Shown here: positions 1 to 64,000 of the stretch, piece by piece
How positions within the stretch are numbered: position 1 is the first letter of the stretch
How the letters are laid out: every line of letters begins with the position of its first letter
Assembly: GCF_002356115.1 (NCBI RefSeq)
Contig: NZ_AP014836.1
Location: 868,001-932,000 of the forward strand
From: Candidatus Nitrosoglobus terrae
GTDB lineage: Bacteria > Pseudomonadota > Gammaproteobacteria > Nitrosococcales > Nitrosococcaceae
Reading direction: 5' to 3'
DNA length: 64,000 nucleotides
Made by a program: the position numbers and the translations under genes
The notes under the pieces: model-generated
Told to the model about the DNA's origin: nothing
Databases searched by the model: none
The model's input: the letters and a program-made list of their open reading frames with translations, nothing else

Positions 1-1131
1 GGCTCTGATCAGCATCGAGGCTGGTTTCAATCCTCGTTATTGACAGCAGTGGCGATGCGGGGTACTGCGCCTTACCGAGCCGTACTTACTCACGGATTTA
101 CCGTAGATGCTGAAGGTAAAAAGATGTCCAAATCTAAAGGCAATGTAGTCGCCCCACAGCAAGTTGTTGGCAGTTTAGGGGCGGATATACTTCGGCTATG
201 GGTTGCGGCTACCGATTATCGGGCTGAGGTGAGTGTTTCTGATGAGATTTTGAGACGCATTGCGGATTCTTATCGGCGGATACGCAATACGGCCCGTTAT
301 CTCTTAGCAAACTTAGATGGTTTTAATCCGGCCACTGATAAAGTACCCGCTGAAAAGATGCTTACTTTAGATTGCTGGGTCATGGATCGGGCTTTCCTAC
401 TTCAGGAAGAGGTTCTTAAAGCCTATGAGGATTATAATTTCCATCTGATCTATCAGCGGATACATAATTTTTGTGCGGTAGATATGGGGGCGATTTATCT
501 TGATATTATCAAAGATCGTCAATATACGGCTAAAACCGAAAGCCGTGCCCGACGATCAGCCCAAACAGCTATGTATCATATCGCTGAGGCACTGGTGCGC
601 TGGCTTGCGCCAGTGTTAAGTTTTACCGCAGATGAGATTTGGCATTATCTTCCAGGAGATCGATGTGAATCGGTGTTTTTAACGACTTGGTATCAGGATC
701 TCACCCCACTAGCCAATGAGGCTACTATGGGGCGAGTTTTTTGGAATACTGTTTTAGCAGCGCGAGAAGCTGTCATTAAGGAGCTGGAACAGATTCGAGT
801 GGCCGGTAAAATTGGTTCCTCTCTGGATGCGGAAGTAGATCTTTATGCGGATGAGTCTTGGTATCACCCCTTAAAACAGCTGGATGATGAGCTTTGTTTT
901 ATTTTAATGACCTCTTATGCGCGGTTGTATCCAGCATCACAGCGACCGGAACAGGCCTTGGAAACTGATCTATCTGGCCTGTGGGTAGCGGTGACCCCAT
1001 CGAGTTATTCTAAGTGCGTGCGTTGTTGGCATCATCGGCAGGAGGTAGGAGTTCACTTAGATCATCCTGAGTTGTGTAGCCGCTGTGTAGAAAATATTGA
1101 TGGTTCAGGAGAGCAGCGAAATTTTGCTTAA
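1..1131 (+). CDS. ileS: Isoleucyl-tRNA synthetase, C-terminal part (5' end outside window)
   Basis: Class I aminoacyl-tRNA synthetase that charges tRNA-Ile in the cytoplasm. The reading frame is open from base 1 (GSDQHRGWF...), so the gene begins before the window and 376 residues of its C-terminal part are seen. The KMSKS signature of the ATP site is at codons 41-45 of the visible part. The anticodon-binding helical domain follows. A C-terminal zinc finger (Cys-x2-Cys ... Cys-x2-Cys) starts near codon 339. Stop is TAA. lspA follows after 143 bases, the ileS-lspA order usual in gammaproteobacteria. The family assignment is firm; only the start is missing. Confidence 0.97.
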   Translation, partial: GSDQHRGWFQSSLLTAVAMRGTAPYRAVLTHGFTVDAEGKKMSKSKGNVVAPQQVVGSLGADILRLWVAATDYRAEVSVSDEILRRIADSYRRIRNTARYLLANLDGFNPATDKVPAEKMLTLDCWVMDRAFLLQEEVLKAYEDYNFHLIYQRIHNFCAVDMGAIYLDIIKDRQYTAKTESRARRSAQTAMYHIAEALVRWLAPVLSFTADEIWHYLPGDRCESVFLTTWYQDLTPLANEATMGRVFWNTVLAAREAVIKELEQIRVAGKIGSSLDAEVDLYADESWYHPLKQLDDELCFILMTSYARLYPASQRPEQALETDLSGLWVAVTPSSYSKCVRCWHHRQEVGVHLDHPELCSRCVENIDGSGEQRNFA

Positions 1132-1274
1132 TGTTTTTACCGAAAAGCAAAAACGGTTCGGTGAGTAAGCAAAAATAGAGAAAGGAGATTTTCAGCTTTG
1201 GTGGTGCCCTTAAGTGTTCATTTTAGGCGCTTGGGTAAATTTATAATCTAATTTAAAGCTATTTATAGCTAATA

Positions 1275-1769
1275 GTGAGTGAGTTGATGTTGAGATGGTT
1301 ATGGCTCTCAGTATTCGTTGTTTTTCTTGATCAAGGGACTAAATACTTGGCGGAGAGTCAAGTACAGCTCTATCATCCAGTTCCGGTACTACCTTTTTTT
1401 AGTTTTACCTTAGCCCATAATACAGGGGCTGCTTTTAGCTTCCTTGCCGATGCTGGGGGATGGCAGCGATGGTTTTTTCTGAGCATTGCCTTAATCATAA
1501 GCTTTGGGTTGATACTTTGGCTACATCGACTACAGGCTGATGACTTTTGGGAGGCTTTTGCCCTAGCTTTAATTCTAGGCGGTGCTTTAGGAAATATGAT
1601 TGACCGGATTTTTTATGGTTATGTAATTGATTTTATTGATATATATTACCAAAGTTGGCACTGGCCTGCATTTAATATTGCTGATTCAGCCATCACGATA
1701 GGGGCAACGCTACTTATACTATTGAGTGTATTCGGTCAGCCCCCCATAAACAGCAAGACTAATACGTAA
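1275..1769 (+). CDS. lspA: Lipoprotein signal peptidase (signal peptidase II)
   Basis: Inner-membrane aspartic protease that removes the signal peptide from prolipoproteins after lipid attachment. The 164-residue length matches the family, and four hydrophobic segments are apparent. The signature around residues 107-122 (GNMIDRIFYGYVIDF) and the NIADSAI block at 134-140 carry the expected catalytic aspartates (about Asp119 and Asp137). The start used is GTG (GTG AGT GAG); an ATG five codons later (ATG TTG AGA) is an alternative. It follows ileS and probably shares its transcript. The next gene is convergent, 14 bases away. Confidence 0.95.
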   Translation: MSELMLRWLWLSVFVVFLDQGTKYLAESQVQLYHPVPVLPFFSFTLAHNTGAAFSFLADAGGWQRWFFLSIALIISFGLILWLHRLQADDFWEAFALALILGGALGNMIDRIFYGYVIDFIDIYYQSWHWPAFNIADSAITIGATLLILLSVFGQPPINSKTNT

Positions 1770-1783
1770 AAAATGACCCTTTA

Positions 1784-2173
1784 TTACCAGCAAGCAGTAG
1801 GCGTTTTGGCTCCATTTTGATCTAGATTCAGGGATGAACAGGTAATACTACCTGCTGTATCGTTAATCTGATCAGTGCCTGCTTTAGCAGTTGCCTGCAA
1901 TGTGTATGTGGTTGCGCTGATATTTACAGCAGAAAAATTGTAATAATCATTGGAGGTTGTCCCTCCTACAGCTTGCAGTGATCCATACTGTGGCTGATTA
2001 GCGCGCCATTTTTCTTCCTGTAATTGAATCCCAAGTAAAGCCATGGTGGCTTCAGATCGCCTGCTTTTGCGTACTGTTCCTTGATAGGTAGGTAAAGCAA
2101 TAGCGGCTAGAATGGCGATGATAGCCATAGTAATCATCATTTCAATCAAAGTAAAACCTGCTTTTCTATTCAT
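1784..2173 (-). CDS. pilE: Type IV pilin-like protein (PilE type)
   Basis: Small type IV pilin or minor pilin of 129 residues. The leader is very short (MNRKAG), with the prepilin peptidase site G/F at residues 6-7 followed by FTLIEMM with Glu at mature position 5. A hydrophobic N-terminal helix then ends in YQGTVRKSRRSEA, typical of the PilE group. The C-terminal part is short and has two cysteines (in TCSS and at the TACW terminus) that could form the D-region disulfide. It lies opposite to the other pilin genes and converges on lspA, so it has its own promoter. The closest role is minor pilin PilE; a main pilin cannot be excluded. Confidence 0.85.
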   Translation of the reverse strand: MNRKAGFTLIEMMITMAIIAILAAIALPTYQGTVRKSRRSEATMALLGIQLQEEKWRANQPQYGSLQAVGGTTSNDYYNFSAVNISATTYTLQATAKAGTDQINDTAGSITCSSLNLDQNGAKTPTACW

Positions 2174-2330
2174 TTATTAATATCCATTTTAGTTGTTTTT
2201 AGTAAAGATCGGTTAAAGATTATTTTTCTAAAGACACTCACAATATTTTATTTTTGGGATGGAGTTCTTATTTAAAGTTCTTGATTTTTTAACCGCTAAT
2301 AATAAGGTGTTCTACCCAGAGGTGGATTGA

Positions 2331-2849
2331 GTGTTCCAGAAAAGCTTTGGTTTTACCCTAATTGAGATGATGGTAACGGTAGCAATAGCGGCTATATTAC
2401 TTGCTGTTGCTATTCCCTCTTTTACCCAAATGATGGATAAGAAGCGATTAGAAGGGGCGGCAGAAAGCCTATATGCTGATTTACAGCTTGCTCAATCGGA
2501 GGCCATTAAGGCGAATAAAACTATCAAAATCTCTTTTTATACTAATAGCACCGTTTGGTGTTACGGTCTAACGGATAATACAGCAGGCTGTAATTGCCAA
2601 GCTCTGAATTCCTGCATGATAGGCGGCATTCAGAGAACTGTAAGTAGTGATGAATTTCAGAACATTACGATTTCTAGTAGCCTACCTACTTTTTCATTTT
2701 CACCGCCGCGGGGTACGGCAAATACCAGCAAGATTGAATTTCAATCGGCGAGTAACCAAACGTTACAGGTGAAAGTCAGTGGCTTTGGAAGGGTAAAGTT
2801 ATGTTCTCCAGCAGGAGCGGGGAATCTGGGGGGCTATCCAGTATGCTGA
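2331..2849 (+). CDS. fimT: Minor pseudopilin FimT/GspH family
   Basis: Minor pilin of the FimT/GspH type, 172 residues, part of type IV pilus priming; FimT relatives can bind DNA during uptake. The N-terminus MFQKSFG/FTLIEMMVTV has the prepilin cleavage site and Glu5, followed by a hydrophobic helix, then KRLEGAAESLYADLQLAQSEA, the region typical of GspH/FimT. The start is GTG with an AGAGGTGG ribosome site just upstream. The last bases overlap the pilW start (ATG inside ...GTATGCTGA), so the two are probably translationally coupled. The C-terminal half is cysteine-containing and less conserved. Confidence 0.88.
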   Translation: MFQKSFGFTLIEMMVTVAIAAILLAVAIPSFTQMMDKKRLEGAAESLYADLQLAQSEAIKANKTIKISFYTNSTVWCYGLTDNTAGCNCQALNSCMIGGIQRTVSSDEFQNITISSSLPTFSFSPPRGTANTSKIEFQSASNQTLQVKVSGFGRVKLCSPAGAGNLGGYPVC

Positions 2850-3478
2850 GTCGCTGCTTACCCCATCAGCGGGGATTTAATTTAATAGAGTTAATGGTTT
2901 CATTGGCGGTGGGTTTGATGGTGATGGGGGGGGCTTTATCTGTAGTAATTTCTATTATCGCAACGAATACGGCAACGCTCAAAATAACGCGGCTAAATGA
3001 TGAGTTGCGGGATGTCATGATGATGATAACCCGAGATCTACGGCGGGCGGGGTACTGGGGAAGGGCGCTTAATCAGGTAGGAAGCAATAACCCCGCTTCT
3101 AATCCATTTGCTCTAATCACTCTGAGTGCGGACGGTAGCTGTGTTTTGTTTAGTTATGATAGCAATAATGATGGGGAATTAAATCCTCTTCCTAATAAGC
3201 TCCCTAACGAGCGGTATGGCTATCGATTAGATACTAGCGATAATGCCATCGAAGTGCGCCAGGCGGGGGCGGGTTGCACAGATTCGGGTTGGCAGAATCT
3301 CACTGATGAAAAGTCCATTAATATCACCGCGTTTAATATTCAGCCGCAGCTAGTGAATACGGGTCAGGTGACCGTACGCCAATATCAGATTACCTTAACC
3401 GGCCAGCTCAATAGCGATCCAACCGTTCAACGCACCGTACAAAGCACCGTTAAAGTGCGGAATAACCAAATCAATTAG
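2843..3478 (+). CDS. pilW: Type IV pilus minor pilin PilW
   Basis: Minor pilin PilW, about 211 residues from the ATG at 2843, which overlaps the fimT stop. A longer reading from 2801 is possible but would put 14 extra residues inside fimT. The mature N-terminus (HQRG/FNLIELMVSLAVG) has the prepilin peptidase site, Glu5 and a long hydrophobic helix. A stretch DELRDVMMMITRDLRRAGYWG follows, the characteristic PilW block. The C-terminal half is a beta-rich pilin globular domain with a few cysteines. It acts with PilV, PilX, FimT and PilE as the priming complex at the pilus base or tip (family knowledge). Confidence 0.9.
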   Translation: MLSRCLPHQRGFNLIELMVSLAVGLMVMGGALSVVISIIATNTATLKITRLNDELRDVMMMITRDLRRAGYWGRALNQVGSNNPASNPFALITLSADGSCVLFSYDSNNDGELNPLPNKLPNERYGYRLDTSDNAIEVRQAGAGCTDSGWQNLTDEKSINITAFNIQPQLVNTGQVTVRQYQITLTGQLNSDPTVQRTVQSTVKVRNNQIN

Positions 3479-3492
3479 CTAAAAAAATTATC

Positions 3493-4686
3493 GTGACTAA
3501 GCAAAGATATGGCGCTTCTGCTTTTTATCAACAGGGAGTAGCCACCCTTACGGTGTCCTTAATCCTTTCTTTTTTAGCCACTTTAATGACCTTTTATACC
3601 ACTAAAGTCCAAGTGATGGAGCAACGGATTGCAGGCAATGAGTTTCGGGCGGATCAGGCATTTGCAGCCGCTGAAGCGGGAATAGCAGAAGGGATTGCTT
3701 ACTTACAGGCCAACGCTAATCAGGTGAGTGCTTGGTCTTGGATTCCTTGTAATAGTAGCGTTAATTATCCTTGCGGTAATGGCACCCAGAATATTACTTG
3801 GTCTTTTATCCCACAGCTAGAAAACAGCGCCGATTATACGATGATGCTTGATCAAGCCAATGGTCGCTATTCGTTAGCGTTGCTTCAAAGCGCTAATCCA
3901 TCAGGTGTATTTCTACTGTTGGCGCAAGGACAATCAGCTGATGGATCAGGGCAGGCAATTGTTAAACAAGGGATATATTTATCCGCCAATATCCCGCAGG
4001 CGGCTTTAATGGTGAAGGGCAATGTTACCTTTAATGGTAATTCCACAGTAGATGCTAATGCTGGGCAAGCCATTTCTATCTGGGCGAATAAGGATGTGAA
4101 GATGAATGGAGGTAGTACAACTGGCTCTATTTGGGCCGGAGGTGATATTATCATGAACGGATCTTACACAGTTACTGGTTCTATTTTGGCCCAAGGCAAT
4201 ATTTCTCTACCAAATGGAAATACCACAGCCACCGGCGCTATTACCTCTAAAGCAGCTATCCCTGATTTCCCTACTGATTTATTTAATTATGTTTTTGGCG
4301 TACCCCAAAGTCAGTCTAGTACTATCCAAGCAAAGGCAACTTCACTCACGAACTGTGATAGCCTGAATCAGAACTCATCGGGACTGTACTGGATCACAGG
4401 AAATTGTAATAAAAACGGTAGTGGTGTGATTGGTAGCGCGGATAAGCCGGTGCTGCTGGTAGTAAATGGGAATATAACTATGAATGGAGATTCGCAGATC
4501 TACGGGCTTGTTTTTTCCCTTTCGGGAAACGTGACCTTTAATGGAAAATCTACTGTAACAGGTTCTCTGATTACAAGTCAAGATACTACAATTAATGGTA
4601 GTTTTAACTATGATAGCCAAGTATTAAAAAAGGTAAGTATTGGTCAGAGCTTAGCTCTTATTACCGGTAGTTGGGCAGATTTTTGA
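3493..4686 (+). CDS. pilX: PilX-family minor pilin with long beta-helix-like C-terminal domain
   Basis: The N-terminus (residues 1-72) is a PilX-type minor pilin: QQG/VATLTVSLILSFLATLM, lacking Glu5, then MEQRIAGNEFRADQAFAAAEAGIAEG. At 397 residues it is about twice the length of usual PilX. Residues from about 173 onward are made of short repeats rich in Asn, Gly, Ser and Thr (NVTFNGNSTV, DVKMNGGSTT, DIIMNGSYTV, NITMNGDSQI, NVTFNGKSTV), a pattern that suggests a right-handed beta-helix such as that of bactofilin/DUF7305-like domains. The start is GTG with a poor ribosome site. It lies between pilW and pilV in the same operon. The function of the added domain is unknown; surface display on the pilus tip is an inference. 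Confidence 0.85.
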   Translation: MTKQRYGASAFYQQGVATLTVSLILSFLATLMTFYTTKVQVMEQRIAGNEFRADQAFAAAEAGIAEGIAYLQANANQVSAWSWIPCNSSVNYPCGNGTQNITWSFIPQLENSADYTMMLDQANGRYSLALLQSANPSGVFLLLAQGQSADGSGQAIVKQGIYLSANIPQAALMVKGNVTFNGNSTVDANAGQAISIWANKDVKMNGGSTTGSIWAGGDIIMNGSYTVTGSILAQGNISLPNGNTTATGAITSKAAIPDFPTDLFNYVFGVPQSQSSTIQAKATSLTNCDSLNQNSSGLYWITGNCNKNGSGVIGSADKPVLLVVNGNITMNGDSQIYGLVFSLSGNVTFNGKSTVTGSLITSQDTTINGSFNYDSQVLKKVSIGQSLALITGSWADF

Positions 4687-4696
4687 TAACAGCTGT

Positions 4697-5203
4697 ATGA
4701 AAATCCTAAAGCCGATTTCGCTCCAAAAAGGATTTGGCTTGATTGAAGTGCTGATTACCCTTTTGGTGCTGGGGGTGAGTATGACGGCGCTGGCTAAACT
4801 TCAGGGCTTGCTATTACGGGGCAGCAGCGCGGCTCAAGCCCAATCGGTCGCGCTAAATTTAGCTCAAGGAAAGCTGGAGGATTTACACAGTTTTATTCAG
4901 TTGGCCACAGGCAATGGGGTATTTGCTTACGCAGATATTGGTAATAATATTGGAGGAAATATCCCCAGTGGCCAAGTGATTGTAGCTAATGTTATTTATA
5001 ACCGAACTTGGACAGTAGCCTCTTACTATTACTGTTCTCAGGGCGGTGGATCTGTACCGACACCCACGTCCAGCAACTGTAATAAACCCTATCCAGATGT
5101 TAAAGTCGTTACCGTAACCGTGACTTGGAGCGATCTTGATGGTCCTCAGTCGATAGGACTGGAAAGCACCCTTAATGCTAACAATCCAGCCAATGGAGTA
5201 TAG
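4697..5203 (+). CDS. pilV: Type IV pilus minor pilin PilV
   Basis: Minor pilin PilV, 168 residues. It has MKILKPISLQKG/FGLIEVLITLLVLGVSMTAL with the prepilin cleavage site and Glu5, then GLLLRGSSAAQAQSVALNLAQGKLEDL, the typical PilV helix. Four residues (TVTW) before the C-terminus begin the final strand found in this family. It is last in the fimT-pilW-pilX-pilV operon, 10 bases after pilX. No pilY1 follows, although pilY1 often accompanies these genes; the next 280 bases hold no gene. Confidence 0.88.
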   Translation: MKILKPISLQKGFGLIEVLITLLVLGVSMTALAKLQGLLLRGSSAAQAQSVALNLAQGKLEDLHSFIQLATGNGVFAYADIGNNIGGNIPSGQVIVANVIYNRTWTVASYYYCSQGGGSVPTPTSSNCNKPYPDVKVVTVTVTWSDLDGPQSIGLESTLNANNPANGV

Positions 5204-5486
5204 GGTTATCAAGGGTTTTCTTCTTTATTAGCAGAATTTATCCATCATTAGTTAATCACTAGCTTAGTTTGTCACAGGCTTTTTTCTGCCCGTTAGCTAC
5301 ACTTAGTTACTGCGGTTAATACTCGTGTGTAACTTGATGATAATAGTATTCCGGTAAGTAATTTATATAAATTAATACTTATTGATACAAAGATTTTTGT
5401 AGATATTATTTATATTTTCCCATAAGATTCTCTTGGTTATTTTTTCATGGCATGAGTGAAAAGCAAGTTAGTATATAAAATAAAAG

Positions 5487-6575
5487 ATGACGCAAGATGT
5501 AATTGTGATTGGGGGCGGACTCATCGGTATGTTGACCGCGCGAGAACTGTGCCTGAGCGGATTAAAAGTAACTCTATTGGAGCAAGGTGGGCAAGTAGGG
5601 CAGGAATCATCATGGGCAGGGGGTGGTATTATTTCCCCAACTTACCCTTGGCATTATCTGGATGAAATTAATGCCCTTACCGTATGGAGCCATCCTCGAT
5701 ATCGAGATCTTTGTCAGCAGCTAAAGGATGAGAGCGGAGTAGATTCTGAGTGGACTTTAAGCGGGCTGTTAATTCTGGATATACACAATATGTCTGAAGC
5801 TCAGCGTTGGGCGCAACGGTGGCAGATGGCATTGGAGATTTTGGATCAGTCTGGGCTAAGTCAGCTAGAAAAAGATTTGAAAGCGGATTTTAGTGCGTGG
5901 CTACCTGAGATAGCCCAAGTACGTAACCCACGGCTGGTACGGGCGCTGGGGATAAGCTTGAGAAAATTAGGCGTAGAAATTAAGGAAAAGACCAAGGTCA
6001 CCGGGCTATTAGTTCGTGATCAGGCGATTACTGCAGTTGTGACTCAAGTAGAATCAATAACTACGGATAAAGTAGTGATAGCTGGGGGGGCTTGGAGTGG
6101 GCAAATATTAGCAAATATTGATGTCCATTTACCGGTAGAGCCAGCACGGGGGCAGATGATAGTATTTTCGGGGCCACCTGGATTGTTATCAAAGATTATT
6201 GTATGGCGGGGATATTATCTCATTCCACGCCAAGATGGACATATTCTTGCTGGAAGTACGGTAGAGTATGTAGGTTTTGATAAATCGACTACCAAAGAAG
6301 CCTTAGCGGAGCTTTTTAACGTTGCTTACACTTTAGTTCCTGCCTTAAAATCGCTACCAATAAAATATCAGTGGGCAGGGTTACGCCCTGGATCACCTCA
6401 AGGTGTTCCTTGTATTAGCAAGCATCCGTGGATAAAGGGACTTTATATTAATGCGGGCCATTTCCGTAATGGAATTGTGGCTGGACCCGCATCGGCTCGA
6501 CTATTAGCAGATATTTTATTGAAACGAGATCCTATTTTAAATCCGGCCCCTTATGCGTTAACTGCCTTTATGTAG
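5487..6575 (+). CDS. thiO: Glycine oxidase ThiO
   Basis: FAD-dependent oxidase that converts glycine to dehydroglycine for the thiazole moiety of thiamine. The 362 residues match the family. The dinucleotide-binding motif VIVIGGGLIGMLTARELC is at residues 4-21, with the GQESSWAGGGIISP active-site segment at 38-51. Near the C-terminus, YQWAGLRPGSP and YINAGHFRNGIVAGP are the D-amino-acid-oxidase-type FAD-binding segments. No other thiamine genes are nearby, and I found no TPP riboswitch in the 280 bases upstream. The end overlaps the convergent yggX gene by eight bases. D-amino acid oxidase of related type is the alternative. Confidence 0.9.
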   Translation: MTQDVIVIGGGLIGMLTARELCLSGLKVTLLEQGGQVGQESSWAGGGIISPTYPWHYLDEINALTVWSHPRYRDLCQQLKDESGVDSEWTLSGLLILDIHNMSEAQRWAQRWQMALEILDQSGLSQLEKDLKADFSAWLPEIAQVRNPRLVRALGISLRKLGVEIKEKTKVTGLLVRDQAITAVVTQVESITTDKVVIAGGAWSGQILANIDVHLPVEPARGQMIVFSGPPGLLSKIIVWRGYYLIPRQDGHILAGSTVEYVGFDKSTTKEALAELFNVAYTLVPALKSLPIKYQWAGLRPGSPQGVPCISKHPWIKGLYINAGHFRNGIVAGPASARLLADILLKRDPILNPAPYALTAFM

Positions 6576-6837
6576 GGGGTATGAATTCTTTTGGCGGCGC
6601 TGATCCTTCCCCAAAGAAAAATTTTTCCATTTCCTGCTGTAAGAATTTTTTAGCCTTTGGTTCGATGAGGGTGAGGCGATATTCATTGATAAGTATCGTT
6701 TGATGCTGTATCCATAGCTGCCAGGCTTCTTTGGAGATTTGCTGATAGATCCGTTGCCCCAGATCTCCAGGATAAGGGGGAAACTCTAAACCCTCAGCTT
6801 CTCTAGCAAGTTTAATGCAGTACACAGTACGATTCAT
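6568..6837 (-). CDS. yggX: Probable Fe(2+)-trafficking protein YggX
   Basis: Small cytoplasmic protein (89 residues) that protects iron-sulfur proteins from oxidation and is linked to iron handling. It begins MNRTVYCIKLAREAEGLEF, with the single conserved cysteine at position 7. The blocks YPGDLGQRIYQQISKEAW and LINEYRLTLIEPKAK follow the family pattern. It lies 12 bases after mutY on the same strand. The yggX-mutY neighbourhood is conserved in gammaproteobacteria and suits the role of YggX in supporting the MutY iron-sulfur cluster. Its end overlaps the thiO end. Confidence 0.96.
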   Translation of the reverse strand: MNRTVYCIKLAREAEGLEFPPYPGDLGQRIYQQISKEAWQLWIQHQTILINEYRLTLIEPKAKKFLQQEMEKFFFGEGSAPPKEFIPPT

Positions 6838-6849
6838 ATTATTGTTATT

Positions 6850-7932
6850 TTATTCTTTATAAAGTTGCTCCAGCAGCCGTAAAATAGGGGCTGGGAGACC
6901 TAATTGATTCATTACTTCTACTCCTTTATACCAGATCCGGCCTTCAGATTCCATAATTTGCTCTCTTTTTTGGTCAATTTGAGCCACGATAGGGTGGATT
7001 TCCAAAGTGAAGTGGGTAAAGGAGTGACGTACTAACGGCCACATCTGAATATTTTCAATGGTGCAATTGAACGTTTCTTGACACCATGAAGTGGGCTCCG
7101 TTTGAGTTGGGCATTCAGGAAAGCTCCATAATCCCCCCCAAATGCCAGTTGGTGGACGGCGCTCCAATAGCACTTCTTTTTGGCTGTTAAGTAACATGAG
7201 CATCACAGTGGTTCGCAAAGGTAAAGATTTACGGGGGCGAGGTTGAGGATAATTATTAGGACTGCCTTGAATATAGGCTTGACAGGTTTCTTTAACTGGA
7301 CAGTAGAGGCAGCTTGGCCGGTGTCGAGTACAAATAATAGCCCCTAGATCCATGATAGCTTGGGTATAATCAGCGATACGAGTTACGGGTAGGAGATCTT
7401 CAGCCTGTTGCCAGAGCTGTTTTTTTATCTGGGGATGCCCAGGCCAGATGTTAATAGCCTGCTGTCGGACGAGGACTCGTTTAACATTACCATCCAAAAT
7501 AGGATGACGCTGACCCAGTGCCAAGGCAAGGATAGCCCCTGCGGTAGAGCGGCCAATGCCCGGAAGCTCAATGAACGCCTCCAGCGTATGAGGTAATTCA
7601 TTGCCATAATTCCTCCACGCTAACTGAGCTGCCCGGTGTAAGTTTCTGGCTCTGGCATAATAGCCAAGCCCCGTCCATAGTCCTAACACTTCATCTACTG
7701 AGGCATTGGCTAGACTAGGTAAATTAGGAAATCGGTGGATAAATCGCTGGTAATAAGGGATAACTGTAGCTACTTGGGTTTGCTGTAACATGATCTCTGA
7801 AACCCATATTCGATAGAGGGTAGGGTTTTGTTTCCATGGTAAATTTTTGCGCCCATAGGTATCAAACCAAGCGAGTAAAGATTGGCTGAAAGAAGTTTTG
7901 CTTTCAGCTGCTGGGTTTTCTGGATTTTGCAC
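6850..7932 (-). CDS. mutY: Adenine DNA glycosylase MutY
   Basis: Removes adenine mispaired with 8-oxoguanine or guanine. The 360 residues match the family. In order: the catalytic-Glu region WVSEIMLQQTQV (about residues 43-54), a helix-hairpin-helix LPGIGRSTAGAI followed by LDGNVKRVLVR with the catalytic Asp, a [4Fe-4S] loop with spacing Cys-x6-Cys-x2-Cys-x5-Cys near residues 200-220, and a C-terminal MutT-like domain that recognises 8-oxoguanine (LLERRPPTGIWGGLWSFPE). It is transcribed with yggX downstream. Confidence 0.97.
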   Translation of the reverse strand: MQNPENPAAESKTSFSQSLLAWFDTYGRKNLPWKQNPTLYRIWVSEIMLQQTQVATVIPYYQRFIHRFPNLPSLANASVDEVLGLWTGLGYYARARNLHRAAQLAWRNYGNELPHTLEAFIELPGIGRSTAGAILALALGQRHPILDGNVKRVLVRQQAINIWPGHPQIKKQLWQQAEDLLPVTRIADYTQAIMDLGAIICTRHRPSCLYCPVKETCQAYIQGSPNNYPQPRPRKSLPLRTTVMLMLLNSQKEVLLERRPPTGIWGGLWSFPECPTQTEPTSWCQETFNCTIENIQMWPLVRHSFTHFTLEIHPIVAQIDQKREQIMESEGRIWYKGVEVMNQLGLPAPILRLLEQLYKE

Positions 7933-8020
7933 TACTTCATCAGTGTATTCGTAAGCCTGTATTAAAAAATGAGGAATGATAGGAGCGTGGGATCTTCTTT
8001 ATAACTTTTATGATGGGAAT

Positions 8021-8049
8021 CTAGAAAAGGCAGCTAGCTTAGCTGCCTT
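8021..8049 (-). terminator. Likely Rho-independent terminator after the AsmA gene
   Basis: A perfect 10-base stem (AAGGCAGCTA / TAGCTGCCTT, 8027-8036 with 8040-8049) with a three-base loop. On the minus strand it is followed by TTTTC. It sits about 70 bases beyond the stop of the minus-strand AsmA gene and before mutY, so it is well placed to separate the two. The T-run is short, which lowers certainty. Confidence 0.6.
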
Positions 8050-8116
8050 ATCCATAGATTTAGCGGTTTTTATCAATCTACCGTTTACCGCAATACTGTT
8101 ACATCACAGACTATTT

Positions 8117-11100
8117 CTAGTTAAAAAGCCCTTTTAGCTTGTTTTTAATTCCTTTTTCTATACCTTCTTTTAGCTGTTTTTCAGGAGAGAGCGCTTCTCC
8201 CCCTTCCCCCCCTGGCTGGGTTCCTAAAAGATCGTTTAGCCCTTTTTGTACCCCCTCTTTGATAAGTTTTTCACCTTTCGCTTTAATCAGATTTGCGACA
8301 TCAAATGAATATTTGGGATCAGATAACGTACCCCCAATTTTCATGGGAATGGTAATCCCTTTTAGATCAGTTAACGGATCTCCTCCTTGGCCTTCAATAG
8401 TTTTGACAATAGCCACCCCCAATTGATAGTTGAGGGCTTCTGTCACTAGGTTGGCACTACCTTTGCCACCGACTCGAAGAAAAGGCGATTGAATATCAAG
8501 ATCTGAATTTTGAAGTAGGCCATTAGTGGCGGTGATAGTTCCTTTTAGCGCAGAGAAATCTGTTTTCTCTGAGCTTTTGCCGTTGTTAGGCGATAGTTTG
8601 GAAAGCAAAGCTCCGCCTACGCCCCCTACAGCCGCTAAAGCCTGTCGAATACGGCCGGCAATATCAAAGCCTTTGATAGCCCCATCGGTAAACGAGAATC
8701 CGGCAGTACCGTTAAGGGTGCTTTTAATAGCTTCTGGGGTAGCTCCATTAGCGGTTAGCTTGGCGTTAAGATTAGCCAGCCCTTGGAGTTTATCATCTCC
8801 CATAAAGTCTTTAAGCAGAGGACCGGCTTGGATATTAGCGAGTTTTTCATCAATAGCCAGTTGTGGGGTCTGGCCACGCGCGTCTAGGCGCATATTACCC
8901 GCATAGGTACCTTGATAGAGTTTAGCAGACAGAGGATTGAGCGCTATGAGGCCATCTTTAGCATTTAATGGAACGCTTATATCCTGAGTGTGGAGATTAT
9001 TGATTATAAGCTGGCCTATCTTTACCAAACCGTTGATATTAAGCGCTCGTAGCTCTTCGACCGGAAGGCTGCTCGCACTCGCTGCCGCACCAGCCCCAGG
9101 AGAGACGGGGGGAGCTGATGCAGGCGCTGCTGTAGAGGAGGGCGGGAGATAACGATCTGCATTAATTGTATCCAGTGCTAAATTGTAGCGGATAGCGGGT
9201 TGTTGGAAATTATCTATTGCGGCTGTGCCTTGCAGGGTACTTTGATCTAATTTGACAGTGAGCTGTTTAGCATCAAAGCTATTGGGTGTACCCGAGAATT
9301 TTAACCCGAGCTGAGCTTTACTGAGGGCAGTTTTATCCGTAGTGGTTGGAATTTCGATGGCAAGTGCTTTAGCCACTTGACGTGGATTGAATGAATTACT
9401 ATCGATCTGACCACTAAAGTTGGGGTTGGTTTGTAAATCCGTACCGTTTATTTGTCCGTTAAGTTTTACCCCTAAGGCGGCTAGATATAAATCAGGTAAA
9501 GAGAGGGTTCCTTTCTTTAGATCTGCAGTGGCTCCTGTGGTTAGGGTAGCAATTAATGGATCTGGAAATTGAGATGATTTTACGTTAGCGTTTAACTGAA
9601 GCCCGCTCACCTGATATTGCTGAGTCTCAAGATTGCCCTTCACCGCGCCTTGCACCGTGCTGTCATCAAGCTTAACTATAAAGTGTTGAGCATCAAAGCT
9701 TTTAGCTGATCCAGAAAATTTTAACCCTAGCTCAGCTTTCTCTAGAGGCATCTGATCAGCAGCGGCAGGTAATGTAATGGCCAGCGCTTTAGCCACTTGG
9801 CGTGGGTTAAATTGATTACTATTAATCTGGCCACTGAAGTTGGGAGTGGTGAGTAAGCTGGTTCCATTAATTTGACTATTTAGTTTAACCCCTAGAGTTG
9901 CTAAGACCAGATTCGGTAACGAGATCGTACCTTTGTTTAGATCCACATCAGCCCCTGTAGTAAGTGTGGCGTTTAAGGGTTTAGGGAACTGCGGGGATTT
10001 CACCTTAGCATTTAATTTTAAGCCGTTAACGTGATATTGTTTGGCTTCAGGATCTCCCTTCACTGCGCCTTGCAAGATGTTTTCATCAAGTTTGACGATA
10101 AAGCGTTGTAGATTAAAATCTTTAGGTGAGCCAGAGAACTTTAATCCGAGCTGTGCTTTATTTAACGGAGTCTCATCGATAGCTGGAAGCGCAATAGCTA
10201 GGCTTTTAGCTACCTTGCGCGGGTTAAACTGATTGCTGGCAATGCGGCCACTAAAATTAGGGTTAGTCAATAAATCTGCCCCTTCTACCTGAGCTTTTAA
10301 TTTAACCCCGAAGGCCGTTAAATATAAATTGGGCAAGCTAAGCGTGCCTTTATTCAAATCTACTTTAGCTGCCGTAGCAAGGGTAGCTTCTACAGGTTTT
10401 GGAAACTGAGTAGATTTAACTTGGCTAATGAGTTTAAGGTTATTCACTGCTATTTGCTGATCAGCCATAGCGGCATCGATATCAGCGCCTAGCTGTAATG
10501 CAAGTTGCTCAACAGGCAAATCTGAACCTGTGGCGGTAAGCTTGATATCAGTATTTTGAAGTTGGTAGCGATTTGCTTCTAAATCGGCAGCAACGCTACC
10601 ACTGAAGCCTAAATTCCCATTCATTTTTGGCTGAGTTGAGCTAAAATCAGAGGTAAGTTTTATTTGAGTAGGCTCCCCAAGTACTAGGGGATCGGTCTCT
10701 AAGTTTAGATGATCGATAGTATAGTTGACATGTTGGGTTTCATCCTGCCAGCTAATCCGAGCTTCCTCAATTTTGAGGCCGCCAATGGCAAGGCCAGCAA
10801 TAGGAGGGGCTTCTGGTTCAGTTCCTTCTGAAGGTTTAGTTTCTAGTGGCTGCTCTTGTGTTTTCGCTGTGGTTAGATCTTCCCAGTTGGTTTCCCCATT
10901 AGCATTACGGATCAGATTCAGGTCAAGGCCGCTGAGTATGACGGTATCCATTTCAACCTCTTTTCTAAGCAGCGGTAAAAGTTTTACCCGAACCTCCATA
11001 TCGTCCACTTTAACAAAAGGAATATCCCCAAAATTGGGTGGGTTGCTTAGGCTAACTTTTTGAATAGTTGCTCCTAACCAAGGAAAGAGGCTGAGATCGA

Positions 11101-11269
11101 TATCTCCGTCCAAGGTAAGCTCTCGGCCCGTTATTTTTTTGACTTGAGCTACAATCTGTGGCTTGAAATCATTAGGGTTAATGATAAAAGGTAGCACGAC
11201 CGCTGCAATAACAACGAGCAAAATAATAACTGCAAAGGTTGAAAAAAGGATTTTTAAGAATTTCTTCAT
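8117..11269 (-). CDS. AsmA family protein with tripled internal module
   Basis: Large AsmA-family protein, 1050 residues, anchored in the inner membrane by an N-terminal helix (residues 6-30) and otherwise periplasmic. AsmA/TamB-like proteins form long beta-sheet grooves that carry phospholipids towards the outer membrane (family knowledge). The N-terminal AsmA domain includes NPNDFKPQIVAQVKKITGRE (31-50). Residues 289-708 hold three consecutive copies of a 140-residue module. A Pro/Ala-rich linker (707-733) and the AsmA_2-like C-terminal domain with DFMGDDKLQGLANLNAKLTA follow. The start is ATG, preceded by GAGGAATTC. E. coli AsmA is 617 residues, so the extra length comes mainly from the repeats. 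Not assigned to a particular paralog. Confidence 0.88.
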   Translation of the reverse strand: MKKFLKILFSTFAVIILLVVIAAVVLPFIINPNDFKPQIVAQVKKITGRELTLDGDIDLSLFPWLGATIQKVSLSNPPNFGDIPFVKVDDMEVRVKLLPLLRKEVEMDTVILSGLDLNLIRNANGETNWEDLTTAKTQEQPLETKPSEGTEPEAPPIAGLAIGGLKIEEARISWQDETQHVNYTIDHLNLETDPLVLGEPTQIKLTSDFSSTQPKMNGNLGFSGSVAADLEANRYQLQNTDIKLTATGSDLPVEQLALQLGADIDAAMADQQIAVNNLKLISQVKSTQFPKPVEATLATAAKVDLNKGTLSLPNLYLTAFGVKLKAQVEGADLLTNPNFSGRIASNQFNPRKVAKSLAIALPAIDETPLNKAQLGLKFSGSPKDFNLQRFIVKLDENILQGAVKGDPEAKQYHVNGLKLNAKVKSPQFPKPLNATLTTGADVDLNKGTISLPNLVLATLGVKLNSQINGTSLLTTPNFSGQINSNQFNPRQVAKALAITLPAAADQMPLEKAELGLKFSGSAKSFDAQHFIVKLDDSTVQGAVKGNLETQQYQVSGLQLNANVKSSQFPDPLIATLTTGATADLKKGTLSLPDLYLAALGVKLNGQINGTDLQTNPNFSGQIDSNSFNPRQVAKALAIEIPTTTDKTALSKAQLGLKFSGTPNSFDAKQLTVKLDQSTLQGTAAIDNFQQPAIRYNLALDTINADRYLPPSSTAAPASAPPVSPGAGAAASASSLPVEELRALNINGLVKIGQLIINNLHTQDISVPLNAKDGLIALNPLSAKLYQGTYAGNMRLDARGQTPQLAIDEKLANIQAGPLLKDFMGDDKLQGLANLNAKLTANGATPEAIKSTLNGTAGFSFTDGAIKGFDIAGRIRQALAAVGGVGGALLSKLSPNNGKSSEKTDFSALKGTITATNGLLQNSDLDIQSPFLRVGGKGSANLVTEALNYQLGVAIVKTIEGQGGDPLTDLKGITIPMKIGGTLSDPKYSFDVANLIKAKGEKLIKEGVQKGLNDLLGTQPGGEGGEALSPEKQLKEGIEKGIKNKLKGLFN
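9146..10405 (-). repeat. Three tandem ~420-base repeats inside the AsmA gene
   Basis: The encoded modules start at residues 289, 428 and 568, a spacing of 139-140 residues. Shared landmarks in each are FPxPxxATL, KGTxSLPxLxL, GVKLxxQ, NPNFSG/TPNFSG, NSFNPRxVAK or NQFNPRxVAK, KAxLGLKFSG and VKLDxxxxQG. DNA identity is imperfect, so the duplication is not very recent. The third copy ends in a changed sequence leading to the linker. Confidence 0.9.
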
Positions 11270-11609
11270 GGGATTGAATTCCTCATAAAATTATTAGCTT
11301 GTTCATGCCTCTCTAGGAGATATACACTGCAGAAAGCATTAGTAATTAGATAAGCAATTAGTTACCTCTTTATTTAGTTTAATGATTACCTGCATACCAG
11401 CTTTATTTCGGCCTATAACTCAAGTTTTTAAGGTAAATACATGAAAGGCTGCTTAGTTTTCGAGTTATGAGGGAAAACCCTGAGGCTAAACTGAAAAGTA
11501 TTGGTTAGATTTTAAATATGAGTCTGTAGAAACTACTTGTAGCATAGTAAATACAATTATTTTATAGCTTGAAGCTGTTTAAATAAAAGATTTTGATGGA
11601 AATTATTAT
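11270..11609. other. Intergenic, nothing recognised
   Basis: 340 AT-rich bases between the 5' end of the AsmA gene and the 3' end of ypjD, both on the minus strand. It must hold the AsmA promoter. I see no convincing -35/-10 pair, RNA structure or short gene. Confidence 0.5.
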
Positions 11610-12440
11610 TTAAACACGGTGTAATATAATTTCTAATACTAATTTACTGCCAAAATAAGCTAGCATTAGAAAGAAAAAACCGCTAAGAGTCCAGTAAATT
11701 GCAGTTTGCCCCCTCCAACCGAAACGCCAGCGCCCCCACAGTAGGATTCCAAATACAAGCCAAGCGACGATTGAAAATACAGTTTTATGGGCTAGATGTT
11801 GGGCAAATATGTCTTCTAGAAAAATAATGCCACTGAGTAAGCTAAAGGAGAGCAGCACAAATCCAGCAATAAGAATCCGAAATAGCAGAGTTTCCATTGT
11901 TTGCAATGGAGGTAGAGTCCTAATAAAACCGCCTGGGCGTTTATTACGGATGTAACGATCTTGGATGGCTAATAAAATAGCGTGCATAGCAGCTAAAGCG
12001 CATAAACTATAGGCTATAAAAGAGATAAGAATATGAATCTCTAATGGTTTAGAAGCTAAACTAGATTCAGCGCTGAAAGCAATGATGATATGCTGAGATG
12101 GAAATAGGTATTGTAGTTCTAGCGTGATAGCAGCAAAAGGATAGACACCTATACCCATATTTTCTACCGGATTTTTAAGGCTAGTAATTAATAGGAGTAG
12201 TGCCATTAACCAAGCTGCAGTAGATAAGGCATCGGTAAAACTTAGATTAATCCCCAATGCTGTGAACAGGCGGCTTGCAAGCACAAAGGCATGAAAAGCT
12301 ACACCTGCAAACCCAAACCAGCGACTCAGCTGCTTGCTGATACCATGGGTATCTCCGCTTAATAAGCGCTGTAATAGGGCGGCGCTTGCAATGCAATAGC
12401 AGATAATTCCAAGCAGACTCTTAATAGGTATAAGCAACAT
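11610..12440 (-). CDS. ypjD: Inner-membrane protein of the cytochrome c assembly/CcsA-HemX family
   Basis: 276 residues with about eight hydrophobic segments and no soluble domain, in the cytochrome-c-assembly family of multi-pass proteins (CcsA/HemX/YpjD). The histidine-containing segment HILISFIAYSLCALAAMHAILL near the middle is typical. It lies divergent from ffh with 149 bases between, and ypjD beside ffh is a widespread arrangement in gammaproteobacteria. Its molecular role is not settled (in E. coli it is linked to magnesium or cobalt export as CorE), so I keep to the family name. The start is ATG. Confidence 0.85.
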   Translation of the reverse strand: MLLIPIKSLLGIICYCIASAALLQRLLSGDTHGISKQLSRWFGFAGVAFHAFVLASRLFTALGINLSFTDALSTAAWLMALLLLITSLKNPVENMGIGVYPFAAITLELQYLFPSQHIIIAFSAESSLASKPLEIHILISFIAYSLCALAAMHAILLAIQDRYIRNKRPGGFIRTLPPLQTMETLLFRILIAGFVLLSFSLLSGIIFLEDIFAQHLAHKTVFSIVAWLVFGILLWGRWRFGWRGQTAIYWTLSGFFFLMLAYFGSKLVLEIILHRV

Positions 12441-12589
12441 ATTAATTAGTATAGTCTTAGTTGGTAGAAGTATCTCATCATTAAATAATATTTTAGCACT
12501 CTTGATGAGGGCTATACTGTATATAAAAATTATTGAGGATTTATTTAAATAAAATTATGAGTTTAGTTTATGTATAAAGAGGTCGCGTA

Positions 12590-13948
12590 ATGTTTAATAA
12601 TTTAACAGGGCGGTTTGGCCAAATCTTGAAACAGCTACGAGGCCAAGCCCGTCTAACTGATGAGAATATTAAAGATACTCTAAGGGAAGTACGTGTTGCT
12701 TTGCTGGAGGCCGATGTTGCGTTGCCGGTAGTACGGGATTTTACTGCTAAAATCCAACAACGCGCGATTGGGCAGGAAGTAATGGGCAGCCTAACTCCAG
12801 GTCAAGCGCTTATTAAGATAGTACATGATGAGCTGATGATCGTAATGGGAGAAGCAGCACAAGATCTAAAGCTTGATGTTCGCCCTCCTGCAGTTATTTT
12901 AGTGGCGGGCTTACAAGGATCTGGTAAAACCACTACGGTAGCTAAACTTGCTCGCTGGCTAACTGAGAGGCAAAAAAAATCAGTGCTGGTAACAAGTACG
13001 GATATTTATCGACCTGCAGCCATTGATCAACTTGAGACACTAGCCAATGAGGTAGGGGTTGCTTTTTATCCTAGCAGTACTGACCAAGATCCCGTTTTTA
13101 TTGCTAAGAAAGCCGTTGAACAAGCTAGGTCCCGGTTATTTGATGTGCTTATTATTGATACTGCCGGTCGACTGCATGTCGATGAACAGATGATGGCAGA
13201 AATTAAGAATTTGCACGAGGCCATTACACCGACTGAGACGCTATTTGTAGTAGATAGTATGACTGGACAGGATGCTGCAAATACGGCTCGCGTTTTTAAT
13301 GACTCTTTGGCGCTTACAGGGATTATCTTAACTAAAGTAGATGGTGATGCTCGAGGGGGAGCGGCTTTATCTATTAGGCAAATTACGGGTAAGCCGATTA
13401 AATTTATTGGTATGGGTGAGAAAACAGTGGCCTTTGAGCTTTTTCATCCTGATCGTTTGGCTTCTCGTATTCTGGGTATGGGTGATATCCTTAGCTTGGT
13501 GGAGGAGCTAGAGCAGAAGTTTGACAAAGATGAAGCGGAAAAACTTGCGAAAAAACTTAAGAAAGGTAAGAGTTTTGGTTTAGAAGATTTTCGCCAACAG
13601 TTACAGCAAATGAGCAAAATGGGCGGGATCTCAAGTTTAATTGATAAGCTTCCCGGGATAAGCTTACCTGCAGGTGCAGCAGAGCAGGTTAATGATCGAG
13701 AACTGGCTCGGTTGGAGGCAATTATTAACTCTATGACTCATCAGGAACGTCGACGGCCAGAGATTATTAAAAGTTCTCGCAAAAAGCGTATTTCAGCTGG
13801 ATCTGGTACTCAGGTACAGGAGGTTAACCGGCTGCTGAAGCAGTTTAGCCAGATGCAAAAAATGATGAAACAAATGTCTCATAAAGGGGGGCTGGATAAG
13901 TTAATGCGGGGGATAAAAGGTGGATTGCCACCAAGAATGCCATTTTAA
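12590..13948 (+). CDS. ffh: Signal recognition particle protein Ffh
   Basis: GTPase subunit of the signal recognition particle that binds 4.5S RNA and hydrophobic signal sequences and delivers ribosomes to FtsY. 452 residues: an N domain (1-95), a G domain with the P-loop GLQGSGKTTT at 107-116, DTAGR, and TKVDGDARGG, then the methionine-rich M domain (about 320-452) with the QMQKMMKQMSHKGG segment. The start is ATG after AAAGAGGTCG. rpsP-rimM-trmD-rplS follow, the usual bacterial order. Confidence 0.98.
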   Translation: MFNNLTGRFGQILKQLRGQARLTDENIKDTLREVRVALLEADVALPVVRDFTAKIQQRAIGQEVMGSLTPGQALIKIVHDELMIVMGEAAQDLKLDVRPPAVILVAGLQGSGKTTTVAKLARWLTERQKKSVLVTSTDIYRPAAIDQLETLANEVGVAFYPSSTDQDPVFIAKKAVEQARSRLFDVLIIDTAGRLHVDEQMMAEIKNLHEAITPTETLFVVDSMTGQDAANTARVFNDSLALTGIILTKVDGDARGGAALSIRQITGKPIKFIGMGEKTVAFELFHPDRLASRILGMGDILSLVEELEQKFDKDEAEKLAKKLKKGKSFGLEDFRQQLQQMSKMGGISSLIDKLPGISLPAGAAEQVNDRELARLEAIINSMTHQERRRPEIIKSSRKKRISAGSGTQVQEVNRLLKQFSQMQKMMKQMSHKGGLDKLMRGIKGGLPPRMPF

Positions 13949-14029
13949 GTCTATGATTGTGCTTCTCAATAAGGGTGATTTCACGTAAAATCTAGCCGGT
14001 TTTGGTATTTCAGCGAGGTAGGAAATATA

Positions 14030-14281
14030 ATGGTGGTTATTCGTTTAGCAAGAGGTGGGGCGAAAAAGCGTCCTTTTTATACTATTGTTGTAGCAGATAA
14101 ACGTAATAGACGTGATGGACGTTACATTGAGCGGCTAGGATTCTTTAACCCTATTGCAAGCGGTGGAGAAATCCCCGTGCACATGGATATGGATCGGGTT
14201 AATTATTGGTTATCTCAGGGTGCCCAACCCTCTGATCGAGTTGCTCAGCTGGTTAAATCCTGCTCATCTACAGCAAAATAG
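14030..14281 (+). CDS. rpsP: 30S ribosomal protein S16
   Basis: 83 residues, the normal length. It begins [20 protein letters not shown] and continues with [19 protein letters not shown], the S16 signature. A GAGGTAGGAAATATA ribosome site precedes the ATG. First of the rpsP-rimM-trmD-rplS operon; the space from ffh is 81 bases, so a separate promoter is possible. Confidence 0.98.
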
Positions 14282-14294
14282 CTAGTTAGTAACG

Positions 14295-14819
14295 TTGGAG
14301 CAAAATACAGAAGACAATAATAACCGTTATGTCCTTATTGGGCATATTTCAGGGTTATATGGTGTCCAGGGGTGGGTTCGAGTGCACTCCTATACGGAAC
14401 CTCAAAATAATATTTTGCACTATATGCCTTGGTATTTGCGGCAAGATAGCGGTTGGTTGGAACGAAAGCTGATAAATGGGCGTGTGCATGGTAAGAGTAT
14501 TGTGGTGGCTCTAGAAGGTATTAATAACCGAGATTTAGCTACATCATGGGTTAATCATGAAATTGCTGTTCATTGTAGACAGTTACTTCCCTTAGGTAGG
14601 GATGAATACTATTGGGCCGATCTAATCGGGTTGCAGGTAGTTACTGAATATGGTGTTGTGCTTGGTCAGGTTAATCAACTACTTGAGACCGGGGCTAATG
14701 ATGTGCTTGTTGTTCAAGGAGAACGAGAACGATTGATTCCCTTTTTAATTGGATTAACCATAAAACAAATAGATTGTACACAAAAATTAATGACAGTTAG
14801 CTGGGATCCGGATTTTTAG
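14295..14819 (+). CDS. rimM: 16S rRNA processing protein RimM
   Basis: Assembly factor that binds S19 and helps mature the 30S head. 174 residues: an N-terminal RimM beta-barrel (VLIGHISGLYGVQGWVRVHSYTEP region, residues 13-37) and a C-terminal PRC-barrel starting at YYWADLIGLQVV. The start is TTG (TTG GAG CAA AAT); no ATG suits the conserved N-terminus. It starts 13 bases after rpsP. Confidence 0.96.
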   Translation: MEQNTEDNNNRYVLIGHISGLYGVQGWVRVHSYTEPQNNILHYMPWYLRQDSGWLERKLINGRVHGKSIVVALEGINNRDLATSWVNHEIAVHCRQLLPLGRDEYYWADLIGLQVVTEYGVVLGQVNQLLETGANDVLVVQGERERLIPFLIGLTIKQIDCTQKLMTVSWDPDF

Positions 14820-14847
14820 TAGATATTTTTCCTGAAAAAGATTAAGC

Positions 14848-15591
14848 GTGTATTTTGGCGTAGTTACCTTGTTTCCGAGCATGTTCAACGCGTTGACGGA
14901 TTATGGAGTGATAGGACGCGCTATAAAACGAGGAATAGCTAAGTTAAGCTTATGGAACCCTAGGGATTTTTCTTATGATCGGCACCGTACTGTAGACGAT
15001 CGACCCTATGGAGGGGGTCCGGGTATGGTGATGGGGTTTCAACCTCTGCGGGATGCCATTCGTGCTGGACGAGATCAACTAGGAGAGAGATCCCGTGTAT
15101 TGTATCTTTCTCCTCAGGGGAAGCGGTTAGATCAGGCAAGATTAAAGACGTTAGTGGCCAAAGAGGCACTACTTTTAGTTGCTGGGCGTTATGAGGGAGT
15201 GGATGAGCGCCTTATTGAACAGGAAGTGGATGAAGAGTGGTCTATTGGAGACTACGTTTTAAGCGGGGGAGAGCTAGCTGCGATGGTGCTGATTGATGGG
15301 GTGGTACGCCTACTACCAGAGGTATTGGGTGCAGAGGATTCTGCACAGCAGGATTCCTTTGTAAATGGCTTGTTAGATTACCCCCATTACACTCGACCTG
15401 AGATCATTGAAGGACATCGGGTGCCCTCAGTATTACTTAGCGGTGATCATAAAGCAATTTACCGTTGGCGACTAAAACAGGCTTTGGGGCGTACTTGGGT
15501 TAAGCGGCCAGATTTGTTAAATAAGCGAGTATTAGATCGAGAGCAGCAACATTTACTTATGGAATTTATTCAAGAATATTATGGGAAATAG
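14848..15591 (+). CDS. trmD: tRNA (guanine-N1)-methyltransferase TrmD
   Basis: SPOUT-class methyltransferase that makes m1G37 in tRNAs to prevent frameshifting. 247 residues. Family landmarks: [43 protein letters not shown], and the knot segment [12 protein letters not shown]...[17 protein letters not shown]. The start is GTG. Cotranscribed between rimM and rplS. Confidence 0.98.
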
Positions 15592-15602
15592 AGGAAAAGG
15601 AT

Positions 15603-15956
15603 ATGAGCAACGGTACTAATATTATTAAAGCCATTGAAGCTGAACAATTAAAACAGGATCTACCAGAATTTAATCCAGGAGATACGGTTCAGGTACAAGT
15701 TCGGGTAAAAGAAGGTAGCCGGGAGCGTCTGCAGGCTTTTGAAGGGGTGGTCATCGCTAAGCGTAATCGCGGCCTGAATTCTTCTTTTACCGTACGAAAA
15801 GTCTCCCATGGAGAAGGTGTTGAACGGGTTTTTCAAACCCATAGCCCTGTACTAGCGAGTATTCAGGTGAAACGCCAAGGTAATGTGCGTCGCGCTAAGC
15901 TTTATTATTTACGTGATCGAACAGGTAAAGCAGCTCGCATTAAAGAAAAAATTTAA
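15603..15956 (+). CDS. rplS: 50S ribosomal protein L19
   Basis: 117 residues, typical of L19: [39 protein letters not shown], and [32 protein letters not shown] precedes ATG. Last gene of the rpsP operon; ogt follows after 41 bases. Confidence 0.98.
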
Positions 15957-15997
15957 ACACTTACCATAAATGAGGATGTTTTTTATCGGGTAAGTCT

Positions 15998-16492
15998 ATG
16001 CCTATGGTAAATCCCAATTATGATGCCGTTATAGCAACTTCTTTAGGAAGATTGGGGTTATCTACTTTTAAGAAAGGGCTAGCTGGGTTGGATTTTTTAG
16101 CCCCAGAAACGCCAGAGCGTCTTCCCGTTTCTCCAGTTGCCTGTGAAGCTGTTGCTCAGCTTCAGGCTTATTTTTCTGATCCTAGAATAATGTTTACGTT
16201 ACCGCTTTTTCCTCAAGGTACCGTATTTCAAAAACGGATTTGGGAGACTCTAAATACTATACCCATGGGTTTAACTGTCACCTATGGTACGCTTGCTAGC
16301 CAGCTAAAGACAAGCGCAAGAGCAATAGGGGGAGCGTGCCGTGCTAACCCTTTGCCGATCTTTATTCCCTGTCATCGGGTAGTATCTAAGCAAGGTTTAG
16401 GTGGCTATAGCGGTGCTATAACAGGACCTCATTTGGATACTAAGATATGGTTATTACGCCATGAGGCAGGGAGTGCCAGTAGTAAGTTTTAA
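15998..16492 (+). CDS. ogt: Methylated-DNA-protein cysteine methyltransferase
   Basis: Suicide repair protein that takes the alkyl group from O6-methylguanine. 164 residues. The active-site motif PCHRV is at 124-128 (acceptor Cys125), preceded by IPMGLTVTYGTLA and AIGGACRANPLPIFI with the helix-turn-helix DNA-binding residues. The end overlaps the reading frame of xerD by 32 bases. Either ogt or the ada-type single-domain form; the symbol is by similarity of size. Confidence 0.92.
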   Translation: MPMVNPNYDAVIATSLGRLGLSTFKKGLAGLDFLAPETPERLPVSPVACEAVAQLQAYFSDPRIMFTLPLFPQGTVFQKRIWETLNTIPMGLTVTYGTLASQLKTSARAIGGACRANPLPIFIPCHRVVSKQGLGGYSGAITGPHLDTKIWLLRHEAGSASSKF

Positions 16493-17396
16493 AAGTGGGA
16501 TTTTAAAAATCGATCAAGAATACTTGGCACATTTTCTGGAGTCTCTTTGGTTAGAAAAGGGATTGGCAGAAAACACTGTAGCCGCTTATCGTTCCGATCT
16601 GAAAGCTTTCTCTAAGTGGCTATATCCTCAAGGGCGAGTATTAATTGAGGCACAGCGGGAGGATTTATTAACCTATCTTACCCATCAGCTGGATAGGGGT
16701 AAAAAAGCTGGAAGTATAGCGCGATCCCTTGCTAGTTTACGCTGTTTTTATGGATATTTAGTACGGGAGAAAATTTGTGTTAATGATCCTAGCACTCGTA
16801 TTGAATCGCCTAAACTTGGAAGATCTCTACCTAATTCATTAACTGAAAAGGAAGTAGAAGTACTCCTTGTGACTCCAGATCCTAGTTGTGTCCTAGGCTT
16901 ACGGGATCGGGCAATGCTAGAAGCCTTATATGCAACAGGGCTACGGGTTTCTGAATTAGTAAGTTTAACTTTATCCCAGATCAATATTCGGCAGGGTGTG
17001 GTACGCTTAAGTGGTAAAGGGAATAAAGAGCGCTTAGTGCCTTTAGGGGAGATAGCACTCAGTTGGCTAGACCGTTACTACTGTGAAGTGCGCCCAGAGC
17101 TACTTAAAGGGCAAGTAAGTGACATACTATTTCTTACTCGGCGTAAAACTGCTATGACTCGGCAAGCTTTCTGGTATTTAATTAAACGTTATGCCCGCCA
17201 AGCTGGGATCCAAAAGACGCTTTCACCTCATACTTTACGCCATGCCTTTGCTACCCATCTCCTAAATCACGGAGCAGATCTACGGGTAGTGCAGATGTTG
17301 CTTGGGCACAGGGATCTTTCAACGACGCAAATCTATACTCATGTGGCGATGGATCGGTTGCAGCAACTCCATCAGCAACATCATCCCCGCGGATAA
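16461..17396 (+). CDS. xerD: Tyrosine recombinase XerD
   Basis: Site-specific recombinase that, with XerC, resolves chromosome dimers at dif. 311 residues: a SAM-like core-binding N-terminal domain (YLAHFLESLWLEKGLAENTV, 21-40) and the catalytic domain with Arg162, Lys186, His257-x2-Arg260, His283 and nucleophile Tyr292 (IYTHV). The start used, ATG at 16461, lies inside ogt; the first ten residues are not conserved, so a later start is possible. It follows ogt, and yajQ is next on the same strand. XerC is the alternative, but the sequence reads as XerD. Confidence 0.93.
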   Translation: MRQGVPVVSFKSGILKIDQEYLAHFLESLWLEKGLAENTVAAYRSDLKAFSKWLYPQGRVLIEAQREDLLTYLTHQLDRGKKAGSIARSLASLRCFYGYLVREKICVNDPSTRIESPKLGRSLPNSLTEKEVEVLLVTPDPSCVLGLRDRAMLEALYATGLRVSELVSLTLSQINIRQGVVRLSGKGNKERLVPLGEIALSWLDRYYCEVRPELLKGQVSDILFLTRRKTAMTRQAFWYLIKRYARQAGIQKTLSPHTLRHAFATHLLNHGADLRVVQMLLGHRDLSTTQIYTHVAMDRLQQLHQQHHPRG

Positions 17397-17495
17397 CCAT
17401 TATTATCAGGATGGGTTTAGTTCCTAATCAGCTTACCTGATAATATACTTTAAACCATTGAAATAAACTTCATCTATTTTAGGAAAGTAGCTTAA

Positions 17496-17978
17496 ATGCC
17501 CTCATTTGATGCGGTCTCTGAGATTGATAAGCATGAATTGCAAAATGCTATCGATCAGGTTAATCGAGAAGTGAGCACTCGTTTTGATTTTCGCGGGACA
17601 GAAGCACGTATTGAAGAATCCCAAGGAGAATTAACTTTAATTGCTGAAAGTGATTTTCAACTTCAACAGATACGAGCCATACTAGATATCAAAATAGCTA
17701 AACGAGGCTTAGACATAGGCTGCTTAGAGGCTAAAGAGCCAGAGATCTTGGGTAAAAGAGCACGCCAATCCGTTCAGGTTCGGCAAGGTATCGATAAGGA
17801 GACCGCGCGTAAAATTATTAAAATTGTGAAGGAGAGTAAACTTAAGGTTCAAGCAGCAATCCAAGGAGAGCAGGTGAGAATTTCAGGTAACAAGAGAGAT
17901 GATTTACAGCAAGTGATCGCTTTACTTAAAGAGGCTGAGTTAAGTCTACCATTACAGTATATTAATTTTCGCGATTAA
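17496..17978 (+). CDS. yajQ: UPF0234 protein YajQ (nucleotide-binding)
   Basis: 160 residues beginning MPSFDAVSEIDKHELQNAID, then DFRGTEARIE, the YajQ signature. YajQ-family proteins bind nucleotides; a Xanthomonas member is a cyclic-di-GMP effector (family knowledge, not shown here). Length matches the family. dsbC follows after 14 bases. Confidence 0.95.
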   Translation: MPSFDAVSEIDKHELQNAIDQVNREVSTRFDFRGTEARIEESQGELTLIAESDFQLQQIRAILDIKIAKRGLDIGCLEAKEPEILGKRARQSVQVRQGIDKETARKIIKIVKESKLKVQAAIQGEQVRISGNKRDDLQQVIALLKEAELSLPLQYINFRD

Positions 17979-17992
17979 TATGGAATAAAATT

Positions 17993-18733
17993 ATGGAAAA
18001 AAAGATATCGGGCTTATTATTTGCTGGGACACTGGCAGTGTTCTCCGTATTAGTAGTTGCGGATGAGAAGATCACCTCTGTACAAACTGCTTTGAAAAAA
18101 TTCATGCCAGGCGTTCAGCTACAAAGTATTAAACCTACTCCTATCCCCGGTCTCTATGAAATAGTTATAGAAGGACAGGTACTTTATTTCAGTGAAGATG
18201 GTCGCTATGCAGTTCAAGGACAGTTGGTAGATTTAGCCACTCGGACTAACTTGACTGAAGAGCGAATGAACGCGGTACGCGCTAAAGCAATCAATGCTTT
18301 GGATAAACGAGATATGATTGTATTTGGCCCTAAAGAGGCTAAATATACAGTTAATATCTTTACTGATATTGACTGTCCTTATTGCCGTCAGATGCACCAG
18401 CATGTAGATGAATACAATAAACTAGGAATTAAAATTCGCTATCTCTCTTTCCCTCGAGCGGGTATTGGCTCTGCTTCTTATGATAAAGCTGTAGCCGTGT
18501 GGTGCGCTAAAGATCGTCAACAAGCATTAACTCAGGCTAAGGCAGATAAACCGATAGAGAATACTGCTAATAAATGCAAGAATCCAGTCGCTGATCAATT
18601 TAATCTAGGTCAATCTCTAGGCGTAAATGCAACGCCTACTTTGATTTTGGATGATGGGACGATGTTGCCTGGATTTATTCGCCCACAAGCACTTGTAAGT
18701 TTTTTAGAACAGCACTATGAAAAAACTAAATAA
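17993..18733 (+). CDS. dsbC: Thiol:disulfide interchange protein DsbC
   Basis: Periplasmic disulfide isomerase and chaperone. 246 residues: an N-terminal signal peptide (hydrophobic 6-22, ending near VVADEK), a dimerisation domain (to about 80), a linker helix, and a thioredoxin fold with the CPYC active site at residues 128-131 (DIDCPYCRQM). The cis-proline segment NATPTLIL is near residue 215. DsbG is the alternative, but the spacing and the CPYC motif suit DsbC. Convergent with lpxH. Confidence 0.94.
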   Translation: MEKKISGLLFAGTLAVFSVLVVADEKITSVQTALKKFMPGVQLQSIKPTPIPGLYEIVIEGQVLYFSEDGRYAVQGQLVDLATRTNLTEERMNAVRAKAINALDKRDMIVFGPKEAKYTVNIFTDIDCPYCRQMHQHVDEYNKLGIKIRYLSFPRAGIGSASYDKAVAVWCAKDRQQALTQAKADKPIENTANKCKNPVADQFNLGQSLGVNATPTLILDDGTMLPGFIRPQALVSFLEQHYEKTK

Positions 18734-18756
18734 AAATAAAAGGGAAGTCTGGTAAA

Positions 18757-19467
18757 TCAAGAAAGCGATAATCCTTCCTTAGTATAAGTTAATACGCTTT
18801 TACCCTGACTCCAATCACCAAGAACAATACGCTGCTTAGGGCAGTTATCAATTGAAAATCGGTGTATCGCTGGGCGATGGGTATGACCATGAATAATTTG
18901 ATCAACGCTATAAGCTTGAATCGTAGCTTCAACCGTAGTTTGATTAACATCCATAAGTGTAAGTGGTTGGTACTGGGTGTGCTGCTGGCTTTGGCGGCGT
19001 AAATGTTTAGCAATAGCACGGCGCCATAATTGAGGTAATGCTAAATAAGTCCGAAGGATAATAGGCCGTCGTAGCCGAGCTCGGGCGTGTTGATAGACTT
19101 TATCATCGGTACAGAGAGTATCTCCATGCATTAATAAGGTAGGCGTACCGTAGAGATCTATAAAGGTAGGATCAGGCAAAATTTGACAACCGCTTGCTTG
19201 AGAAAAACGCTGACCCACAAGAAAATCACGATTCCCAGGCATGAAGTATACTGAGACACCTACCTTAGATAGATGGCGGAGGGCAGTAATAATCGCTAAA
19301 CCCTCCGCAGTGGGCGCATCATCCCCGATCCAGTAATCAAATAGATCGCCGAGGATATAAAGTGCTTTTCCAAAAAGAGCTTCTTGGGAAAGGAATTGTA
19401 GTGCTTCTACTTGGGTTTCAGGACTCTTTGATCCAAGATGAAGATCTGAAATGAAAAATATAGCCAC
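18757..19467 (-). CDS. lpxH: UDP-2,3-diacylglucosamine diphosphatase LpxH
   Basis: Metallophosphoesterase of lipid A synthesis that cleaves UDP-2,3-diacylglucosamine to lipid X. 236 residues. Metal-binding motifs: ISDLHLGS (Asp8, His10), GDLFDYWIGDD, MPGNRDFL, LMHGDTLCTDD and IHGHTHRPAIH. The start is ATG. It lies directly after the cyclophilin gene on the same strand with 16 bases between (ppi-lpxH), an order seen in many gammaproteobacteria. Confidence 0.96.
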   Translation of the reverse strand: MAIFFISDLHLGSKSPETQVEALQFLSQEALFGKALYILGDLFDYWIGDDAPTAEGLAIITALRHLSKVGVSVYFMPGNRDFLVGQRFSQASGCQILPDPTFIDLYGTPTLLMHGDTLCTDDKVYQHARARLRRPIILRTYLALPQLWRRAIAKHLRRQSQQHTQYQPLTLMDVNQTTVEATIQAYSVDQIIHGHTHRPAIHRFSIDNCPKQRIVLGDWSQGKSVLTYTKEGLSLS

Positions 19468-19483
19468 AGAAATCTACTATCTA

Positions 19484-20077
19484 TTAATCTGTGATAACAC
19501 TTGCTTTCTCTATAATCACAGGTTTTAAGGGTACATCGGTATATTGTCCTTGGCGGCCTGTTTTTACTTGTTGAATAGTGTCAACAATACTCATACCTTC
19601 GATAACATGGCCAAAAACGGCATATCCCCAACCTTGGCGGGTTTTACTCTGGAAGTCTAGAAAATCATTATTAGACGTGTTGATAAAAAATTGGGAAGTC
19701 GCCGAGTCTGGATCCGGAGTGCGAGCCATAGCAACAGTCCCTACTTCGTTTTTAATCCCATTGCTGGCTTCGTTTTTAATCGGGGCGTGGGTAGGTTTAG
19801 GATTAAGTTTTTGATCAAATCCTCCCCCTTGGATCATGAAATTACTAATGATCCGATGAAATAAAGTACCATTATAGAAGCCTTCATTTACATAACGAAG
19901 AAAGTTTTCTACAGAAAGTGGGGCTTTTTCTGGGTTAAGTTCGATTACAATATCCCCCAGAGTAGTTTGCAATTTGACTTTAGGTGGACTTTTAGTTGCT
20001 ACACCACCATCAGCTTCAGCTGTTAATCCAAATATACCAAGTAGTAAGAAAATGAATGTTTTTTGAAAAACTCGCAT
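19484..20077 (-). CDS. Peptidyl-prolyl cis-trans isomerase, cyclophilin type, probably periplasmic
   Basis: 197 residues: an N-terminal signal peptide (hydrophobic 8-21, then TAEADG), then a cyclophilin domain with KLQTTLGDIVIELNPEKAP, YNGTLFHRII, MIQGG and GTVAMARTPDPDSATSQFFIN. Secretion to the periplasm makes it PpiA-like, while the neighbour lpxH suggests the ppiB locus. I leave the symbol empty for that reason. The start is ATG, followed by divergent gltX. Confidence 0.92.
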   Translation of the reverse strand: MRVFQKTFIFLLLGIFGLTAEADGGVATKSPPKVKLQTTLGDIVIELNPEKAPLSVENFLRYVNEGFYNGTLFHRIISNFMIQGGGFDQKLNPKPTHAPIKNEASNGIKNEVGTVAMARTPDPDSATSQFFINTSNNDFLDFQSKTRQGWGYAVFGHVIEGMSIVDTIQQVKTGRQGQYTDVPLKPVIIEKASVITD

Positions 20078-20210
20078 ATCAGTAGGCCTATAGTTAATAT
20101 TTATTTCGTTGAAAAGGGATTATATTACTTAAATCATCCCTGATGAGTAGGCAAAACTTTAAGGTAGAGGATTTTGTTCTAAATAAACTTTTCCATTATT
20201 ATGTTATTTC

Positions 20211-21623
20211 ATGATGAAAACTGCAGTTAAAACTCGTTTTGCCCCTAGTCCCAGTGGGTTATTACATCTGGGAAATATGCGTACTGCTTTATTTAATGCT
20301 TTGTTAGCTCGCCGCACTCAGGGTTTATTTCTACTACGGATTGAGGATACAGATCAAGAACGAAGCACTGAAGACTATATAGAAGCACTGTTAAAAGATT
20401 TATGCTGGTTAGGTCTAGAGTGGCAAGAGGGGCCGGGAATTAAAGGAGAATTTAGCCCCTACCGACAATCTCAGCGGGATGCCATCTATCAAGATTATTT
20501 CCAGCAATTAGAAGCTAAGGGCTTAGCCTACCCTTGTTTTTGTTCTCAAGAAGAGCTTGAGCGGATTCGTAAGCAACAGTTAGCTGCCGGCCAACCTCCT
20601 CGTTATTTAGGTACTTGCGCTCGGCTTACTTTTGAGGAGGTAGAAAATAAGCTCGCTGGAGGATTAAAGCCAGCCTTGCGTTTTCGTATTCCATCCATTG
20701 CCGTTGTTGAATTTGAAGATTTGGTACGCGGTTCTCAGCATTTTACTGCCCGTGATATTGGAGACTTTATCATTCGGCGAGCAGATGAAACCCCTGCTTT
20801 TTTCTTCAGCAATGCTATTGATGATGCTTTAATGGGTATTACCCATGTCCTACGTGGTGAAGATCATTTAACAAATACGCCCCGTCAAATTTTATTACTT
20901 CAATCTTTAGGATTGCCAGTACCCTGTTATGGCCATATTGCAATGATTGTGGGCAGTGATGGGACTCCTCTATCAAAACGGCATGGTAGCCGTAGTATCT
21001 CGGAATTACGAGAAGCGGGATATTTGCCAAGTGCGATATATAATTATTTGGCGCGCTTAGGTCATCATTATGAGAACACAAGTTTTTTAGATCTAGATGG
21101 GTTAGCAGCTCAGTTTAATTTAGATCGTTTAGGAAAAGCGCCGGCTCGGTTTGATAGCCAGCAACTATATTATTGGCAGCGAGAGGCGTTAGCTCATAGC
21201 GATTTTGAGACTTTAAGACAGTGGCTAGGATCGGCAGTAGCCGATCAAGTTCCCACTGATAAATATCTAGAGTTTATTGAAATTATACGCCCCAATGTAG
21301 TGTTACCTGAAGATGCTCTGCGCTGGGCAGAAGCACTTTTCGGCGAAAATCTTGCGTTTAAAGATGAAGCCTTGGGTGTTATTTCCCAGGCTGGATCAGA
21401 TTTTTTTGCGGCAGCACTTGCTGCAGTTGGCCATCATGGGGTTGATTTTAAAGTTGTAATAACCCAATTAAAGCAAACGACCAATGCTAAAGGTAAGTCG
21501 CTCTTTCTTCCCCTACGAGCTGCTTTAACGGGCAATTTAGATGGCCCAGAGTTAGCTCTGTTGTTCTCACTCATGGGCGTAACCCGGGTGCGGCAAAGGT
21601 TGCAGCGCTGCTTAGATTTATAA
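20211..21623 (+). CDS. gltX: Glutamyl-tRNA synthetase
   Basis: Class I synthetase charging tRNA-Glu. 470 residues from ATG (a second ATG follows immediately). The HIGH-type motif HLGN is at residues 19-22 in FAPSPSGLLHLGNMRTALFN. A zinc-binding-type segment has YPCFCSQEEL and, later, YLGTC. The KMSKS-type loop is PLSKRHGS. The C-terminal anticodon-binding part is complete. cysS follows after 63 bases. Confidence 0.97.
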   Translation: MMKTAVKTRFAPSPSGLLHLGNMRTALFNALLARRTQGLFLLRIEDTDQERSTEDYIEALLKDLCWLGLEWQEGPGIKGEFSPYRQSQRDAIYQDYFQQLEAKGLAYPCFCSQEELERIRKQQLAAGQPPRYLGTCARLTFEEVENKLAGGLKPALRFRIPSIAVVEFEDLVRGSQHFTARDIGDFIIRRADETPAFFFSNAIDDALMGITHVLRGEDHLTNTPRQILLLQSLGLPVPCYGHIAMIVGSDGTPLSKRHGSRSISELREAGYLPSAIYNYLARLGHHYENTSFLDLDGLAAQFNLDRLGKAPARFDSQQLYYWQREALAHSDFETLRQWLGSAVADQVPTDKYLEFIEIIRPNVVLPEDALRWAEALFGENLAFKDEALGVISQAGSDFFAAALAAVGHHGVDFKVVITQLKQTTNAKGKSLFLPLRAALTGNLDGPELALLFSLMGVTRVRQRLQRCLDL

Positions 21624-21686
21624 GTCGCTACACAATAATACATTATATTTTAACGTAACTATGTTTAAGCATTTGAAATTAAGGTT

Positions 21687-23105
21687 ATGTTGTATATCTA
21701 TAACAGTTTGACCGGAGAAAAAGAACAATTTATTCCCATTGAGCCGGGCAAGGTGCGTATATATGTGTGCGGCATGACAGTTTATGATTTATCTCATGTA
21801 GGCCATGCTCGGGTAATGGTAGTTTTTGATGTGGTCACGCGCTACTTGCGGGTTTGTGGGTTTGAGGTGACTTATGTCAGAAATATTACTGATATTGACG
21901 ATAAGATTATTCGCCGTGCCTATGAGCGGGGTGAACGTATTCAAGAATTAACTGCTCGTTATATTCAAGCATTACATGAGGATTCTGCAAGTCTTCAAAT
22001 TCTTCCCCCTGATCGGGAGCCTCGAGCTACTGAGTATATAGAATCTATTATTACCCTAGTACAGCAGTTATTAGATAAAAATTATGCCTACCAGGCTGAG
22101 AATGGGGATATTTATTTTGATGTTAGTCATTTTAAATCCTATGGCAATCTTTCTGGAAAGCGATTGGAAGATTTACGAGCGGGCGAGCGGGTTGAAATTA
22201 ATGAGGCTAAGACAGATCCGTTAGACTTCGTACTCTGGAAGGCGGCTAAGCCCAATGAGCCAGCTTGGGATTCTCCTTGGGGTGCTGGCCGTCCTGGTTG
22301 GCATATTGAATGTTCTGCGATGTCTATGGAAGCATTAGGCGTTCATTTTGATATTCATGGAGGTGGCCAAGATTTACAATTCCCCCACCATGAAAATGAA
22401 ATTGCCCAAAGTGAGGCGGCAACGGGCAGTAAATTTGTTAACTACTGGATGCACAATGGTTTTGTGCGTGTTGATGATGAAAAAATGTCTAAATCTTTAG
22501 GCAATTTTTTCACCATACGGGAGGTGTTACATCGTTATCATCCTGAGATACTGCGCTATTTTATTCTCTCCAGCCACTATCGTAGTCCGTTAAACTATAC
22601 AGAATTACAACTCGATGCCGCTAAAGCGGCAGTTACCCGCTTGTATACTGCTTTGCGCGAAACGGCTAAAGAAGAAGATTCAGTACCAGTATTAATGGAT
22701 TGGAGCGATCCTTTAGCTATTCGATTCCGAGAAATCATGGATGATGATTTTAATACGCCAGAAGCGTTGGCATTGTTAAATGAAATTAAGCACGAACTTA
22801 ATCGTGCTCGGGAGGAGGGTAATACTAAATGGGTAAATCATTTGGCAAAATTACTACGATCATTAGGCGGTATTCTGGGGCTTCTAAACTATAATCCTGA
22901 GCAATTTCTTCGAGATCCAAGACAGGCTGATGGGAAAAGTGATAATGATTTCTCCTCTCAAGCAATTGAGCAGCTGATTGCCCAACGGGTGGCGGCTCGA
23001 AAAAATAAAGATTGGGCAGAGGCAGATCGTATTCGTCAGATTCTTAAAGACCAAGGTATTGCAATAGAAGATACTCAAACAGGAACTTTGTGGCGGCGTG
23101 GCTAG
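21687..23105 (+). CDS. cysS: Cysteinyl-tRNA synthetase
   Basis: Class I synthetase charging tRNA-Cys. 472 residues: zinc ligand Cys28 in [13 protein letters not shown] at 37-40, the zinc site WHIECSAM with [10 protein letters not shown], and KMSKS at residues 266-270. The C-terminal DALR and anticodon region are complete. Stop is TAG. It converges on folD with 33 bases between. Confidence 0.97.
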
Positions 23106-23138
23106 AGGTTAACTACTGTCTATAAGGTGTGCTGGTCA

Positions 23139-23996
23139 TTATTTATGATGTAGCTGTTCAGCAGCATAGAGAGTATTTTGTAGCAAGGTTGCGATAGTCA
23201 TGGGGCCTACCCCGCCAGGCACAGGAGTAATCCAGGCGGCTCGCTTTTGAGCTGACTCAAAATCTACATCACCCACTAAAGTGCCATCAGGTTGTCGATT
23301 AAACCCCACATCAATCACGATTGCACCCAGTTTGATCCACTTTCCTTGAATTAAATGAGGCTTCCCAGCGGCGGTCACTAAAATATCTGCTTTTGAGATA
23401 TGTTGGGCTAAGTCATTACTCCAGCGATGGCATATAGTGACTGTGCAGCCAGCGAGCAATAACTCTAGCGCCATTGGTCGCCCAACAATGTTAGAAGCGC
23501 CTATCACTACTGCTTCTAAACCTTTAAGATCCCGTCCTATGGTTTGTAATAAAGTGATGACTCCATAGGGAGTACAGGGTCTAAGGCTAGGTAATCGTAA
23601 AGCCAGCCGTCCAATATTATAAGGATGAAAACCATCTACATCTTTATTAGGGTGGATGCGCTCGGTGATCTGATCGGGGCAAATATGTTTTCCAAGAGGT
23701 AATTGAACTAGGATACCATCTATTGTTGGATCAGCGTTAAGCTGATCAATTAGTGTTAGCAGATCTGATTGAGTCGTATCTGCTGGCAGATCATAGGCTA
23801 AGGATTTAAAACCTACATCTTCGCAAGCTCGCCGTTTACTGCGCACATAAGCTTGAGAGGCGGGATCAGTACCAAGAAGTATTACCGATAATCCTGGGGG
23901 CCTTATTCCTACGGCAATCCACTCTTGAACTTGCTGTTTAATATTTTGCCGAATAGTAGCAGCGATGGCTTTACCATCAAGGATTTTAGCAACCAT
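23139..23996 (-). CDS. folD: Methylenetetrahydrofolate dehydrogenase/cyclohydrolase FolD
   Basis: Bifunctional one-carbon enzyme that interconverts 5,10-methylene- and 10-formyl-tetrahydrofolate. 285 residues. Signatures: [14 protein letters not shown] with the active-site Lys in the YxxxK pattern, [22 protein letters not shown], and [16 protein letters not shown] with NADP site CHRWS. The final [19 protein letters not shown] is diagnostic. The start is ATG. Confidence 0.97.
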
Positions 23997-24116
23997 GAAA
24001 GTCCTTATGTTTGGAATATAAACTATAGGCTGTCATTATAATTATATAAGATATAAAACTGAAATTAGCATAGGTTTATTGACGATTGAGTTAACCCATC
24101 GTAATATGTTTGCTTT

Positions 24117-24193
24117 CGGGGTATAGCGCAGTCTGGTAGCGCATCTGCTTTGGGAGCAGAGGGTCGGGGGTTCAAATCCCTCTACCCCGACCA
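24117..24193 (+). tRNA. tRNA-Pro (anticodon TGG)
   Basis: 77-nucleotide cloverleaf with acceptor CGGGGTA / TACCCCG, discriminator A and encoded CCA. D-arm AGCGCAGTCTGGTAGCGC, the seven-base anticodon loop TTTGGGA with TGG, and T-arm GGGGGTTCAAATCCCTC. First gene of the tRNA group. Confidence 0.97.
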
Positions 24194-24252
24194 GCCTATT
24201 GAAAAAGATAATGCCTGCTCTCCAGTTTATGGACTGCAAGGAAGCTGCCTAT

Positions 24253-24329
24253 GCGCCCGTAGCTCACACGGATAGAGCATCGGCCTTCTAAGCCGAGGGT
24301 AGCAGGTTCGAATCCTGCCGGGCGCGCCA
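24253..24329 (+). tRNA. tRNA-Arg (anticodon TCT)
   Basis: 77 nucleotides; acceptor GCGCCCG / CGGGCGC, discriminator G, encoded CCA. Anticodon loop CTTCTAA gives TCT (reads AGA/AGG). T-arm GCAGGTTCGAATCCTGC is standard. It lies 59 bases after tRNA-Pro and is probably cotranscribed. Confidence 0.97.
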
Positions 24330-24362
24330 ATTTTATTATAAGTACACACCTATACGAGCTAT

Positions 24363-24386
24363 AAAAAACCCCCGTCTTGGGAGTTT
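24363..24386 (+). terminator. Candidate terminator after tRNA-Pro/tRNA-Arg
   Basis: AAAACCCCC-GTCTT-GGGAGTTT forms a hairpin with one internal mismatch about 35 bases after tRNA-Arg. It lacks a long T-run, so it is only a candidate. Confidence 0.35.
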
Positions 24387-24515
24387 CTATACCTCGTTAT
24401 TCGGTATCTCTATACATTTTTCTTAAAAAACATAACTATAAAGATAAAAAATTCTGATCAGCTAAGGGGTGCGCCGTTTTTATATGTACCCTTCAGAGTA
24501 TTAATTTTTAGCAGA

Positions 24516-25022
24516 TTACCTTAATTGTACTGGAGCGCCAATAAGCCCATTAGCATCTAGGTTTATATTATCTATAGTGCCTAATTTGGGGTCGTAGCGG
24601 TTATTAGATAAATAAGCTGGGTCAGCATTGTAGTGATTGTCAGGTAGAGGAAATGGGATATAGGGATCATAGCCTATATTAGAATTATAGTCGTTATTGG
24701 TTAGATTATTACCTGTAGTAAAGCTGTCACATGGGATCATTGGGCCATTTGGTGTATTTAGGCAGTTTGGGTTATGGAAAAAATCAGCTCCAAAAAAAAT
24801 GTAGTAGTTGTTAGGTAAAGGTGATGATGTGTAGGGATCATAGCCTATATCAGGATCATAGTGGTTACTGGGCAGTTTGCCGTCCGTTATAAAGTTATTA
24901 CATATACCAGCTGGGTCGCTATTGCCTAGTATATTTAGGCAGTTAGAAAAATCAGCTGCGAAAATACTAATGGGTAACGCAGTCGCAAGAGCGGCCAATA
25001 AGATGATATGTTTAGTGTTCAT
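24516..25022 (-). CDS. Small secreted repeat protein, copy with two modules
   Basis: 168 residues, unrecognised. An N-terminal signal peptide (residues 1-22, ALPISIFA/ADF) directs it to the periplasm or outside. After it come two copies of a module with paired cysteines, roughly 23-75 and 76-125: ADF...CLN...C..F..G..L, then NHYDPDIGYDPY or NDYNSNIGYDPY, then LPNNYY or LPDNHY. The C-terminal tail YLSNNRYDPKLG...DANGLIGAPVQLR is shared with the neighbouring paralog at 25221. The ribosome site AAGGAGGGTGTT is strong. Asn, Asp, Pro and Tyr are abundant, and there is no membrane anchor. Function unknown; structural or surface roles are guesses. A paralogous pair lies inside a tRNA array. Confidence 0.75.
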   Translation of the reverse strand: MNTKHIILLAALATALPISIFAADFSNCLNILGNSDPAGICNNFITDGKLPSNHYDPDIGYDPYTSSPLPNNYYIFFGADFFHNPNCLNTPNGPMIPCDSFTTGNNLTNNDYNSNIGYDPYIPFPLPDNHYNADPAYLSNNRYDPKLGTIDNINLDANGLIGAPVQLR

Positions 25023-25040
25023 AACACCCTCCTTCTTGCT

Positions 25041-25095
25041 TCTCTACAGTGAGATAAGTTTAGGCTACAGTAGCTGATTTCGCCACCTAAATAAT
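25041..25095 (-). promoter_or_regulatory. Conserved upstream block of the 168-residue secreted gene
   Basis: On the minus strand it aligns with the block 25577-25635 upstream of the paralog: GCGAAATCA against GCGAATTCA, TAGCCTAAACTTAT against TAGTCTAGACTTAT. Likely contains the promoter, but no clear -35/-10 pair is convincing in both. Confidence 0.4.
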
Positions 25096-25220
25096 AAGGA
25101 TTAGCTTGAAATAAATAATAAAGACTACCGTTATTTGCTATGCTAACAAGGAGGCACTTTCTAGTTGGTTGAGGGGTACATTACTCCTGCACCCCTCAAG
25201 AGTATTAATTCTTAAGCAGA

Positions 25221-25559
25221 TTATCGTGATCGTATAGGGGTTCCAATAAGCCCCTCTATATTTATATTCGTATTACCCATAGCACCTGACCTAGGATTAT
25301 AGTGGTTATTCGATAAATAATATGAGTTACCATTGTAATAATTATTAGGTACAGTTGCAGTTGTGTAGGGATTATAGTGTGTATCAGGATCGTAGTGATT
25401 ATTAGGTAGGATACCTCCTCCCGAAAAGCTGCTACAGGTGCTGATTGCGCTGGGGGGTGTATTTAAACACCCAGGGTTATAAGGGTAATCAGCTGTAAAA
25501 GCAGCGATGGGTAATGTAGTTGCAAGAATGGTCGATGAAATGATTGGCTTAATATTCAT
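25221..25559 (-). CDS. Small secreted repeat protein, paralog with one module
   Basis: 112 residues, unrecognised. Signal peptide (1-22, LPIAAFTADY), then one module: two cysteines (GCLNTPP and STCSSF), LPNNHYDPDTHYNPYT, VPNNYY. The tail YLSNNHYNPRSG...EGLIGTPIRSR is shared with the 168-residue paralog. The ribosome site AAGGAGGATGTT is strong. Flanking DNA on both sides of the two genes is also related (see the 60 bases upstream, and CAGAGTATTAATT / AAGAGTATTAATT downstream), so the pair arose by duplication of a whole unit. Reading the pair as exported proteins is firm; anything further is not supported. Confidence 0.75.
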   Translation of the reverse strand: MNIKPIISSTILATTLPIAAFTADYPYNPGCLNTPPSAISTCSSFSGGGILPNNHYDPDTHYNPYTTATVPNNYYNGNSYYLSNNHYNPRSGAMGNTNINIEGLIGTPIRSR

Positions 25560-25576
25560 AACATCCTCCTTTTTGC

Positions 25577-25635
25577 TTCCCTAGCGAAGAATAAGTCTAG
25601 ACTATAATCAATGAATTCGCTACCCAAGCGAAGGT
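25577..25635 (-). promoter_or_regulatory. Conserved upstream block of the 112-residue secreted gene
   Basis: Minus-strand counterpart of 25041-25095. TTGGGT and TATAGT lie 15 bases apart, a poor but possible promoter. Conservation in both copies supports a function for the block. Confidence 0.4.
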
Positions 25636-25682
25636 ATTCATTCAAATATAGCTATTAACCTATTAAAAGTTATACAAAAAAA

Positions 25683-26291
25683 TTAAAAGTCAAAGAAAGT
25701 GACTTCACCAGTTTCCAGCGAATACTCAGCCCCAACAATCATAATTTCATTATTTTTAACCATATTTTCTAATACTTCTGTGCTGTAGCGGAGCTGATTG
25801 ACAGAGGCAGCTACATTTGCTCGTATGCATTCCTGCCATAAGGATTCAAGGTTATTCTTTAGAGTAGTATGATATAAAGGCTCAATGGATGAGCGCACTC
25901 GATTTACAATCGACATTAAGTTACGCGAAGGCAGTCGATCGGGTTGTTCTAGGGTATCAATCGTTGATTTGACTGCACCACAACGACTATGCCCAAGTAC
26001 TACGACTAATGGGCAATCAAAGTATTCCACTGCAAATTCAACGCTACCTACAATAGAGGGAGCAACAATATTTCCAGCGATACGAATAACGAATAAATCT
26101 CCCAGTCCTTGATCGAAAACTATCTCTACTGGGACTCGCGAATCGGAGCATCCTAGAATTGTGGCAAAAGGATTTTGCCCTTGGGTAAGCTTAGCTCGCT
26201 TGGCACTATGTTTATCCCCTGAAGTTTGGCCATTAATAAAATTTTGATTACCTTGTTTTAATCGATGTAAAGCTTGTTGGGCAGAAATCAC
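25683..26291 (-). CDS. can: Beta-class carbonic anhydrase
   Basis: Zinc enzyme interconverting CO2 and bicarbonate. 202 residues: metal ligands Cys48 (CSDSRVPVE, with Asp50), His101 and Cys104 (HSRCGA). The segments VIRIAGNIV and GSVEFAVEYFDCPLVVVLGHS are typical. No signal peptide, so it is cytoplasmic. The start is ATG. It lies alone between tRNA-Arg and tRNA-His. Confidence 0.93.
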   Translation of the reverse strand: MISAQQALHRLKQGNQNFINGQTSGDKHSAKRAKLTQGQNPFATILGCSDSRVPVEIVFDQGLGDLFVIRIAGNIVAPSIVGSVEFAVEYFDCPLVVVLGHSRCGAVKSTIDTLEQPDRLPSRNLMSIVNRVRSSIEPLYHTTLKNNLESLWQECIRANVAASVNQLRYSTEVLENMVKNNEIMIVGAEYSLETGEVTFFDF

Positions 26292-26410
26292 GTTGTTTTC
26301 CTAGGTTATTTAAAAATAAATAATAAAATTTCTTATTTTAAAAATTTTAATGATAGTTGTTATTTAAGGAATGAATGTTGTTTCAATACTAGATTCGCAA
26401 TAAAATAACG

Positions 26411-26551
26411 TTGATTTTAGCAGTACGGTTTATCCTTGGAAGGAAGGGGGCTGCTGTCTATAAAGGTTTGGATTTGGATACTAAGCGGTCACTGGCCAAA
26501 GTAGCCTATGAAACGAAAATTTATCAGATTGGTAAAATTTCAAATAATTAG
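26411..26551 (+). CDS. Possible short reading frame of 46 residues, unrecognised
   Basis: An open frame from TTG (ACG TTG ATT) to TAG just before tRNA-His, encoding LGRKGAAVYKGLDLDTKRSL in its middle. No ribosome site is visible. It may be a gene remnant or nothing. Listed at low confidence. Confidence 0.2.
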   Translation: MILAVRFILGRKGAAVYKGLDLDTKRSLAKVAYETKIYQIGKISNN

Positions 26552-26553
26552 GC

Positions 26554-26559
26554 TATAAT
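26554..26559 (+). promoter_or_regulatory. -10 element before tRNA-His
   Basis: Perfect TATAAT 13 bases before tRNA-His. A -35 is not clear (TTGGTA at 26529-26534 is 19 bases upstream). It probably drives tRNA-His and tRNA-Lys. Confidence 0.5.
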
Positions 26560-26572
26560 AGCAACCTTTAAT

Positions 26573-26649
26573 GGTGGGCGTAGCTCAGTTGGTAGAGCGC
26601 AGGATTGTGGCTCCTGTGGTCGTGGGTTCAAGTCCCATCGCTCACCCCA
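26573..26649 (+). tRNA. tRNA-His (anticodon GTG)
   Basis: Acceptor GTGGGCG (26574-26580) with CGCTCAC, encoded CCA, and the extra 5' G at 26573 that pairs with C73, a feature of tRNA-His. Anticodon stem CAGGA / TCCTG, loop TTGTGGC. Confidence 0.97.
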
Positions 26650-26673
26650 AATTAGAGACAAGGTTAATTATTG

Positions 26674-26749
<76 letters not shown>

Positions 26750-26761
26750 AAATCTGACCTA

Positions 26762-26829
26762 TAGAGTATTTTACCCACCAATTTAGCCCCATGGGGTGTT
26801 ATTCCCCAAATGGAGTATTTTTTCCTCCA
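26762..26829. repeat. Imperfect direct repeats and palindrome upstream of the restriction-modification gene
   Basis: Two 19-base copies (TAGAGTATTTTACCCACCA at 26762-26780 and TGGAGTATTTTTTCCTCCA at 26811-26829) flank the perfect palindrome CCCCATGGGG (26787-26796). They lie between tRNA-Lys and the gene promoter region and could be an operator or a scar. Confidence 0.4.
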
Positions 26830-26841
26830 GCTCCCTCTTTT

Positions 26842-26871
26842 TGGACAGTAAAATGGATTCTTGCCTAGGAT
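26842..26871 (+). promoter_or_regulatory. Candidate promoter of the restriction-modification gene
   Basis: TGGACA (26842-26847) and TAGGAT (26866-26871) separated by 18 bases, ending 55 bases before the start codon. Each matches the sigma-70 consensus at four or more positions; untested. Confidence 0.35.
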
Positions 26872-26925
26872 ACACCTTTCGCGCTATTTAATTTTGCGCT
26901 TACCAATTATCATCATAGGGAAAAA

Positions 26926-28626
26926 TTGCTGGCAGAAAAACCAAAGCCGTTTATAAAATGGGTCGGCGGAAAAAGACAGCTACTTAAGCAATTTCGAGAT
27001 CTTAAATTATACCCACCAGAAGGGTTTAATCCCCTCACAAATACTTACTTTGAGCCGTTTGTGGGCGGCGGCGCTGTTTTTTTTGATTTGCTCCCGCAAA
27101 AGGCAGCATTATCCGATCTCAACCAAGAATTGGTCATCACTTACAACGTGATAAAAAATGAGGTGGATGGGCTGATTAAATCCCTCAAAAAACATCCCTA
27201 CCACAAGGAATATTATTTAAACATTCGCGCAAAGAAAGTTGAGGATTTATCTCATATTGAGATTGCTTCGCGCTTCATTTATCTCAATCGCACCGGTTTT
27301 AACGGTCTGTATCGCGTCAATAAGCGTGGCGAATTTAATGTGCCTTTGGGTCGTTACACTCATCCTCTCATTTGTGATGAAGAAAACCTACACTGTGTTT
27401 CTAAAGTGCTACAAAATACTACAATAAAATGCCAAGACTACAAAGAAGTATTAAAGCAAGCAAAGAAGGGAGATTTTATCTACTTCGATCCCCCCTATTT
27501 TCCTATGAGCAAAACGGCCTCGTTCACTGCCTATACCGCGGCGGGCTTTTTAGAAAAAGAACAGCTAGCACTACGAGATACTTTCGTAGCGTTATCCAAA
27601 AGAGGCTGTTTTGTCATGTTATCCAACTCAGATACGCCTTTTATCAATGAAATATATTCAGGTATTCAAGGCGTAAAAATTAATCAAATGATGGCCGCTC
27701 GGGCAATCAATTCAAATGCCGCTAGGCGGGGAAAGATAACAGAGCTGTTAATAACCAACTACCAGATGCTAAAGAAAGATTTCAACTATTTAGTTTCAAC
27801 ATTTAAAAGCTCAATCAAAACTTGGGATTACTTTGTAAATTGGAGCAAGGTATTTTCTAACAGCTCCGAATTGGAAATAGTATTAAACAAATTGAACTAC
27901 CTACTTGGAAAAGAAAACCTCAAAGAGGAATTTACTAAGCTTTACAACACTAATCCCGACATCGTTGGAGCATTGCCCGTATTGTTAGCGGTGCGCGAGA
28001 ACACGCTTGAAGTTTTTGATAAAGAAACCAAAAATTCAGAATTTTTTGATTTTTCTGGCCAAGAAAAAGGGGCAGAAAAGTATTTTGAGTTTTTAGATAA
28101 ATCGGGTCTTGTGCGGCTGTTCCAAAAGGGCGGAATTAAAAATCTCGTTGATTATGTTTTGGGTGTTGAGGTTGGGCTAGATAGTAATGGTCGGAAAAAT
28201 CGCGGCGGTTCATTGATGGAAAAAACTGTGGGGGTATTTCTCGCTGATTTTTGTAAACAAAACAGCTTTGAATATCTACCACAGGCACGGGCAAGTACAA
28301 TCAAAGCAAAGTGGAGCTTTGATGTCAAAGTAGATAAATCAGAAAGAAGTTTTGACTTTGCTATTTATAACCCAAAGACCAATAAGCTAAAATTATTTGA
28401 AGCCAACTTTTATAATGGCGGTGGCTCAAAACTAAAAACGGTGTGCGGAGAATTCAGAAGTCTTTACGATGAGCTTAGAGCACAAAACATAGATTTTATT
28501 TGGATTACCGACGGACTAGGTTGGCGTACGGCAAAACGCCCGCTTGAGGAAACCTATAACCATAACGAATATATTTTTAATCTCAAGATGCTAGAAACAG
28601 GAATTTTAAGTGAGCTGGTATGGTAG
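26926..28626 (+). CDS. Fused Dam-type adenine methyltransferase and DpnII-type restriction endonuclease (GATC)
   Basis: One 566-residue polypeptide carrying both halves of a type II restriction-modification system. Residues 1-283 are a D12-class N6-adenine methyltransferase: FIKWVGGKRQLL at 9-20 and FEPFVGGGAVFFDL at 42-55 bind S-adenosylmethionine, and DPPY at 188-191 is catalytic motif IV. Residues about 285-566 match the DpnII/MboI-type endonuclease: GVEVGLDSNGRKNRGG (413-428), FDF with Asp477, FEANFYNGGGSKL (491-503) with Glu492, and ITDGLGW near 527-533. The expected target is GATC. The start is TTG with TAGGG upstream; an in-frame TAG lies just before. There is no separate methylase, endonuclease or controller gene nearby. 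Both domains look intact. Target and activity are inferred from family. Confidence 0.85.
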   Translation: MLAEKPKPFIKWVGGKRQLLKQFRDLKLYPPEGFNPLTNTYFEPFVGGGAVFFDLLPQKAALSDLNQELVITYNVIKNEVDGLIKSLKKHPYHKEYYLNIRAKKVEDLSHIEIASRFIYLNRTGFNGLYRVNKRGEFNVPLGRYTHPLICDEENLHCVSKVLQNTTIKCQDYKEVLKQAKKGDFIYFDPPYFPMSKTASFTAYTAAGFLEKEQLALRDTFVALSKRGCFVMLSNSDTPFINEIYSGIQGVKINQMMAARAINSNAARRGKITELLITNYQMLKKDFNYLVSTFKSSIKTWDYFVNWSKVFSNSSELEIVLNKLNYLLGKENLKEEFTKLYNTNPDIVGALPVLLAVRENTLEVFDKETKNSEFFDFSGQEKGAEKYFEFLDKSGLVRLFQKGGIKNLVDYVLGVEVGLDSNGRKNRGGSLMEKTVGVFLADFCKQNSFEYLPQARASTIKAKWSFDVKVDKSERSFDFAIYNPKTNKLKLFEANFYNGGGSKLKTVCGEFRSLYDELRAQNIDFIWITDGLGWRTAKRPLEETYNHNEYIFNLKMLETGILSELVW

Positions 28627-28694
28627 CAATCTCAAGAAACAAGGCTTTCAATTACTTGCCAGATGGCACCATGATGCGTAAACTTATGTAGGTT

Positions 28695-28768
28695 GCGGGT
28701 GTAGTTCAATGGTAGAACTTCAGCTTCCCAAGCTGATAGCGTGGGTTCGATTCCCATCACCCGCTCCA
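28695..28768 (+). tRNA. tRNA-Gly (anticodon CCC)
   Basis: 74 nucleotides; acceptor GCGGGTG / CACCCGC, discriminator T, encoded CCA. Anticodon loop TTCCCAA gives CCC. It lies 68 bases after the fused restriction-modification gene. Confidence 0.97.
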
Positions 28769-28955
28769 ATCATTTCAATCGGCACGCTATAGCCATACCT
28801 TAAGTATGGATTCACCTCTCAAATACACTTCTGAATTTTTAGCAAATAATACCTAACTTTGCTTGGATCGGGGTAAACCTATGTTCAAAAGACAATAGTT
28901 TTTTGTGTGTAGAGATGTGTTTTAATATCATATCAGTAATTTTGAGCTTAAAATC

Positions 28956-29687
28956 ATGGATAACAGAGGTGGGTATTTGGGGCTATTTATCAGCTTTATT
29001 GTGATCAGCCAGCTGATACTGGGATATCTCAATAGAGCCTATGGGGCTGTTAATAATTTCGATGAAACACTACAGGATGAGTTAAAAGCGATAGCTACGA
29101 AGCATGATATCCTCATCAAGGGGCTAGATAAAACCCGTGAGATTTCAGCCCGCCCTTTAATACAAGGCTCTTTACAGGAACAGCTACAGGGTCTTTTAAT
29201 TAATTTTAATTACGTCTTTATTCATGCCGCTGATAGCGGTATTAAAGAAGTGCTTATTTTAAGTCAGAAAAAAGCTGCTCCTGAGATACCCGATCAGATC
29301 ATTTTAAATACTACCCGAAAGGGTAATCATCACCTTGTTCAAGTGGCGGTTCAAGGCCCTAATTATGCCAGCGTAGGGGTTTCCCTATTAGTGGATACGG
29401 GGGCCTCTCTAGTCGTTCTCCCTGCCTCTATAATTCCTAGGTTGGGGTTTTCTTCAGGTCAGCTGGAAAATCAGAAAATACAGACTGCCAATGGCTTACT
29501 TGATGCCAGTATCGGCCAGTTAAATTCCTTGAAAATTGGCGCTGCGATTATCTACGGTGTTAACGCAGCTTTTATCGCTGATAATTTATTAGGCGCTAAT
29601 GGACTGTTGGGTATGAATGTATTAGGACGGTATTTGGTCACCATTAATGATCAGCAAAACCTGATTACTCTAAGTAGGCAACGTTAA
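28956..29687 (+). CDS. Membrane-anchored retropepsin-like aspartic protease
   Basis: 243 residues. One N-terminal hydrophobic segment (about 8-28) should anchor it in the inner membrane with the rest periplasmic. Residues about 125-243 are a single-copy aspartic protease domain of the bacterial clan AA type (TIGR02281-like): LLVDTGASLVVLP holds the catalytic Asp-Thr-Gly, and GLLGMNVLGRYLVTID-like residues close the domain. The middle part is not recognised. The start is ATG. It is followed by the S9 peptidase gene, 52 bases on, which may be cotranscribed. Confidence 0.85.
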   Translation: MDNRGGYLGLFISFIVISQLILGYLNRAYGAVNNFDETLQDELKAIATKHDILIKGLDKTREISARPLIQGSLQEQLQGLLINFNYVFIHAADSGIKEVLILSQKKAAPEIPDQIILNTTRKGNHHLVQVAVQGPNYASVGVSLLVDTGASLVVLPASIIPRLGFSSGQLENQKIQTANGLLDASIGQLNSLKIGAAIIYGVNAAFIADNLLGANGLLGMNVLGRYLVTINDQQNLITLSRQR

Positions 29688-29739
29688 GGTTTGCCTAACG
29701 CTACAAATAACAGCTCTTATATAAGGATTGGGAGGCAAT

Positions 29740-31674
29740 ATGTCCGCGTCTTTAGAAAAACCTTATGGATCTTGGGAATCGCCTATTACGGCTGATCTAA
29801 CCGCATCAGCAACCGTTAGTTTAGGACAAATAGCCCTTAATGGAAAAATTATTTACTGGACGGAAACCCGCCCTCATGAAGGCGGTCGATGCGTAATTGT
29901 GTGCCAAACTGAGGACGGAAAAATAAAGGATATTAACCCCGCGCCTTATAGTGCTAAAAGCCGAGTCCATGAATATGGGGGCGGGGCTTTTTTAGCTACA
30001 GCAGATTCAGTGTTCTTTTCCAACTTTGAAGATCAAAGAATATACCGGCAAAAGTTAGAAGCCGATCCTAAGCCGATTACCCCAGAGGGCAATTATCGCT
30101 ATGCGGATGCGGTTTTTGATCAGCAGCGGAATCGGCTTATTTGTGTTCGGGAAGATCATAGCCAGAAAGGGGCAGAGGCTATCAATACCTTGGTCGCTAT
30201 CTCGCTGGAGGATCAGGGATCAATCTCAGTATTGGCTTCAGGAGCTGATTTTTATGCCTCACCTCGTCTTAGCCCTGATGGGAATGCTTTAGCTTGGTTG
30301 TCTTGGAATCACCCCAATATGCCTTGGGATGGTACAGAGCTTTGGCTAGCGCAGGTAGATAAAGCGGGTAATTTAGCGCAGGAGCAGTCCGTAGCCGGCT
30401 CAAGAGAGGAATCTATTTTTCAGCCAGAGTGGTCGCCAGGAGGGGTTTTATATTTTATCTCTGATCGAAATGGATGGTGGAATCTGTATCGGTGGTATCA
30501 AGGAAGTGTAGCGGCGGTTATACAGATGGAAGCTGAATTTGGTTTACCTCAATGGATTTTTGGCCAATCGACCTATGCTTTTACGGCAGCAGATCGAATT
30601 ATCTGTACTTACAGTAGTCATGGCATCAGCCATTTAGCGGTCATTGATCCGGCCAGTTGCAGCTTAAAAGAGATTAAAACCCCCTATATTGCTATGAGTG
30701 CTTTACGGGCTAATTCTGAGCAGGTGGTATTTATTGCTGCTTCACCAACAGAATTTTCGGCAATTGTGCAATTAGATCTGGCTACCGAAGGGTTAAAAGT
30801 ATTGCAGCGATCTAGCGAGATGACTCTTGATCCAGGTTATCTTTCCATTGCGCAAGCCCTTGAATTTCCAGTAGCCGATGGGGTGAGCGCCTATGGTTTC
30901 TTTTATCCGCCCAAGAATAAGGATTTCAGCGCCCCAGCAGAGGATGAACGACCCCCTTTATTGGTTATCAGTCACGGGGGGCCCACTGGGGCGGCTCATA
31001 ATGCCCTTGAGCTAAAAATTCAATATTGGACTAGCCGAGGTATAGCCGTGCTGGATGTGAATTATCGAGGCAGTTCTCATTATGGAAGAGCATACCGGCA
31101 GCAGCTAAAAGGACAATGGGGGATTGTCGATGTGGATGATTGTATCAGTGGTGCTTTGTATTTGGTGCAGCAAGGAGGCGCTGATCCTAAGCGTTTAGCT
31201 ATTCGAGGTAGCAGCGCGGGTGGTTTTACTACCCTTGCCGCGTTAACATTTCGGGGGGTATTTAAGGCGGGGGCTAGCTACTATGGCGTGAGTGATTTAG
31301 AAGCGTTAGCCAAGGAGACTCATAAATTTGAATCCCGTTACTTAGATTGGCTCATTGGCCCTTATCCAGCACAAGCGGATTTGTACATTGCCCGTTCACC
31401 TATCCACGCGGTGGATAAGCTTTCTTGTCCTACTATTTTCTTTCAAGGTTTAGAAGATAAGGTGGTTCCTCCTGATCAAGCCAAGGCGATGGTTAACGCC
31501 TTAAGAAAAAAGAAATTGCCCGTGGCTTGTATTTTCTTTGAAGATGAGCAGCATGGTTTTTGCAAAGCAGAAAATATCAGCCGAGCACTAACAGCTGAAC
31601 TTTATTTTTATGCCCAGGTGTTTGGTTTTAGCTTGGCTGATGAAGTTGAACCCATCGTAATTGAGAATCTTTAG
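29740..31674 (+). CDS. S9 family peptidase (prolyl oligopeptidase type)
   Basis: Serine peptidase of about 644 residues: an N-terminal beta-propeller of several blades, then an alpha/beta-hydrolase domain. The nucleophile Ser is in IRGSSAGGFTTL. The Asp lies in GLEDKVVPPDQ and the His in DEQHGFCK. I start at ATG 29740 because GGGAGG stands just before it; a TTG at 29728 would add four residues. No signal peptide, so cytoplasmic. Closest to acylaminoacyl-peptidase or dipeptidyl aminopeptidase types; substrate unknown. Confidence 0.92.
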   Translation: MSASLEKPYGSWESPITADLTASATVSLGQIALNGKIIYWTETRPHEGGRCVIVCQTEDGKIKDINPAPYSAKSRVHEYGGGAFLATADSVFFSNFEDQRIYRQKLEADPKPITPEGNYRYADAVFDQQRNRLICVREDHSQKGAEAINTLVAISLEDQGSISVLASGADFYASPRLSPDGNALAWLSWNHPNMPWDGTELWLAQVDKAGNLAQEQSVAGSREESIFQPEWSPGGVLYFISDRNGWWNLYRWYQGSVAAVIQMEAEFGLPQWIFGQSTYAFTAADRIICTYSSHGISHLAVIDPASCSLKEIKTPYIAMSALRANSEQVVFIAASPTEFSAIVQLDLATEGLKVLQRSSEMTLDPGYLSIAQALEFPVADGVSAYGFFYPPKNKDFSAPAEDERPPLLVISHGGPTGAAHNALELKIQYWTSRGIAVLDVNYRGSSHYGRAYRQQLKGQWGIVDVDDCISGALYLVQQGGADPKRLAIRGSSAGGFTTLAALTFRGVFKAGASYYGVSDLEALAKETHKFESRYLDWLIGPYPAQADLYIARSPIHAVDKLSCPTIFFQGLEDKVVPPDQAKAMVNALRKKKLPVACIFFEDEQHGFCKAENISRALTAELYFYAQVFGFSLADEVEPIVIENL

Positions 31675-31831
31675 GTTTGGCGAATACCTCTTATCACACC
31701 ACACTAGATAAGTAAGTCAGACCAGTAAAATATTCTGCTGTAGTTGAAGGTGCGCTGCGTAAAAAAGATGTGAGTTATTCTTATTTAAAGTTTATTCTTA
31801 AAGCTCGAACTATTTATAGCATGATTAAAAA

Positions 31832-32552
31832 ATGAGCGCTGATATTTTTCCCTAGCAATTGTTCACCTGGAAATATATTTAAATTCTGCGCCAAAATAAG
31901 CTCTTTTTCTAAGAAAATAGAAGATAGAGCCGCTAAATTAGCCAAAATATTATCACAGCAAGAAAATGGTAATTTGGTTGATGCTTTAACATTCTTTATT
32001 AGAGAAGTTATAAGAAATGTTTTTGAGCATAGTCGCTCAGAGGCTGTTGAGTATTGTGCTCAATACTGGCCATCTTATGATAGTGTGGAGATATTTATCT
32101 CTGATAACGGCATTGGTTTGAGAAAGTCTCTCTCAATGAACCCATACCTTAGAATAGAAAACCACTCAGACGCTATACGGTTATCCCTTACACCATCTAT
32201 ATCAAGTAAAAATTATAAGGGAATTAAGGTAGATAGAAATAATCCATGGCATAACTCAGGTTTTGGTCTTTATATGATTAGTCGAATTTGTAAATTAGGT
32301 GGTAGCTTTCTTATTTGTAGTGGTGATCATGCAATTATTTTAGACAAGCAAGGAAAACAGCATTTGAATACAGGGCATACTTTTTCAGGAACAATAGTAA
32401 GTATGATATTAGATACTAGCAGATTAGAAGCCTTATCTAAGATGCTAGCAAAATTTACACGCGATGGACATCGAATAGCCTCTGAAATTAAAAAAAACGG
32501 TGTATATACAGCATCCGCTGCTTCCCAAATGTTATATCGAGATTTTTCATGA
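31832..32552 (+). pseudogene. GHKL-type ATPase gene broken by a single-base frameshift
   Basis: The 3' part is an intact frame encoding a histidine-kinase-like ATPase domain: an N-box with Glu and Asn (REVIRNVFEHS), DNGIGL, and HNSGFGLYMIS. This frame is open back to 31836 but has no usual start codon before a TTG at 31974. An ATG at 31832 reads MSADIFP then stops at a TAG, and removing one base from the TTTTTCCC tract (31845-31852) would join it in frame: MSADIFPSNCSPGN and onward. So the gene looks complete apart from one inserted base. No ribosome site is clear at 31832. A sequencing error or programmed slippage are alternatives to a true pseudogene. Partner proteins are not visible; function unknown. 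Confidence 0.65.
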
Positions 32553-32585
32553 AGCTAAAACAAGCCTACTTTTAGAGGGGCTTCT

Positions 32586-33434
32586 TTACCTAGACTTATC
32601 ACAATGAGGTCCTTCACAGGCGGAAGATTCTATTTGCAGAGTGATATGCTGAATACCAAATTGTGTTTTCAGTAGTTCCATGAGTTGTCCTTGTAGTTGG
32701 GTAGCATTTTCATGCTCTGGCACGACAATATGGGCGGCTATGGCGGGTTGAGAGCTACTCAGCGCCCATATATGGAGATCATGCACAGAATCTACCCCAG
32801 GTGTTGCCGACAATGCTGCCCGAATTTCATGGGTATCTATCCCTTTAGGAGCACTTTCCATAAGCACATTGCCAGCCTCATGCATTAGTGCCCAGATGCG
32901 AGGTAGCATCCATAAGCCAATCAATATACTTAAGATCGAATCGATAATATTCCAGCCAGTAAACAGAATAAGAACAGTTCCTATCAGTACAGCCATTGAG
33001 CTGAATAGATCTCCCCAAGCTTCAAGATAAGCCCCCTTAATGCTTAGATTTTCCCTGCTACTAACCCTAAGTAGATACACTGCAATAATATTCACTATTA
33101 AACCTATTCCAGCGATCACTAAAATACTAGAGGCTGCTATTTCTGGTGGGTGTCTAAATCTATGAGCCGCCTCCCATAGAATATAACCGGCGACAGCAAA
33201 TAATATGATTCCGTTGATCATGGCTCCGATGGCCTCTACCCGTATATAACCAAAAGTACGCTTGGCATCAGGGGGACGACGACCCAAGCGCACGGCGATT
33301 AGGGCGATAATTAGCGTGGAAATATCACTAGCGATATGGGTGGCATCCGATAATAGGGCTAAGCTGTTAGTGAGGAATGCGCCAATAATTTCGGTGATTA
33401 AAAAACCTCCATTTAGCAGCAACACCCATTGCAA
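32586..33434 (-). CDS. czcD: CzcD-type cation diffusion facilitator
   Basis: Inner-membrane exporter of divalent metals such as zinc, cobalt or cadmium by proton antiport. 282 residues from TTG, with six hydrophobic helices. Metal-site residues are SDATHIASD in helix 2 and YLEAWGD in helix 5, where Glu replaces the commoner His. The C-terminal domain (SVHDLHIWALSSSQPAIAAHI) is the cytoplasmic metal-sensing part. The frame continues upstream without a stop to 33506 and encodes AKHHHGIDGLSHEK, a His-rich N-terminus usual for the family. AGGAG lies eight bases before an ATA at 33485-33483, so the real start may be there (see findings). It follows the glutamine cyclotransferase gene on the same strand. 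Confidence 0.88.
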   Translation of the reverse strand: MQWVLLLNGGFLITEIIGAFLTNSLALLSDATHIASDISTLIIALIAVRLGRRPPDAKRTFGYIRVEAIGAMINGIILFAVAGYILWEAAHRFRHPPEIAASSILVIAGIGLIVNIIAVYLLRVSSRENLSIKGAYLEAWGDLFSSMAVLIGTVLILFTGWNIIDSILSILIGLWMLPRIWALMHEAGNVLMESAPKGIDTHEIRAALSATPGVDSVHDLHIWALSSSQPAIAAHIVVPEHENATQLQGQLMELLKTQFGIQHITLQIESSACEGPHCDKSR

Positions 33435-33503
33435 CGATTTTTCGTGGCTAAGTCCATCAATGCCGTGATGATGTTTCGCGCTTATTTTAGCTACTCCTGG
33501 TGG

Positions 33504-34358
33504 TTACATAGTGAGTTTGATTTCAAACAAGCTCGGCCAATATTTTCCAGTCACAAATAACCGATCTTGCTGTTCATCATAAGCAATACCATTGAGCACA
33601 TCGGCAGCACGATTATAGCTCCCTTGGTTTAATAACCCAGCAAGGTTTATCCAGCCTAATATCTGCCCAGTTTCGGGTGAAATCCTAGCGATGTAATGGG
33701 TGAGCCAGACATTGGCATAGATTTCACCCTTCACATATTCTAGCTCATTCAGCTGAGTCACCAGAGTAGTACCGTCATGGATCGGTAACCGCTTGATCAA
33801 TTGGAAGCTTTTTGGGTCTAAGAAATAAAGAGTAGAGCTACCATCGCTCATAATAAGGTGCTGGCTATCATGGGTAATGCCCCAGCCTTCTGTGGGATAA
33901 AAGAATTCATGAAGCGGGCTAAAGGTGGTTTGATCATATACAAACCCTACTTTTTCCTGCCAAGTTAATTGGATCAATTTATCCTGCCAGAGGGTGAGTC
34001 CTTCGCCAAAATAGCGGCTGGGTAATGTATATTGCTGCAATACTATCCCAGTCTCTAGCGCTACCTTTCTTACAGTGGATTGGCCATATTGGCCGGTACT
34101 TTCATAGAGAAAACCTGCGTTAAAAATTAATCCTTGGGTAAAAGCCCTAGGGTCGTGGGGGTAGTGATGGATAATTTGATAGCCATAGATAGGTGCGCTG
34201 GAATTTACTGATATGGTTGCATGATATAAGCGAGGCAAAAAATCCTTCTGTACTAAAGCACCTAGCCCTTTAGCTTCTCCATATCCAAATACTAAAATAA
34301 TGCCTAAAATTATAGTGGGTAAAAGCAAAAAAATAGATTGTTTAACAATGGGAGTCAT
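33504..34358 (-). CDS. Glutamine cyclotransferase (plant-type glutaminyl-peptide cyclotransferase)
   Basis: 284 residues: an N-terminal membrane segment or signal (10-27), then a five-bladed-propeller domain typical of plant-type QC: HDPRAFTQGLIF, YESTGQYGQSTVR, EGLTLWQDKLIQLTW, EGWGITHD and LNELEYVKGEIYANVW. The enzyme makes N-terminal pyroglutamate, most likely outside the cytoplasm. The start is ATG. The czcD-like gene is immediately downstream (the frames abut), an unexplained pairing. Confidence 0.92.
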   Translation of the reverse strand: MTPIVKQSIFLLLPTIILGIILVFGYGEAKGLGALVQKDFLPRLYHATISVNSSAPIYGYQIIHHYPHDPRAFTQGLIFNAGFLYESTGQYGQSTVRKVALETGIVLQQYTLPSRYFGEGLTLWQDKLIQLTWQEKVGFVYDQTTFSPLHEFFYPTEGWGITHDSQHLIMSDGSSTLYFLDPKSFQLIKRLPIHDGTTLVTQLNELEYVKGEIYANVWLTHYIARISPETGQILGWINLAGLLNQGSYNRAADVLNGIAYDEQQDRLFVTGKYWPSLFEIKLTM

Positions 34359-34819
34359 ATGAAATTTTACTACTGTTATAACTATAACGTCTAAAAGGGC
34401 TTATTTACCTATGCAGCCTATTATAGTTATCGACTAACCTAATTGAATATATGATTTTAAACCCCTCCCTGAGTTAAAAATGATTAATCAGGAGGCTATT
34501 TGTTTGGCTAAAGTCAAGAGTTTATTTTAAATACTCACAAACTTATCCCGTGGGTGATGAATTGGATTTAATCCCTAGACGATAGGGTATTTATTTTTGC
34601 TATAGTTTATAACTATTTGATTTTATTTAATTTATTATAACTGTATATTTTATCACCAAATTGTTATGAAGCTTGTTGCTGCATGGCTTACAACCATTAA
34701 ATTTTGTGTTATCCACAGAGTTATCCACAATTTTTGTGGATAACTCCCTTAACCCTAGTATCCTCGCGCTGTATCCAGCTAAAGGTATTAAAATAAGCCT
34801 AGCGTTACGCTTTAAAAAC
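34359..34819. other. AT-rich intergenic region with DnaA boxes
   Basis: 461 bases, mostly AT-rich. It holds the promoter of the minus-strand QC gene, three perfect DnaA boxes (34709-34743), repeats of a TATAACTA-type motif, and a long imperfect hairpin at 34464-34495 (CCTCC-TGA-TTAA pairing TTAA-TCA-GGAGG). No short gene is seen. Confidence 0.7.
34709..34743. promoter_or_regulatory. Cluster of three perfect DnaA boxes
   Basis: TTATCCACA occurs at 34709-34717 and 34721-34729 on the plus strand, and as TGTGGATAA at 34735-34743 on the other. All match the DnaA-box consensus exactly within 35 bases. An AT-rich stretch (about 34590-34665) lies next to them. An origin, a DnaA-titration site or a DnaA-controlled promoter are all possible. 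Confidence 0.75.
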
Positions 34820-35620
34820 TTAGTGGGTAATGTTTAACCAAGAGATCCACTCATGAAACAGGGCTTTTTCTAGCGCTGCGGCCACTGATCGAGGCTGAAG
34901 GGTAGGCTGGAATACCCGCTCTCCCGCTAAAGTGAGGGCATGGCCTCCCGCCTCACTCAGTATTAAACTACCGGCGGCATAATCCCAGAGTTTTTGCCGG
35001 CCATGAAGATAAACATGGCCACGACCAGCGGCTATCCAACACCAATCTAAGGCCACGGATCCTAAACTGCGTTGAGAACTGTAAGGGGGATTTGTGGCTA
35101 AGCGGGCAGCTAGATCAGAAGGCAAGCGTTTAAGATCCACCAGTCCAATACCGCTTTGCAATGAAGAAATAGGGCGGTGCTGTCCTAGGGGTTTTCCATT
35201 AAGCTGTACCCCTTGGCCTTTTTGGGCGCTAAAACATTCGTTGCGTAGCGGATCATACACGATTCCTAATACTACTTGCTGCTTTAAAATCAAGGCCAAG
35301 GAAACGCTGAAACAAGGTATCCCAGCAGCAAAGTTACGGGTGCCATCTAGGGGATCTAGACACCAGACTCCTTGATCCGTATTTTCTAATAGCCGGTGTT
35401 GGGCTTCTTGTTCCATCTCCTCACTGAGAAACGCAAACTGAGGCCAATGGGTGGTAAGGGCTTGCTCGATCTGATTTTGCATCGCTAAATCCGCCTCGGT
35501 AAGTAGGCTGCCGTCTGCTTTCCATTGGCTTTTAACGGTAGCAAACCGAGGTAAGAGTTGCTCTTGAGCAATGCCCACAATCATCTGGCTGAGTTGTTCT
35601 AAATTAGGATACATAAGCAT
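34820..35620 (-). CDS. Inositol monophosphatase family protein
   Basis: 266 residues of the Li+-sensitive phosphatase family (SuhB, HisN, CysQ). Metal-site motifs: Glu in FLSEEMEQE, CLDPLDGTRNF near 87-97, and WDYAAGSLILSEAGG towards the end. The start is ATG CTT ATG, preceded by GGAG nine bases upstream, which decides for the first ATG. Substrate is not settled: inositol phosphate, histidinol phosphate or 3',5'-bisphosphate nucleotide are all possible. No partner gene nearby settles it. Confidence 0.88.
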   Translation of the reverse strand: MLMYPNLEQLSQMIVGIAQEQLLPRFATVKSQWKADGSLLTEADLAMQNQIEQALTTHWPQFAFLSEEMEQEAQHRLLENTDQGVWCLDPLDGTRNFAAGIPCFSVSLALILKQQVVLGIVYDPLRNECFSAQKGQGVQLNGKPLGQHRPISSLQSGIGLVDLKRLPSDLAARLATNPPYSSQRSLGSVALDWCWIAAGRGHVYLHGRQKLWDYAAGSLILSEAGGHALTLAGERVFQPTLQPRSVAAALEKALFHEWISWLNITH

Positions 35621-35725
35621 TGATTTACTCCTAGGATAGTTAAGAAAATAAGCCCTTTCTCATATTGTTGTCATTATGTATTCTACGAGGTAGCCTTTGA
35701 TTTAAAAGCTTTTAAAGGAGAGATT

Positions 35726-36190
35726 ATGACGGGGATTATAATTGCCGTGGCGATACATGTGCTGGCTGTTATCTGGTGGATTGGGGGCTTAGCGTTTGTA
35801 TCGTGTTCATTTTTGCCCGCCTTGCGCCAGGGTGCGTTTGGCTCGCAGCAGGACGCATTCCGTGCGGTTGAACGCCGCTTTGGATTACAGGCCCGCGTTG
35901 CCATATTGCTGGTGGGGGCTTCCGGCTTGTATATGGTGGCGATACAGCACTGGTGGCCTTTATTCGGGATGGCAAAATTCTGGTGGCTAAGCGGAATGTT
36001 TGCCTACTGGCTATTATTCATGGTGATGCTATTTATCCTCGGTCCCAGCGGGGTGCTAAAAAAGATCATGAAGGGTTCCGGCGGGGACGAAGCGCGAGCA
36101 TGGCAACGAATGCATCATATGCATCTTGTGCTGCTGCTGATCGGTATTGTGATTATTATCGGGGGATTGATGGGTAATCATAGCCTCTAG
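35726..36190 (+). CDS. Small membrane protein, CopD-like, unassigned
   Basis: 154 residues with four hydrophobic helices and a short basic loop containing a FRAVERRFGLQAR segment after helix 1. His and Trp residues in the helices (AIHVLAVIWWIGGLAFV) recall the CopD/DUF2214-type families. Ribosome site AAAGGAGA. Base composition is somewhat richer in G and C than the neighbours. Not recognised with certainty; followed by a DMT-type gene on the same strand. Confidence 0.65.
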   Translation: MTGIIIAVAIHVLAVIWWIGGLAFVSCSFLPALRQGAFGSQQDAFRAVERRFGLQARVAILLVGASGLYMVAIQHWWPLFGMAKFWWLSGMFAYWLLFMVMLFILGPSGVLKKIMKGSGGDEARAWQRMHHMHLVLLLIGIVIIIGGLMGNHSL

Positions 36191-36226
36191 GAGTTCTCAT
36201 TAAGATAATGATTGGGAGTTATATGT

Positions 36227-36574
36227 ATGCACCCCATTATAGCCGCCGTGGGTTTGCTCTGTTTAAGCAACCTATTTATGACCTTTGCATGGTATGCTCA
36301 CCTTAAAACGTTAAATCACCAGCCGTGGATTATTGCAGCCCTTGTCAGCTGGGGCATTGCCTTCTTTGAATATTTATTACAAGTCCCCGCCAATCGGCTG
36401 GGGTATACAGTTTTAAGTGTTAGCCAGCTTAAAATTTTACAAGAAGTCATTACCCTATCTGTCTTTGTTCCTTTTGCCTTATTTTATCTCCATGAACCGT
36501 TAAAACGGGATTACCTATGGGCAGCGTTATGTATGCTGGGAGCCGTGTATTTCATGTTTAGAGAATCTAGCTAA
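36227..36574 (+). CDS. DMT-superfamily small membrane protein (DUF486)
   Basis: 115 residues from ATG 36227, chosen because GGGAG lies eight bases before it. Four hydrophobic helices and the segments LFMTFAWYAHLK, FEYLLQVPANRLGY and FVPFALFYLHEPLK match the DUF486 group of small drug/metabolite-transporter-like proteins. Substrate unknown. Confidence 0.85.
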   Translation: MHPIIAAVGLLCLSNLFMTFAWYAHLKTLNHQPWIIAALVSWGIAFFEYLLQVPANRLGYTVLSVSQLKILQEVITLSVFVPFALFYLHEPLKRDYLWAALCMLGAVYFMFRESS

Positions 36575-36780
36575 GTTTTCATTTAGGCTTTCCACCGTGT
36601 CAAAAAACTTAACACCTGCCTAATCGTAAGATCCAAGCTTCATTCAAACTGATGATAAATTTATAAATTATTGATTTTAGGTTAAATATTTAAAAGACGA
36701 GCCTTTTATCCCCCTCATCAAGAGAATCAAACCCCTTGAGATAGAACCCATTAAGTGTCATTAATTTTTACATTTTTGAA

Positions 36781-36808
36781 GATAAAAGATAAAAGATAAA
36801 AGATAAAT
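36781..36808 (+). repeat. Tandem heptamer repeat
   Basis: Four consecutive copies of GATAAAA, the last ending GATAAAT, in the intergenic region before the PEP-CTERM gene. Copy number could vary by slippage and alter upstream spacing. Confidence 0.9.
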
Positions 36809-36875
36809 TTTAATTTATCTCATTGAATTTAAAGCTAAAATAAATAAAGGCACGAATATTGCTAGAAACCTTAAT

Positions 36876-36916
36876 GATGGGAATAGCTTTCTCCCTGATA
36901 TAGGGCTATTCCCATC
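36876..36916 (+). promoter_or_regulatory. Perfect 12-base inverted repeat before the PEP-CTERM gene
   Basis: GATGGGAATAGC (36876-36887) and GCTATTCCCATC (36905-36916) pair perfectly around a 17-base loop, ending 36 bases before the GTG start. It could be an mRNA leader hairpin or a protein-binding operator. There is no T-run. Confidence 0.6.
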
Positions 36917-36952
36917 AAAACACTTAAAAACTAAGAACAGAGGTTTTATATC

Positions 36953-37897
36953 GTGCTAATTTTTAAAATTAAGAACGAGAATGTAAAGAATATTGATGTA
37001 ATGACTAAAGTGAGCTTTCAGCTTAAGGGGCTTTTAACTGCCAGTATAATTTTACTAGGGTTCATCACTACCCCCAATGCTTACGCGGTGCCTTCTTATG
37101 TGGCGGAGATTATGTTCTTCAATTCGGTTGGATTTAACGGTGCTATTGGGATTACGGATAAGAACAAAGTGATAGGTAATGGACATCACAATAGCTACGT
37201 TGGCCCTCTATATTATCCTGGAGGTGATAGTTCGCCAACTATAGGTGTGGAGAATATCTACCATGATGAGGGTCTAACGATCAATGGTAGTGGTTACGTT
37301 AAAGGTGAAATATATGAGCTTGGCCTTCCCGTTATTTTCTATGGTGGCGAGGATATCTTCTATGGCAAAAACAGTGCAGGCCAGTATCATGAATACATCC
37401 TTAATTACAGTAACCTCAATCCCGCTCAGGGCATCAGCGGTAGCGAACTAATAGAAGCAGATACGGGAGAATTGGTGCCTTTTAAGGAGATCACTGATTT
37501 TAGCTATGCCCCTTCAATCCATTTTAGTCCGGATGAAAATGATCAAGGGCAGCGGATAGCCACAGTAGATGGTGTCGCTACCCTGTATGATAAGGGTATT
37601 GCCTATAATATTACGGATCTGATTAGTAATAAACTGGATACAGGAGCGGCTCCTTATTATGACGGTCTCAGCTATAGCATTACACGCTTTTATGATCCTA
37701 TTTACATCAATAATAATGGCTGGATATTAGGCCAAGTAGATCTAAAATTGAGTGACGGAACACCATATTCAGATGCAAATCGGTTTGTAATACTCAAGCC
37801 AGTAGATGTGCCCCTACCCTCAAGCCTAGCGCTGTTAGGGTTAGGGGTGGGGCTATTGGGGGTGATGGGTCGACGCGCGGCCAGTCAATCTCTTTAA
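36953..37897 (+). CDS. PEP-CTERM sorting-domain protein
   Basis: 314 residues. A signal peptide (about residues 20-46, KVSFQLKGLLTASIILLG...NAYA/VPS) sends it across the inner membrane. The C-terminus from residue 286 (VPLPSSLALLGLG...GVMGRRA) is a PEP-CTERM signal: a Pro-rich motif, a hydrophobic helix and a basic tail, recognised by exosortase. The middle is Tyr-, Gly- and Asn-rich and not recognised. The start is GTG (AGAGG nine bases upstream); ATG at 37001 is an alternative that would keep the signal peptide. No exosortase gene is in the window. Confidence 0.82.
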   Translation: MLIFKIKNENVKNIDVMTKVSFQLKGLLTASIILLGFITTPNAYAVPSYVAEIMFFNSVGFNGAIGITDKNKVIGNGHHNSYVGPLYYPGGDSSPTIGVENIYHDEGLTINGSGYVKGEIYELGLPVIFYGGEDIFYGKNSAGQYHEYILNYSNLNPAQGISGSELIEADTGELVPFKEITDFSYAPSIHFSPDENDQGQRIATVDGVATLYDKGIAYNITDLISNKLDTGAAPYYDGLSYSITRFYDPIYINNNGWILGQVDLKLSDGTPYSDANRFVILKPVDVPLPSSLALLGLGVGLLGVMGRRAASQSL

Positions 37898-37980
37898 TCT
37901 ACTTCAATGATATTTTGAAGTGGCTATTCCCGATTGATCGTCACGCGATCAGTCGGGATTTTATACAGTTTACTAAACGT

Positions 37981-38589
37981 ATGAAGTATTTCTCTCAAGC
38001 TTGCGAAAATAATAAGCAGCCTATTTTGGAAATTCTTAAAAGAGTGCTTAAAGGTTGCCATCAGGTGCTGGAAATAGGGAGCGGATCAGGTCAGCATGCG
38101 GTGTATTTTGGTAAGCAGTTACCCCATCTAACATGGCAGCCTACGGAGACTCTGGAAGGGATAGCGATACTAAAAGAAAATTTAGTAAGCCTTTCTGCTC
38201 CAAGCAATGTGTTAACGCCTCTAGTGTTAGATGTAAATCAGCCGCTATGGCCGCTGGACTCGGTGGCAAATATATTCAGCGCCAATACGTTACATATCTT
38301 AGCTTGGGAAGAGGTGGAGTTGTTTTTTAAGGGGGTAGGTGCGCTGCTAAAACCCAAGGGCTTACTGTGTGTATATGGGCCGTTTCGTTATCAGGGAAAC
38401 TATACGAGCTTGAGTAATGCTGAATTTGATTCTTGGTTAAAAGCCCAAGACGTTGAGCGGGGTATTCGTGATTTTGAAGCGGTAAACACGTTAGCAGAGG
38501 AACAGGGGTTAGAGCTAAAAGAGGATTATGCTATGCCCGCCAACAATCAGTTTTTGATTTGGCAGCGATCCGAAAAGATAAATTCCTAA
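37981..38589 (+). CDS. DUF938 family SAM-dependent methyltransferase
   Basis: About 202 residues from ATG 37981. I prefer this to a longer TTG reading at 37915 because the conserved family N-terminus (MKYFSQACENNKQPILEIL) begins there. The SAM-binding motif VLEIGSGSGQHAVYF follows, then WQPTETLEG and ANTLHILAWEEVELFFKG. A class I methyltransferase; target unknown. It begins 84 bases after the PEP-CTERM gene. Confidence 0.85.
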   Translation: MKYFSQACENNKQPILEILKRVLKGCHQVLEIGSGSGQHAVYFGKQLPHLTWQPTETLEGIAILKENLVSLSAPSNVLTPLVLDVNQPLWPLDSVANIFSANTLHILAWEEVELFFKGVGALLKPKGLLCVYGPFRYQGNYTSLSNAEFDSWLKAQDVERGIRDFEAVNTLAEEQGLELKEDYAMPANNQFLIWQRSEKINS

Positions 38590-38617
38590 CCCCAATTTTT
38601 GGGTAGATTAAAAATAC

Positions 38618-39685
38618 TTATTGCTGAGATAACCGCCGTTTCTGGACAGCATCTGCAAATTGATAGAGTAATTCCTCGCTTTCTTCCCAACCCATACAAG
38701 AATCGGTAATACTTTGTCCATAAATTAGGGGGGTATCAGGAACAATATCTTGACGGCCAGCTACTAAATGACTTTCTAGCATAATCCCAATAATGCGTTT
38801 ATCGCCGACTGCAATCTGCCCCACAATATTTTCGGCCACTAAAATTTGCCGCTTAGGGTCTTTACCGCTATTACCATGACTACAGTCAATCATCACTTGG
38901 GGGAGAAGCCCAGCCTGAATGAGCTTAGTAGCGGCTTCATCTATGCTTTCTGGATCATAATTGGGTTGCTTACCGCCCCGTAGGATGAGATGGCAATCCG
39001 GATTTCCTGTAGTGGAGAAGATAGCAGAATGCCCAGCTTTAGTGACCGAGAGAAAATGATGAGGTCGTGAGGCTGAGATAATCGCGGCGGTGGCTACATC
39101 CAGATTACCGTTAGTAGCGTTTTTAAACCCAACGGGACAGGATAGGCCAGAGGCTAGCTCTCGATGTACTTGGCTTTCAATGGTACGTGCCCCTATGGCT
39201 CCCCATGAAATCAGATCAGTCATGTATTGGGGGCTAATTAAGTCTAAATATTCAGTACCGGCTGGGATTCCAGCGGTGGCTAAATCCAATAACAGCTTAC
39301 GAGCTAGGTGTAGTCCTTCATTGATCTGAAAGCTACCATCTAAATAAGGATCGTTGATAAATCCTTTCCATCCCACGGTAGAGCGCGGTTTTTCAAAATA
39401 AACCCGCATCACAATGAGCAAGTCATTGGTAAGTTTATTAATCAGTATTTTCAGCCTTTTGGCGTACTCCCATGCAGCTTTAGGATCGTGAATAGAACAA
39501 GGACCCACTATCACTAACAGACGGTCATCGTTTCCATTGAGTATTTCCTGAATGGATCGTCGCGTTTGATAGACTGTCTCTGAAGCCTTCTGGCTAATAG
39601 GTAACGCTTCTTGGAGCTGGGCGGGTGGAATCACCTCTTTTAGGTCTTTAATTCGGAGATTTTCAGTAGGAAAATTCATTGGCAT
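38618..39685 (-). CDS. aroG: 3-deoxy-D-arabino-heptulosonate 7-phosphate synthase (class I)
   Basis: First step of the shikimate pathway, joining phosphoenolpyruvate and erythrose 4-phosphate. 355 residues. It has LLVIVGPCSIHDPKAAWEYA, RVYFEKPRSTVGWKGFINDP, IGARTIESQVHRELASGLS and MIDCSHGNSGKDPKRQ, typical of the AroF/G/H group. Which feedback-regulated isozyme it is cannot be told; the symbol is used in the general sense. The start is ATG CCA ATG. Confidence 0.95.
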   Translation of the reverse strand: MPMNFPTENLRIKDLKEVIPPAQLQEALPISQKASETVYQTRRSIQEILNGNDDRLLVIVGPCSIHDPKAAWEYAKRLKILINKLTNDLLIVMRVYFEKPRSTVGWKGFINDPYLDGSFQINEGLHLARKLLLDLATAGIPAGTEYLDLISPQYMTDLISWGAIGARTIESQVHRELASGLSCPVGFKNATNGNLDVATAAIISASRPHHFLSVTKAGHSAIFSTTGNPDCHLILRGGKQPNYDPESIDEAATKLIQAGLLPQVMIDCSHGNSGKDPKRQILVAENIVGQIAVGDKRIIGIMLESHLVAGRQDIVPDTPLIYGQSITDSCMGWEESEELLYQFADAVQKRRLSQQ

Positions 39686-39960
39686 TTACGTCTACTAGTT
39701 ACTATAAATTTTGATATTATGAAATGGTTAGAGCAAATACGCCTGCTTTAATAATATTATGAGTACATAATCAGGAATTAAAAACTTAGGCTTTATTCGT
39801 ATCTCAATTTTGGTCAATTTTAAATGCTCTTCATTTTAATACATCGCTAACTGTAAAAAATTCAGACTTGCTGGAAGGTAACACGGCAGTATTACCAGTA
39901 TTCTGTATACTTTTTAGGTTAGCATCCGCTAATTCTAAGATCATCTTAGCCTTATCGTCT

Positions 39961-41262
39961 ATGACAGATATTAATCGTTATCCTTTAGAATCGCTGTTTA
40001 ATCGCATTTTATCTCCCATCAAAGTTTTTCTTCAGCAGCCTACTGCTGGAGGAATCATGTTAATGATGGCCACTGTTTTAGCTCTTGTATTGGCCACTGG
40101 GTTAGGAGCGGAGACTACCCGCCATTTTTGGGAGCAGCAGCTTATGTTCTCGGTTGAGAATCATTTTACCCTGAAGCTTTCTTGGCGTGATTGGATTAAT
40201 GATGGTCTCATGGCTGTTTTCTTTTTGTTTATGGGGCTGGAAATTAAGTATGAAATTTTGATGGGGGAGCTGGCTTCGATAAAAAATGCCGCCTTACCTA
40301 TTGTAGCCGCCATCGGTGGAATGGTAGTTCCTGCTGTGATTTACACTGTTTTTAACCTGAATACTGAGGCTGCCTCCGGGTGGGGGATTCCCATGGCGAC
40401 TGATATTGCTTTTGCGGTTGGGGTCTTAACGTTGTTAGGACAGCGGATTCCAAAGAGCTTGGTGACTTTTTTAGCCGCTTTGGCCATTATTGATGATCTG
40501 GGTGCGGTGTTAGTGATCGCCATTTTTTATACTTCCACTTTGAGTATTATTGCCTTGGTTGCTGCGGGTATATTATTTATCTTGTTATTGCTATTTAATC
40601 GAGGGGGTATTCGTCATCCATTGCCTTATCTGTTGGTTGGCACAGCGCTTTGGTATGCCGTGCTTATCTCAGGGGTGCATGCCACAATTGCGGGAATTCT
40701 ATTAGCGATAACTATTCCTTCTTGGGCGGTTCACAAGCCAGAATATTTTCGTCAGCAGCTCGTAAAATTTTTTGCTCAAGCGCAAAAAGATAGCTCTTTT
40801 TCGGTGGCAGTAGAAGCTACGGCTATTGCTGCTCAAAGCCCACTACAGCGGATGGAGCGAATCTTAGATCCGTGGGTTACGTTTGTGATTGTGCCCATTT
40901 TTGCCCTTGCAAATGCGGGGATTGATTTATCTCATATTATCTGGATAGAAACCTTATCAGAAAAAGTCACTTTGGGCGTTATGCTTGGCCTTGCGGTAGG
41001 GAAATTTATGGGTATCAGTCTGTTTAGTTGGTTAGCCGTGTATTTTAGATTAGGGCAGCTGCCTACAGGCGTGGATTGGCAGTATTTACTTGGCGCTGCG
41101 TGGCTTGGGGGGATTGGTTTTACTATGTCGATCTTTATCAATCAACTTGCTTTTTTAGACCCACTATATATAGAGCAAGCAAAAATTGGTATTTTGCTTG
41201 CCTCTGGGATTTCAGCGGCTATTGGCTTGGTTTGGCTATATAGGGCTGCTGCCAGAACGTAA
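39961..41262 (+). CDS. nhaA: Na+/H+ antiporter NhaA
   Basis: Inner-membrane sodium/proton antiporter. 433 residues from ATG 39961; an upstream TTG would add 31 non-conserved residues. About twelve helices. The key residues are seen: MATDIAFAVGVLTLLG with the Asp of helix IV, and AIIDDLGAVLVIAIFYT with the adjacent Asp pair of helix V. GVHATIAGILLA and GFTMSIFI are further family blocks. Not in an obvious operon. Confidence 0.95.
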   Translation: MTDINRYPLESLFNRILSPIKVFLQQPTAGGIMLMMATVLALVLATGLGAETTRHFWEQQLMFSVENHFTLKLSWRDWINDGLMAVFFLFMGLEIKYEILMGELASIKNAALPIVAAIGGMVVPAVIYTVFNLNTEAASGWGIPMATDIAFAVGVLTLLGQRIPKSLVTFLAALAIIDDLGAVLVIAIFYTSTLSIIALVAAGILFILLLLFNRGGIRHPLPYLLVGTALWYAVLISGVHATIAGILLAITIPSWAVHKPEYFRQQLVKFFAQAQKDSSFSVAVEATAIAAQSPLQRMERILDPWVTFVIVPIFALANAGIDLSHIIWIETLSEKVTLGVMLGLAVGKFMGISLFSWLAVYFRLGQLPTGVDWQYLLGAAWLGGIGFTMSIFINQLAFLDPLYIEQAKIGILLASGISAAIGLVWLYRAAART

Positions 41263-41303
41263 GATAGTAATAATCGCCTTGAGCTTGAATAAGAGAATCA
41301 ATA

Positions 41304-43112
41304 ATGTCGGCCATTCACTACACTATTTTTCCTAAAAACCCTCAAGCCCATCTGTTTCAGGTAACGTTAGCTATTTCAGATCCAGATCCTAAGGGGCAGT
41401 GTTTGTCTCTACCCGCTTGGATTCCGGGGAGCTATTTAATCCGTGATTTTGCTAAGCATGTGGTGCAACTAAGGGCAGAATCTGAAGGTCATCTGCTTAT
41501 AGTGCAAAAGCTCAATAAATCTACGTGGTATTGCGCCCCAAGTCAGGGGTCAATTGTCATTAATTATGAGGTTTATGCTTGGGATAGTTCAGTACGTGGA
41601 GCGCGTTTGGATACAACCCATAGTTTTTTTAATGGCTCCTGTATGTTTCTTACAGTAGAGGGTCAAGCAGATCGGCTTTGTACGGTGACTATTTTACCAC
41701 CGGAAGGGGAAATTTATCGTGATTGGCGAGTAGCGACGGCTTTGCCTCGGGCAGGGGCTGAACCTTATGGTTTTGGTGATTATCAGGCGGTAAATTATGA
41801 TGAGCTTATTGATCATCCGGTAGTCATGGGTCGGTTTAGTTTAGCTACTTTTAAGGCCTGCGATGTGCCTCATGATATTGTGATTATGGGTCGCCATCGA
41901 GCTGATATGGATCGTCTTTGCCAAGATCTGAAAACCCTTTGTGAATGGCATATTCACTTCTTTGGCGTGCCTGCTCCCATGGATCGTTATCTGTTTTTGA
42001 TAACAGCTACTGGGGAAGGATATGGCGGTTTAGAACACCGGGCTTCAACGGCTCTAATTTGTAGCCGCGATGATTTGCCCCGTGCTGGAGAGGTTAAAAC
42101 TCGGGAAAGTTATCGAAATTTTCTGGGCCTCTGTAGCCATGAGTATTTTCATACTTGGAATATTAAACGCATCAAACCTGCTGTTTTTACTCCCTATAAG
42201 CTAGGCTGTGAGAATTATACCCACTTACTTTGGGCTTTTGAGGGCATTACCTCTTATTACGATGAGCTTGGATTGGTACGTTCAGGCTTAATTAGTCAGG
42301 AGAACTTTTTAGAAGTTTTAGGGCAAACCATCACCCGAGTGCTAAGAACCCCAGGGCGGTTTAAGCAAAGTTTAGCTGAGTCTAGCTTCGATACTTGGAT
42401 TAAATTTTATCAACCCAATGAGAATACCCCTAATGCGGTTGTGAGTTATTACGCTAAAGGATCCTTGGTAGCCTTAGCATTGGATTTAACCCTACGACGG
42501 GAAACTCAAGGCAAGTATTCTTTAGATAAAGTGATGAAAATACTTTGGGATAGTTATGGAAAAACTGAGATGGGAGTGCCTGAATCTGGGATAGAACAAT
42601 TGGTTGGAGAGATCTCTAGGCTTGATCTAAGTGATTTTTTTGATTCCGCTTTACGCGGAACTGAGGATATTAACTTAGCCCCTTTATTTGCCGATGTTGG
42701 GATTATCTATCAATTACGGTGCTCAGAATCCAGTGAAGATAAGGGAGGTACTTTGGGCAAAGGGGGCAGCCCTCGAACTGTGCTGGGCGTTCGGTTAGTT
42801 TCCAATAAAAGAGAGGCTAAGCTGAGTCAGGTTTTTGAGGGTGGCGCTGCTCAGCTAGCGGGGCTAGCTGCTGGGGATATTGTGGTTGCGGTTGAGGGTA
42901 TTAGGGCGACAGCAAGTAATTTGGAAAAGATCATAGAAAGTTACCCTTCAGAGATCACCATTCAAATCCATGCTTTTCGTCAGGATGAGCTTAGAAAGTT
43001 TGCAGTAACCTTAAAGCTAGCGCCACAAGATACCTGCGTGTTGACCTTCAATCCAACTGCTAGCGCTGAAATGATAGCAGCACGGCAAGCTTGGCTTTTA
43101 GGCATTTTCTAA
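41304..43112 (+). CDS. M61 family peptidase with PDZ domain
   Basis: 602 residues: an N-terminal beta-rich domain (1-180), a gluzincin peptidase domain with SHEYFHTWNIKRIKP (His-Glu-x2-His zinc motif) and the second Glu in FEGITSYYDEL, and a C-terminal PDZ domain (GGAAQLAGLAAGDIVVAVEG). Matches the glycyl-aminopeptidase-like M61 group. No signal peptide, so probably cytoplasmic. Substrate unknown. Confidence 0.93.
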   Translation: MSAIHYTIFPKNPQAHLFQVTLAISDPDPKGQCLSLPAWIPGSYLIRDFAKHVVQLRAESEGHLLIVQKLNKSTWYCAPSQGSIVINYEVYAWDSSVRGARLDTTHSFFNGSCMFLTVEGQADRLCTVTILPPEGEIYRDWRVATALPRAGAEPYGFGDYQAVNYDELIDHPVVMGRFSLATFKACDVPHDIVIMGRHRADMDRLCQDLKTLCEWHIHFFGVPAPMDRYLFLITATGEGYGGLEHRASTALICSRDDLPRAGEVKTRESYRNFLGLCSHEYFHTWNIKRIKPAVFTPYKLGCENYTHLLWAFEGITSYYDELGLVRSGLISQENFLEVLGQTITRVLRTPGRFKQSLAESSFDTWIKFYQPNENTPNAVVSYYAKGSLVALALDLTLRRETQGKYSLDKVMKILWDSYGKTEMGVPESGIEQLVGEISRLDLSDFFDSALRGTEDINLAPLFADVGIIYQLRCSESSEDKGGTLGKGGSPRTVLGVRLVSNKREAKLSQVFEGGAAQLAGLAAGDIVVAVEGIRATASNLEKIIESYPSEITIQIHAFRQDELRKFAVTLKLAPQDTCVLTFNPTASAEMIAARQAWLLGIF

Positions 43113-43141
43113 AGCTTCTGGAGTTAATAGGATGACTAGGA

Positions 43142-43657
43142 TTAATAATGCAACAGTGAATGTATTACATAATTAGAAAGCTGTTCCCTGCCTTTTAATG
43201 AGTCTAACTCGATCACAAAAGCGCAGGCAGTAACCGTTGCACCTAGACGTTCAATAAGATTACACGCTGCTTTGGCGCTACCCCCAGTGGCTAGTAAATC
43301 ATCCACAAGTAGGACATTATCTTCAGAGCTGAAGGCATCGGTATGTACCTCCAAATTGGTAGATCCATACTCTAAATTATAGGAGATGCTTTCAACAATA
43401 TAGGGAAGTTTGCCCGGTTTGCGTAACGGAACAAATCCAACCCCTAGCTCCCAAGCTACTAATGACCCAAATATAAATCCTCGAGCCTCTATTCCAGCAA
43501 CTACCGTAATGTTTCGACTAAGAAATGGGTGTAAAATTTCACGTACAGCTAAACGCAGGGCAGCAGGGTCTTTAATAAGTGGCGTAATATCTCTAAATAA
43601 AATCCCCGGCTGAGGAAAATTAGGAATATCACGAATTTTAGCTCTGAATAGCTCCAT
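43142..43657 (-). CDS. apt: Adenine phosphoribosyltransferase
   Basis: Purine salvage enzyme making AMP from adenine and PRPP. 171 residues with FPQPGILFRDITPLIKDP, the substrate loop EARGFIFGSLVAWELGVGF, and the PRPP-binding motif NVLLVDDLLATGGSAKAA. The start is ATG. Isolated between the M61 peptidase and the lipoprotein. Confidence 0.96.
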   Translation of the reverse strand: MELFRAKIRDIPNFPQPGILFRDITPLIKDPAALRLAVREILHPFLSRNITVVAGIEARGFIFGSLVAWELGVGFVPLRKPGKLPYIVESISYNLEYGSTNLEVHTDAFSSEDNVLLVDDLLATGGSAKAACNLIERLGATVTACAFVIELDSLKGREQLSNYVIHSLLHY

Positions 43658-43915
43658 ATTTACTTCATGTTTAAAGGGATTAGCGATTAATTACTAATAG
43701 TTACTAAGATTAAATGATTAAAAATAAAGGAGCAATTGAAAAAGCAGCAGGATTATAAACGCACTACCAAATTAGAGATAGGGTATATATCTTTAATGAG
43801 GTCTACTAGAAGTATTGCTGGTTAAGGTAAACAGTAAAAAATTTTTCTATAATGTTACCCGCTCTTTCTTGTATTTCTTTATTATTTCCCATTTTTAAAG
43901 ACATTTTTAGCTGCC

Positions 43916-44554
43916 ATGATGAGTGCTCGCCTAAATTATTTAGTTTGTTTATTTGCTTTGACGTTTGCAGGATGTTCCTTGTTTGGCAGTCAGAAAGAAG
44001 TGGTGGAAAATCATTACACGTTGGAAGTAAAACGGGTATTAGATCAGCCGTCGCCTAAAGCCCGAGAACGGGTATTAGAGGTAAGCCAATTTCGAATAAG
44101 CCCTCGTTATCAAAGCCAAACTTTGGTTTACCAGAAAGGTGATTCTTGGTACCACACCGAAAAAAATCAAGCATTTATGCTCCCTCCCCAAGTGCTCGTA
44201 ACCGATCAAGTTACTCGGTATCTTGGAAATTCTGGGCTATTTGGCGCGATAGTTGAAGGGGAAAGCCGCTTAAAGGTGACTCACCTGTTAGAAGGGGCCA
44301 TCACTGCCCTATACGGTGATTTTACTGATCCTAAAGGATTACAAGCGGTTATGGAAATCCAGTTCTTTCTACTTGATCCATTAGCAACTAACCCTCCTAA
44401 AATCGTATTTCAAACTGGCTTTCGGATTGAGGCAGAGATTCCAAGTTCAACGCCGCAAGCGTTGATTCAAGGCTGGAATAAGGGTCTAGAGACTATATTG
44501 CAAAATTTTGAAAACGATTTACGTCGGCTTTTTAAAGAATCATCCCTAGAGTAG
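43916..44554 (+). CDS. ABC-type transport auxiliary lipoprotein
   Basis: 212 residues. The lipobox ALTFAGC puts the lipidated Cys at about residue 20; with no Asp next to it the protein should be sorted to the outer membrane. The rest matches the auxiliary lipoprotein of Mla/Pqi-type exporters (family knowledge): YTLEVKR, LEVSQFRISPRYQ, FMLPPQVLVTDQVTRYL. No permease, ATPase or MCE-domain gene is nearby, so its partners are elsewhere. A short gap precedes gyrA. Confidence 0.8.
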   Translation: MMSARLNYLVCLFALTFAGCSLFGSQKEVVENHYTLEVKRVLDQPSPKARERVLEVSQFRISPRYQSQTLVYQKGDSWYHTEKNQAFMLPPQVLVTDQVTRYLGNSGLFGAIVEGESRLKVTHLLEGAITALYGDFTDPKGLQAVMEIQFFLLDPLATNPPKIVFQTGFRIEAEIPSSTPQALIQGWNKGLETILQNFENDLRRLFKESSLE

Positions 44555-44719
44555 GAATAAGCTCAATCATTTTTGCCGCCCCCTTATAGAGGTATTACGA
44601 TTACGACGCATAAGCTGTTAACTCCGAAGAGTATGGTAAAATATTAAATATCTAATGTTTTTTACCTACTCAGATTGATTGAGTTAACGCTCATAGAGGC
44701 CAAAAGCTAATAATATAAT

Positions 44720-47260
44720 ATGGATGCAATAGCCCAAGAAATTCTTCCGGTTAATATTGAAGATGAGATGAGGCAATCTTACCTTGATTATGCGATGAGC
44801 GTTATCGTAGGTAGAGCGTTACCCGATGCTCGTGATGGTTTAAAACCCGTGCATCGCCGGGTGCTGTACGCCATGGAGCAGTTAGGTAATGATTGGAATA
44901 AACCTTATAAGAAATCAGCCCGAGTTGTAGGGGATGTGATCGGTAAATATCATCCTCACGGTGATACTTCGGTTTATGATGCCATTGTACGTATGGCTCA
45001 GCCTTTTTCAATGCGCTATCCACTCGTAGATGGCCAGGGGAATTTCGGCTCTGTAGATGGAGATCCTCCTGCTGCAATGCGTTATACCGAGGTTCGGATG
45101 GCAAAAATTGCCCATGAACTGCTGGCTGATCTCCATAAAGAAACCGTTGATTTCATCCCTAATTATGATGAAGCCGAGCAGGAACCCGTTGTACTCCCAA
45201 CCCGAATTCCGAGCCTACTGGTAAATGGATCTTCGGGGATTGCGGTGGGTATGGCTACAAATATCCCACCTCATAATCTGGGTGAGGTACTGAGCGCTTG
45301 TATTGCTCTGATTGATAATCCCGCTTTGGAGGTGGATGCGTTAATAACCCATATCCCTGGGCCTGATTTTCCTACCGCTGGAATTATAATGGGTACTGAA
45401 GGTATTCAGGAGGCTTACCGTACTGGGCGAGGGCGAATTCTCCTGCGTGCCCGTACTCACATAGAGACTGATGATAGAAATGGCAAGGAAAGTATTGTTG
45501 TTACCGAGTTACCTTATACAGTTAATAAGGCTCGGCTACTAGAGAAAATTAGTGATCTTGTTAAGGAGAAAAAAATCGAAGGTATTGTGGGTCTTCGAGA
45601 CGAGTCAGATAAAGATGGTATGCGTATGGTGGTAGAGCTAAGGCGAGGTGAATTAGCAGAGGTAATATTAAATCACCTGTATTTTCATACCCAGCTGCAG
45701 ACCGTTTTTGGCATTAATATCGTAGCGTTAGTGGATAATCGACCCCAAATACTTAACCTGAAACAAGTTCTGGAGTCTTTTTTGCGGCACCGCCAAGAGG
45801 TTGTCACTCGACGTACTGAGTTTGAATTACGGAAAGCTAGAGAGCGAGCTCATATTTTAGAAGGGTTAGCGGTCGCTTTAATGAATATCGATCCAGTGAT
45901 TGCTTTGATTAAAGCCTCCTCAAGTCCAGCTGAAGCTCGAGATGCTCTGATGGCGCGTACTTGGCCATCAGATACTGTAATTAATATGCTACAGCGCGCA
46001 GGGGCTGACTCTTCTCGACCTGAAGATTTAGAAGCAAAATACGGATTACAAACAGCAGGTTACCAGTTATCTCCTAATCAAGCTCAAGCTATTCTTGATA
46101 TGCGCCTCCATCGTTTAACTGGCTTAGAGCAGAATAAGATTATTGATGAATATCAGCAGATTATAGATTTAATTTTATCGTTACTGGAGATTTTAACCTA
46201 TTTTGAGCGGTTGATGGTGGTTATTCGGGAAGAGTTAATAGAGATACAAGATCAATACAACAGCCCTCGCTGCACTGAAATTCAGAATAATCGTGTCGAT
46301 TTTTGCCTAGAGGATCTAGTCCAAGAAGAAAACGTGGTCGTTACTTTATCTCATACTGGCTACGTTAAAACTCAGGCCTTGGATACTTATCGTTCTCAGA
46401 AACGAGGCGGTAGAGGTAAATCAGCGACTACGATGAAGGAAGAGGATTTCATCGATAAGCTGTTTATTGCAAATACCCACGATACTCTGTTGTGTTTTTC
46501 AAGCCAAGGAAAGGTGTATTGGAAGAAAGTTTATGAGCTACCCCAGGGAGCGCGGATGGCTAGAGGTAAGCCTATTGTTAATCTTCTACCTTTGGAGGAG
46601 GGAGAACGGATAAATGCAATACTCTCTACCCGAGAATTTGAAGAGGGTAAATATGTTTTTATGGTGACTTCTTTGGGGGTAGTCAAAAAAACTTCTCTAG
46701 CAGAATTTTCTCGTCCACGCCCAAGTGGAATTATCGCGTTGGATTTATATGAAGGTGATCAGCTGGTAGATGTAGCGCTTACCGATGGTAAGCAGGAAAT
46801 TATGCTGTTTAGCTCAGGGGGTAAAGTAATTCATTTTTCAGAAAGAGATGTTCGGTCAGTGGGTCGCACTGCTCATGGGGTTAAGGGTATAGAGCTTTCA
46901 TCAGATCAGCGCGTAATTGCACTTATTATTGCTGAAAGTGGTGCTATTTTAACAGTCACTGAATTAGGTTACGGTAAGCGTACCTCGATTAATGAGTATC
47001 GCCTTCAAGGCCGTGGGGGACAAGGAATTATTGCTATTCGCACAACCTCACGAAATGGTCGGGTCATTGGTGCGGTACAAGTAGAAGAAGAGGATGACAT
47101 AGTACTGATTACTGATGGCGGGACGTTAATCCGCACTCCAGTACGTGATATTCCACTTATGGGGCGTAATACTCAAGGGGTTAAGCTCATTAATCTCTCA
47201 GGAGGTGAACGTTTGGTAGGTATTGATCGGATTGTTGAAGATGAAGAGGCTGCAGTATAG
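44720..47260 (+). CDS. gyrA: DNA gyrase subunit A
   Basis: DNA-cleaving subunit of gyrase. 846 residues, near the usual 840-880. Active-site Tyr122 in [10 protein letters not shown]. The quinolone-resistance region reads [13 protein letters not shown] with Thr83 and Asp87 (E. coli numbering). The C-terminal domain contains several beta-pinwheel repeats and the GyrA box QKRGGRG. The start is ATG. First gene of the long plus-strand run to ihfB. Confidence 0.98.
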
Positions 47261-47307
47261 AAATCTGGGTGTTATTAAAGAGTAAAGAGATCAAAGGAGG
47301 TAAAACT

Positions 47308-48390
47308 ATGGCACGTGTCTACAATTTTAGCCCTGGGCCAGCTATGTTGCCCGTTGAAGTGATGGAACAAGCTCGTGATGAAATGCTTGATTGGCGCGGT
47401 ACTGGGATGTCAGTCATGGAAATGTCTCACCGAGGTAAGCAATTTATGTCTATCGCTGAACAGGCTGAGGCAGATTTTCGAGAATTGCTGGCTATTTCTG
47501 ATGACTACAAAGTCTTATTTCTTCAAGGAGGTGCCGCTAGTCAATTTGCTATGGCTCCCATGAATTTACTTCGAGGAAAAAAAGAAGCGGATTATCTTTG
47601 TACAGGGCACTGGTCTAAGAAGGCGATTGATGAAGGGCGTAAATTCTGCAAAGTCAATGTAGTCGCTAGTACTGAAAAAACGGGATTTAAAACTATTCCA
47701 CCTCAACGGGATTGGAATCTAAACCCGCAGGCCGCTTATTTCCATTACACGCCTAATGAGACTATTGCTGGGGTGGAGTTTCATTGGATTCCAAAGATGG
47801 GAGAAATACCGCTTGTAGTAGATATGTCCTCTACCTTGTTATCGCGCCCAGTAGATGTTAGCTGCTTTGGTGCCATTTATGCCGGAGCGCAGAAAAATAT
47901 TGGTTGTGCGGGGTTAACTATTGTGATTGTACGCCGCGATCTGATGGGGCAAACCTTGGAAGGTACGCCCACCATGTTTAATTATCAGGTGCAGGCTGAT
48001 AATGACTCAATGTATAACACGCCGCCTACTTATGCTTGGTATATATCGGGCTTAGTTTTTAGCTGGCTGAAAAAAAAGGGAGGGCTTGCGGCTATGGCAC
48101 AAATAAATCGCACTAAGGCAGATACCCTTTATAATTTCATTGACAGCAGTAGTTTCTATCATAACCCAGTAGAGCCGGCTTCTCGTTCATGGATGAATAT
48201 ACCTTTTACCTTATCTGACCCTAGTTTAGATGAACGCTTCCTAGAACAGGCAAAAAAATCCAGCTTAACGAATCTTAAAGGACATCGATCGGTGGGTGGG
48301 ATGAGGGCTAGTATCTACAATGCAATGCCTCAGAAGGGGATTGATACTTTGGTAGAATTTATGAAGGAGTTTGAGCGTACCCAAGCATAA
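47308..48390 (+). CDS. serC: Phosphoserine aminotransferase
   Basis: Pyridoxal-phosphate enzyme of serine and pyridoxal phosphate synthesis. About 360 residues from ATG 47308, chosen for the strong AAAGGAGG just before it; a GTG at 47269 would add 13 residues. YNFSPGPAMLPVEV opens the protein, and AGAQKNIGCAGL holds the PLP lysine. Follows gyrA by 47 bases, a conserved gamma-proteobacterial neighbour. Confidence 0.97.
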   Translation: MARVYNFSPGPAMLPVEVMEQARDEMLDWRGTGMSVMEMSHRGKQFMSIAEQAEADFRELLAISDDYKVLFLQGGAASQFAMAPMNLLRGKKEADYLCTGHWSKKAIDEGRKFCKVNVVASTEKTGFKTIPPQRDWNLNPQAAYFHYTPNETIAGVEFHWIPKMGEIPLVVDMSSTLLSRPVDVSCFGAIYAGAQKNIGCAGLTIVIVRRDLMGQTLEGTPTMFNYQVQADNDSMYNTPPTYAWYISGLVFSWLKKKGGLAAMAQINRTKADTLYNFIDSSSFYHNPVEPASRSWMNIPFTLSDPSLDERFLEQAKKSSLTNLKGHRSVGGMRASIYNAMPQKGIDTLVEFMKEFERTQA

Positions 48391-48478
48391 AATAAAGCTG
48401 ATATTGAGGTAGGTACTAGCTGTTTGCTGAGTTAATCTTAATCGGGTCTATATCATTAAATGGGTGGTGGGTAACCAT

Positions 48479-49642
48479 ATGTATAAGATATTGACGTTAA
48501 ATAATATTTCTGTGAAGGGGCTGGATCGTTTACCACGAGATAAATACGAAGTGGCTTCTGAAACTCAAAATCCAGATGCCATTTTGGTACGATCTCAGAA
48601 TATGCATGAGATGGCTCTTCCAGCTACATTAAAGGCGGTAGGTCGGGCGGGAGCTGGAGTTAATAATATCCCTGTAACAAGTTTGAGTGAGCGGGGTGTA
48701 GTAGTGTTTAATACCCCAGGTGCAAACGCTAATGCGGTCAAAGAGCTCGTATTGGTTAGCTTATTTCTGGCGGCTCGTAACATCTGCCAGGCTTGGAGTG
48801 CTGCCTCTAATTTAATAGGAACTGATGATGAGATTCATCGAGAAGTTGAGGCAAAGAAAAAACACTTTGTTGGCATTGAGCTTCCGGGAAAAGTGCTAGG
48901 GGTTGTTGGTTTGGGCGCTATTGGAGTGCAGGTAGCTAATGCCGCACTAGCATTGGGTATGCGAGTCATTGGATATGATCCACAAATTACTGTAAAACGA
49001 GCTTGGGCCTTATCTGCGGAGGTTGAGCAGGCTAGTAGTCTAGATCACTTGCTATCTCAGGTTGATTTTTTATCTTTACATGTCCCTCTGGTGGATGCCA
49101 CTCGAAAGTTAATTAATCAGGAAAAAATAAAGATTATGAAGCTAGGGATGAGGCTTCTTAATTTTTCCCGGGCTGAAATTGTCGATGAAGATGCAGTTAT
49201 TAATGCAATAAAAGAAGGTAAAATTGCCGCCTATATTTGTGATTTTCCTAGTAACCGATTGAAAGGGCATCCGCAAGTAATTGCGCTACCTCACATTGGG
49301 GCTTCTACCAATGAGGCTGAGGAAAATTGCGCTGTGATGGTGGCCGATCAGATTCGGGAGTTCCTACAAGACGGGAATATTAGAAATTCGGTAAATTTCC
49401 CAGATGTAATGCTGCCTCGCACAGAAGGTTGGCGGATCGCCATTGTTAATGCCAATGTTCCTACTATGGTTGCTAAAATTTCTACCCATCTAGCTGAAGA
49501 GGGGTTAAATATTATTGATATGCTTAATAGATCTCGAGGTGATCTAGCCTATACCCTAGTAGATGTGGATGGTACTGCTTCGGAGCGTTTAATTACTGAG
49601 ATTAAAAATATCCATGGAGTCCTCTCTGTACGGATGCTATGA
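48479..49642 (+). CDS. serA: D-3-phosphoglycerate dehydrogenase with ACT domain
   Basis: First step of serine synthesis. About 388 residues from ATG 48479. The NAD-binding motif is VLGVVGLGAIGVQVANAAL, with VGRAGAGVNNIP in the substrate domain, LPHIGASTNEAEENCA with the catalytic His, and a C-terminal ACT domain (VPTMVAKISTHLAEEGLNII) that should bind serine for feedback. The start is next to a GGTGGTGGGTAA stretch. It sits between serC and pheA, so serA, serC and the aromatic genes are on one strand. Confidence 0.96.
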   Translation: MYKILTLNNISVKGLDRLPRDKYEVASETQNPDAILVRSQNMHEMALPATLKAVGRAGAGVNNIPVTSLSERGVVVFNTPGANANAVKELVLVSLFLAARNICQAWSAASNLIGTDDEIHREVEAKKKHFVGIELPGKVLGVVGLGAIGVQVANAALALGMRVIGYDPQITVKRAWALSAEVEQASSLDHLLSQVDFLSLHVPLVDATRKLINQEKIKIMKLGMRLLNFSRAEIVDEDAVINAIKEGKIAAYICDFPSNRLKGHPQVIALPHIGASTNEAEENCAVMVADQIREFLQDGNIRNSVNFPDVMLPRTEGWRIAIVNANVPTMVAKISTHLAEEGLNIIDMLNRSRGDLAYTLVDVDGTASERLITEIKNIHGVLSVRML

Positions 49643-49700
49643 CCGGTAGGCGTGGTATATAAGTAGGATCTATTTCTAAGGAATCTGTTATCAGTTTTAT

Positions 49701-50798
49701 ATGCCGATAATTGACAGTAACCAGCAACTACAACATGTTCGTGCGCGTATAGATATTTTAGATGAACAGATTCAGCAATTGATTAATGAACGTGCTGGGC
49801 TTGCTTGTGAAATAGCGCAGATAAAGCAGGCACTTGGTTTAGGAGAGAGTTACTTTCGTCCAGAGCGCGAAGCTGAGGTTTTGCGGCGTGTTCTTGCCCG
49901 TAATCATGGACCGATTAGCGGGCAAGAAATGGCACGCTTGTTTCGGGAAATTATGTCAGCTTGTCTAGCATTAGAGGCACCTTTGACCGTGGCCTATTTG
50001 GGGCCGGAAGGAACATTTACTGAGGATGCTACGCTTAAGCACTTTGGTCGTTCGGTTAAAACGCGGTCAGTGATTACAATTAGTGAGATTTTTCGTGAGG
50101 TGGAAGCGGATATTGCTGATTATGGGGTAGTTCCGGTGGAAAATTCTACAGAGGGTGCAGTTACCTCTACGTTAGATCAATTTTTAATTTCTCCATTGCA
50201 AATTTGTGGCGAGGTTGAGCTGCGTATTCATCATCATCTTTTAAGTAAAAATGAGATGATTTCTGAGATAAAGCGCTTATATGCGCATCAGCAAACCTTA
50301 GCTCAGTGCCAAGGGTGGTTAAATACTCACATGTTAGGATGTGAGCATATTGCGGTGAGTAGCAACGCAGAAGCGGCACGTCGAGTCAGAAATGAACTTG
50401 ATGGTTGTGCGGCAATCGCCAGTAGCCGCGCTCAGGAGATTTATGGGCTTCAGCTTTTAGCTGCTAATATTGAAGATGAACCTAGAAATACTACTCGGTT
50501 TTTAGTTATTGGTTCTCAATCTGTTGTTTCAAGCGGAAACGATAAAACTTCATTGCTGATCTCAGGGCCTAACCGCCCGGGTTTGCTATACAATCTATTA
50601 CGTCCTTTAGTAGATAACGGTATTAGTATGACTCGATTAGAGTCCCGTCCCTCACGGCGTGGACTCTGGGAGTATGTGTTTTTTATTGATATCGAAGGGC
50701 ATCAGAATGATTCTAAAGTAGCTATTGCCCTTGCTGCCCTTAAAGAACAAGCTTCCTTTCTCAAGCTATTAGGCTCCTATCCGCGAGCTGTCATATAA
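49701..50798 (+). CDS. pheA: Bifunctional chorismate mutase/prephenate dehydratase (P-protein)
   Basis: 365 residues: an N-terminal AroQ-type chorismate mutase (RARIDILDEQIQQLINERAG, 15-34), a prephenate dehydratase domain (AYLGPEGTFTEDATLKHFG; PVENSTEGAVTSTLD; NTTRFLVIG), and a C-terminal ACT domain with ESRPSRRGLWEYVFFID, the phenylalanine-binding site. The start is ATG; hisC follows by 20 bases. Confidence 0.97.
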   Translation: MPIIDSNQQLQHVRARIDILDEQIQQLINERAGLACEIAQIKQALGLGESYFRPEREAEVLRRVLARNHGPISGQEMARLFREIMSACLALEAPLTVAYLGPEGTFTEDATLKHFGRSVKTRSVITISEIFREVEADIADYGVVPVENSTEGAVTSTLDQFLISPLQICGEVELRIHHHLLSKNEMISEIKRLYAHQQTLAQCQGWLNTHMLGCEHIAVSSNAEAARRVRNELDGCAAIASSRAQEIYGLQLLAANIEDEPRNTTRFLVIGSQSVVSSGNDKTSLLISGPNRPGLLYNLLRPLVDNGISMTRLESRPSRRGLWEYVFFIDIEGHQNDSKVAIALAALKEQASFLKLLGSYPRAVI

Positions 50799-50818
50799 AC
50801 TTTAAAGGTATAAAGTTA

Positions 50819-51931
50819 GTGGCTAAAAATTTATTTTATCCGCTTGCGTTGGCGGGGGTACGCGAGTTAGCGCCTTATCAGCCGGGTAAGCCTATTGAAG
50901 AATTAGAGCGGGAGTATGGAGTAGAAAATGCGATTAAACTTGCTTCTAACGAAAATCCTTTGGGGGCAAGCCCTCTGGTAACGGAGGCGGCGTATAGAGC
51001 ACTTAAGGATATTTCCCGTTATCCTGATGGGAGCGGGTATGCACTGAAAGCTGCCCTTTCTTCCTATCTTGGTATATCAGCAGATCAGATTACCCTGGGT
51101 AATGGATCTAGCGATCTCTTAGAATTTGTTGCCCGAGTTTTCGTTTCCCATGAGCACGAAGTTGTTTATTCCCAGTACTGCTTTGCCATGTATCCTTTAT
51201 TTACCAAAATTTTAGGAGCCCAGGGTCAGGTTGTGCCTGCAAAAAACTTTGGTCATGATTTAGAAGCTATGGCTAGGGCAATTAATAAGCAGACGCGATT
51301 GGTATATATCGCTAATCCTAATAATCCAACCGGAACTTGGTTATCTGCTGATGAATTAGAAGCTTTCTTAAGCCATATTCCAACCCATGTTTTAGTTGTG
51401 TTGGATGAAGCTTATTATGAGTATGTAGGTAATCATATTAATTACCCTAACTCATTGGCTTGGCTAAAAATTTATCCTAATCTAATCATTACACGCACTT
51501 TCTCTAAGGCTTATGGTTTAGCAAGTTTACGCGTTGGCTATGGATTATCTCATCGGGATTTAGCGGACTTGATGAATAGGGTTCGTCCACCGTTCAATGT
51601 GAATAGTTTGGCTTTGGTAGCAGCCACTGTAGCACTACAGGATCAGGATCATATTCAACGTAGCCAGATAATAAACCGTGACGGAATGGCTCAGTTAGCG
51701 TTAGCCTTTACTACCATGAACTTAGACTATATTCCTTCAGCGGGTAATTTCGTAGCCGTTGATGTGGGAGAAGGTGGAAAAGTATATGAAGCCTTACTGC
51801 GGCACGGCATTATCGTTAGACCTATGGTGAGTTATGATTTACCAAGGCATTTACGGGTAACTGTGGGGCAAAAAGATGAAAATACCCGGTTTATTCAGGC
51901 CTTAGCAGCAGTGCTTGAGGAGTTAAGGTGA
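50819..51931 (+). CDS. hisC: Histidinol-phosphate aminotransferase (HisC2 type)
   Basis: PLP transaminase, 370 residues. LASNENPLGASP opens the core, with IANPNNPTGTWLS, VLDEAYYEYV and the PLP lysine in TRTFSKAYGLASLRVGYG. In this position between pheA and tyrA, HisC2-type enzymes may also act in aromatic amino acid transamination (context inference). Start GTG; the stop TGA overlaps the tyrA start. Confidence 0.94.
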   Translation: MAKNLFYPLALAGVRELAPYQPGKPIEELEREYGVENAIKLASNENPLGASPLVTEAAYRALKDISRYPDGSGYALKAALSSYLGISADQITLGNGSSDLLEFVARVFVSHEHEVVYSQYCFAMYPLFTKILGAQGQVVPAKNFGHDLEAMARAINKQTRLVYIANPNNPTGTWLSADELEAFLSHIPTHVLVVLDEAYYEYVGNHINYPNSLAWLKIYPNLIITRTFSKAYGLASLRVGYGLSHRDLADLMNRVRPPFNVNSLALVAATVALQDQDHIQRSQIINRDGMAQLALAFTTMNLDYIPSAGNFVAVDVGEGGKVYEALLRHGIIVRPMVSYDLPRHLRVTVGQKDENTRFIQALAAVLEELR

Positions 51932-52788
51932 TTCGCCGCCTTTGTATTCTTGGTATAGGGTTGATTGGAGGCTCTTTGGCACTGGCGCTTAAACAATCAG
52001 GAGGGGTAGGTGAGATTGTAGGCTATGAGCAAGATTCAGTTCGTAGGAGTAAAGCGCTTGCTTTAGGTATTGTTGATCGTATTGAGTCTAGCCTTGAAGA
52101 AGCATTAAAAGATGCAGATGTAGTCGTACTAGCTGTCCCCTTAAGTGCAATGGAGGTATTGTTTCAGGAAATGGCCTCTAGCTTGAAGTTAGGGACGGTA
52201 GTCACCGATGTGGGCAGTGTCAAAGATAGTGTTGTTACTGCTGCTCGTGCTAGGCTAGGGGATAATATTACCTATTTTGTACCTGGGCATCCCATTGCAG
52301 GTGCAGAAAAAAACGGCCCTGAGGCAGCAACTGCCGATTTGTTTTTTCTCCATAAAGTTATTCTTACCCCCTTATCAGAAAATTGTGCCAGCGCAGTAAA
52401 AGTAGTAAGGGCTATGTGGCGCCAGGTGGGTGCCGAAGTAATAGAAACCAGTGCTTCCTACCACGATAAAATGCTGGCAGGTACTAGCCATCTTCCCCAT
52501 GTGCTTGCATATGCATTAGTAGATTTATTAACTAATCTTGGAGAAACACAGGAGATTTTTCAATTTGCTGCAGGAGGATTTCGGGATTTCTCTCGTACTG
52601 CTTCTAGCGATCCTATTGTGTGGAGGGATATTTGTTTGGCTAATCGAGAACCTTTACTAGATTTACTTGAACAATTTAGAGCTGAGCTTCATAGAATAAG
52701 CGAGGCCATTTTATATAGCGATGAAGCAAAGCTTGTGGAGATATTCACTCGAGCTAAAGCTGCGCGAGATGCGCATTATAAGGTATAA
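51928..52788 (+). CDS. tyrA: Prephenate dehydrogenase
   Basis: NAD-dependent step towards tyrosine. 286 residues with ILGIGLIGGSLALALKQS at the N-terminus, VVLAVPLSAM, DVGSVKDSV and PGHPIAGAEKNGP, then HDKMLAGTSHLPHVLAYAL. GTG start overlaps the hisC stop (GTGA). No chorismate mutase fusion. Confidence 0.96.
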   Translation: MIRRLCILGIGLIGGSLALALKQSGGVGEIVGYEQDSVRRSKALALGIVDRIESSLEEALKDADVVVLAVPLSAMEVLFQEMASSLKLGTVVTDVGSVKDSVVTAARARLGDNITYFVPGHPIAGAEKNGPEAATADLFFLHKVILTPLSENCASAVKVVRAMWRQVGAEVIETSASYHDKMLAGTSHLPHVLAYALVDLLTNLGETQEIFQFAAGGFRDFSRTASSDPIVWRDICLANREPLLDLLEQFRAELHRISEAILYSDEAKLVEIFTRAKAARDAHYKV

Positions 52789-52808
52789 AGATAATATATG
52801 GTGTCTAC

Positions 52809-54137
52809 GTGTATACTGAGATATTAAGCAGCCCCGCTACTTTTGTAATTGAGCCAAGGGGCTTTCTTACCGGTCAATTACGAGTTCCTGGAGATAAATC
52901 CATTTCTCATCGAGCAATTATGCTCGGGGCTTTAGCAGAAGGAATTACTTACATTAAAGGTTTTTTAGAGGGAGAAGATACCCTAGCAACCTTAGAGGCA
53001 TTTCGAATGCTGGGAGTAACGATCCAAGGCCCCGAAAAAGGGGGCGATATCAGGATACATGGAGTAGGTTTGCAAGGCTTACAGGCACCAAGGGTACCTA
53101 TTTACCTAGGAAATTCTGGAACCTCCATGAGGTTGCTCGCGGGTCTTTTTGCAGGTCAAGCCTTTAATGTTGAACTTGTAGGGGATACGTCTCTTTCTCG
53201 TCGTCCTATGAGGCGAGTTTGTGATCCGTTGACTCAGATGGGTGCTTTTATTGAAACCACGTATCAGGGTACACCTCCTTTATTTATTCATGGTGGCCGG
53301 TTCCTCCATGGTATGGAATATATTATGCCGATAGCCAGCGCCCAAGTTAAGTCTAGCTTACTGCTGGCAGGTCTTTATGCTACTGGAGAGACTCGAATAA
53401 TAGAATCTACACCGACTCGAGATCATACTGAGCGGATGTTAATTGGCTTTGGTTATCCAATAGAACAGAGCGGAGCTAGCATTAGTGTACAGGGAGGGGG
53501 TAAATTATATGGTACTGCGATCGAGGTGCCCGCGGATATTTCTTCAGCAGCCTTTTTTATAGTAGGTGCCCTCATTAGCACAGGTTCAGATATTTTGTTG
53601 GAGCATGTGGGTATAAACCCAACTCGTACTGGAGTGATTGATATTCTTCGGCGTATGGGAGCAGAAATTGAGGTAGAAGAATCGGGAATTGTTGGTGGTG
53701 AGCCAGTGGCGGCAATACGGGTTAAGGCCAGCAAGCTATATGGGATTGAAATTCCTAAGGAGCTGGTTTCACTTGCAATTGATGAATTTCCAGCTATTTT
53801 TATTGCTGCAGCTTGCGCTGAAGGTCAGACTACGCTAACTGGAGCTGAGGAGCTACGAATCAAGGAAAGTGATCGTATCCAAGTAATGGCTGATGGTTTA
53901 CAAGCTTTGGGTATTTCAGTAAAACCTACTCCGGATGGAATTATAATTCAAGGAGGCCAGCTACAGGGAGGGGAAGTAAATAGCCACGGTGATCACCGAT
54001 GCGCTATGGCTTTTGCTATAGCAGGATTGGCGGCTAAAAATACTATTATTGTTCATGATTGTGCTAACGTTGCGACTTCTTTCCCCGGGTTTATCGGGCT
54101 GGCTTCAGCTGCTGGTTTAGCAATTAACCATGCTTGA
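52809..54137 (+). CDS. aroA: EPSP synthase (3-phosphoshikimate 1-carboxyvinyltransferase)
   Basis: 442 residues. RVPGDKSISHRAIMLGALA binds the substrate; LGNSGTSMRLLAGL, TRDHTERML, and ELRIKESDRIQVMADGLQALG are further signatures. Start GTG. In some relatives tyrA and aroA are fused; here they are separate with 20 bases between. Confidence 0.97.
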   Translation: MYTEILSSPATFVIEPRGFLTGQLRVPGDKSISHRAIMLGALAEGITYIKGFLEGEDTLATLEAFRMLGVTIQGPEKGGDIRIHGVGLQGLQAPRVPIYLGNSGTSMRLLAGLFAGQAFNVELVGDTSLSRRPMRRVCDPLTQMGAFIETTYQGTPPLFIHGGRFLHGMEYIMPIASAQVKSSLLLAGLYATGETRIIESTPTRDHTERMLIGFGYPIEQSGASISVQGGGKLYGTAIEVPADISSAAFFIVGALISTGSDILLEHVGINPTRTGVIDILRRMGAEIEVEESGIVGGEPVAAIRVKASKLYGIEIPKELVSLAIDEFPAIFIAAACAEGQTTLTGAEELRIKESDRIQVMADGLQALGISVKPTPDGIIIQGGQLQGGEVNSHGDHRCAMAFAIAGLAAKNTIIVHDCANVATSFPGFIGLASAAGLAINHA

Positions 54138-54199
54138 ATATATCATCTCTATCTACTATATAAAATATAATACTATTAGGTATTTAATAAATAATTTTT

Positions 54200-54880
54200 A
54201 TGTCACGTTATAAGTTAATAGTTTTTGATTGGGATGGGACTTTAATGGATTCTGAAGCTCGTATCGTGACTAGCATGAGCGCTGCAATTGATGATCTTAA
54301 TCTTCCGTATCGCCAAGATAAAGAGTTACGTAATGTAATTGGTTTAGGTTTAAAAGAAGCATTACATACGCTTTATCCTGATGGTGATATTTCAACACAA
54401 GCTGCCTTAGCTGAACGCTATCGGCACTATTATTTAAATGCTAATTCTATCCCTAGTCAGCTTTTTGCTGGGGTGAAGGTTTTATTAGCCAAATTATATG
54501 AGTATGGTTATTTAATGGCTATTGCCACAGGCAAAGGACGTGCTGGTTTAGATCAAGCGCTACTAGAAATTAATATCGCTCATTATTTTTGTGTTAGCCG
54601 TTGTGCGGATGAATCAACATCAAAACCTAGCCCCAGAATGTTACTGGAGATTATGGAAAAAACTCAGATAGCTGCTGAAGATACACTCATGGTTGGCGAT
54701 ACTGAGTATGATATGTTAATGGCTAAATATGCTGGAACTGATGCTTTAGCTGTAAGTTATGGGGTTCATGAGAAAGCACGCCTACAATGCTATAGCCCAG
54801 TGGGCTGCGTTGATTCAATTGCAGCATTGCAAGATTGGTTATTGGGAATAAATGTGAGTAGGCAAGCAGTAATCAATTAA
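54200..54880 (+). CDS. HAD family hydrolase, phosphoglycolate phosphatase-like
   Basis: 226 residues. Catalytic FDWDGTLMDSEARI near residues 9-22, motif II around AIATGKGRAGLDQAL, motif III Lys in STSKPSPRMLLEIM, and motif IV MVGDTEYDMLMAKYAG. A small helical cap lies after motif I. Substrate unknown; Gph or pyrophosphatase types are possible. It lies between aroA and cmk, an insertion in an otherwise conserved gene order. Confidence 0.9.
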   Translation: MSRYKLIVFDWDGTLMDSEARIVTSMSAAIDDLNLPYRQDKELRNVIGLGLKEALHTLYPDGDISTQAALAERYRHYYLNANSIPSQLFAGVKVLLAKLYEYGYLMAIATGKGRAGLDQALLEINIAHYFCVSRCADESTSKPSPRMLLEIMEKTQIAAEDTLMVGDTEYDMLMAKYAGTDALAVSYGVHEKARLQCYSPVGCVDSIAALQDWLLGINVSRQAVIN

Positions 54881-54898
54881 TCTAGTCTAAGGAAATAT

Positions 54899-55627
54899 AT
54901 GCAAGAAAGTGATAAAGCCCCTGTCATTACAGTAGATGGGCCTAGCGGATCAGGCAAAGGAACTTTAGCACAGCTGCTCGCTCAGCACCTTGGATGGCAC
55001 TATCTAGATAGTGGTGCCTTGTATCGAGTCTTAGCTTTAGCTGCTAATCATCAGGGTATTACACTTAGTAATCAGGAAGATTTAGGATCTTTGGTTCAAA
55101 ATTTGGATGTTCAGTTTGCTTCTGATTCGGCAAGGGCATTAATAAGAGTATTTTTAGATGGGGTAGATGTAAGTGATATTATTCGTAGCGAAGACTGTGG
55201 CAATATAGCCTCAAAAATTGCTGTTTTACCTAAGATTCGAGAGATTTTGCTGGTATGGCAGCGAGACTTTCATAAAGCTCCAGGATTAGTTACAGATGGT
55301 CGGGATATGGGAACAGTTGTTTTTCCTGAAGCAGTTTTGAAAATTTTTCTTACAGCCAATTCCCAAGAGCGAGCAAAAAGGCGCTATAAGCAATTAAAAG
55401 AAAAAGGTATAGAAGCTAATTTATGTTTACTTGAGAGAGAAATTGCTGAGCGAGATGAGCGCGACTATAAGCGCGATAATGCCCCCCTTAAGCAAGCTAA
55501 TGATGCTATAATATTAGACTCAACAAAGCTTGCTATTGAAGATATATTCCAGCAGGTATTGTTGTGGTTACCTGATAAATTGCAGGTATATAAAGGGCAG
55601 CCCAAGGCATTTAATACTGAGGGCTAA
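54899..55627 (+). CDS. cmk: Cytidylate kinase
   Basis: Phosphorylates CMP and dCMP. 242 residues with ITVDGPSGSGKGTLAQLLA at 10-28, WHYLDSGALYRVLAL, and TDGRDMGTVVFPEA. AAGGAA lies just before the ATG. Precedes rpsA as usual. Confidence 0.97.
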   Translation: MQESDKAPVITVDGPSGSGKGTLAQLLAQHLGWHYLDSGALYRVLALAANHQGITLSNQEDLGSLVQNLDVQFASDSARALIRVFLDGVDVSDIIRSEDCGNIASKIAVLPKIREILLVWQRDFHKAPGLVTDGRDMGTVVFPEAVLKIFLTANSQERAKRRYKQLKEKGIEANLCLLEREIAERDERDYKRDNAPLKQANDAIILDSTKLAIEDIFQQVLLWLPDKLQVYKGQPKAFNTEG

Positions 55628-55706
55628 GATGAAAACTATATTGCAAGTTGTAGGATATTAACCGGTTAACGTATATATCCTGTTAACTGAGGATTTTGGT
55701 GAAGCA

Positions 55707-57383
55707 ATGGGCGAAAGCTTTGCAGAGTTATTTGAGAAAAGCCAGGTGGGTGCACCGATGGCTCCAGGTTCTATTGTTACAGGGACTGTTATAGAAATTA
55801 ATGCTGATGTTGTAGTTGTTAATGCAGGATTTAAATCTGAGGGAATTATCCCTATCGAGCAATTTCGAGACGATAAGGGGAATTTAAGTATTTCTAAAGG
55901 CGATTTGATAGAAGTTGCCTTAGAATCGATTGAAGATGGTTTTGGTGAAACGCGACTCTCACATGAAAAGGCTAAGGTAGCTCGGGTCTGGAGCGAGCTT
56001 GAATCTGCTTTTGAATCAGGAAAAACTGTTACTGGCGTATTAACAGGTAAAGTTAAGGGGGGGTTTACGGTAGATTTAAACAGTGTTCGCGCATTTTTAC
56101 CAGGATCATTGGTTGATGTACGGCCAGTGCGGGATTCCGTATATTTTGAGAGTAAAGAACTTGAATTTAAACTGATTAAACTAGATCGGAAACGAAGCAA
56201 TATTGTGGTTTCACGCCGGGCGGTTATGGAGACTGAGCACAACGTAGAAAGAGAAGAGCTTCTTGCTAGCTTGGAGGAGGGTAAGACGGCTAAAGGAGTC
56301 ATCAAGAACTTAACTGACTACGGTGCTTTTGTGGATCTAGGAGGCTTGGATGGGCTACTTCATATTACCGATATGTCATGGAAACGCATCAAGCACCCCT
56401 CCGAGGTAGTTAATATTGGTGATGAGGTTATTGTTCAAGTGCTTAAATTTGATAAAGAGCGCCAACGCGTATCTCTTGGACTTAAGCAGATAGGAGCAGA
56501 TCCTTGGAAGGATCTAACGCAGCGTTATGCTAGTGATGCTTGTCTTCCAGGTAAGGTAACCAATGTCACCGACTATGGTTGTTTTGTAGAGATAGAGGAA
56601 GGTGTAGAAGGTTTAGTTCATATGTCAGAAATGGATTGGACTAATAAAAATATTCATCCTTCGAAAATAGTGCAGGTAGGCGATGAAGTTGAGGTAATGA
56701 TACTTGATATTGATGAGGAGCGTCGCCGCATTTCTTTGGGGATGAAGCAATGCCGTCCTAATCCATGGGAAGAATTTTCCCGTAAATATAATAAAGGCGA
56801 TCATGTAACAGGTGAGATTAAATCTATTACTGACTTTGGTATTTTTGTTGGTTTAGAAGGCAGTATTGACGGTTTAGTTCATTTATCAGATATTTCGTGG
56901 TCGGCTACAAATGAAGAGGAAATACGTAATTATAAAAAAGGTGACCAAGTTGAAGCTGTTGTTCTTGCAATTGATCCTGAGAGAGAGCGTATTTCTTTAG
57001 GAATAAAACAGCTCGAAGAAGATCCTTTCTCTAGTTATATTGTTACCTATTCTAAAGGCGCTGTAGTCAAGGGAGTTATTAAATCAGTTGATGCTAAAGG
57101 TGCGATTGTTGAATTAGCTAAAGGGGTAGAAGGACACCTACGAGCTGCTGATATTTCTCGTGAGCGAGTTGACGATGCTCGCAATTTCCTAAGTATTGGG
57201 GATCAAATAGAGGCAAAATTTACAGGTATTGATCGTAAAAATCGGATTATTACTGTTTCTATCCGAGCTAAGGATGAAGAAGAAGAGGCAGAAGTTATTA
57301 AAGAATACTCAGGTATGGGAGCTGCAGCTTCAACTACATTAGGGGATATTCTTAAAGAGCAGATGGGAAAACAAGAAGAATAA
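55707..57383 (+). CDS. rpsA: 30S ribosomal protein S1
   Basis: 558 residues with six S1 RNA-binding domains in sequence, e.g. [73 protein letters not shown]. Binds mRNA on the 30S subunit. The start is ATG. Between cmk and ihfB, the common order. Confidence 0.98.
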
Positions 57384-57459
57384 AACTAAGGCATAATTTT
57401 CTTCTGCTATGTTATATGGGCGCCTAGTTCTAGTATGGTTTTATAGGAGATATGTATCT

Positions 57460-57765
57460 ATGATCAAGTCGGATCTGATTGAAAGACTTGCTCAGCACCA
57501 AACATTATTAACCTATCGAGATATAGAGCTAGCAGTTAAGATGATGCTAGATTTGATGGGTCAGTCTTTAGCGCGAGGCGAACGTATCGAGATACGTGGG
57601 TTTGGAAGTTTTTCATTACACTATCGGCCATCGCGGACTGGGCGCAATCCTAAAACTGGTGAGACAGTAGGCTTATCTTCTAAATATGTTCCACATTTTA
57701 AGCCAGGAAAGAATCTACGAGAGCGAGTTGATTGGGATAAGGATAGTTACAATGATTCCATTTAG
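57460..57765 (+). CDS. ihfB: Integration host factor subunit beta
   Basis: Histone-like DNA-bending subunit, about 101 residues from ATG 57460. Chosen because TAGGAGA lies before it and the family N-terminus [11 protein letters not shown] begins there. The DNA arm [21 protein letters not shown] with Pro is characteristic. Upstream extension (17 residues) would be non-conserved. Confidence 0.96.
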
Positions 57766-57809
57766 CTTAATGGGAGTAGTTCCCCGCTAAAAAATTACTG
57801 TAATAGGCT

Positions 57810-58256
57810 ATGAAATTCAGCTTAGATGAAAGAGCAGATGTTTATACGGTAAAATCCTATGGTTCTGGGTATATAGAATTTAATATTCCTATTTATTCTG
57901 AGGAGGTCATTGAGCCAGCAGGAGCAAGGATAAAACAGGAATTTAATCAGAAAAAGATATATCAGAGTGTGATAGTTACACCAAGCCGGCTGCATAAATG
58001 GCCTCCTAATTCCTTGCTAGAATTAAAAGAGATCCACATCAAATTCCTTCTAAAACTAGCGCCAGAAGTAGTGCTTATAGGCACTGGAAATTATCTGCAA
58101 TTTCCAGCCTCTTACTTGATAGAGTCTTTATGGAGAAACCAGATAGGAGTAGAATTTATGGATACTGCTGCCGCATGCCGGACTTATAATATCCTTGTTG
58201 GTGAAGGGCGCAGGATAGCCGCGGCCTTGATTGTAACCACGCCGTCTGATTCCTAA
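57810..58256 (+). CDS. DUF498/Mth938-like protein
   Basis: 148 residues. IIVT-like strand (SVIVTPSRLHKWPP), VVLIGTGNYLQFPASYLIE, GVEFMDTAAACRTYNILVGEGRRIAAALI match the Mth938/DUF498 group related to mitochondrial NDUFAF3. Function in bacteria not known. Follows ihfB by 44 bases; converges on rpoS. Confidence 0.88.
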   Translation: MKFSLDERADVYTVKSYGSGYIEFNIPIYSEEVIEPAGARIKQEFNQKKIYQSVIVTPSRLHKWPPNSLLELKEIHIKFLLKLAPEVVLIGTGNYLQFPASYLIESLWRNQIGVEFMDTAAACRTYNILVGEGRRIAAALIVTTPSDS

Positions 58257-58271
58257 AATTATCTAACCTAT

Positions 58272-59210
58272 CTATTTGAATAAGATCTCTACTGAAATTC
58301 CTTCTTTTGCTAGGATTTGACGCAGTCGTTTTAAAGACTCAAGTTGAATTTGGCGAACTCGCTCTCTAGTTACGCCAATAGCGTGGCCAATCTGCTCTAA
58401 AGTTTGAGATTCATACCCTTGGAGACCAAAGCGGCGAACAATGACTTCTCTTTGTTTGTTGTTAAGTTGGCTCAACCACAGATCAAGTCGAGATTGTACG
58501 TCCTGATTTTGCAGAAAAACAGTAGGATCCAGAGCATCCTCGTCAGGAAAGGTATCTAGTAGTGCTTTTTCTTGATCATTTCGATGGCCGGTATCCATGG
58601 AAGCAATATTATCTTTAAGGCTCCATATACGCCTGATTTTCCTAATGGGTTTATCGACTTGCTGAGCGAGCTCCTCAAAGCTTGGATCATGTTCTAGTTC
58701 CTGTGCTAGCTTATTTGCTGTTCGTTGGTAATTTTTAAGCTCCTTAACTATATGAACAGGTAGCCGTACAGTACGCGCCTGATTAATAAGTGCTCGCTCA
58801 ATAGTTTGTCGAATCCACCAAGTGGAATAAGTAGAAAACCGAAATCCTAGCTCTGGGTCAAATTTTTCCACAGCATGAATTAAGCCTAAATTTCCTTCTT
58901 CGATTAAATCAAGTAGTGCCAGCCCCTGATTGATATAACGTTTTGCAATTTTAACAACAAGCCTAAGATTACTTTCAATCATTTTCCTACGCCCAATGGG
59001 GTTCCCTTCTTGAGCAAGGCGTGCATAATAGATTTCTTCTTCTGCCGTTAGTAAAGGTGCGGTACCAATTTCGCTTAAATAAAGATAGGTAGCATCAAGT
59101 TTGTGATCGTCTGCAGCTTGGTTTTTCTGCATTTCTTCAGCATTGACAGCTAATTGCTCAGGTACTACCTCCGTCTCTGATAGCTCTGTCTCAGATTTTG
59201 TTATCAACAA
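58272..59210 (-). CDS. rpoS: Stationary-phase sigma factor RpoS
   Basis: 312 residues of sigma-70 family. Region 1.2 [21 protein letters not shown], region 2 [14 protein letters not shown]...[20 protein letters not shown] and [17 protein letters not shown], region 3 [14 protein letters not shown], region 4 [16 protein letters not shown]...[20 protein letters not shown]. It closely follows RpoS, not RpoD or RpoH, and lacks the large RpoD insert. The start is TTG with AAGGAGG before it. Lies beside fdxA on the minus strand. Confidence 0.95.
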
Positions 59211-59408
59211 GAGACTTCCTCCTTAATAAATGCTGTATGAATGTATTTGATACTCCTTGTACTACTAGATTTATTGTAAATAAGGAATTCAATTGCATTC
59301 TTACCATGATTGCAGTGAGATAATTTAATTCATGTCTTTTTCTTTAGCCATAGTAGCAGTGGCATTTACTATATTACTATAGAGAAAAGCATTTAACTGG
59401 TATCTATT

Positions 59409-59747
59409 TTATTTCTTTAGATATTGAAGTTTATCTTCAACATCTTTATTTTTGACTCGATCCCATTGTTCTGCGTCCTCCGGTGGCGTTTTACATTCGG
59501 TAATAACTGGCCAGATCTTTGTTAAGCTAGCATTTAATTCTAGATATTTTCTGTGTTCTTTAGGCAAGTCATCTTCAGAAAAAATAGCCTCAGCTGGGCA
59601 CTCTGATTCGCATAAAGTGCAATCAATACATTCATCAGGATCGATTACTAGAAAATTAGGGCCCTCATGAAAGCAGTCGACTGGGCATACTTCAACACAA
59701 TCAGTATATTTACATTTGATACAGTTTTCAGTGACTACAAATGTCAT
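59409..59747 (-). CDS. fdxA: 7Fe-8S ferredoxin FdxA
   Basis: Electron carrier with one [3Fe-4S] and one [4Fe-4S] cluster. 112 residues: [21 protein letters not shown] near the N-terminus, then [16 protein letters not shown]. The C-terminal extension ([21 protein letters not shown]) is typical of the Azotobacter FdI group. Start ATG. fdxA beside rpoS is known in other gammaproteobacteria. Confidence 0.96.
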
Positions 59748-59947
59748 AGGGATTCTCTCTTTAATTAGAATTAGGTGTTTATAGGTGTTGATTGATTTTA
59801 AAGATAATCTGGCGATAGCTAAATTTAATTATATTTTCTATTTTAACTTTAATTCCTGATTCTGACGAGGATTGAAAGACTACATAATTTATTAGCGTAT
59901 TCAGGTATGATGTAACTATTAGACTAAGCAGTTTAGGTAGGTATCGT

Positions 59948-60238
59948 ATGCGAAATTTTTTTAATTTTTTAATTTTTATAGTTGTTTTTATATTAGGAGT
60001 TACTTTTGCTGGGCGTCACGCTGAGTCAGTTGTAATTGATTATCATTTTGGGAAGCTACCTATTCCATTATCGTTACTCTTAGCTTTAATCCTATTGATG
60101 GGGACAATATTAGGGATACTCGCAAGTCTTAGTACAATTATGAAGCTTAAGCGCGAGAATAGGAGGCTACGTAAGTCAGTTAAATGGATTGAGAGAGAAA
60201 ATACCGATTTACGGGCACTGCCTGCTAAACATGAATAG
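59948..60238 (+). CDS. lapA: Lipopolysaccharide assembly protein LapA
   Basis: 96 residues with two N-terminal hydrophobic helices (about 4-22 and 38-62) and a basic, charged tail (MKLKRENRRLRKSVKWIERE) predicted as coiled coil. The protein partners LapB in controlling LpxC and LPS assembly. lapB follows by 5 bases. Confidence 0.9.
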   Translation: MRNFFNFLIFIVVFILGVTFAGRHAESVVIDYHFGKLPIPLSLLLALILLMGTILGILASLSTIMKLKRENRRLRKSVKWIERENTDLRALPAKHE

Positions 60239-60243
60239 AAAAT

Positions 60244-61413
60244 ATGATTGAGTGGTTGTTGCTATTATTACCTATAGCAGCAGCTTCAGGGTGGATGGCG
60301 GGTAAACGTAGCACTGAATCAATAAAAATAGAAAATAGATCTCGGTTAAACGCTGCTTATTTTTCTAATTTACGTTATCTACTGAATGAGCAGCCTGAGA
60401 AAGCTATTGACTCCTTGTTGAATACCTTAGAAGTAGACAACGAAGCGATAGAGCCTTACTTAAGTCTAGGGAATTTGTTTCGTCATCGAGGAGAGATAGA
60501 TCGGGCAATTCGGATTCATCAAGATCTTATCGATAAATCGTATTTAAGCCAATCGCAGAAGAGGCGAGTTTCTTTAGAGCTAGGTCTAGATTATATGCAG
60601 GCTGGAATGTTAGATCGGGCTGAAAGCTTGTTTCTTGATATCATTAAGCAAGAGAGTCATACAGATATTGCCATATATCAGCTACTTGATATATATCAAC
60701 AGAAAAAAGATTGGTATCAGGCAATTACTATCGCTCAAAAATTGGGCGAGGGAAGCAGCGAGATTATAGGGACTATCCTCGCTCATTTTTACTGCGAACT
60801 TGCTGAGCAACAGTATACTCAGAAGCGAAAAACTGAAGCGGAAAAACTTATTAAGCAAGCCTTGATCTCTGATTGGCGTTGTGTTCGTGCTACCTTGATG
60901 CAAGCGCGTTTAGCAATAGATGATAGTAATTATAGGGCAGCTGTTCATCTACTGCATCAAGTTGAGCAGCAGGATCCAAATTATCTATCAGAGATATTAA
61001 AGCCTCTCTTGGAGTGTTACCAACACCTTGGTGATGCGGATAGATTTTCTTATTGGTTGGCTGAGGTATTAGGCCGCTATCCAGGATATACCCCCCTAGT
61101 TTTAGCTAGGGTAAAATATTTACAACAACAGGGAGAGCTGAGAGAGGCGCGACAATTCTTGGCTGATCAGCTTAGAAAGCAGTATTCTATTGAAGGGCTT
61201 CAGTATTTGTTAAACTTAGGTATGCCAAAGAGTATTGATTCTATTTCAGAGCTATGGAAATTAATGGAGGAGATAGTTAATGATTTACTAAAAGCTAAAT
61301 CAAAATATATATGTGGTTTTTGTGGGTTCAGTGGCAAATATTGTCATTGGCAGTGTCCCAGTTGTAAACGGTGGGGAGTTATTAAACCCTTTACTATGAG
61401 TATTCGATTTTAG
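60244..61413 (+). CDS. lapB: Lipopolysaccharide assembly protein LapB
   Basis: 389 residues: an N-terminal membrane helix (1-18), then tetratricopeptide repeats (EPYLSLGNLFRHRGEIDRAI; LGLDYMQAGMLDRAESLF), then a C-terminal rubredoxin-like zinc finger with CGFCGFSGKYCHWQCPSC at about 358-375. Regulates LPS synthesis with FtsH (family knowledge). Length equals E. coli LapB. Confidence 0.94.
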   Translation: MIEWLLLLLPIAAASGWMAGKRSTESIKIENRSRLNAAYFSNLRYLLNEQPEKAIDSLLNTLEVDNEAIEPYLSLGNLFRHRGEIDRAIRIHQDLIDKSYLSQSQKRRVSLELGLDYMQAGMLDRAESLFLDIIKQESHTDIAIYQLLDIYQQKKDWYQAITIAQKLGEGSSEIIGTILAHFYCELAEQQYTQKRKTEAEKLIKQALISDWRCVRATLMQARLAIDDSNYRAAVHLLHQVEQQDPNYLSEILKPLLECYQHLGDADRFSYWLAEVLGRYPGYTPLVLARVKYLQQQGELREARQFLADQLRKQYSIEGLQYLLNLGMPKSIDSISELWKLMEEIVNDLLKAKSKYICGFCGFSGKYCHWQCPSCKRWGVIKPFTMSIRF

Positions 61414-61808
61414 CTATGATTTATCAATAAAATTCAGAGTTAACTACTTACGTGTTGGAATTATTGTCTTACGTGCATTCACCGACTTGGTTTCTGGCAA
61501 GCTGCTCACTGTGTTTTTCCTGTTTCATCGGAACCTCTATGGTTGCTTGGACTTGCTAAGTTATCGTTAAATGGCTGTGCGCCTCTACACGCTTCATTTT
61601 CCGCGTAACCAAAATGGAAGCGCATACCCCTTCTGATCACACCCTCAAGGCCACCTTATTGCGACCCCACCCTAGCCTAATGAAGATTAGGCAGAAAAGC
61701 ACTACAATTAATCCATGTTATTTACCCTTGCGCTCTATGTTCGCTATGCTATGTAATAACGCTGGGGTTGTCGTGCATCCTGCACTTCTTCAATGATAGG
61801 AGGATATA
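61414..61808. other. Structured intergenic region, no gene recognised
   Basis: 395 bases less AT-rich than the neighbours. It contains several perfect or near-perfect hairpins (CGCTTCATTTT at 61590-61600 with AAAATGGAAGCG at 61611-61622; GCCTAAT / ATTAGGC at 61675-61692; GTGCA / TGCAC at 61773-61785). A 60-codon frame at 61614-61796 has no plausible start. An unannotated RNA or decayed element is possible. Confidence 0.4.
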
Positions 61809-62159
61809 GTGTCTGAGGTGATGATTTATCATAATCCTAAATGCAGTAAGTCTCGTCAAGCATTACAATTACTTTTTGATCAAGGTATTACCCCTAAGGT
61901 TATTGAATATCTTAAAACTCCTCCAACAGCAGAGCAGTTGCTAGAAATTCTTCAGTTATTAAATAAGGAACCCAGAGACTTAATGCGTCAGCAAGAGCCT
62001 GAGTACCAGCATAATAAGCTTGATAATCCGGAGCTTTCTCAGGGGCAGCTGATTGCTGGGATGCACGCTCACCCAATACTTATTGAGAGACCCATCGTAC
62101 TAGCTAAGGGTAAAGCAATAATTGGGAGACCTCCAGAGAAAGTGCTTGAAATTCTTTAA
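61809..62159 (+). CDS. arsC: Glutaredoxin-type arsenate reductase (ArsC family)
   Basis: 116 residues with IYHNPKCSKSRQALQLL holding the catalytic Cys (about residue 12), and further EYLKTPPTAEQLLEIL and IERPIVLAKGKAIIGRPPEKV. Start GTG after TAGGAGGATA. There are no other ars genes here. Members of this family next to wrbA are common in this class, so the physiological role is uncertain. Confidence 0.9.
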   Translation: MSEVMIYHNPKCSKSRQALQLLFDQGITPKVIEYLKTPPTAEQLLEILQLLNKEPRDLMRQQEPEYQHNKLDNPELSQGQLIAGMHAHPILIERPIVLAKGKAIIGRPPEKVLEIL

Positions 62160-62172
62160 AATGAGGTAGTAA

Positions 62173-62778
<606 letters not shown>

Positions 62779-62830
62779 TGAAATACGTTTAAGTTATCAG
62801 TAAATAGTTGTTGCCTAAGGAGTAGTTCTT

Positions 62831-63649
62831 TTGCAAGCAGGTATTACGCTTCTTAAATCTCGGCTCATAAGAGCTGCAATGGAAGAAGATAGCTTAAAAT
62901 GGCTATCACGATTAGAGATTTATACAGAACTGGATTCTACTAATCGTTATCTCTTGGATCGAGTAAAAGCAGGTAGCGCAAGCAAAGGGGAAGTTTGTTT
63001 AGCTGAAACTCAGCTATCAGGTAGAGGACGGTGTGAGCGGCTTTGGCTATCACCCCCAACGGGTAATCTTTACCTTTCGCTATTATGGTATTTCTCTACG
63101 GGTTCGCAGCTTTTATCTAGCTTAAGCTTAGCTGCTGGGGTGGCTGTATTACGCACCTTACAAGAGCAAGGAGTAACTAGCGCCGGTCTTAAATGGCCTA
63201 ATGATATTGTGCTCTGGGATTATCGTAAATTAGGTGGTATTCTGGTGGAATTAGTATCCAGAGGGGATATTATAGGAGCCATAATAGGAATAGGGCTTAA
63301 TGTTAATATGCCGATCTCCTATAGACAGCAGCTAAATCAGCCTTGCGCTGATCTATCAGAAGTAATGAATAATCGGTGGATCTCCCGTAGCCAGTTAGCT
63401 GGACGTTTAATCCATCATCTTTTATTAATTATGCGTAGATTTGAAAAACAAGGATTAAAAGACGATATTCTTAATGATTGGCGTAAATGGGATATCTGTT
63501 ATCAACGGGAAGTCTATTTACATTCAGATGATCAAATAATTAGCGGTACTGCCTATGGTATCGATAATAATGGCCGTTTATTATTATGGAGAAATGATGG
63601 AATATCTTGTTATTCCTATGGTGAGGTCAGTTTGAGGCCAGTTAAGTGA
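62831..63649 (+). CDS. birA: Biotin-protein ligase lacking the N-terminal HTH domain
   Basis: Attaches biotin to carboxylase carrier protein. 272 residues. IDSTN-type block ELDSTNRYLLDR, then biotin/AMP site GRGRCERLWLSPPTGNLYLSL, GLKWPNDIVLWDYRKLGGILVE, GIGLNVNMP, and a C-terminal SH3-like domain. The ~60-residue winged-helix domain of E. coli BirA is missing, and only 52 bases separate it from wrbA. The TTG start has AAGGAG upstream; an ATG at 62879 is an alternative. Overlaps coaX by four bases. Confidence 0.93.
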   Translation: MQAGITLLKSRLIRAAMEEDSLKWLSRLEIYTELDSTNRYLLDRVKAGSASKGEVCLAETQLSGRGRCERLWLSPPTGNLYLSLLWYFSTGSQLLSSLSLAAGVAVLRTLQEQGVTSAGLKWPNDIVLWDYRKLGGILVELVSRGDIIGAIIGIGLNVNMPISYRQQLNQPCADLSEVMNNRWISRSQLAGRLIHHLLLIMRRFEKQGLKDDILNDWRKWDICYQREVYLHSDDQIISGTAYGIDNNGRLLLWRNDGISCYSYGEVSLRPVK

Positions 63650-64000
63650 TTCTATTAGTAGATATTGGTAATAGCCGGATTAAATGGGCTCAATTACATG
63701 GTGGTAAGCCCGTAGAGATCAAGGCTATGATACGAGGTAAGACGGGTATCAAGCGAGATCTATCTAAAGCTTGGAAGGGACTTGAGAGTATAAGCCAAGT
63801 TATTGTTGCCAATGTGGGAGGATCCAAGGTTGCAGAGCAATTGAGAGAATGGTCACAAAGTAATTGGCAGATAACCCCTGAGTTTTTGATTGCCCGTAGC
63901 AATGGCTATGGAGTACGAAATGCTTACTCTATACCTGAGGATTTAGGGATAGATCGATGGCTAGGTTTGATTGCAGTGCGCCAGCGCTATCGAAATGTTG
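63646..64000 (+). CDS. coaX: Type III pantothenate kinase, N-terminal part (3' end outside window)
   Basis: Phosphorylates pantothenate in coenzyme A synthesis. The 118 visible codons begin GTG ATT CTA and hold VDIGNSRIKWAQL (phosphate-binding Asp-x-Gly-Asn), VIVANVGG, and GVRNAYSIPEDLGIDRWLGL, the conserved catalytic stretch. GTGA overlap with the birA stop; the birA-coaX pair is common in gammaproteobacteria. Truncated by the window end. Confidence 0.94.
   Translation, partial: MILLVDIGNSRIKWAQLHGGKPVEIKAMIRGKTGIKRDLSKAWKGLESISQVIVANVGGSKVAEQLREWSQSNWQITPEFLIARSNGYGVRNAYSIPEDLGIDRWLGLIAVRQRYRNV

What the first reader, a model, noticed from the sequence alone, without database searches (positions are those of the whole stretch)
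26926..28626. Single-polypeptide GATC restriction-modification system: Dam-type methyltransferase fused to a DpnII-type endonuclease
Residues 1-283 carry D12-class adenine methyltransferase motifs (FVGGGAVFF, DPPY) and residues 285-566 a DpnII/MboI-type endonuclease (GLDSNGRKNRGG, FDF with Asp477, FEANFYNGGG with Glu492). The classic systems of these families (DpnII, MboI) use separate genes. Here one TTG-started frame carries both, so protection and cutting would be made in a fixed 1:1 ratio, which raises the question of how newly entered hosts survive. Either the nuclease is restrained within the fusion, or the host is already Dam-methylated. Whether the fusion is new to science I cannot tell without a search.
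Basis: partly seen in the sequence, partly recalled or inferred. Interest (0 to 1): 0.75.

Follow-up and report, generated by a model that had tools for sequence, protein, structure and literature searches.

The report
GATC methylase-nuclease fused by stop-codon loss
A two-gene bacterial 'mark self, cut non-self' system for the DNA site GATC has been joined into one protein, apparently by a single-letter loss of the stop codon between the genes, in a bacterium that has lost its usual GATC-marking enzyme and so probably relies on this protein to mark its own DNA.

Summary
One open frame (26926-28626, TTG start) encodes a complete D12/Dam-type methylase and a complete DpnII-type nuclease, with all conserved residues kept in both halves. 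The close relatives (up to 79% identical, mostly Patescibacteria) keep M and R as separate genes, most often followed by a second methylase. In the window the junction reads TAC-CAG-ATG; in relative L016 it reads TAT-TAG-ATG. So this fusion looks like a stop-codon loss (TAG to CAG) that left the nuclease's own ATG in place. The gene also lacks the ~40-residue N-terminal extension of these relatives, and the second methylase is gone. The architecture is not new: unrelated fusions exist in staphylococcal prophage-like contigs (WP_001286806.1) and in another viral contig (L138). The survival puzzle has a plausible answer: the host's order commonly carries Dam and MutH, so GATC would already have been methylated on arrival. 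Native dam is now deleted at its trxB locus in this genome while mutH remains, which leaves the fused protein as the only recognisable Dam-type GATC methylase. Activity, the fusion at protein level, and the base call at codon 280 are untested.

The parts
26926..28626 (+). Fused methylase-nuclease gene, 566 aa, TTG start
26917..26920 (+). AGGG, Shine-Dalgarno-like, 5 nt before the TTG
   Evidence: sequence
26926..27762 (+). Methylase half (residues 1-279), D12/Dam class; DPPY at 27487-27498
   Evidence: PF02086, TIGR00571, 2dpm
27763..27765 (+). CAG (Gln280) where close relatives have the methylase stop codon (TAA/TAG/TGA); L016 has TAG followed directly by ATG
27766..27768 (+). ATG (Met281), at the place of the start codon of the separate nuclease gene in relatives
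27766..28623 (+). Nuclease half (residues 281-566), DpnII family; Asp477 at 28354-28356, Glu492 at 28399-28401, Asn494 at 28405-28407
   Evidence: PF04556; conservation
26674..26749 (+). tRNA-Lys(CTT), left neighbour; four same-family genomes have nothing like the R-M gene after it
28695..28768 (+). tRNA-Gly(CCC), right neighbour; not found after tRNA-Lys in the four relatives

Best explanation
It is a horizontally acquired DpnII-type (GATC) restriction-modification cassette of the kind found in Patescibacteria (M1-R-M2). In this lineage it was stripped (5' extension of M1 and all of M2 lost), and M1 was joined in frame to R by loss of the intervening stop codon. The N half should methylate the adenine of GATC and the C half should cut unmethylated GATC. 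SHOWN: anatomy, intact motifs, junction, nesting in the Patescibacteria cassette clade, mainly synonymous change along the window lineage, absence of a native dam, presence of mutH. INFERRED: it is expressed mainly as the fusion, because the internal ATG has no Shine-Dalgarno and the stop codon needed for termination-reinitiation is gone; both halves are active; methylation precedes cutting because the methylase works as a monomer while the nuclease must dimerise; the cassette could establish because the ancestor was Dam-methylated; it now supplies the GATC mark read by MutH.
For: Intact domains. All (near-)invariant residues kept among 33 homologues. Stop codons at the equivalent place in the close relatives, TAG-ATG in L016 against CAG-ATG here. 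Window inside the Patescibacteria clade in both M and R trees, near L014. Window-lineage codon changes 49 synonymous to 13 non-synonymous in M and 33 to 12 in R. Second methylase present in most relatives, absent here. Native dam next to trxB in four same-family genomes but gone, without detectable remnant, at that locus in this genome. The other D12 genes belong to EcoRV-like and NotI-like systems. MutH in 20 of 20 genomes including this one. Model: two folded domains joined by a low-confidence stretch at 281-284. Precedent: engineered RM.Eco29kI kept 80% of methylase and 33% of nuclease activity (PMC3039593).
Against: No expression, methylome or enzyme data. The single base at codon 280 could be an assembly error. 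In the Eco29kI study, removing the stop but keeping the second gene's ATG gave only the separate second protein (PMC3039593), and the ATG is kept here. The R half shows somewhat more amino-acid change than its L014 sister (12 of 45 changed codons against 5 of 44), so nuclease function may be relaxing. GATC is not avoided in the window (314 seen, 314.7 expected), which neither supports nor excludes long-standing cutting.
Confidence: 0.6

Rival explanations
1. Two proteins are still made: internal initiation at ATG 27766 gives a separate nuclease, and the fusion is a minor product.
For: The ATG is intact and in the place of the relatives' start. In the Eco29kI system a retained second ATG gave the separate protein rather than the fusion (PMC3039593).
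Against: No Shine-Dalgarno-like run before the ATG (AATAACCAACTACCAG). The overlapping or abutting gene ends of relatives suggest coupled translation, which needs the lost stop codon.
Confidence: 0.25
2. The nuclease half is on its way out: fusion and loss of M2 are steps in turning an R-M system into a plain GATC methylase (Dam substitute), with little or no cutting left.
For: Dam absent, MutH kept. Extra amino-acid change in the R half. G013 and G407 of the order carry DpnM-type methylases (48% identical) with no DpnII-nuclease match.
Against: All conserved nuclease residues are kept and the R half still shows mainly synonymous change.
Confidence: 0.2
3. Assembly or sequencing error: the true codon 280 is TAG and there are two ordinary genes.
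For: One base separates the window from the L016 junction. No second isolate or reads were available.
Against: The genome is near-complete in 2 contigs. Other structural changes to the cassette (lost extension, lost M2) show that it has really been remodelled. No other defect in the 566-codon frame.
Confidence: 0.1

Closest known systems
DpnII R-M system (M.DpnII, 2dpm; PF04556 nuclease)
   Same: Same two protein families, conserved catalytic residues, predicted GATC
   Different: Classic systems use separate genes and a second methylase; here one frame, no second methylase
Three-gene M1-R-M2 cassettes of Patescibacteria (L014, L015, L016 and others)
   Same: Up to 79% identical; window nests among them in both trees
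   Different: Stop codon between M1 and R, ~40-residue N-terminal extension on M1, M2 present in most
Staphylococcal prophage-type fusion WP_001286806.1 (L057, L112-L118) and viral contig L138
   Same: D12 methylase followed by DpnII nuclease in one frame
   Different: Only ~34% identical to the window; different branches of the nuclease tree; no ATG at the junction, so probably older, independent fusions
Type IIC enzymes; BtgZI in particular
   Same: Both activities in one chain; BtgZI too has an N-terminal alpha-class methylase and a C-terminal nuclease (PMC4081073)
   Different: Natural Type IIC enzymes in the reviews cut away from mostly asymmetric sites; this one should cut at a short palindrome
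Engineered RM.Eco29kI (PMC3039593)
   Same: Fusion of head-to-tail R-M genes by removing the stop; palindromic site cut within
   Different: Made in the laboratory, R before M, m5C methylase

Membership tests
DpnII-type R-M system | D12 GATC-type adenine methylase | tested here: met
   PF02086, TIGR00571 above cutoff, best PDB 2dpm
DpnII-type R-M system | DpnII-family nuclease with conserved catalytic residues | tested here: met
   PF04556 307.8 bits against cutoff 23; Asp477, Glu492, Asn494 kept
DpnII-type R-M system | Methylase and nuclease as separate genes | tested here: not met
   single frame; separate in close relatives
DpnII-type R-M system | Recognises and cuts unmethylated GATC | not testable with these tools
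   inferred from homology only
Type IIC | Methylase and nuclease in one polypeptide | tested here: inconclusive
   met at the DNA level; whether the fusion is the protein made is untested, internal ATG kept
Type IIG | Nuclease stimulated by AdoMet | not testable with these tools
   needs an enzyme assay; not expected from the DpnII family
Orphan Dam | Solitary methylase without a nuclease | tested here: not met
   nuclease domain intact; native dam lost from the trxB locus

The most novel reading that the evidence does not exclude
A restriction enzyme fused to its methylase has replaced Dam as the only GATC methylase of a MutH-bearing bacterium, so the mark that guides mismatch repair is now made by a protein that also cuts unmarked GATC; loss of the gene would cost both repair and self-protection.
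Probability: 0.35. Interest if true: 0.62.

Novelty: new variant of a known kind. Interest (0 to 1): 0.45.

Why it matters
Fusion of head-to-tail R-M genes was proposed in 2011 as the way Type IIC enzymes arise, supported by an engineered example (PMC3039593). This looks like a natural case caught early, one base from the unfused form, with the second start codon still in place. It also links the fusion to a host that lost Dam but kept MutH, so it bears on how a solitary housekeeping methylase can be replaced by a restriction system.

Tried and rejected
Fusion as a conserved feature of the close family: rejected, no close relative is fused; ranges such as '1-566' hid a stop codon. Fusobacterium (H6) and Psychrobacter (H9) single-piece matches: rejected, in-frame stop or two genes. 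Phage origin of this copy: no viral-contig relative with this query and no phage record covering 80%. GATC avoidance as a sign of age: none in the window. SeqA: absent in all 20 genomes tested, so no SeqA link. Dam-like second methylase in the genome: the candidates belong to EcoRV-like and NotI-like systems. A three-sequence codon count for R used a wrong frame for L020 and was redone. The fold search gave only methylase-type matches, nothing convincing for the nuclease half. A regulatory domain in the N-terminal extension of the relatives: no family found.

Full report
What is there. The frame 26926-28626 is open for 566 codons. Residues 12-255 are a D12 adenine methylase and 285-562 a DpnII nuclease; the first half belongs to the Dam subfamily, and M.DpnII (2dpm) is its best solved relative by sequence and by fold. 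An AlphaFold2 model (mean pLDDT 77) shows two folded domains joined by a low-confidence stretch at 281-284. Among 33 homologues every (near-)invariant residue of both halves is present in the window, including DPPY, Asp477, Glu492 and Asn494.

How the fusion arose. A genome-collection scan gave 43 relatives, 27 of them close (roughly 66-79% identical) and mostly from Patescibacteria. Reading their frames shows that none is fused: M and R are separate, often abutting or overlapping genes. At the junction the methylase typically ends ...NY followed by TAA, TAG or TGA; in L016 the order is TAT-TAG-ATG, in the window TAC-CAG-ATG. The window therefore differs from an unfused arrangement by one critical base, and the ATG of the nuclease is still there at 27766. 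The ancestor's exact stop codon is not known; L014, the nearest relative, has TAA and one more codon before the ATG.

Other changes to the cassette. The close relatives carry about 40 extra residues before EKPKPF, of no recognised family; in the window the homology stops at LLAEKPKPF, and the TTG used as start aligns with an internal Ile/Leu codon of that extension. Several homologues outside this clade, and M.DpnII itself, lack it, so the core enzyme need not suffer. Most relatives also have a second methylase right after the nuclease; the window has none. In M and R trees the window lies inside the Patescibacteria clade, near L014, a contig on which the cassette follows rpsL-rpsG-fusA genes. 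Transfer from that pool into the window's lineage is the simplest reading. The gene sits between tRNA-Lys and tRNA-Gly; four same-family genomes have the tRNA-His-tRNA-Lys pair but neither the gene nor the tRNA-Gly after it.

Is it maintained? On the window lineage, codons changed relative to both L014 and an outgroup are mainly synonymous: 49 to 13 in M and 33 to 12 in R; for L014 33 to 7 and 39 to 5. This shows constraint on both halves averaged over the lineage. It cannot isolate the time since fusion, and the R half may be slightly relaxed.

Host context. Four same-family genomes have a dam gene next to trxB. In the window's genome and in G002 the trxB locus has no dam and no detectable remnant. 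The other D12 genes of this genome sit with an EcoRV-like nuclease (short, profile positions 2-160 of 244) and a NotI-like nuclease. MutH is present in all 20 genomes tested, SeqA in none. G002, also without dam, carries a DpnII nuclease with a different methylase; G013 and G407 carry DpnM-type methylases without a nuclease match. In the same family dam is missing in exactly the two genomes with a DpnII nuclease, but six genomes from three genera are too few to call this more than suggestive; the two losses may also be one event. PF01555-type methylases of this genome were not tested for GATC specificity. That the host is a gammaproteobacterium is inferred from gene content (MutH), not named by the tools.

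How it most likely works. A cell whose ancestor was Dam-methylated can take up a GATC system without harm. Methylases mostly act as monomers and nucleases as dimers, so a Type IIC protein at low concentration should methylate before it cuts (PMC12707154). In the engineered RM.Eco29kI fusion both activities survived, with the nuclease down threefold and phage protection down a hundredfold (PMC3039593). The same study warns that a retained second start codon may yield the separate protein; here that ATG lacks a Shine-Dalgarno, so I favour the fusion, but this is inference.

Novelty. The architecture exists elsewhere: a 552-residue protein on an S. aureus plasmid (WP_001286806.1), its 87-100% identical copies in viral contigs (one copy, L119, is frameshifted), and a 639-residue frame in viral contig L138. 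They are about 34% identical to the window and fall elsewhere in the nuclease tree, so fusion has probably happened at least three times. I found no paper describing a natural DpnII-type fusion, but REBASE could not be searched and the library holds only open-licence papers.

Noticed in passing
G000:C1:457900-459900 (L085 4153-5891): EcoRV-like R-M: D12 methylase beside an EcoRV-family nuclease of 184 aa that matches only profile positions 2-160 of 244, so possibly truncated; a CcrM-like methylase gene is close by (L085 2602-3774).
   Followed up: partly
G000:C1:646100-648000 (L086): NotI-family nuclease next to a D12 methylase of 293 aa, a further R-M system of this genome.
   Followed up: partly
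L087 5228-6958 (G002): Same-family genome without dam carries a DpnII nuclease followed by a PF01555-like methylase, and no D12 methylase was found.
   Followed up: partly
window 24117-24329 and 26574-26749: tRNA Pro-Arg-His-Lys run, contiguous in G004, is split here by about 2.2 kb with two similar small secreted-looking proteins and a carbonic anhydrase: a second insertion at the same tRNA cluster.
   Followed up: no
L138 1990-3906: Viral contig with an independent DpnM-DpnII fusion of 639 aa.
   Followed up: partly
G009:C18:11582-12084: Dam of this reduced genome (1.1 Mb) appears broken into short frames while MutH is kept.
   Followed up: no

Follow-up and report, generated by a model that had tools for sequence, protein, structure and literature searches.

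A triplet of perfect DnaA boxes in the genome of an ammonia-oxidizing gammaproteobacterium is very probably a DnaA-reactivating sequence (DARS) of the IHF- and Fis-dependent kind. Judged from sequence features, the element is best read as DARS2-like with a Fis site between the core and the IHF site, and we call it a variant because this core-Fis-IHF order differs from that of Escherichia coli. The assignment draws on a core geometry identical to that of E. coli DARS1, on the rigid conservation of this geometry across the class, and on a fixed Fis/IHF flank. The original prediction had offered four interpretations, namely the chromosomal origin, a datA-like site, a DARS-like site, or an operator for the adjacent glutaminyl cyclase (QC) gene; the DARS candidate has gained support, whereas the origin and the operator did not hold.

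The three-box core and its predicted Fis and IHF flank

The window, that is, the whole 64-kb stretch of DNA analysed here, corresponds to C1:868001-932000 of a 2,011,873-bp contig, with the triplet at 0.903 Mb. The triplet is intergenic, located in a 461-bp gap upstream of the QC gene (33504..34358, minus strand; Glu_cyclase_2, Pfam PF05096, E=1.5e-99). An inositol monophosphatase-family gene (34820..35620, minus strand; Pfam PF00459, E=8.2e-51), for which no NCBIfam cut-off was reached, flanks it on the other side; both genes lie outside the element, and a scan for related loci with the inositol monophosphatase (IMPase) protein yielded 47 loci, which were set aside. Three exact copies of TTATCCACA constitute the core: box I (34735..34743, minus strand), box II (34721..34729, plus strand), which runs opposite to box I across a 5-nt gap, and box III (34709..34717, plus strand), which follows the direction of box II after a 3-nt gap. 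Read on the minus strand, the arrangement is I(+)-5 nt-II(-)-3 nt-III(-), and the role of each box was assigned by aligning this geometry to E. coli DARS1. Together with adjoining bases, boxes I and II form a perfect 13-bp inverted repeat with a 3-nt loop (34718..34746), as read from the sequence.

These three are the only exact TTATCCACA matches in the window, against 0.47 expected from shuffles, and a simple estimate, in which positions are assumed independent, gives about 2e-8 expected occurrences of 3 exact boxes within ~40 bp per such window. The whole genome holds 26 exact boxes (8 for a reversed-pattern control), and the genome-wide box scan identified the triplet at 34709-34743 as the only one. 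We scored the geometry box(+)-5 nt-box(-)-3 nt-box(-) on the fetched E. coli DARS1, DARS2 and datA regions as well: the window element has 0 mismatches (minus strand), DARS1 has 3, and the best matches in the DARS2 and datA regions have 5 and 8, respectively. The window thereby displays boxes I-III in the fixed orientation and spacing of a DARS, at an intergenic site away from oriC. The earlier observations of two direct boxes and one inverted box, of an arrangement very unlikely to arise by chance, of a very AT-rich adjoining stretch, and of a dnaA gene outside the window were all borne out; the same chromosome carries dnaA at C1:427.

The AT-rich stretch (34600..34660, from composition; GC 0.12 at 34600-34649) contains a predicted Fis site and a predicted IHF site, and makes more sense as a Fis/IHF flank than as a site of unwinding. 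The predicted Fis site (34643..34657, minus strand; GGTGATAAAATATAC) is exact to GNNNAWWWWWTNNNC, though not to the stricter published consensus GnnYAnnnnnTRnnC, and lies at a distance of 86 nt from the box I start; the predicted IHF site (34610..34622, minus strand; AATCAAATAGTTA) is exact to WATCARNNNNTTR and lies 121 nt from the same point. Flanks were surveyed at 70 class loci carrying 31 family labels, sampled from the matches listed and oriented by box I. Of the 70 loci, 39 had the IHF consensus (at most 1 mismatch) on one strand at +117..122, 14 of them exact, compared to a mean of 0.54 and a maximum of 3 in 106 control bins, and a mean of 1.16 and a maximum of 5 in local shuffles. An exact Fis consensus was found at +83..88 in 20/70 loci (control bins: mean 0.14, maximum 3; local shuffles: mean 0.19, maximum 2), and the class peak at +85/86 persisted under the stricter consensus, with 22 matches. 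Among 17 loci having an exact Fis match and also an IHF match, the Fis-IHF distance was 34-35 bp in 12, and in 3 of these 12 both sites were one helical turn nearer the core. Counted by family label, an IHF site occurred in 22/31 and a Fis site (at most 1 mismatch) in 26/31. This pair of sites is also present in the Nitrosococcus-like copies, each site having 0-2 mismatches. A test set of 40 loci, also from the matches listed, included 14 second copies from first-set genomes and is therefore not fully independent; in the other 26 loci, an IHF site was present in 15 and an exact Fis site in 7. Two points here count against a DARS: an IHF match at +117..122 is missing from 31 of the 70 loci, and the Fis and IHF sites are predicted, as consensus matches only.

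Conservation and a sister genome that lacks DnaA

With gaps left free between 1 and 15 nt, 5 of the 63 genomes examined from the order have an exact triplet, namely the ammonia oxidizer's own and all 4 Nitrosococcus-like genomes, which belong to one genus and which we take to be Nitrosococcus species. All 7 exact matches in these 63 genomes have gaps of 3 and 5, and two genomes harbor two copies ~1.5 kb apart. A partial triplet with two exact boxes and a degraded third one was also observed on the smaller contig, possibly a plasmid, of one Nitrosococcus-like genome (L087, G059:C1:24612-24646). At the class level, the geometry with at most 3 mismatches was present in 261 of 370 genomes, while the reversed control pattern gave 0 among the matches listed and the gap-swapped pattern 0/370. 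The 109 class genomes with no match, most of which have DnaA, count against the DARS reading, as does one genome (G351) that has the pattern and no DnaA-domain match. In a phylum draw, the pattern was found in 76/199 genomes, distributed by row count as 41/71 in the own group and class and 35/128 outside the class, where all matches fell in five family labels (f183, f187, f191, f193 and f197). Genomes of f183, G460 among them, carry up to nine matches each, compared to the usual one to three in the class.

The only other genome of the same family in the comparison (G058) belongs to the sister 'Ca. Nitrosacidococcus', an ammonia oxidizer from an enrichment culture, and consists of one contig of 1,848,551 bp; the published circular genome of 'Ca. 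Nitrosacidococcus urinae' I8 is likewise of 1,848,551 bp (PMC9574496). In G058, the triplet pattern is absent even at 3 mismatches, and profile searches found neither DnaA nor Hda (no PF00308 and no PF08299 match) and no short Fis frame, all HTH_8 matches falling in longer frames (448, 329 and 472 aa); five IHF/HU-family matches remain. The first base of its contig lies 267 nt ahead of dnaN, in the place where dnaA would be expected, and the last lies at the start codon of rpmH. Its GC skew is weak and irregular in the stretches sampled. Within sampled stretches of this genome, the window gene at 36212 matches positions 1100123-1100461, and no QC or IMPase match was found. The absence of dnaA in Ca. 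N. tergens and Chromatium okenii has already been published (PMC13116554); in the literature found, including the available portion of that report, there was no mention of a joint absence of Hda, Fis and DARS alongside the loss of dnaA.

That a sister genome without DnaA is also without the triplet argues for a DARS, and the loss of dnaA, hda, fis and DARS in that genome ties the site to DnaA without recourse to a laboratory mutant; the acid-tolerant sister genus thereby constitutes a natural experiment within the family. Across the class, 6/370 genomes have no PF00308 match, three of them being fragmented assemblies, and the DARS pattern is absent in 5 of these 6 compared to 104 of the 364 others (Fisher p 0.0095, kinship ignored), G351 being the one that still has it; this co-absence lends weak support to the tie. 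Further support for a DARS comes from the proteins encoded by the ammonia oxidizer, for which profile searches found a DnaA domain (PF00308, C1:427-909) in a 447-aa frame, a second PF00308 match in a 237-aa frame (probably Hda), proteins of the IHF/HU family, and a Fis-like frame of 109 aa.

Alternative readings and position on the chromosome

The reading that survives best after a DARS, although we consider it improbable, is a datA-like site at which the boxes would titrate DnaA or promote ATP hydrolysis. Three exact boxes, probably of high affinity, and a predicted IHF site are compatible with it, as datA uses IHF too (PMC5742627), and datA resembles the window element in combining DnaA boxes and IHF outside oriC. 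Titration, however, requires no rigid 5/3 spacing throughout a class, which leaves the geometry unexplained; that geometry is not shared by E. coli datA, whose region offers no match better than 8 mismatches. In addition, the datA IHF site lies between DnaA boxes (PMC5742627), whereas that of the window lies outside the core. The box arrangement of datA was not recognized here, the DARS geometry alone having been scored on the datA region, and the window has no spread of boxes comparable to datA.

An operator or promoter element by which DnaA would regulate the QC gene or its neighbour fits the location of the triplet in the gap upstream of QC, but is very improbable and was rejected because the element is retained next to changing genes. 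The 4 relatives in which it is kept have it beside other genes (patatin-like, PhyH-like, hypA-like, alcohol dehydrogenase-like and gpmA-like, named by eye), and no window protein matches the 20-kb surroundings of the element in these genomes (E<=1e-15).

The adjacency of DnaA boxes and an AT-rich stretch would also suit the chromosomal origin, a reading that we find scarcely credible and that was discarded given the position of dnaA and the GC skew. The dnaA gene lies at ~0 of the 2.01-Mb chromosome, with exact and near-exact DnaA boxes between dnaA and dnaN (1439-1552). In 20 sampled stretches, the skew was positive between 0 and 1.065 Mb and negative between 1.1 and 1.985 Mb, switching at the contig start and near 1.05-1.1 Mb; single 2-kb blocks of the first 20 kb differ in sign. 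All eight 8-kb blocks of the window have positive skew, and neither a skew switch nor nearby replication genes were found at the triplet, so that the GC-skew check proposed beforehand went against an origin at this point. Because of the position of dnaA and the skew switch there, the contig start is the most likely place for oriC. Adjoining the switch near the presumed terminus, a 15-kb-coordinate interval (L069, G000:C1:1050001-1065000) has 27% GC compared to ~42% for the chromosome, and looks like foreign DNA. Measured from dnaA, the triplet itself lies at about 0.90 of the distance to the opposite point of the chromosome, and this place far down the arm counts against a DARS; E. coli DARS2 moved near terC had a weaker effect (PMC5742627).

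Lastly, a terminator or small-RNA hairpin formed by the inverted repeat, perfect as it is over 13 bp, has a negligible probability, since no T-run follows the repeat on either strand, Rfam shows nothing near the gathering score (a single chance microRNA match below the cut-off was dismissed), and box III, outside the repeat, is equally fixed in position.

Proposed function and comparison with the E. coli sites

The original DARS paper is said to be that of Fujimitsu et al., from 2009. In the E. coli scheme, boxes I-III are where ADP-DnaA assembles, boxes I and II being arranged head to head; the release of ADP is activated by IHF and Fis bound at set distances, the apo-DnaA then binds ATP, and shifting the IHF sites by 5 or 10 bp causes a partial loss of activity (PMC4245941, PMC5742627, PMC8682772). 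By analogy, ADP-DnaA would bind the three boxes of the window element, with two DnaA molecules held head to head on boxes I and II; Fis and IHF, ~50 and ~85 bp beyond box III, would introduce a bend into the DNA and distort the complex of DnaA, leading ADP to leave, and the apo-DnaA could then take up ATP and become available again for oriC, ~0.9 Mb away.

The characterization of DARS comes from E. coli, with conservation described for closely related species (PMC4245941, PMC5742627, PMC8682772), and no earlier report of one in the family of this ammonia oxidizer was found in a literature search with little coverage of subscription journals. The rigid form present in an ammonia oxidizer and in 261/370 class genomes makes DnaA recycling testable as a general trait. 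We give an even chance to a broader proposal, by which DARS would be an ancient part of the DnaA cycle rather than an enterobacterial refinement, occurring in most Gammaproteobacteria and in a few other proteobacterial families; the order core-Fis-IHF would be the commonest form there, its Fis-IHF pair lying at a fixed distance and the E. coli copy being rearranged, and the module of DnaA, Hda, Fis and DARS would be lost as a unit where DnaA is abandoned, as in Nitrosacidococcus.

Among the known sites, E. coli DARS1 (bioD-uvrB) has the core closest to that of the window by sequence (3 mismatches), with an identical geometry; unlike the window element, it has no IHF match near the core and no Fis consensus (at most 1 mismatch) at +35..+199. 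E. coli DARS2 (rppH-mutH intergenic region, NC_000913.3) was located not by an annotated coordinate but through the published 3-bp separation of IBS1 and IBS2 (PMC4245941): the 5-mismatch site at L088:636 was taken as its core because its IHF consensus matches, at +93 (-) and +109 (+), are 3 bp apart, and another candidate, at L088:952, was dropped as this gap fits L088:636. The latter candidate (L088:952-986; E. coli MG1655, ~2969451-2969485) is a further DARS-like triplet, also degenerate, within the intergenic region of DARS2. It has 7 mismatches, a perfect box II and, at the +119 offset that is common in other Gammaproteobacteria, an exact IHF consensus, and might be the relic of a tandem copy, similar to those of the two-copy Nitrosococcus-like genomes.

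The window element and DARS2 are both intergenic and outside oriC, and their three-box cores share orientation and spacing, with degenerate boxes in DARS2 (5 mismatches) and perfect ones in the window. No DnaA box V (at most 1 mismatch) was found at +35..+418 of the window element, a box that is kept only in some species (PMC8682772). In both elements the IHF consensus lies on the box III side at a fixed distance, at +109 in DARS2 and, as an exact match, at +121 in the window element, approximately one helical turn further. Beyond the window IHF site, Fis matches (+143, +144, +209 and +235) have 1 mismatch each. The order of the sites differs, which counts against the DARS reading: the essential Fis sites of DARS2 lie beyond IHF, together with DnaA box V (PMC4245941, PMC8682772), whereas the exact Fis consensus of the window element, at +86, lies between the core and IHF.
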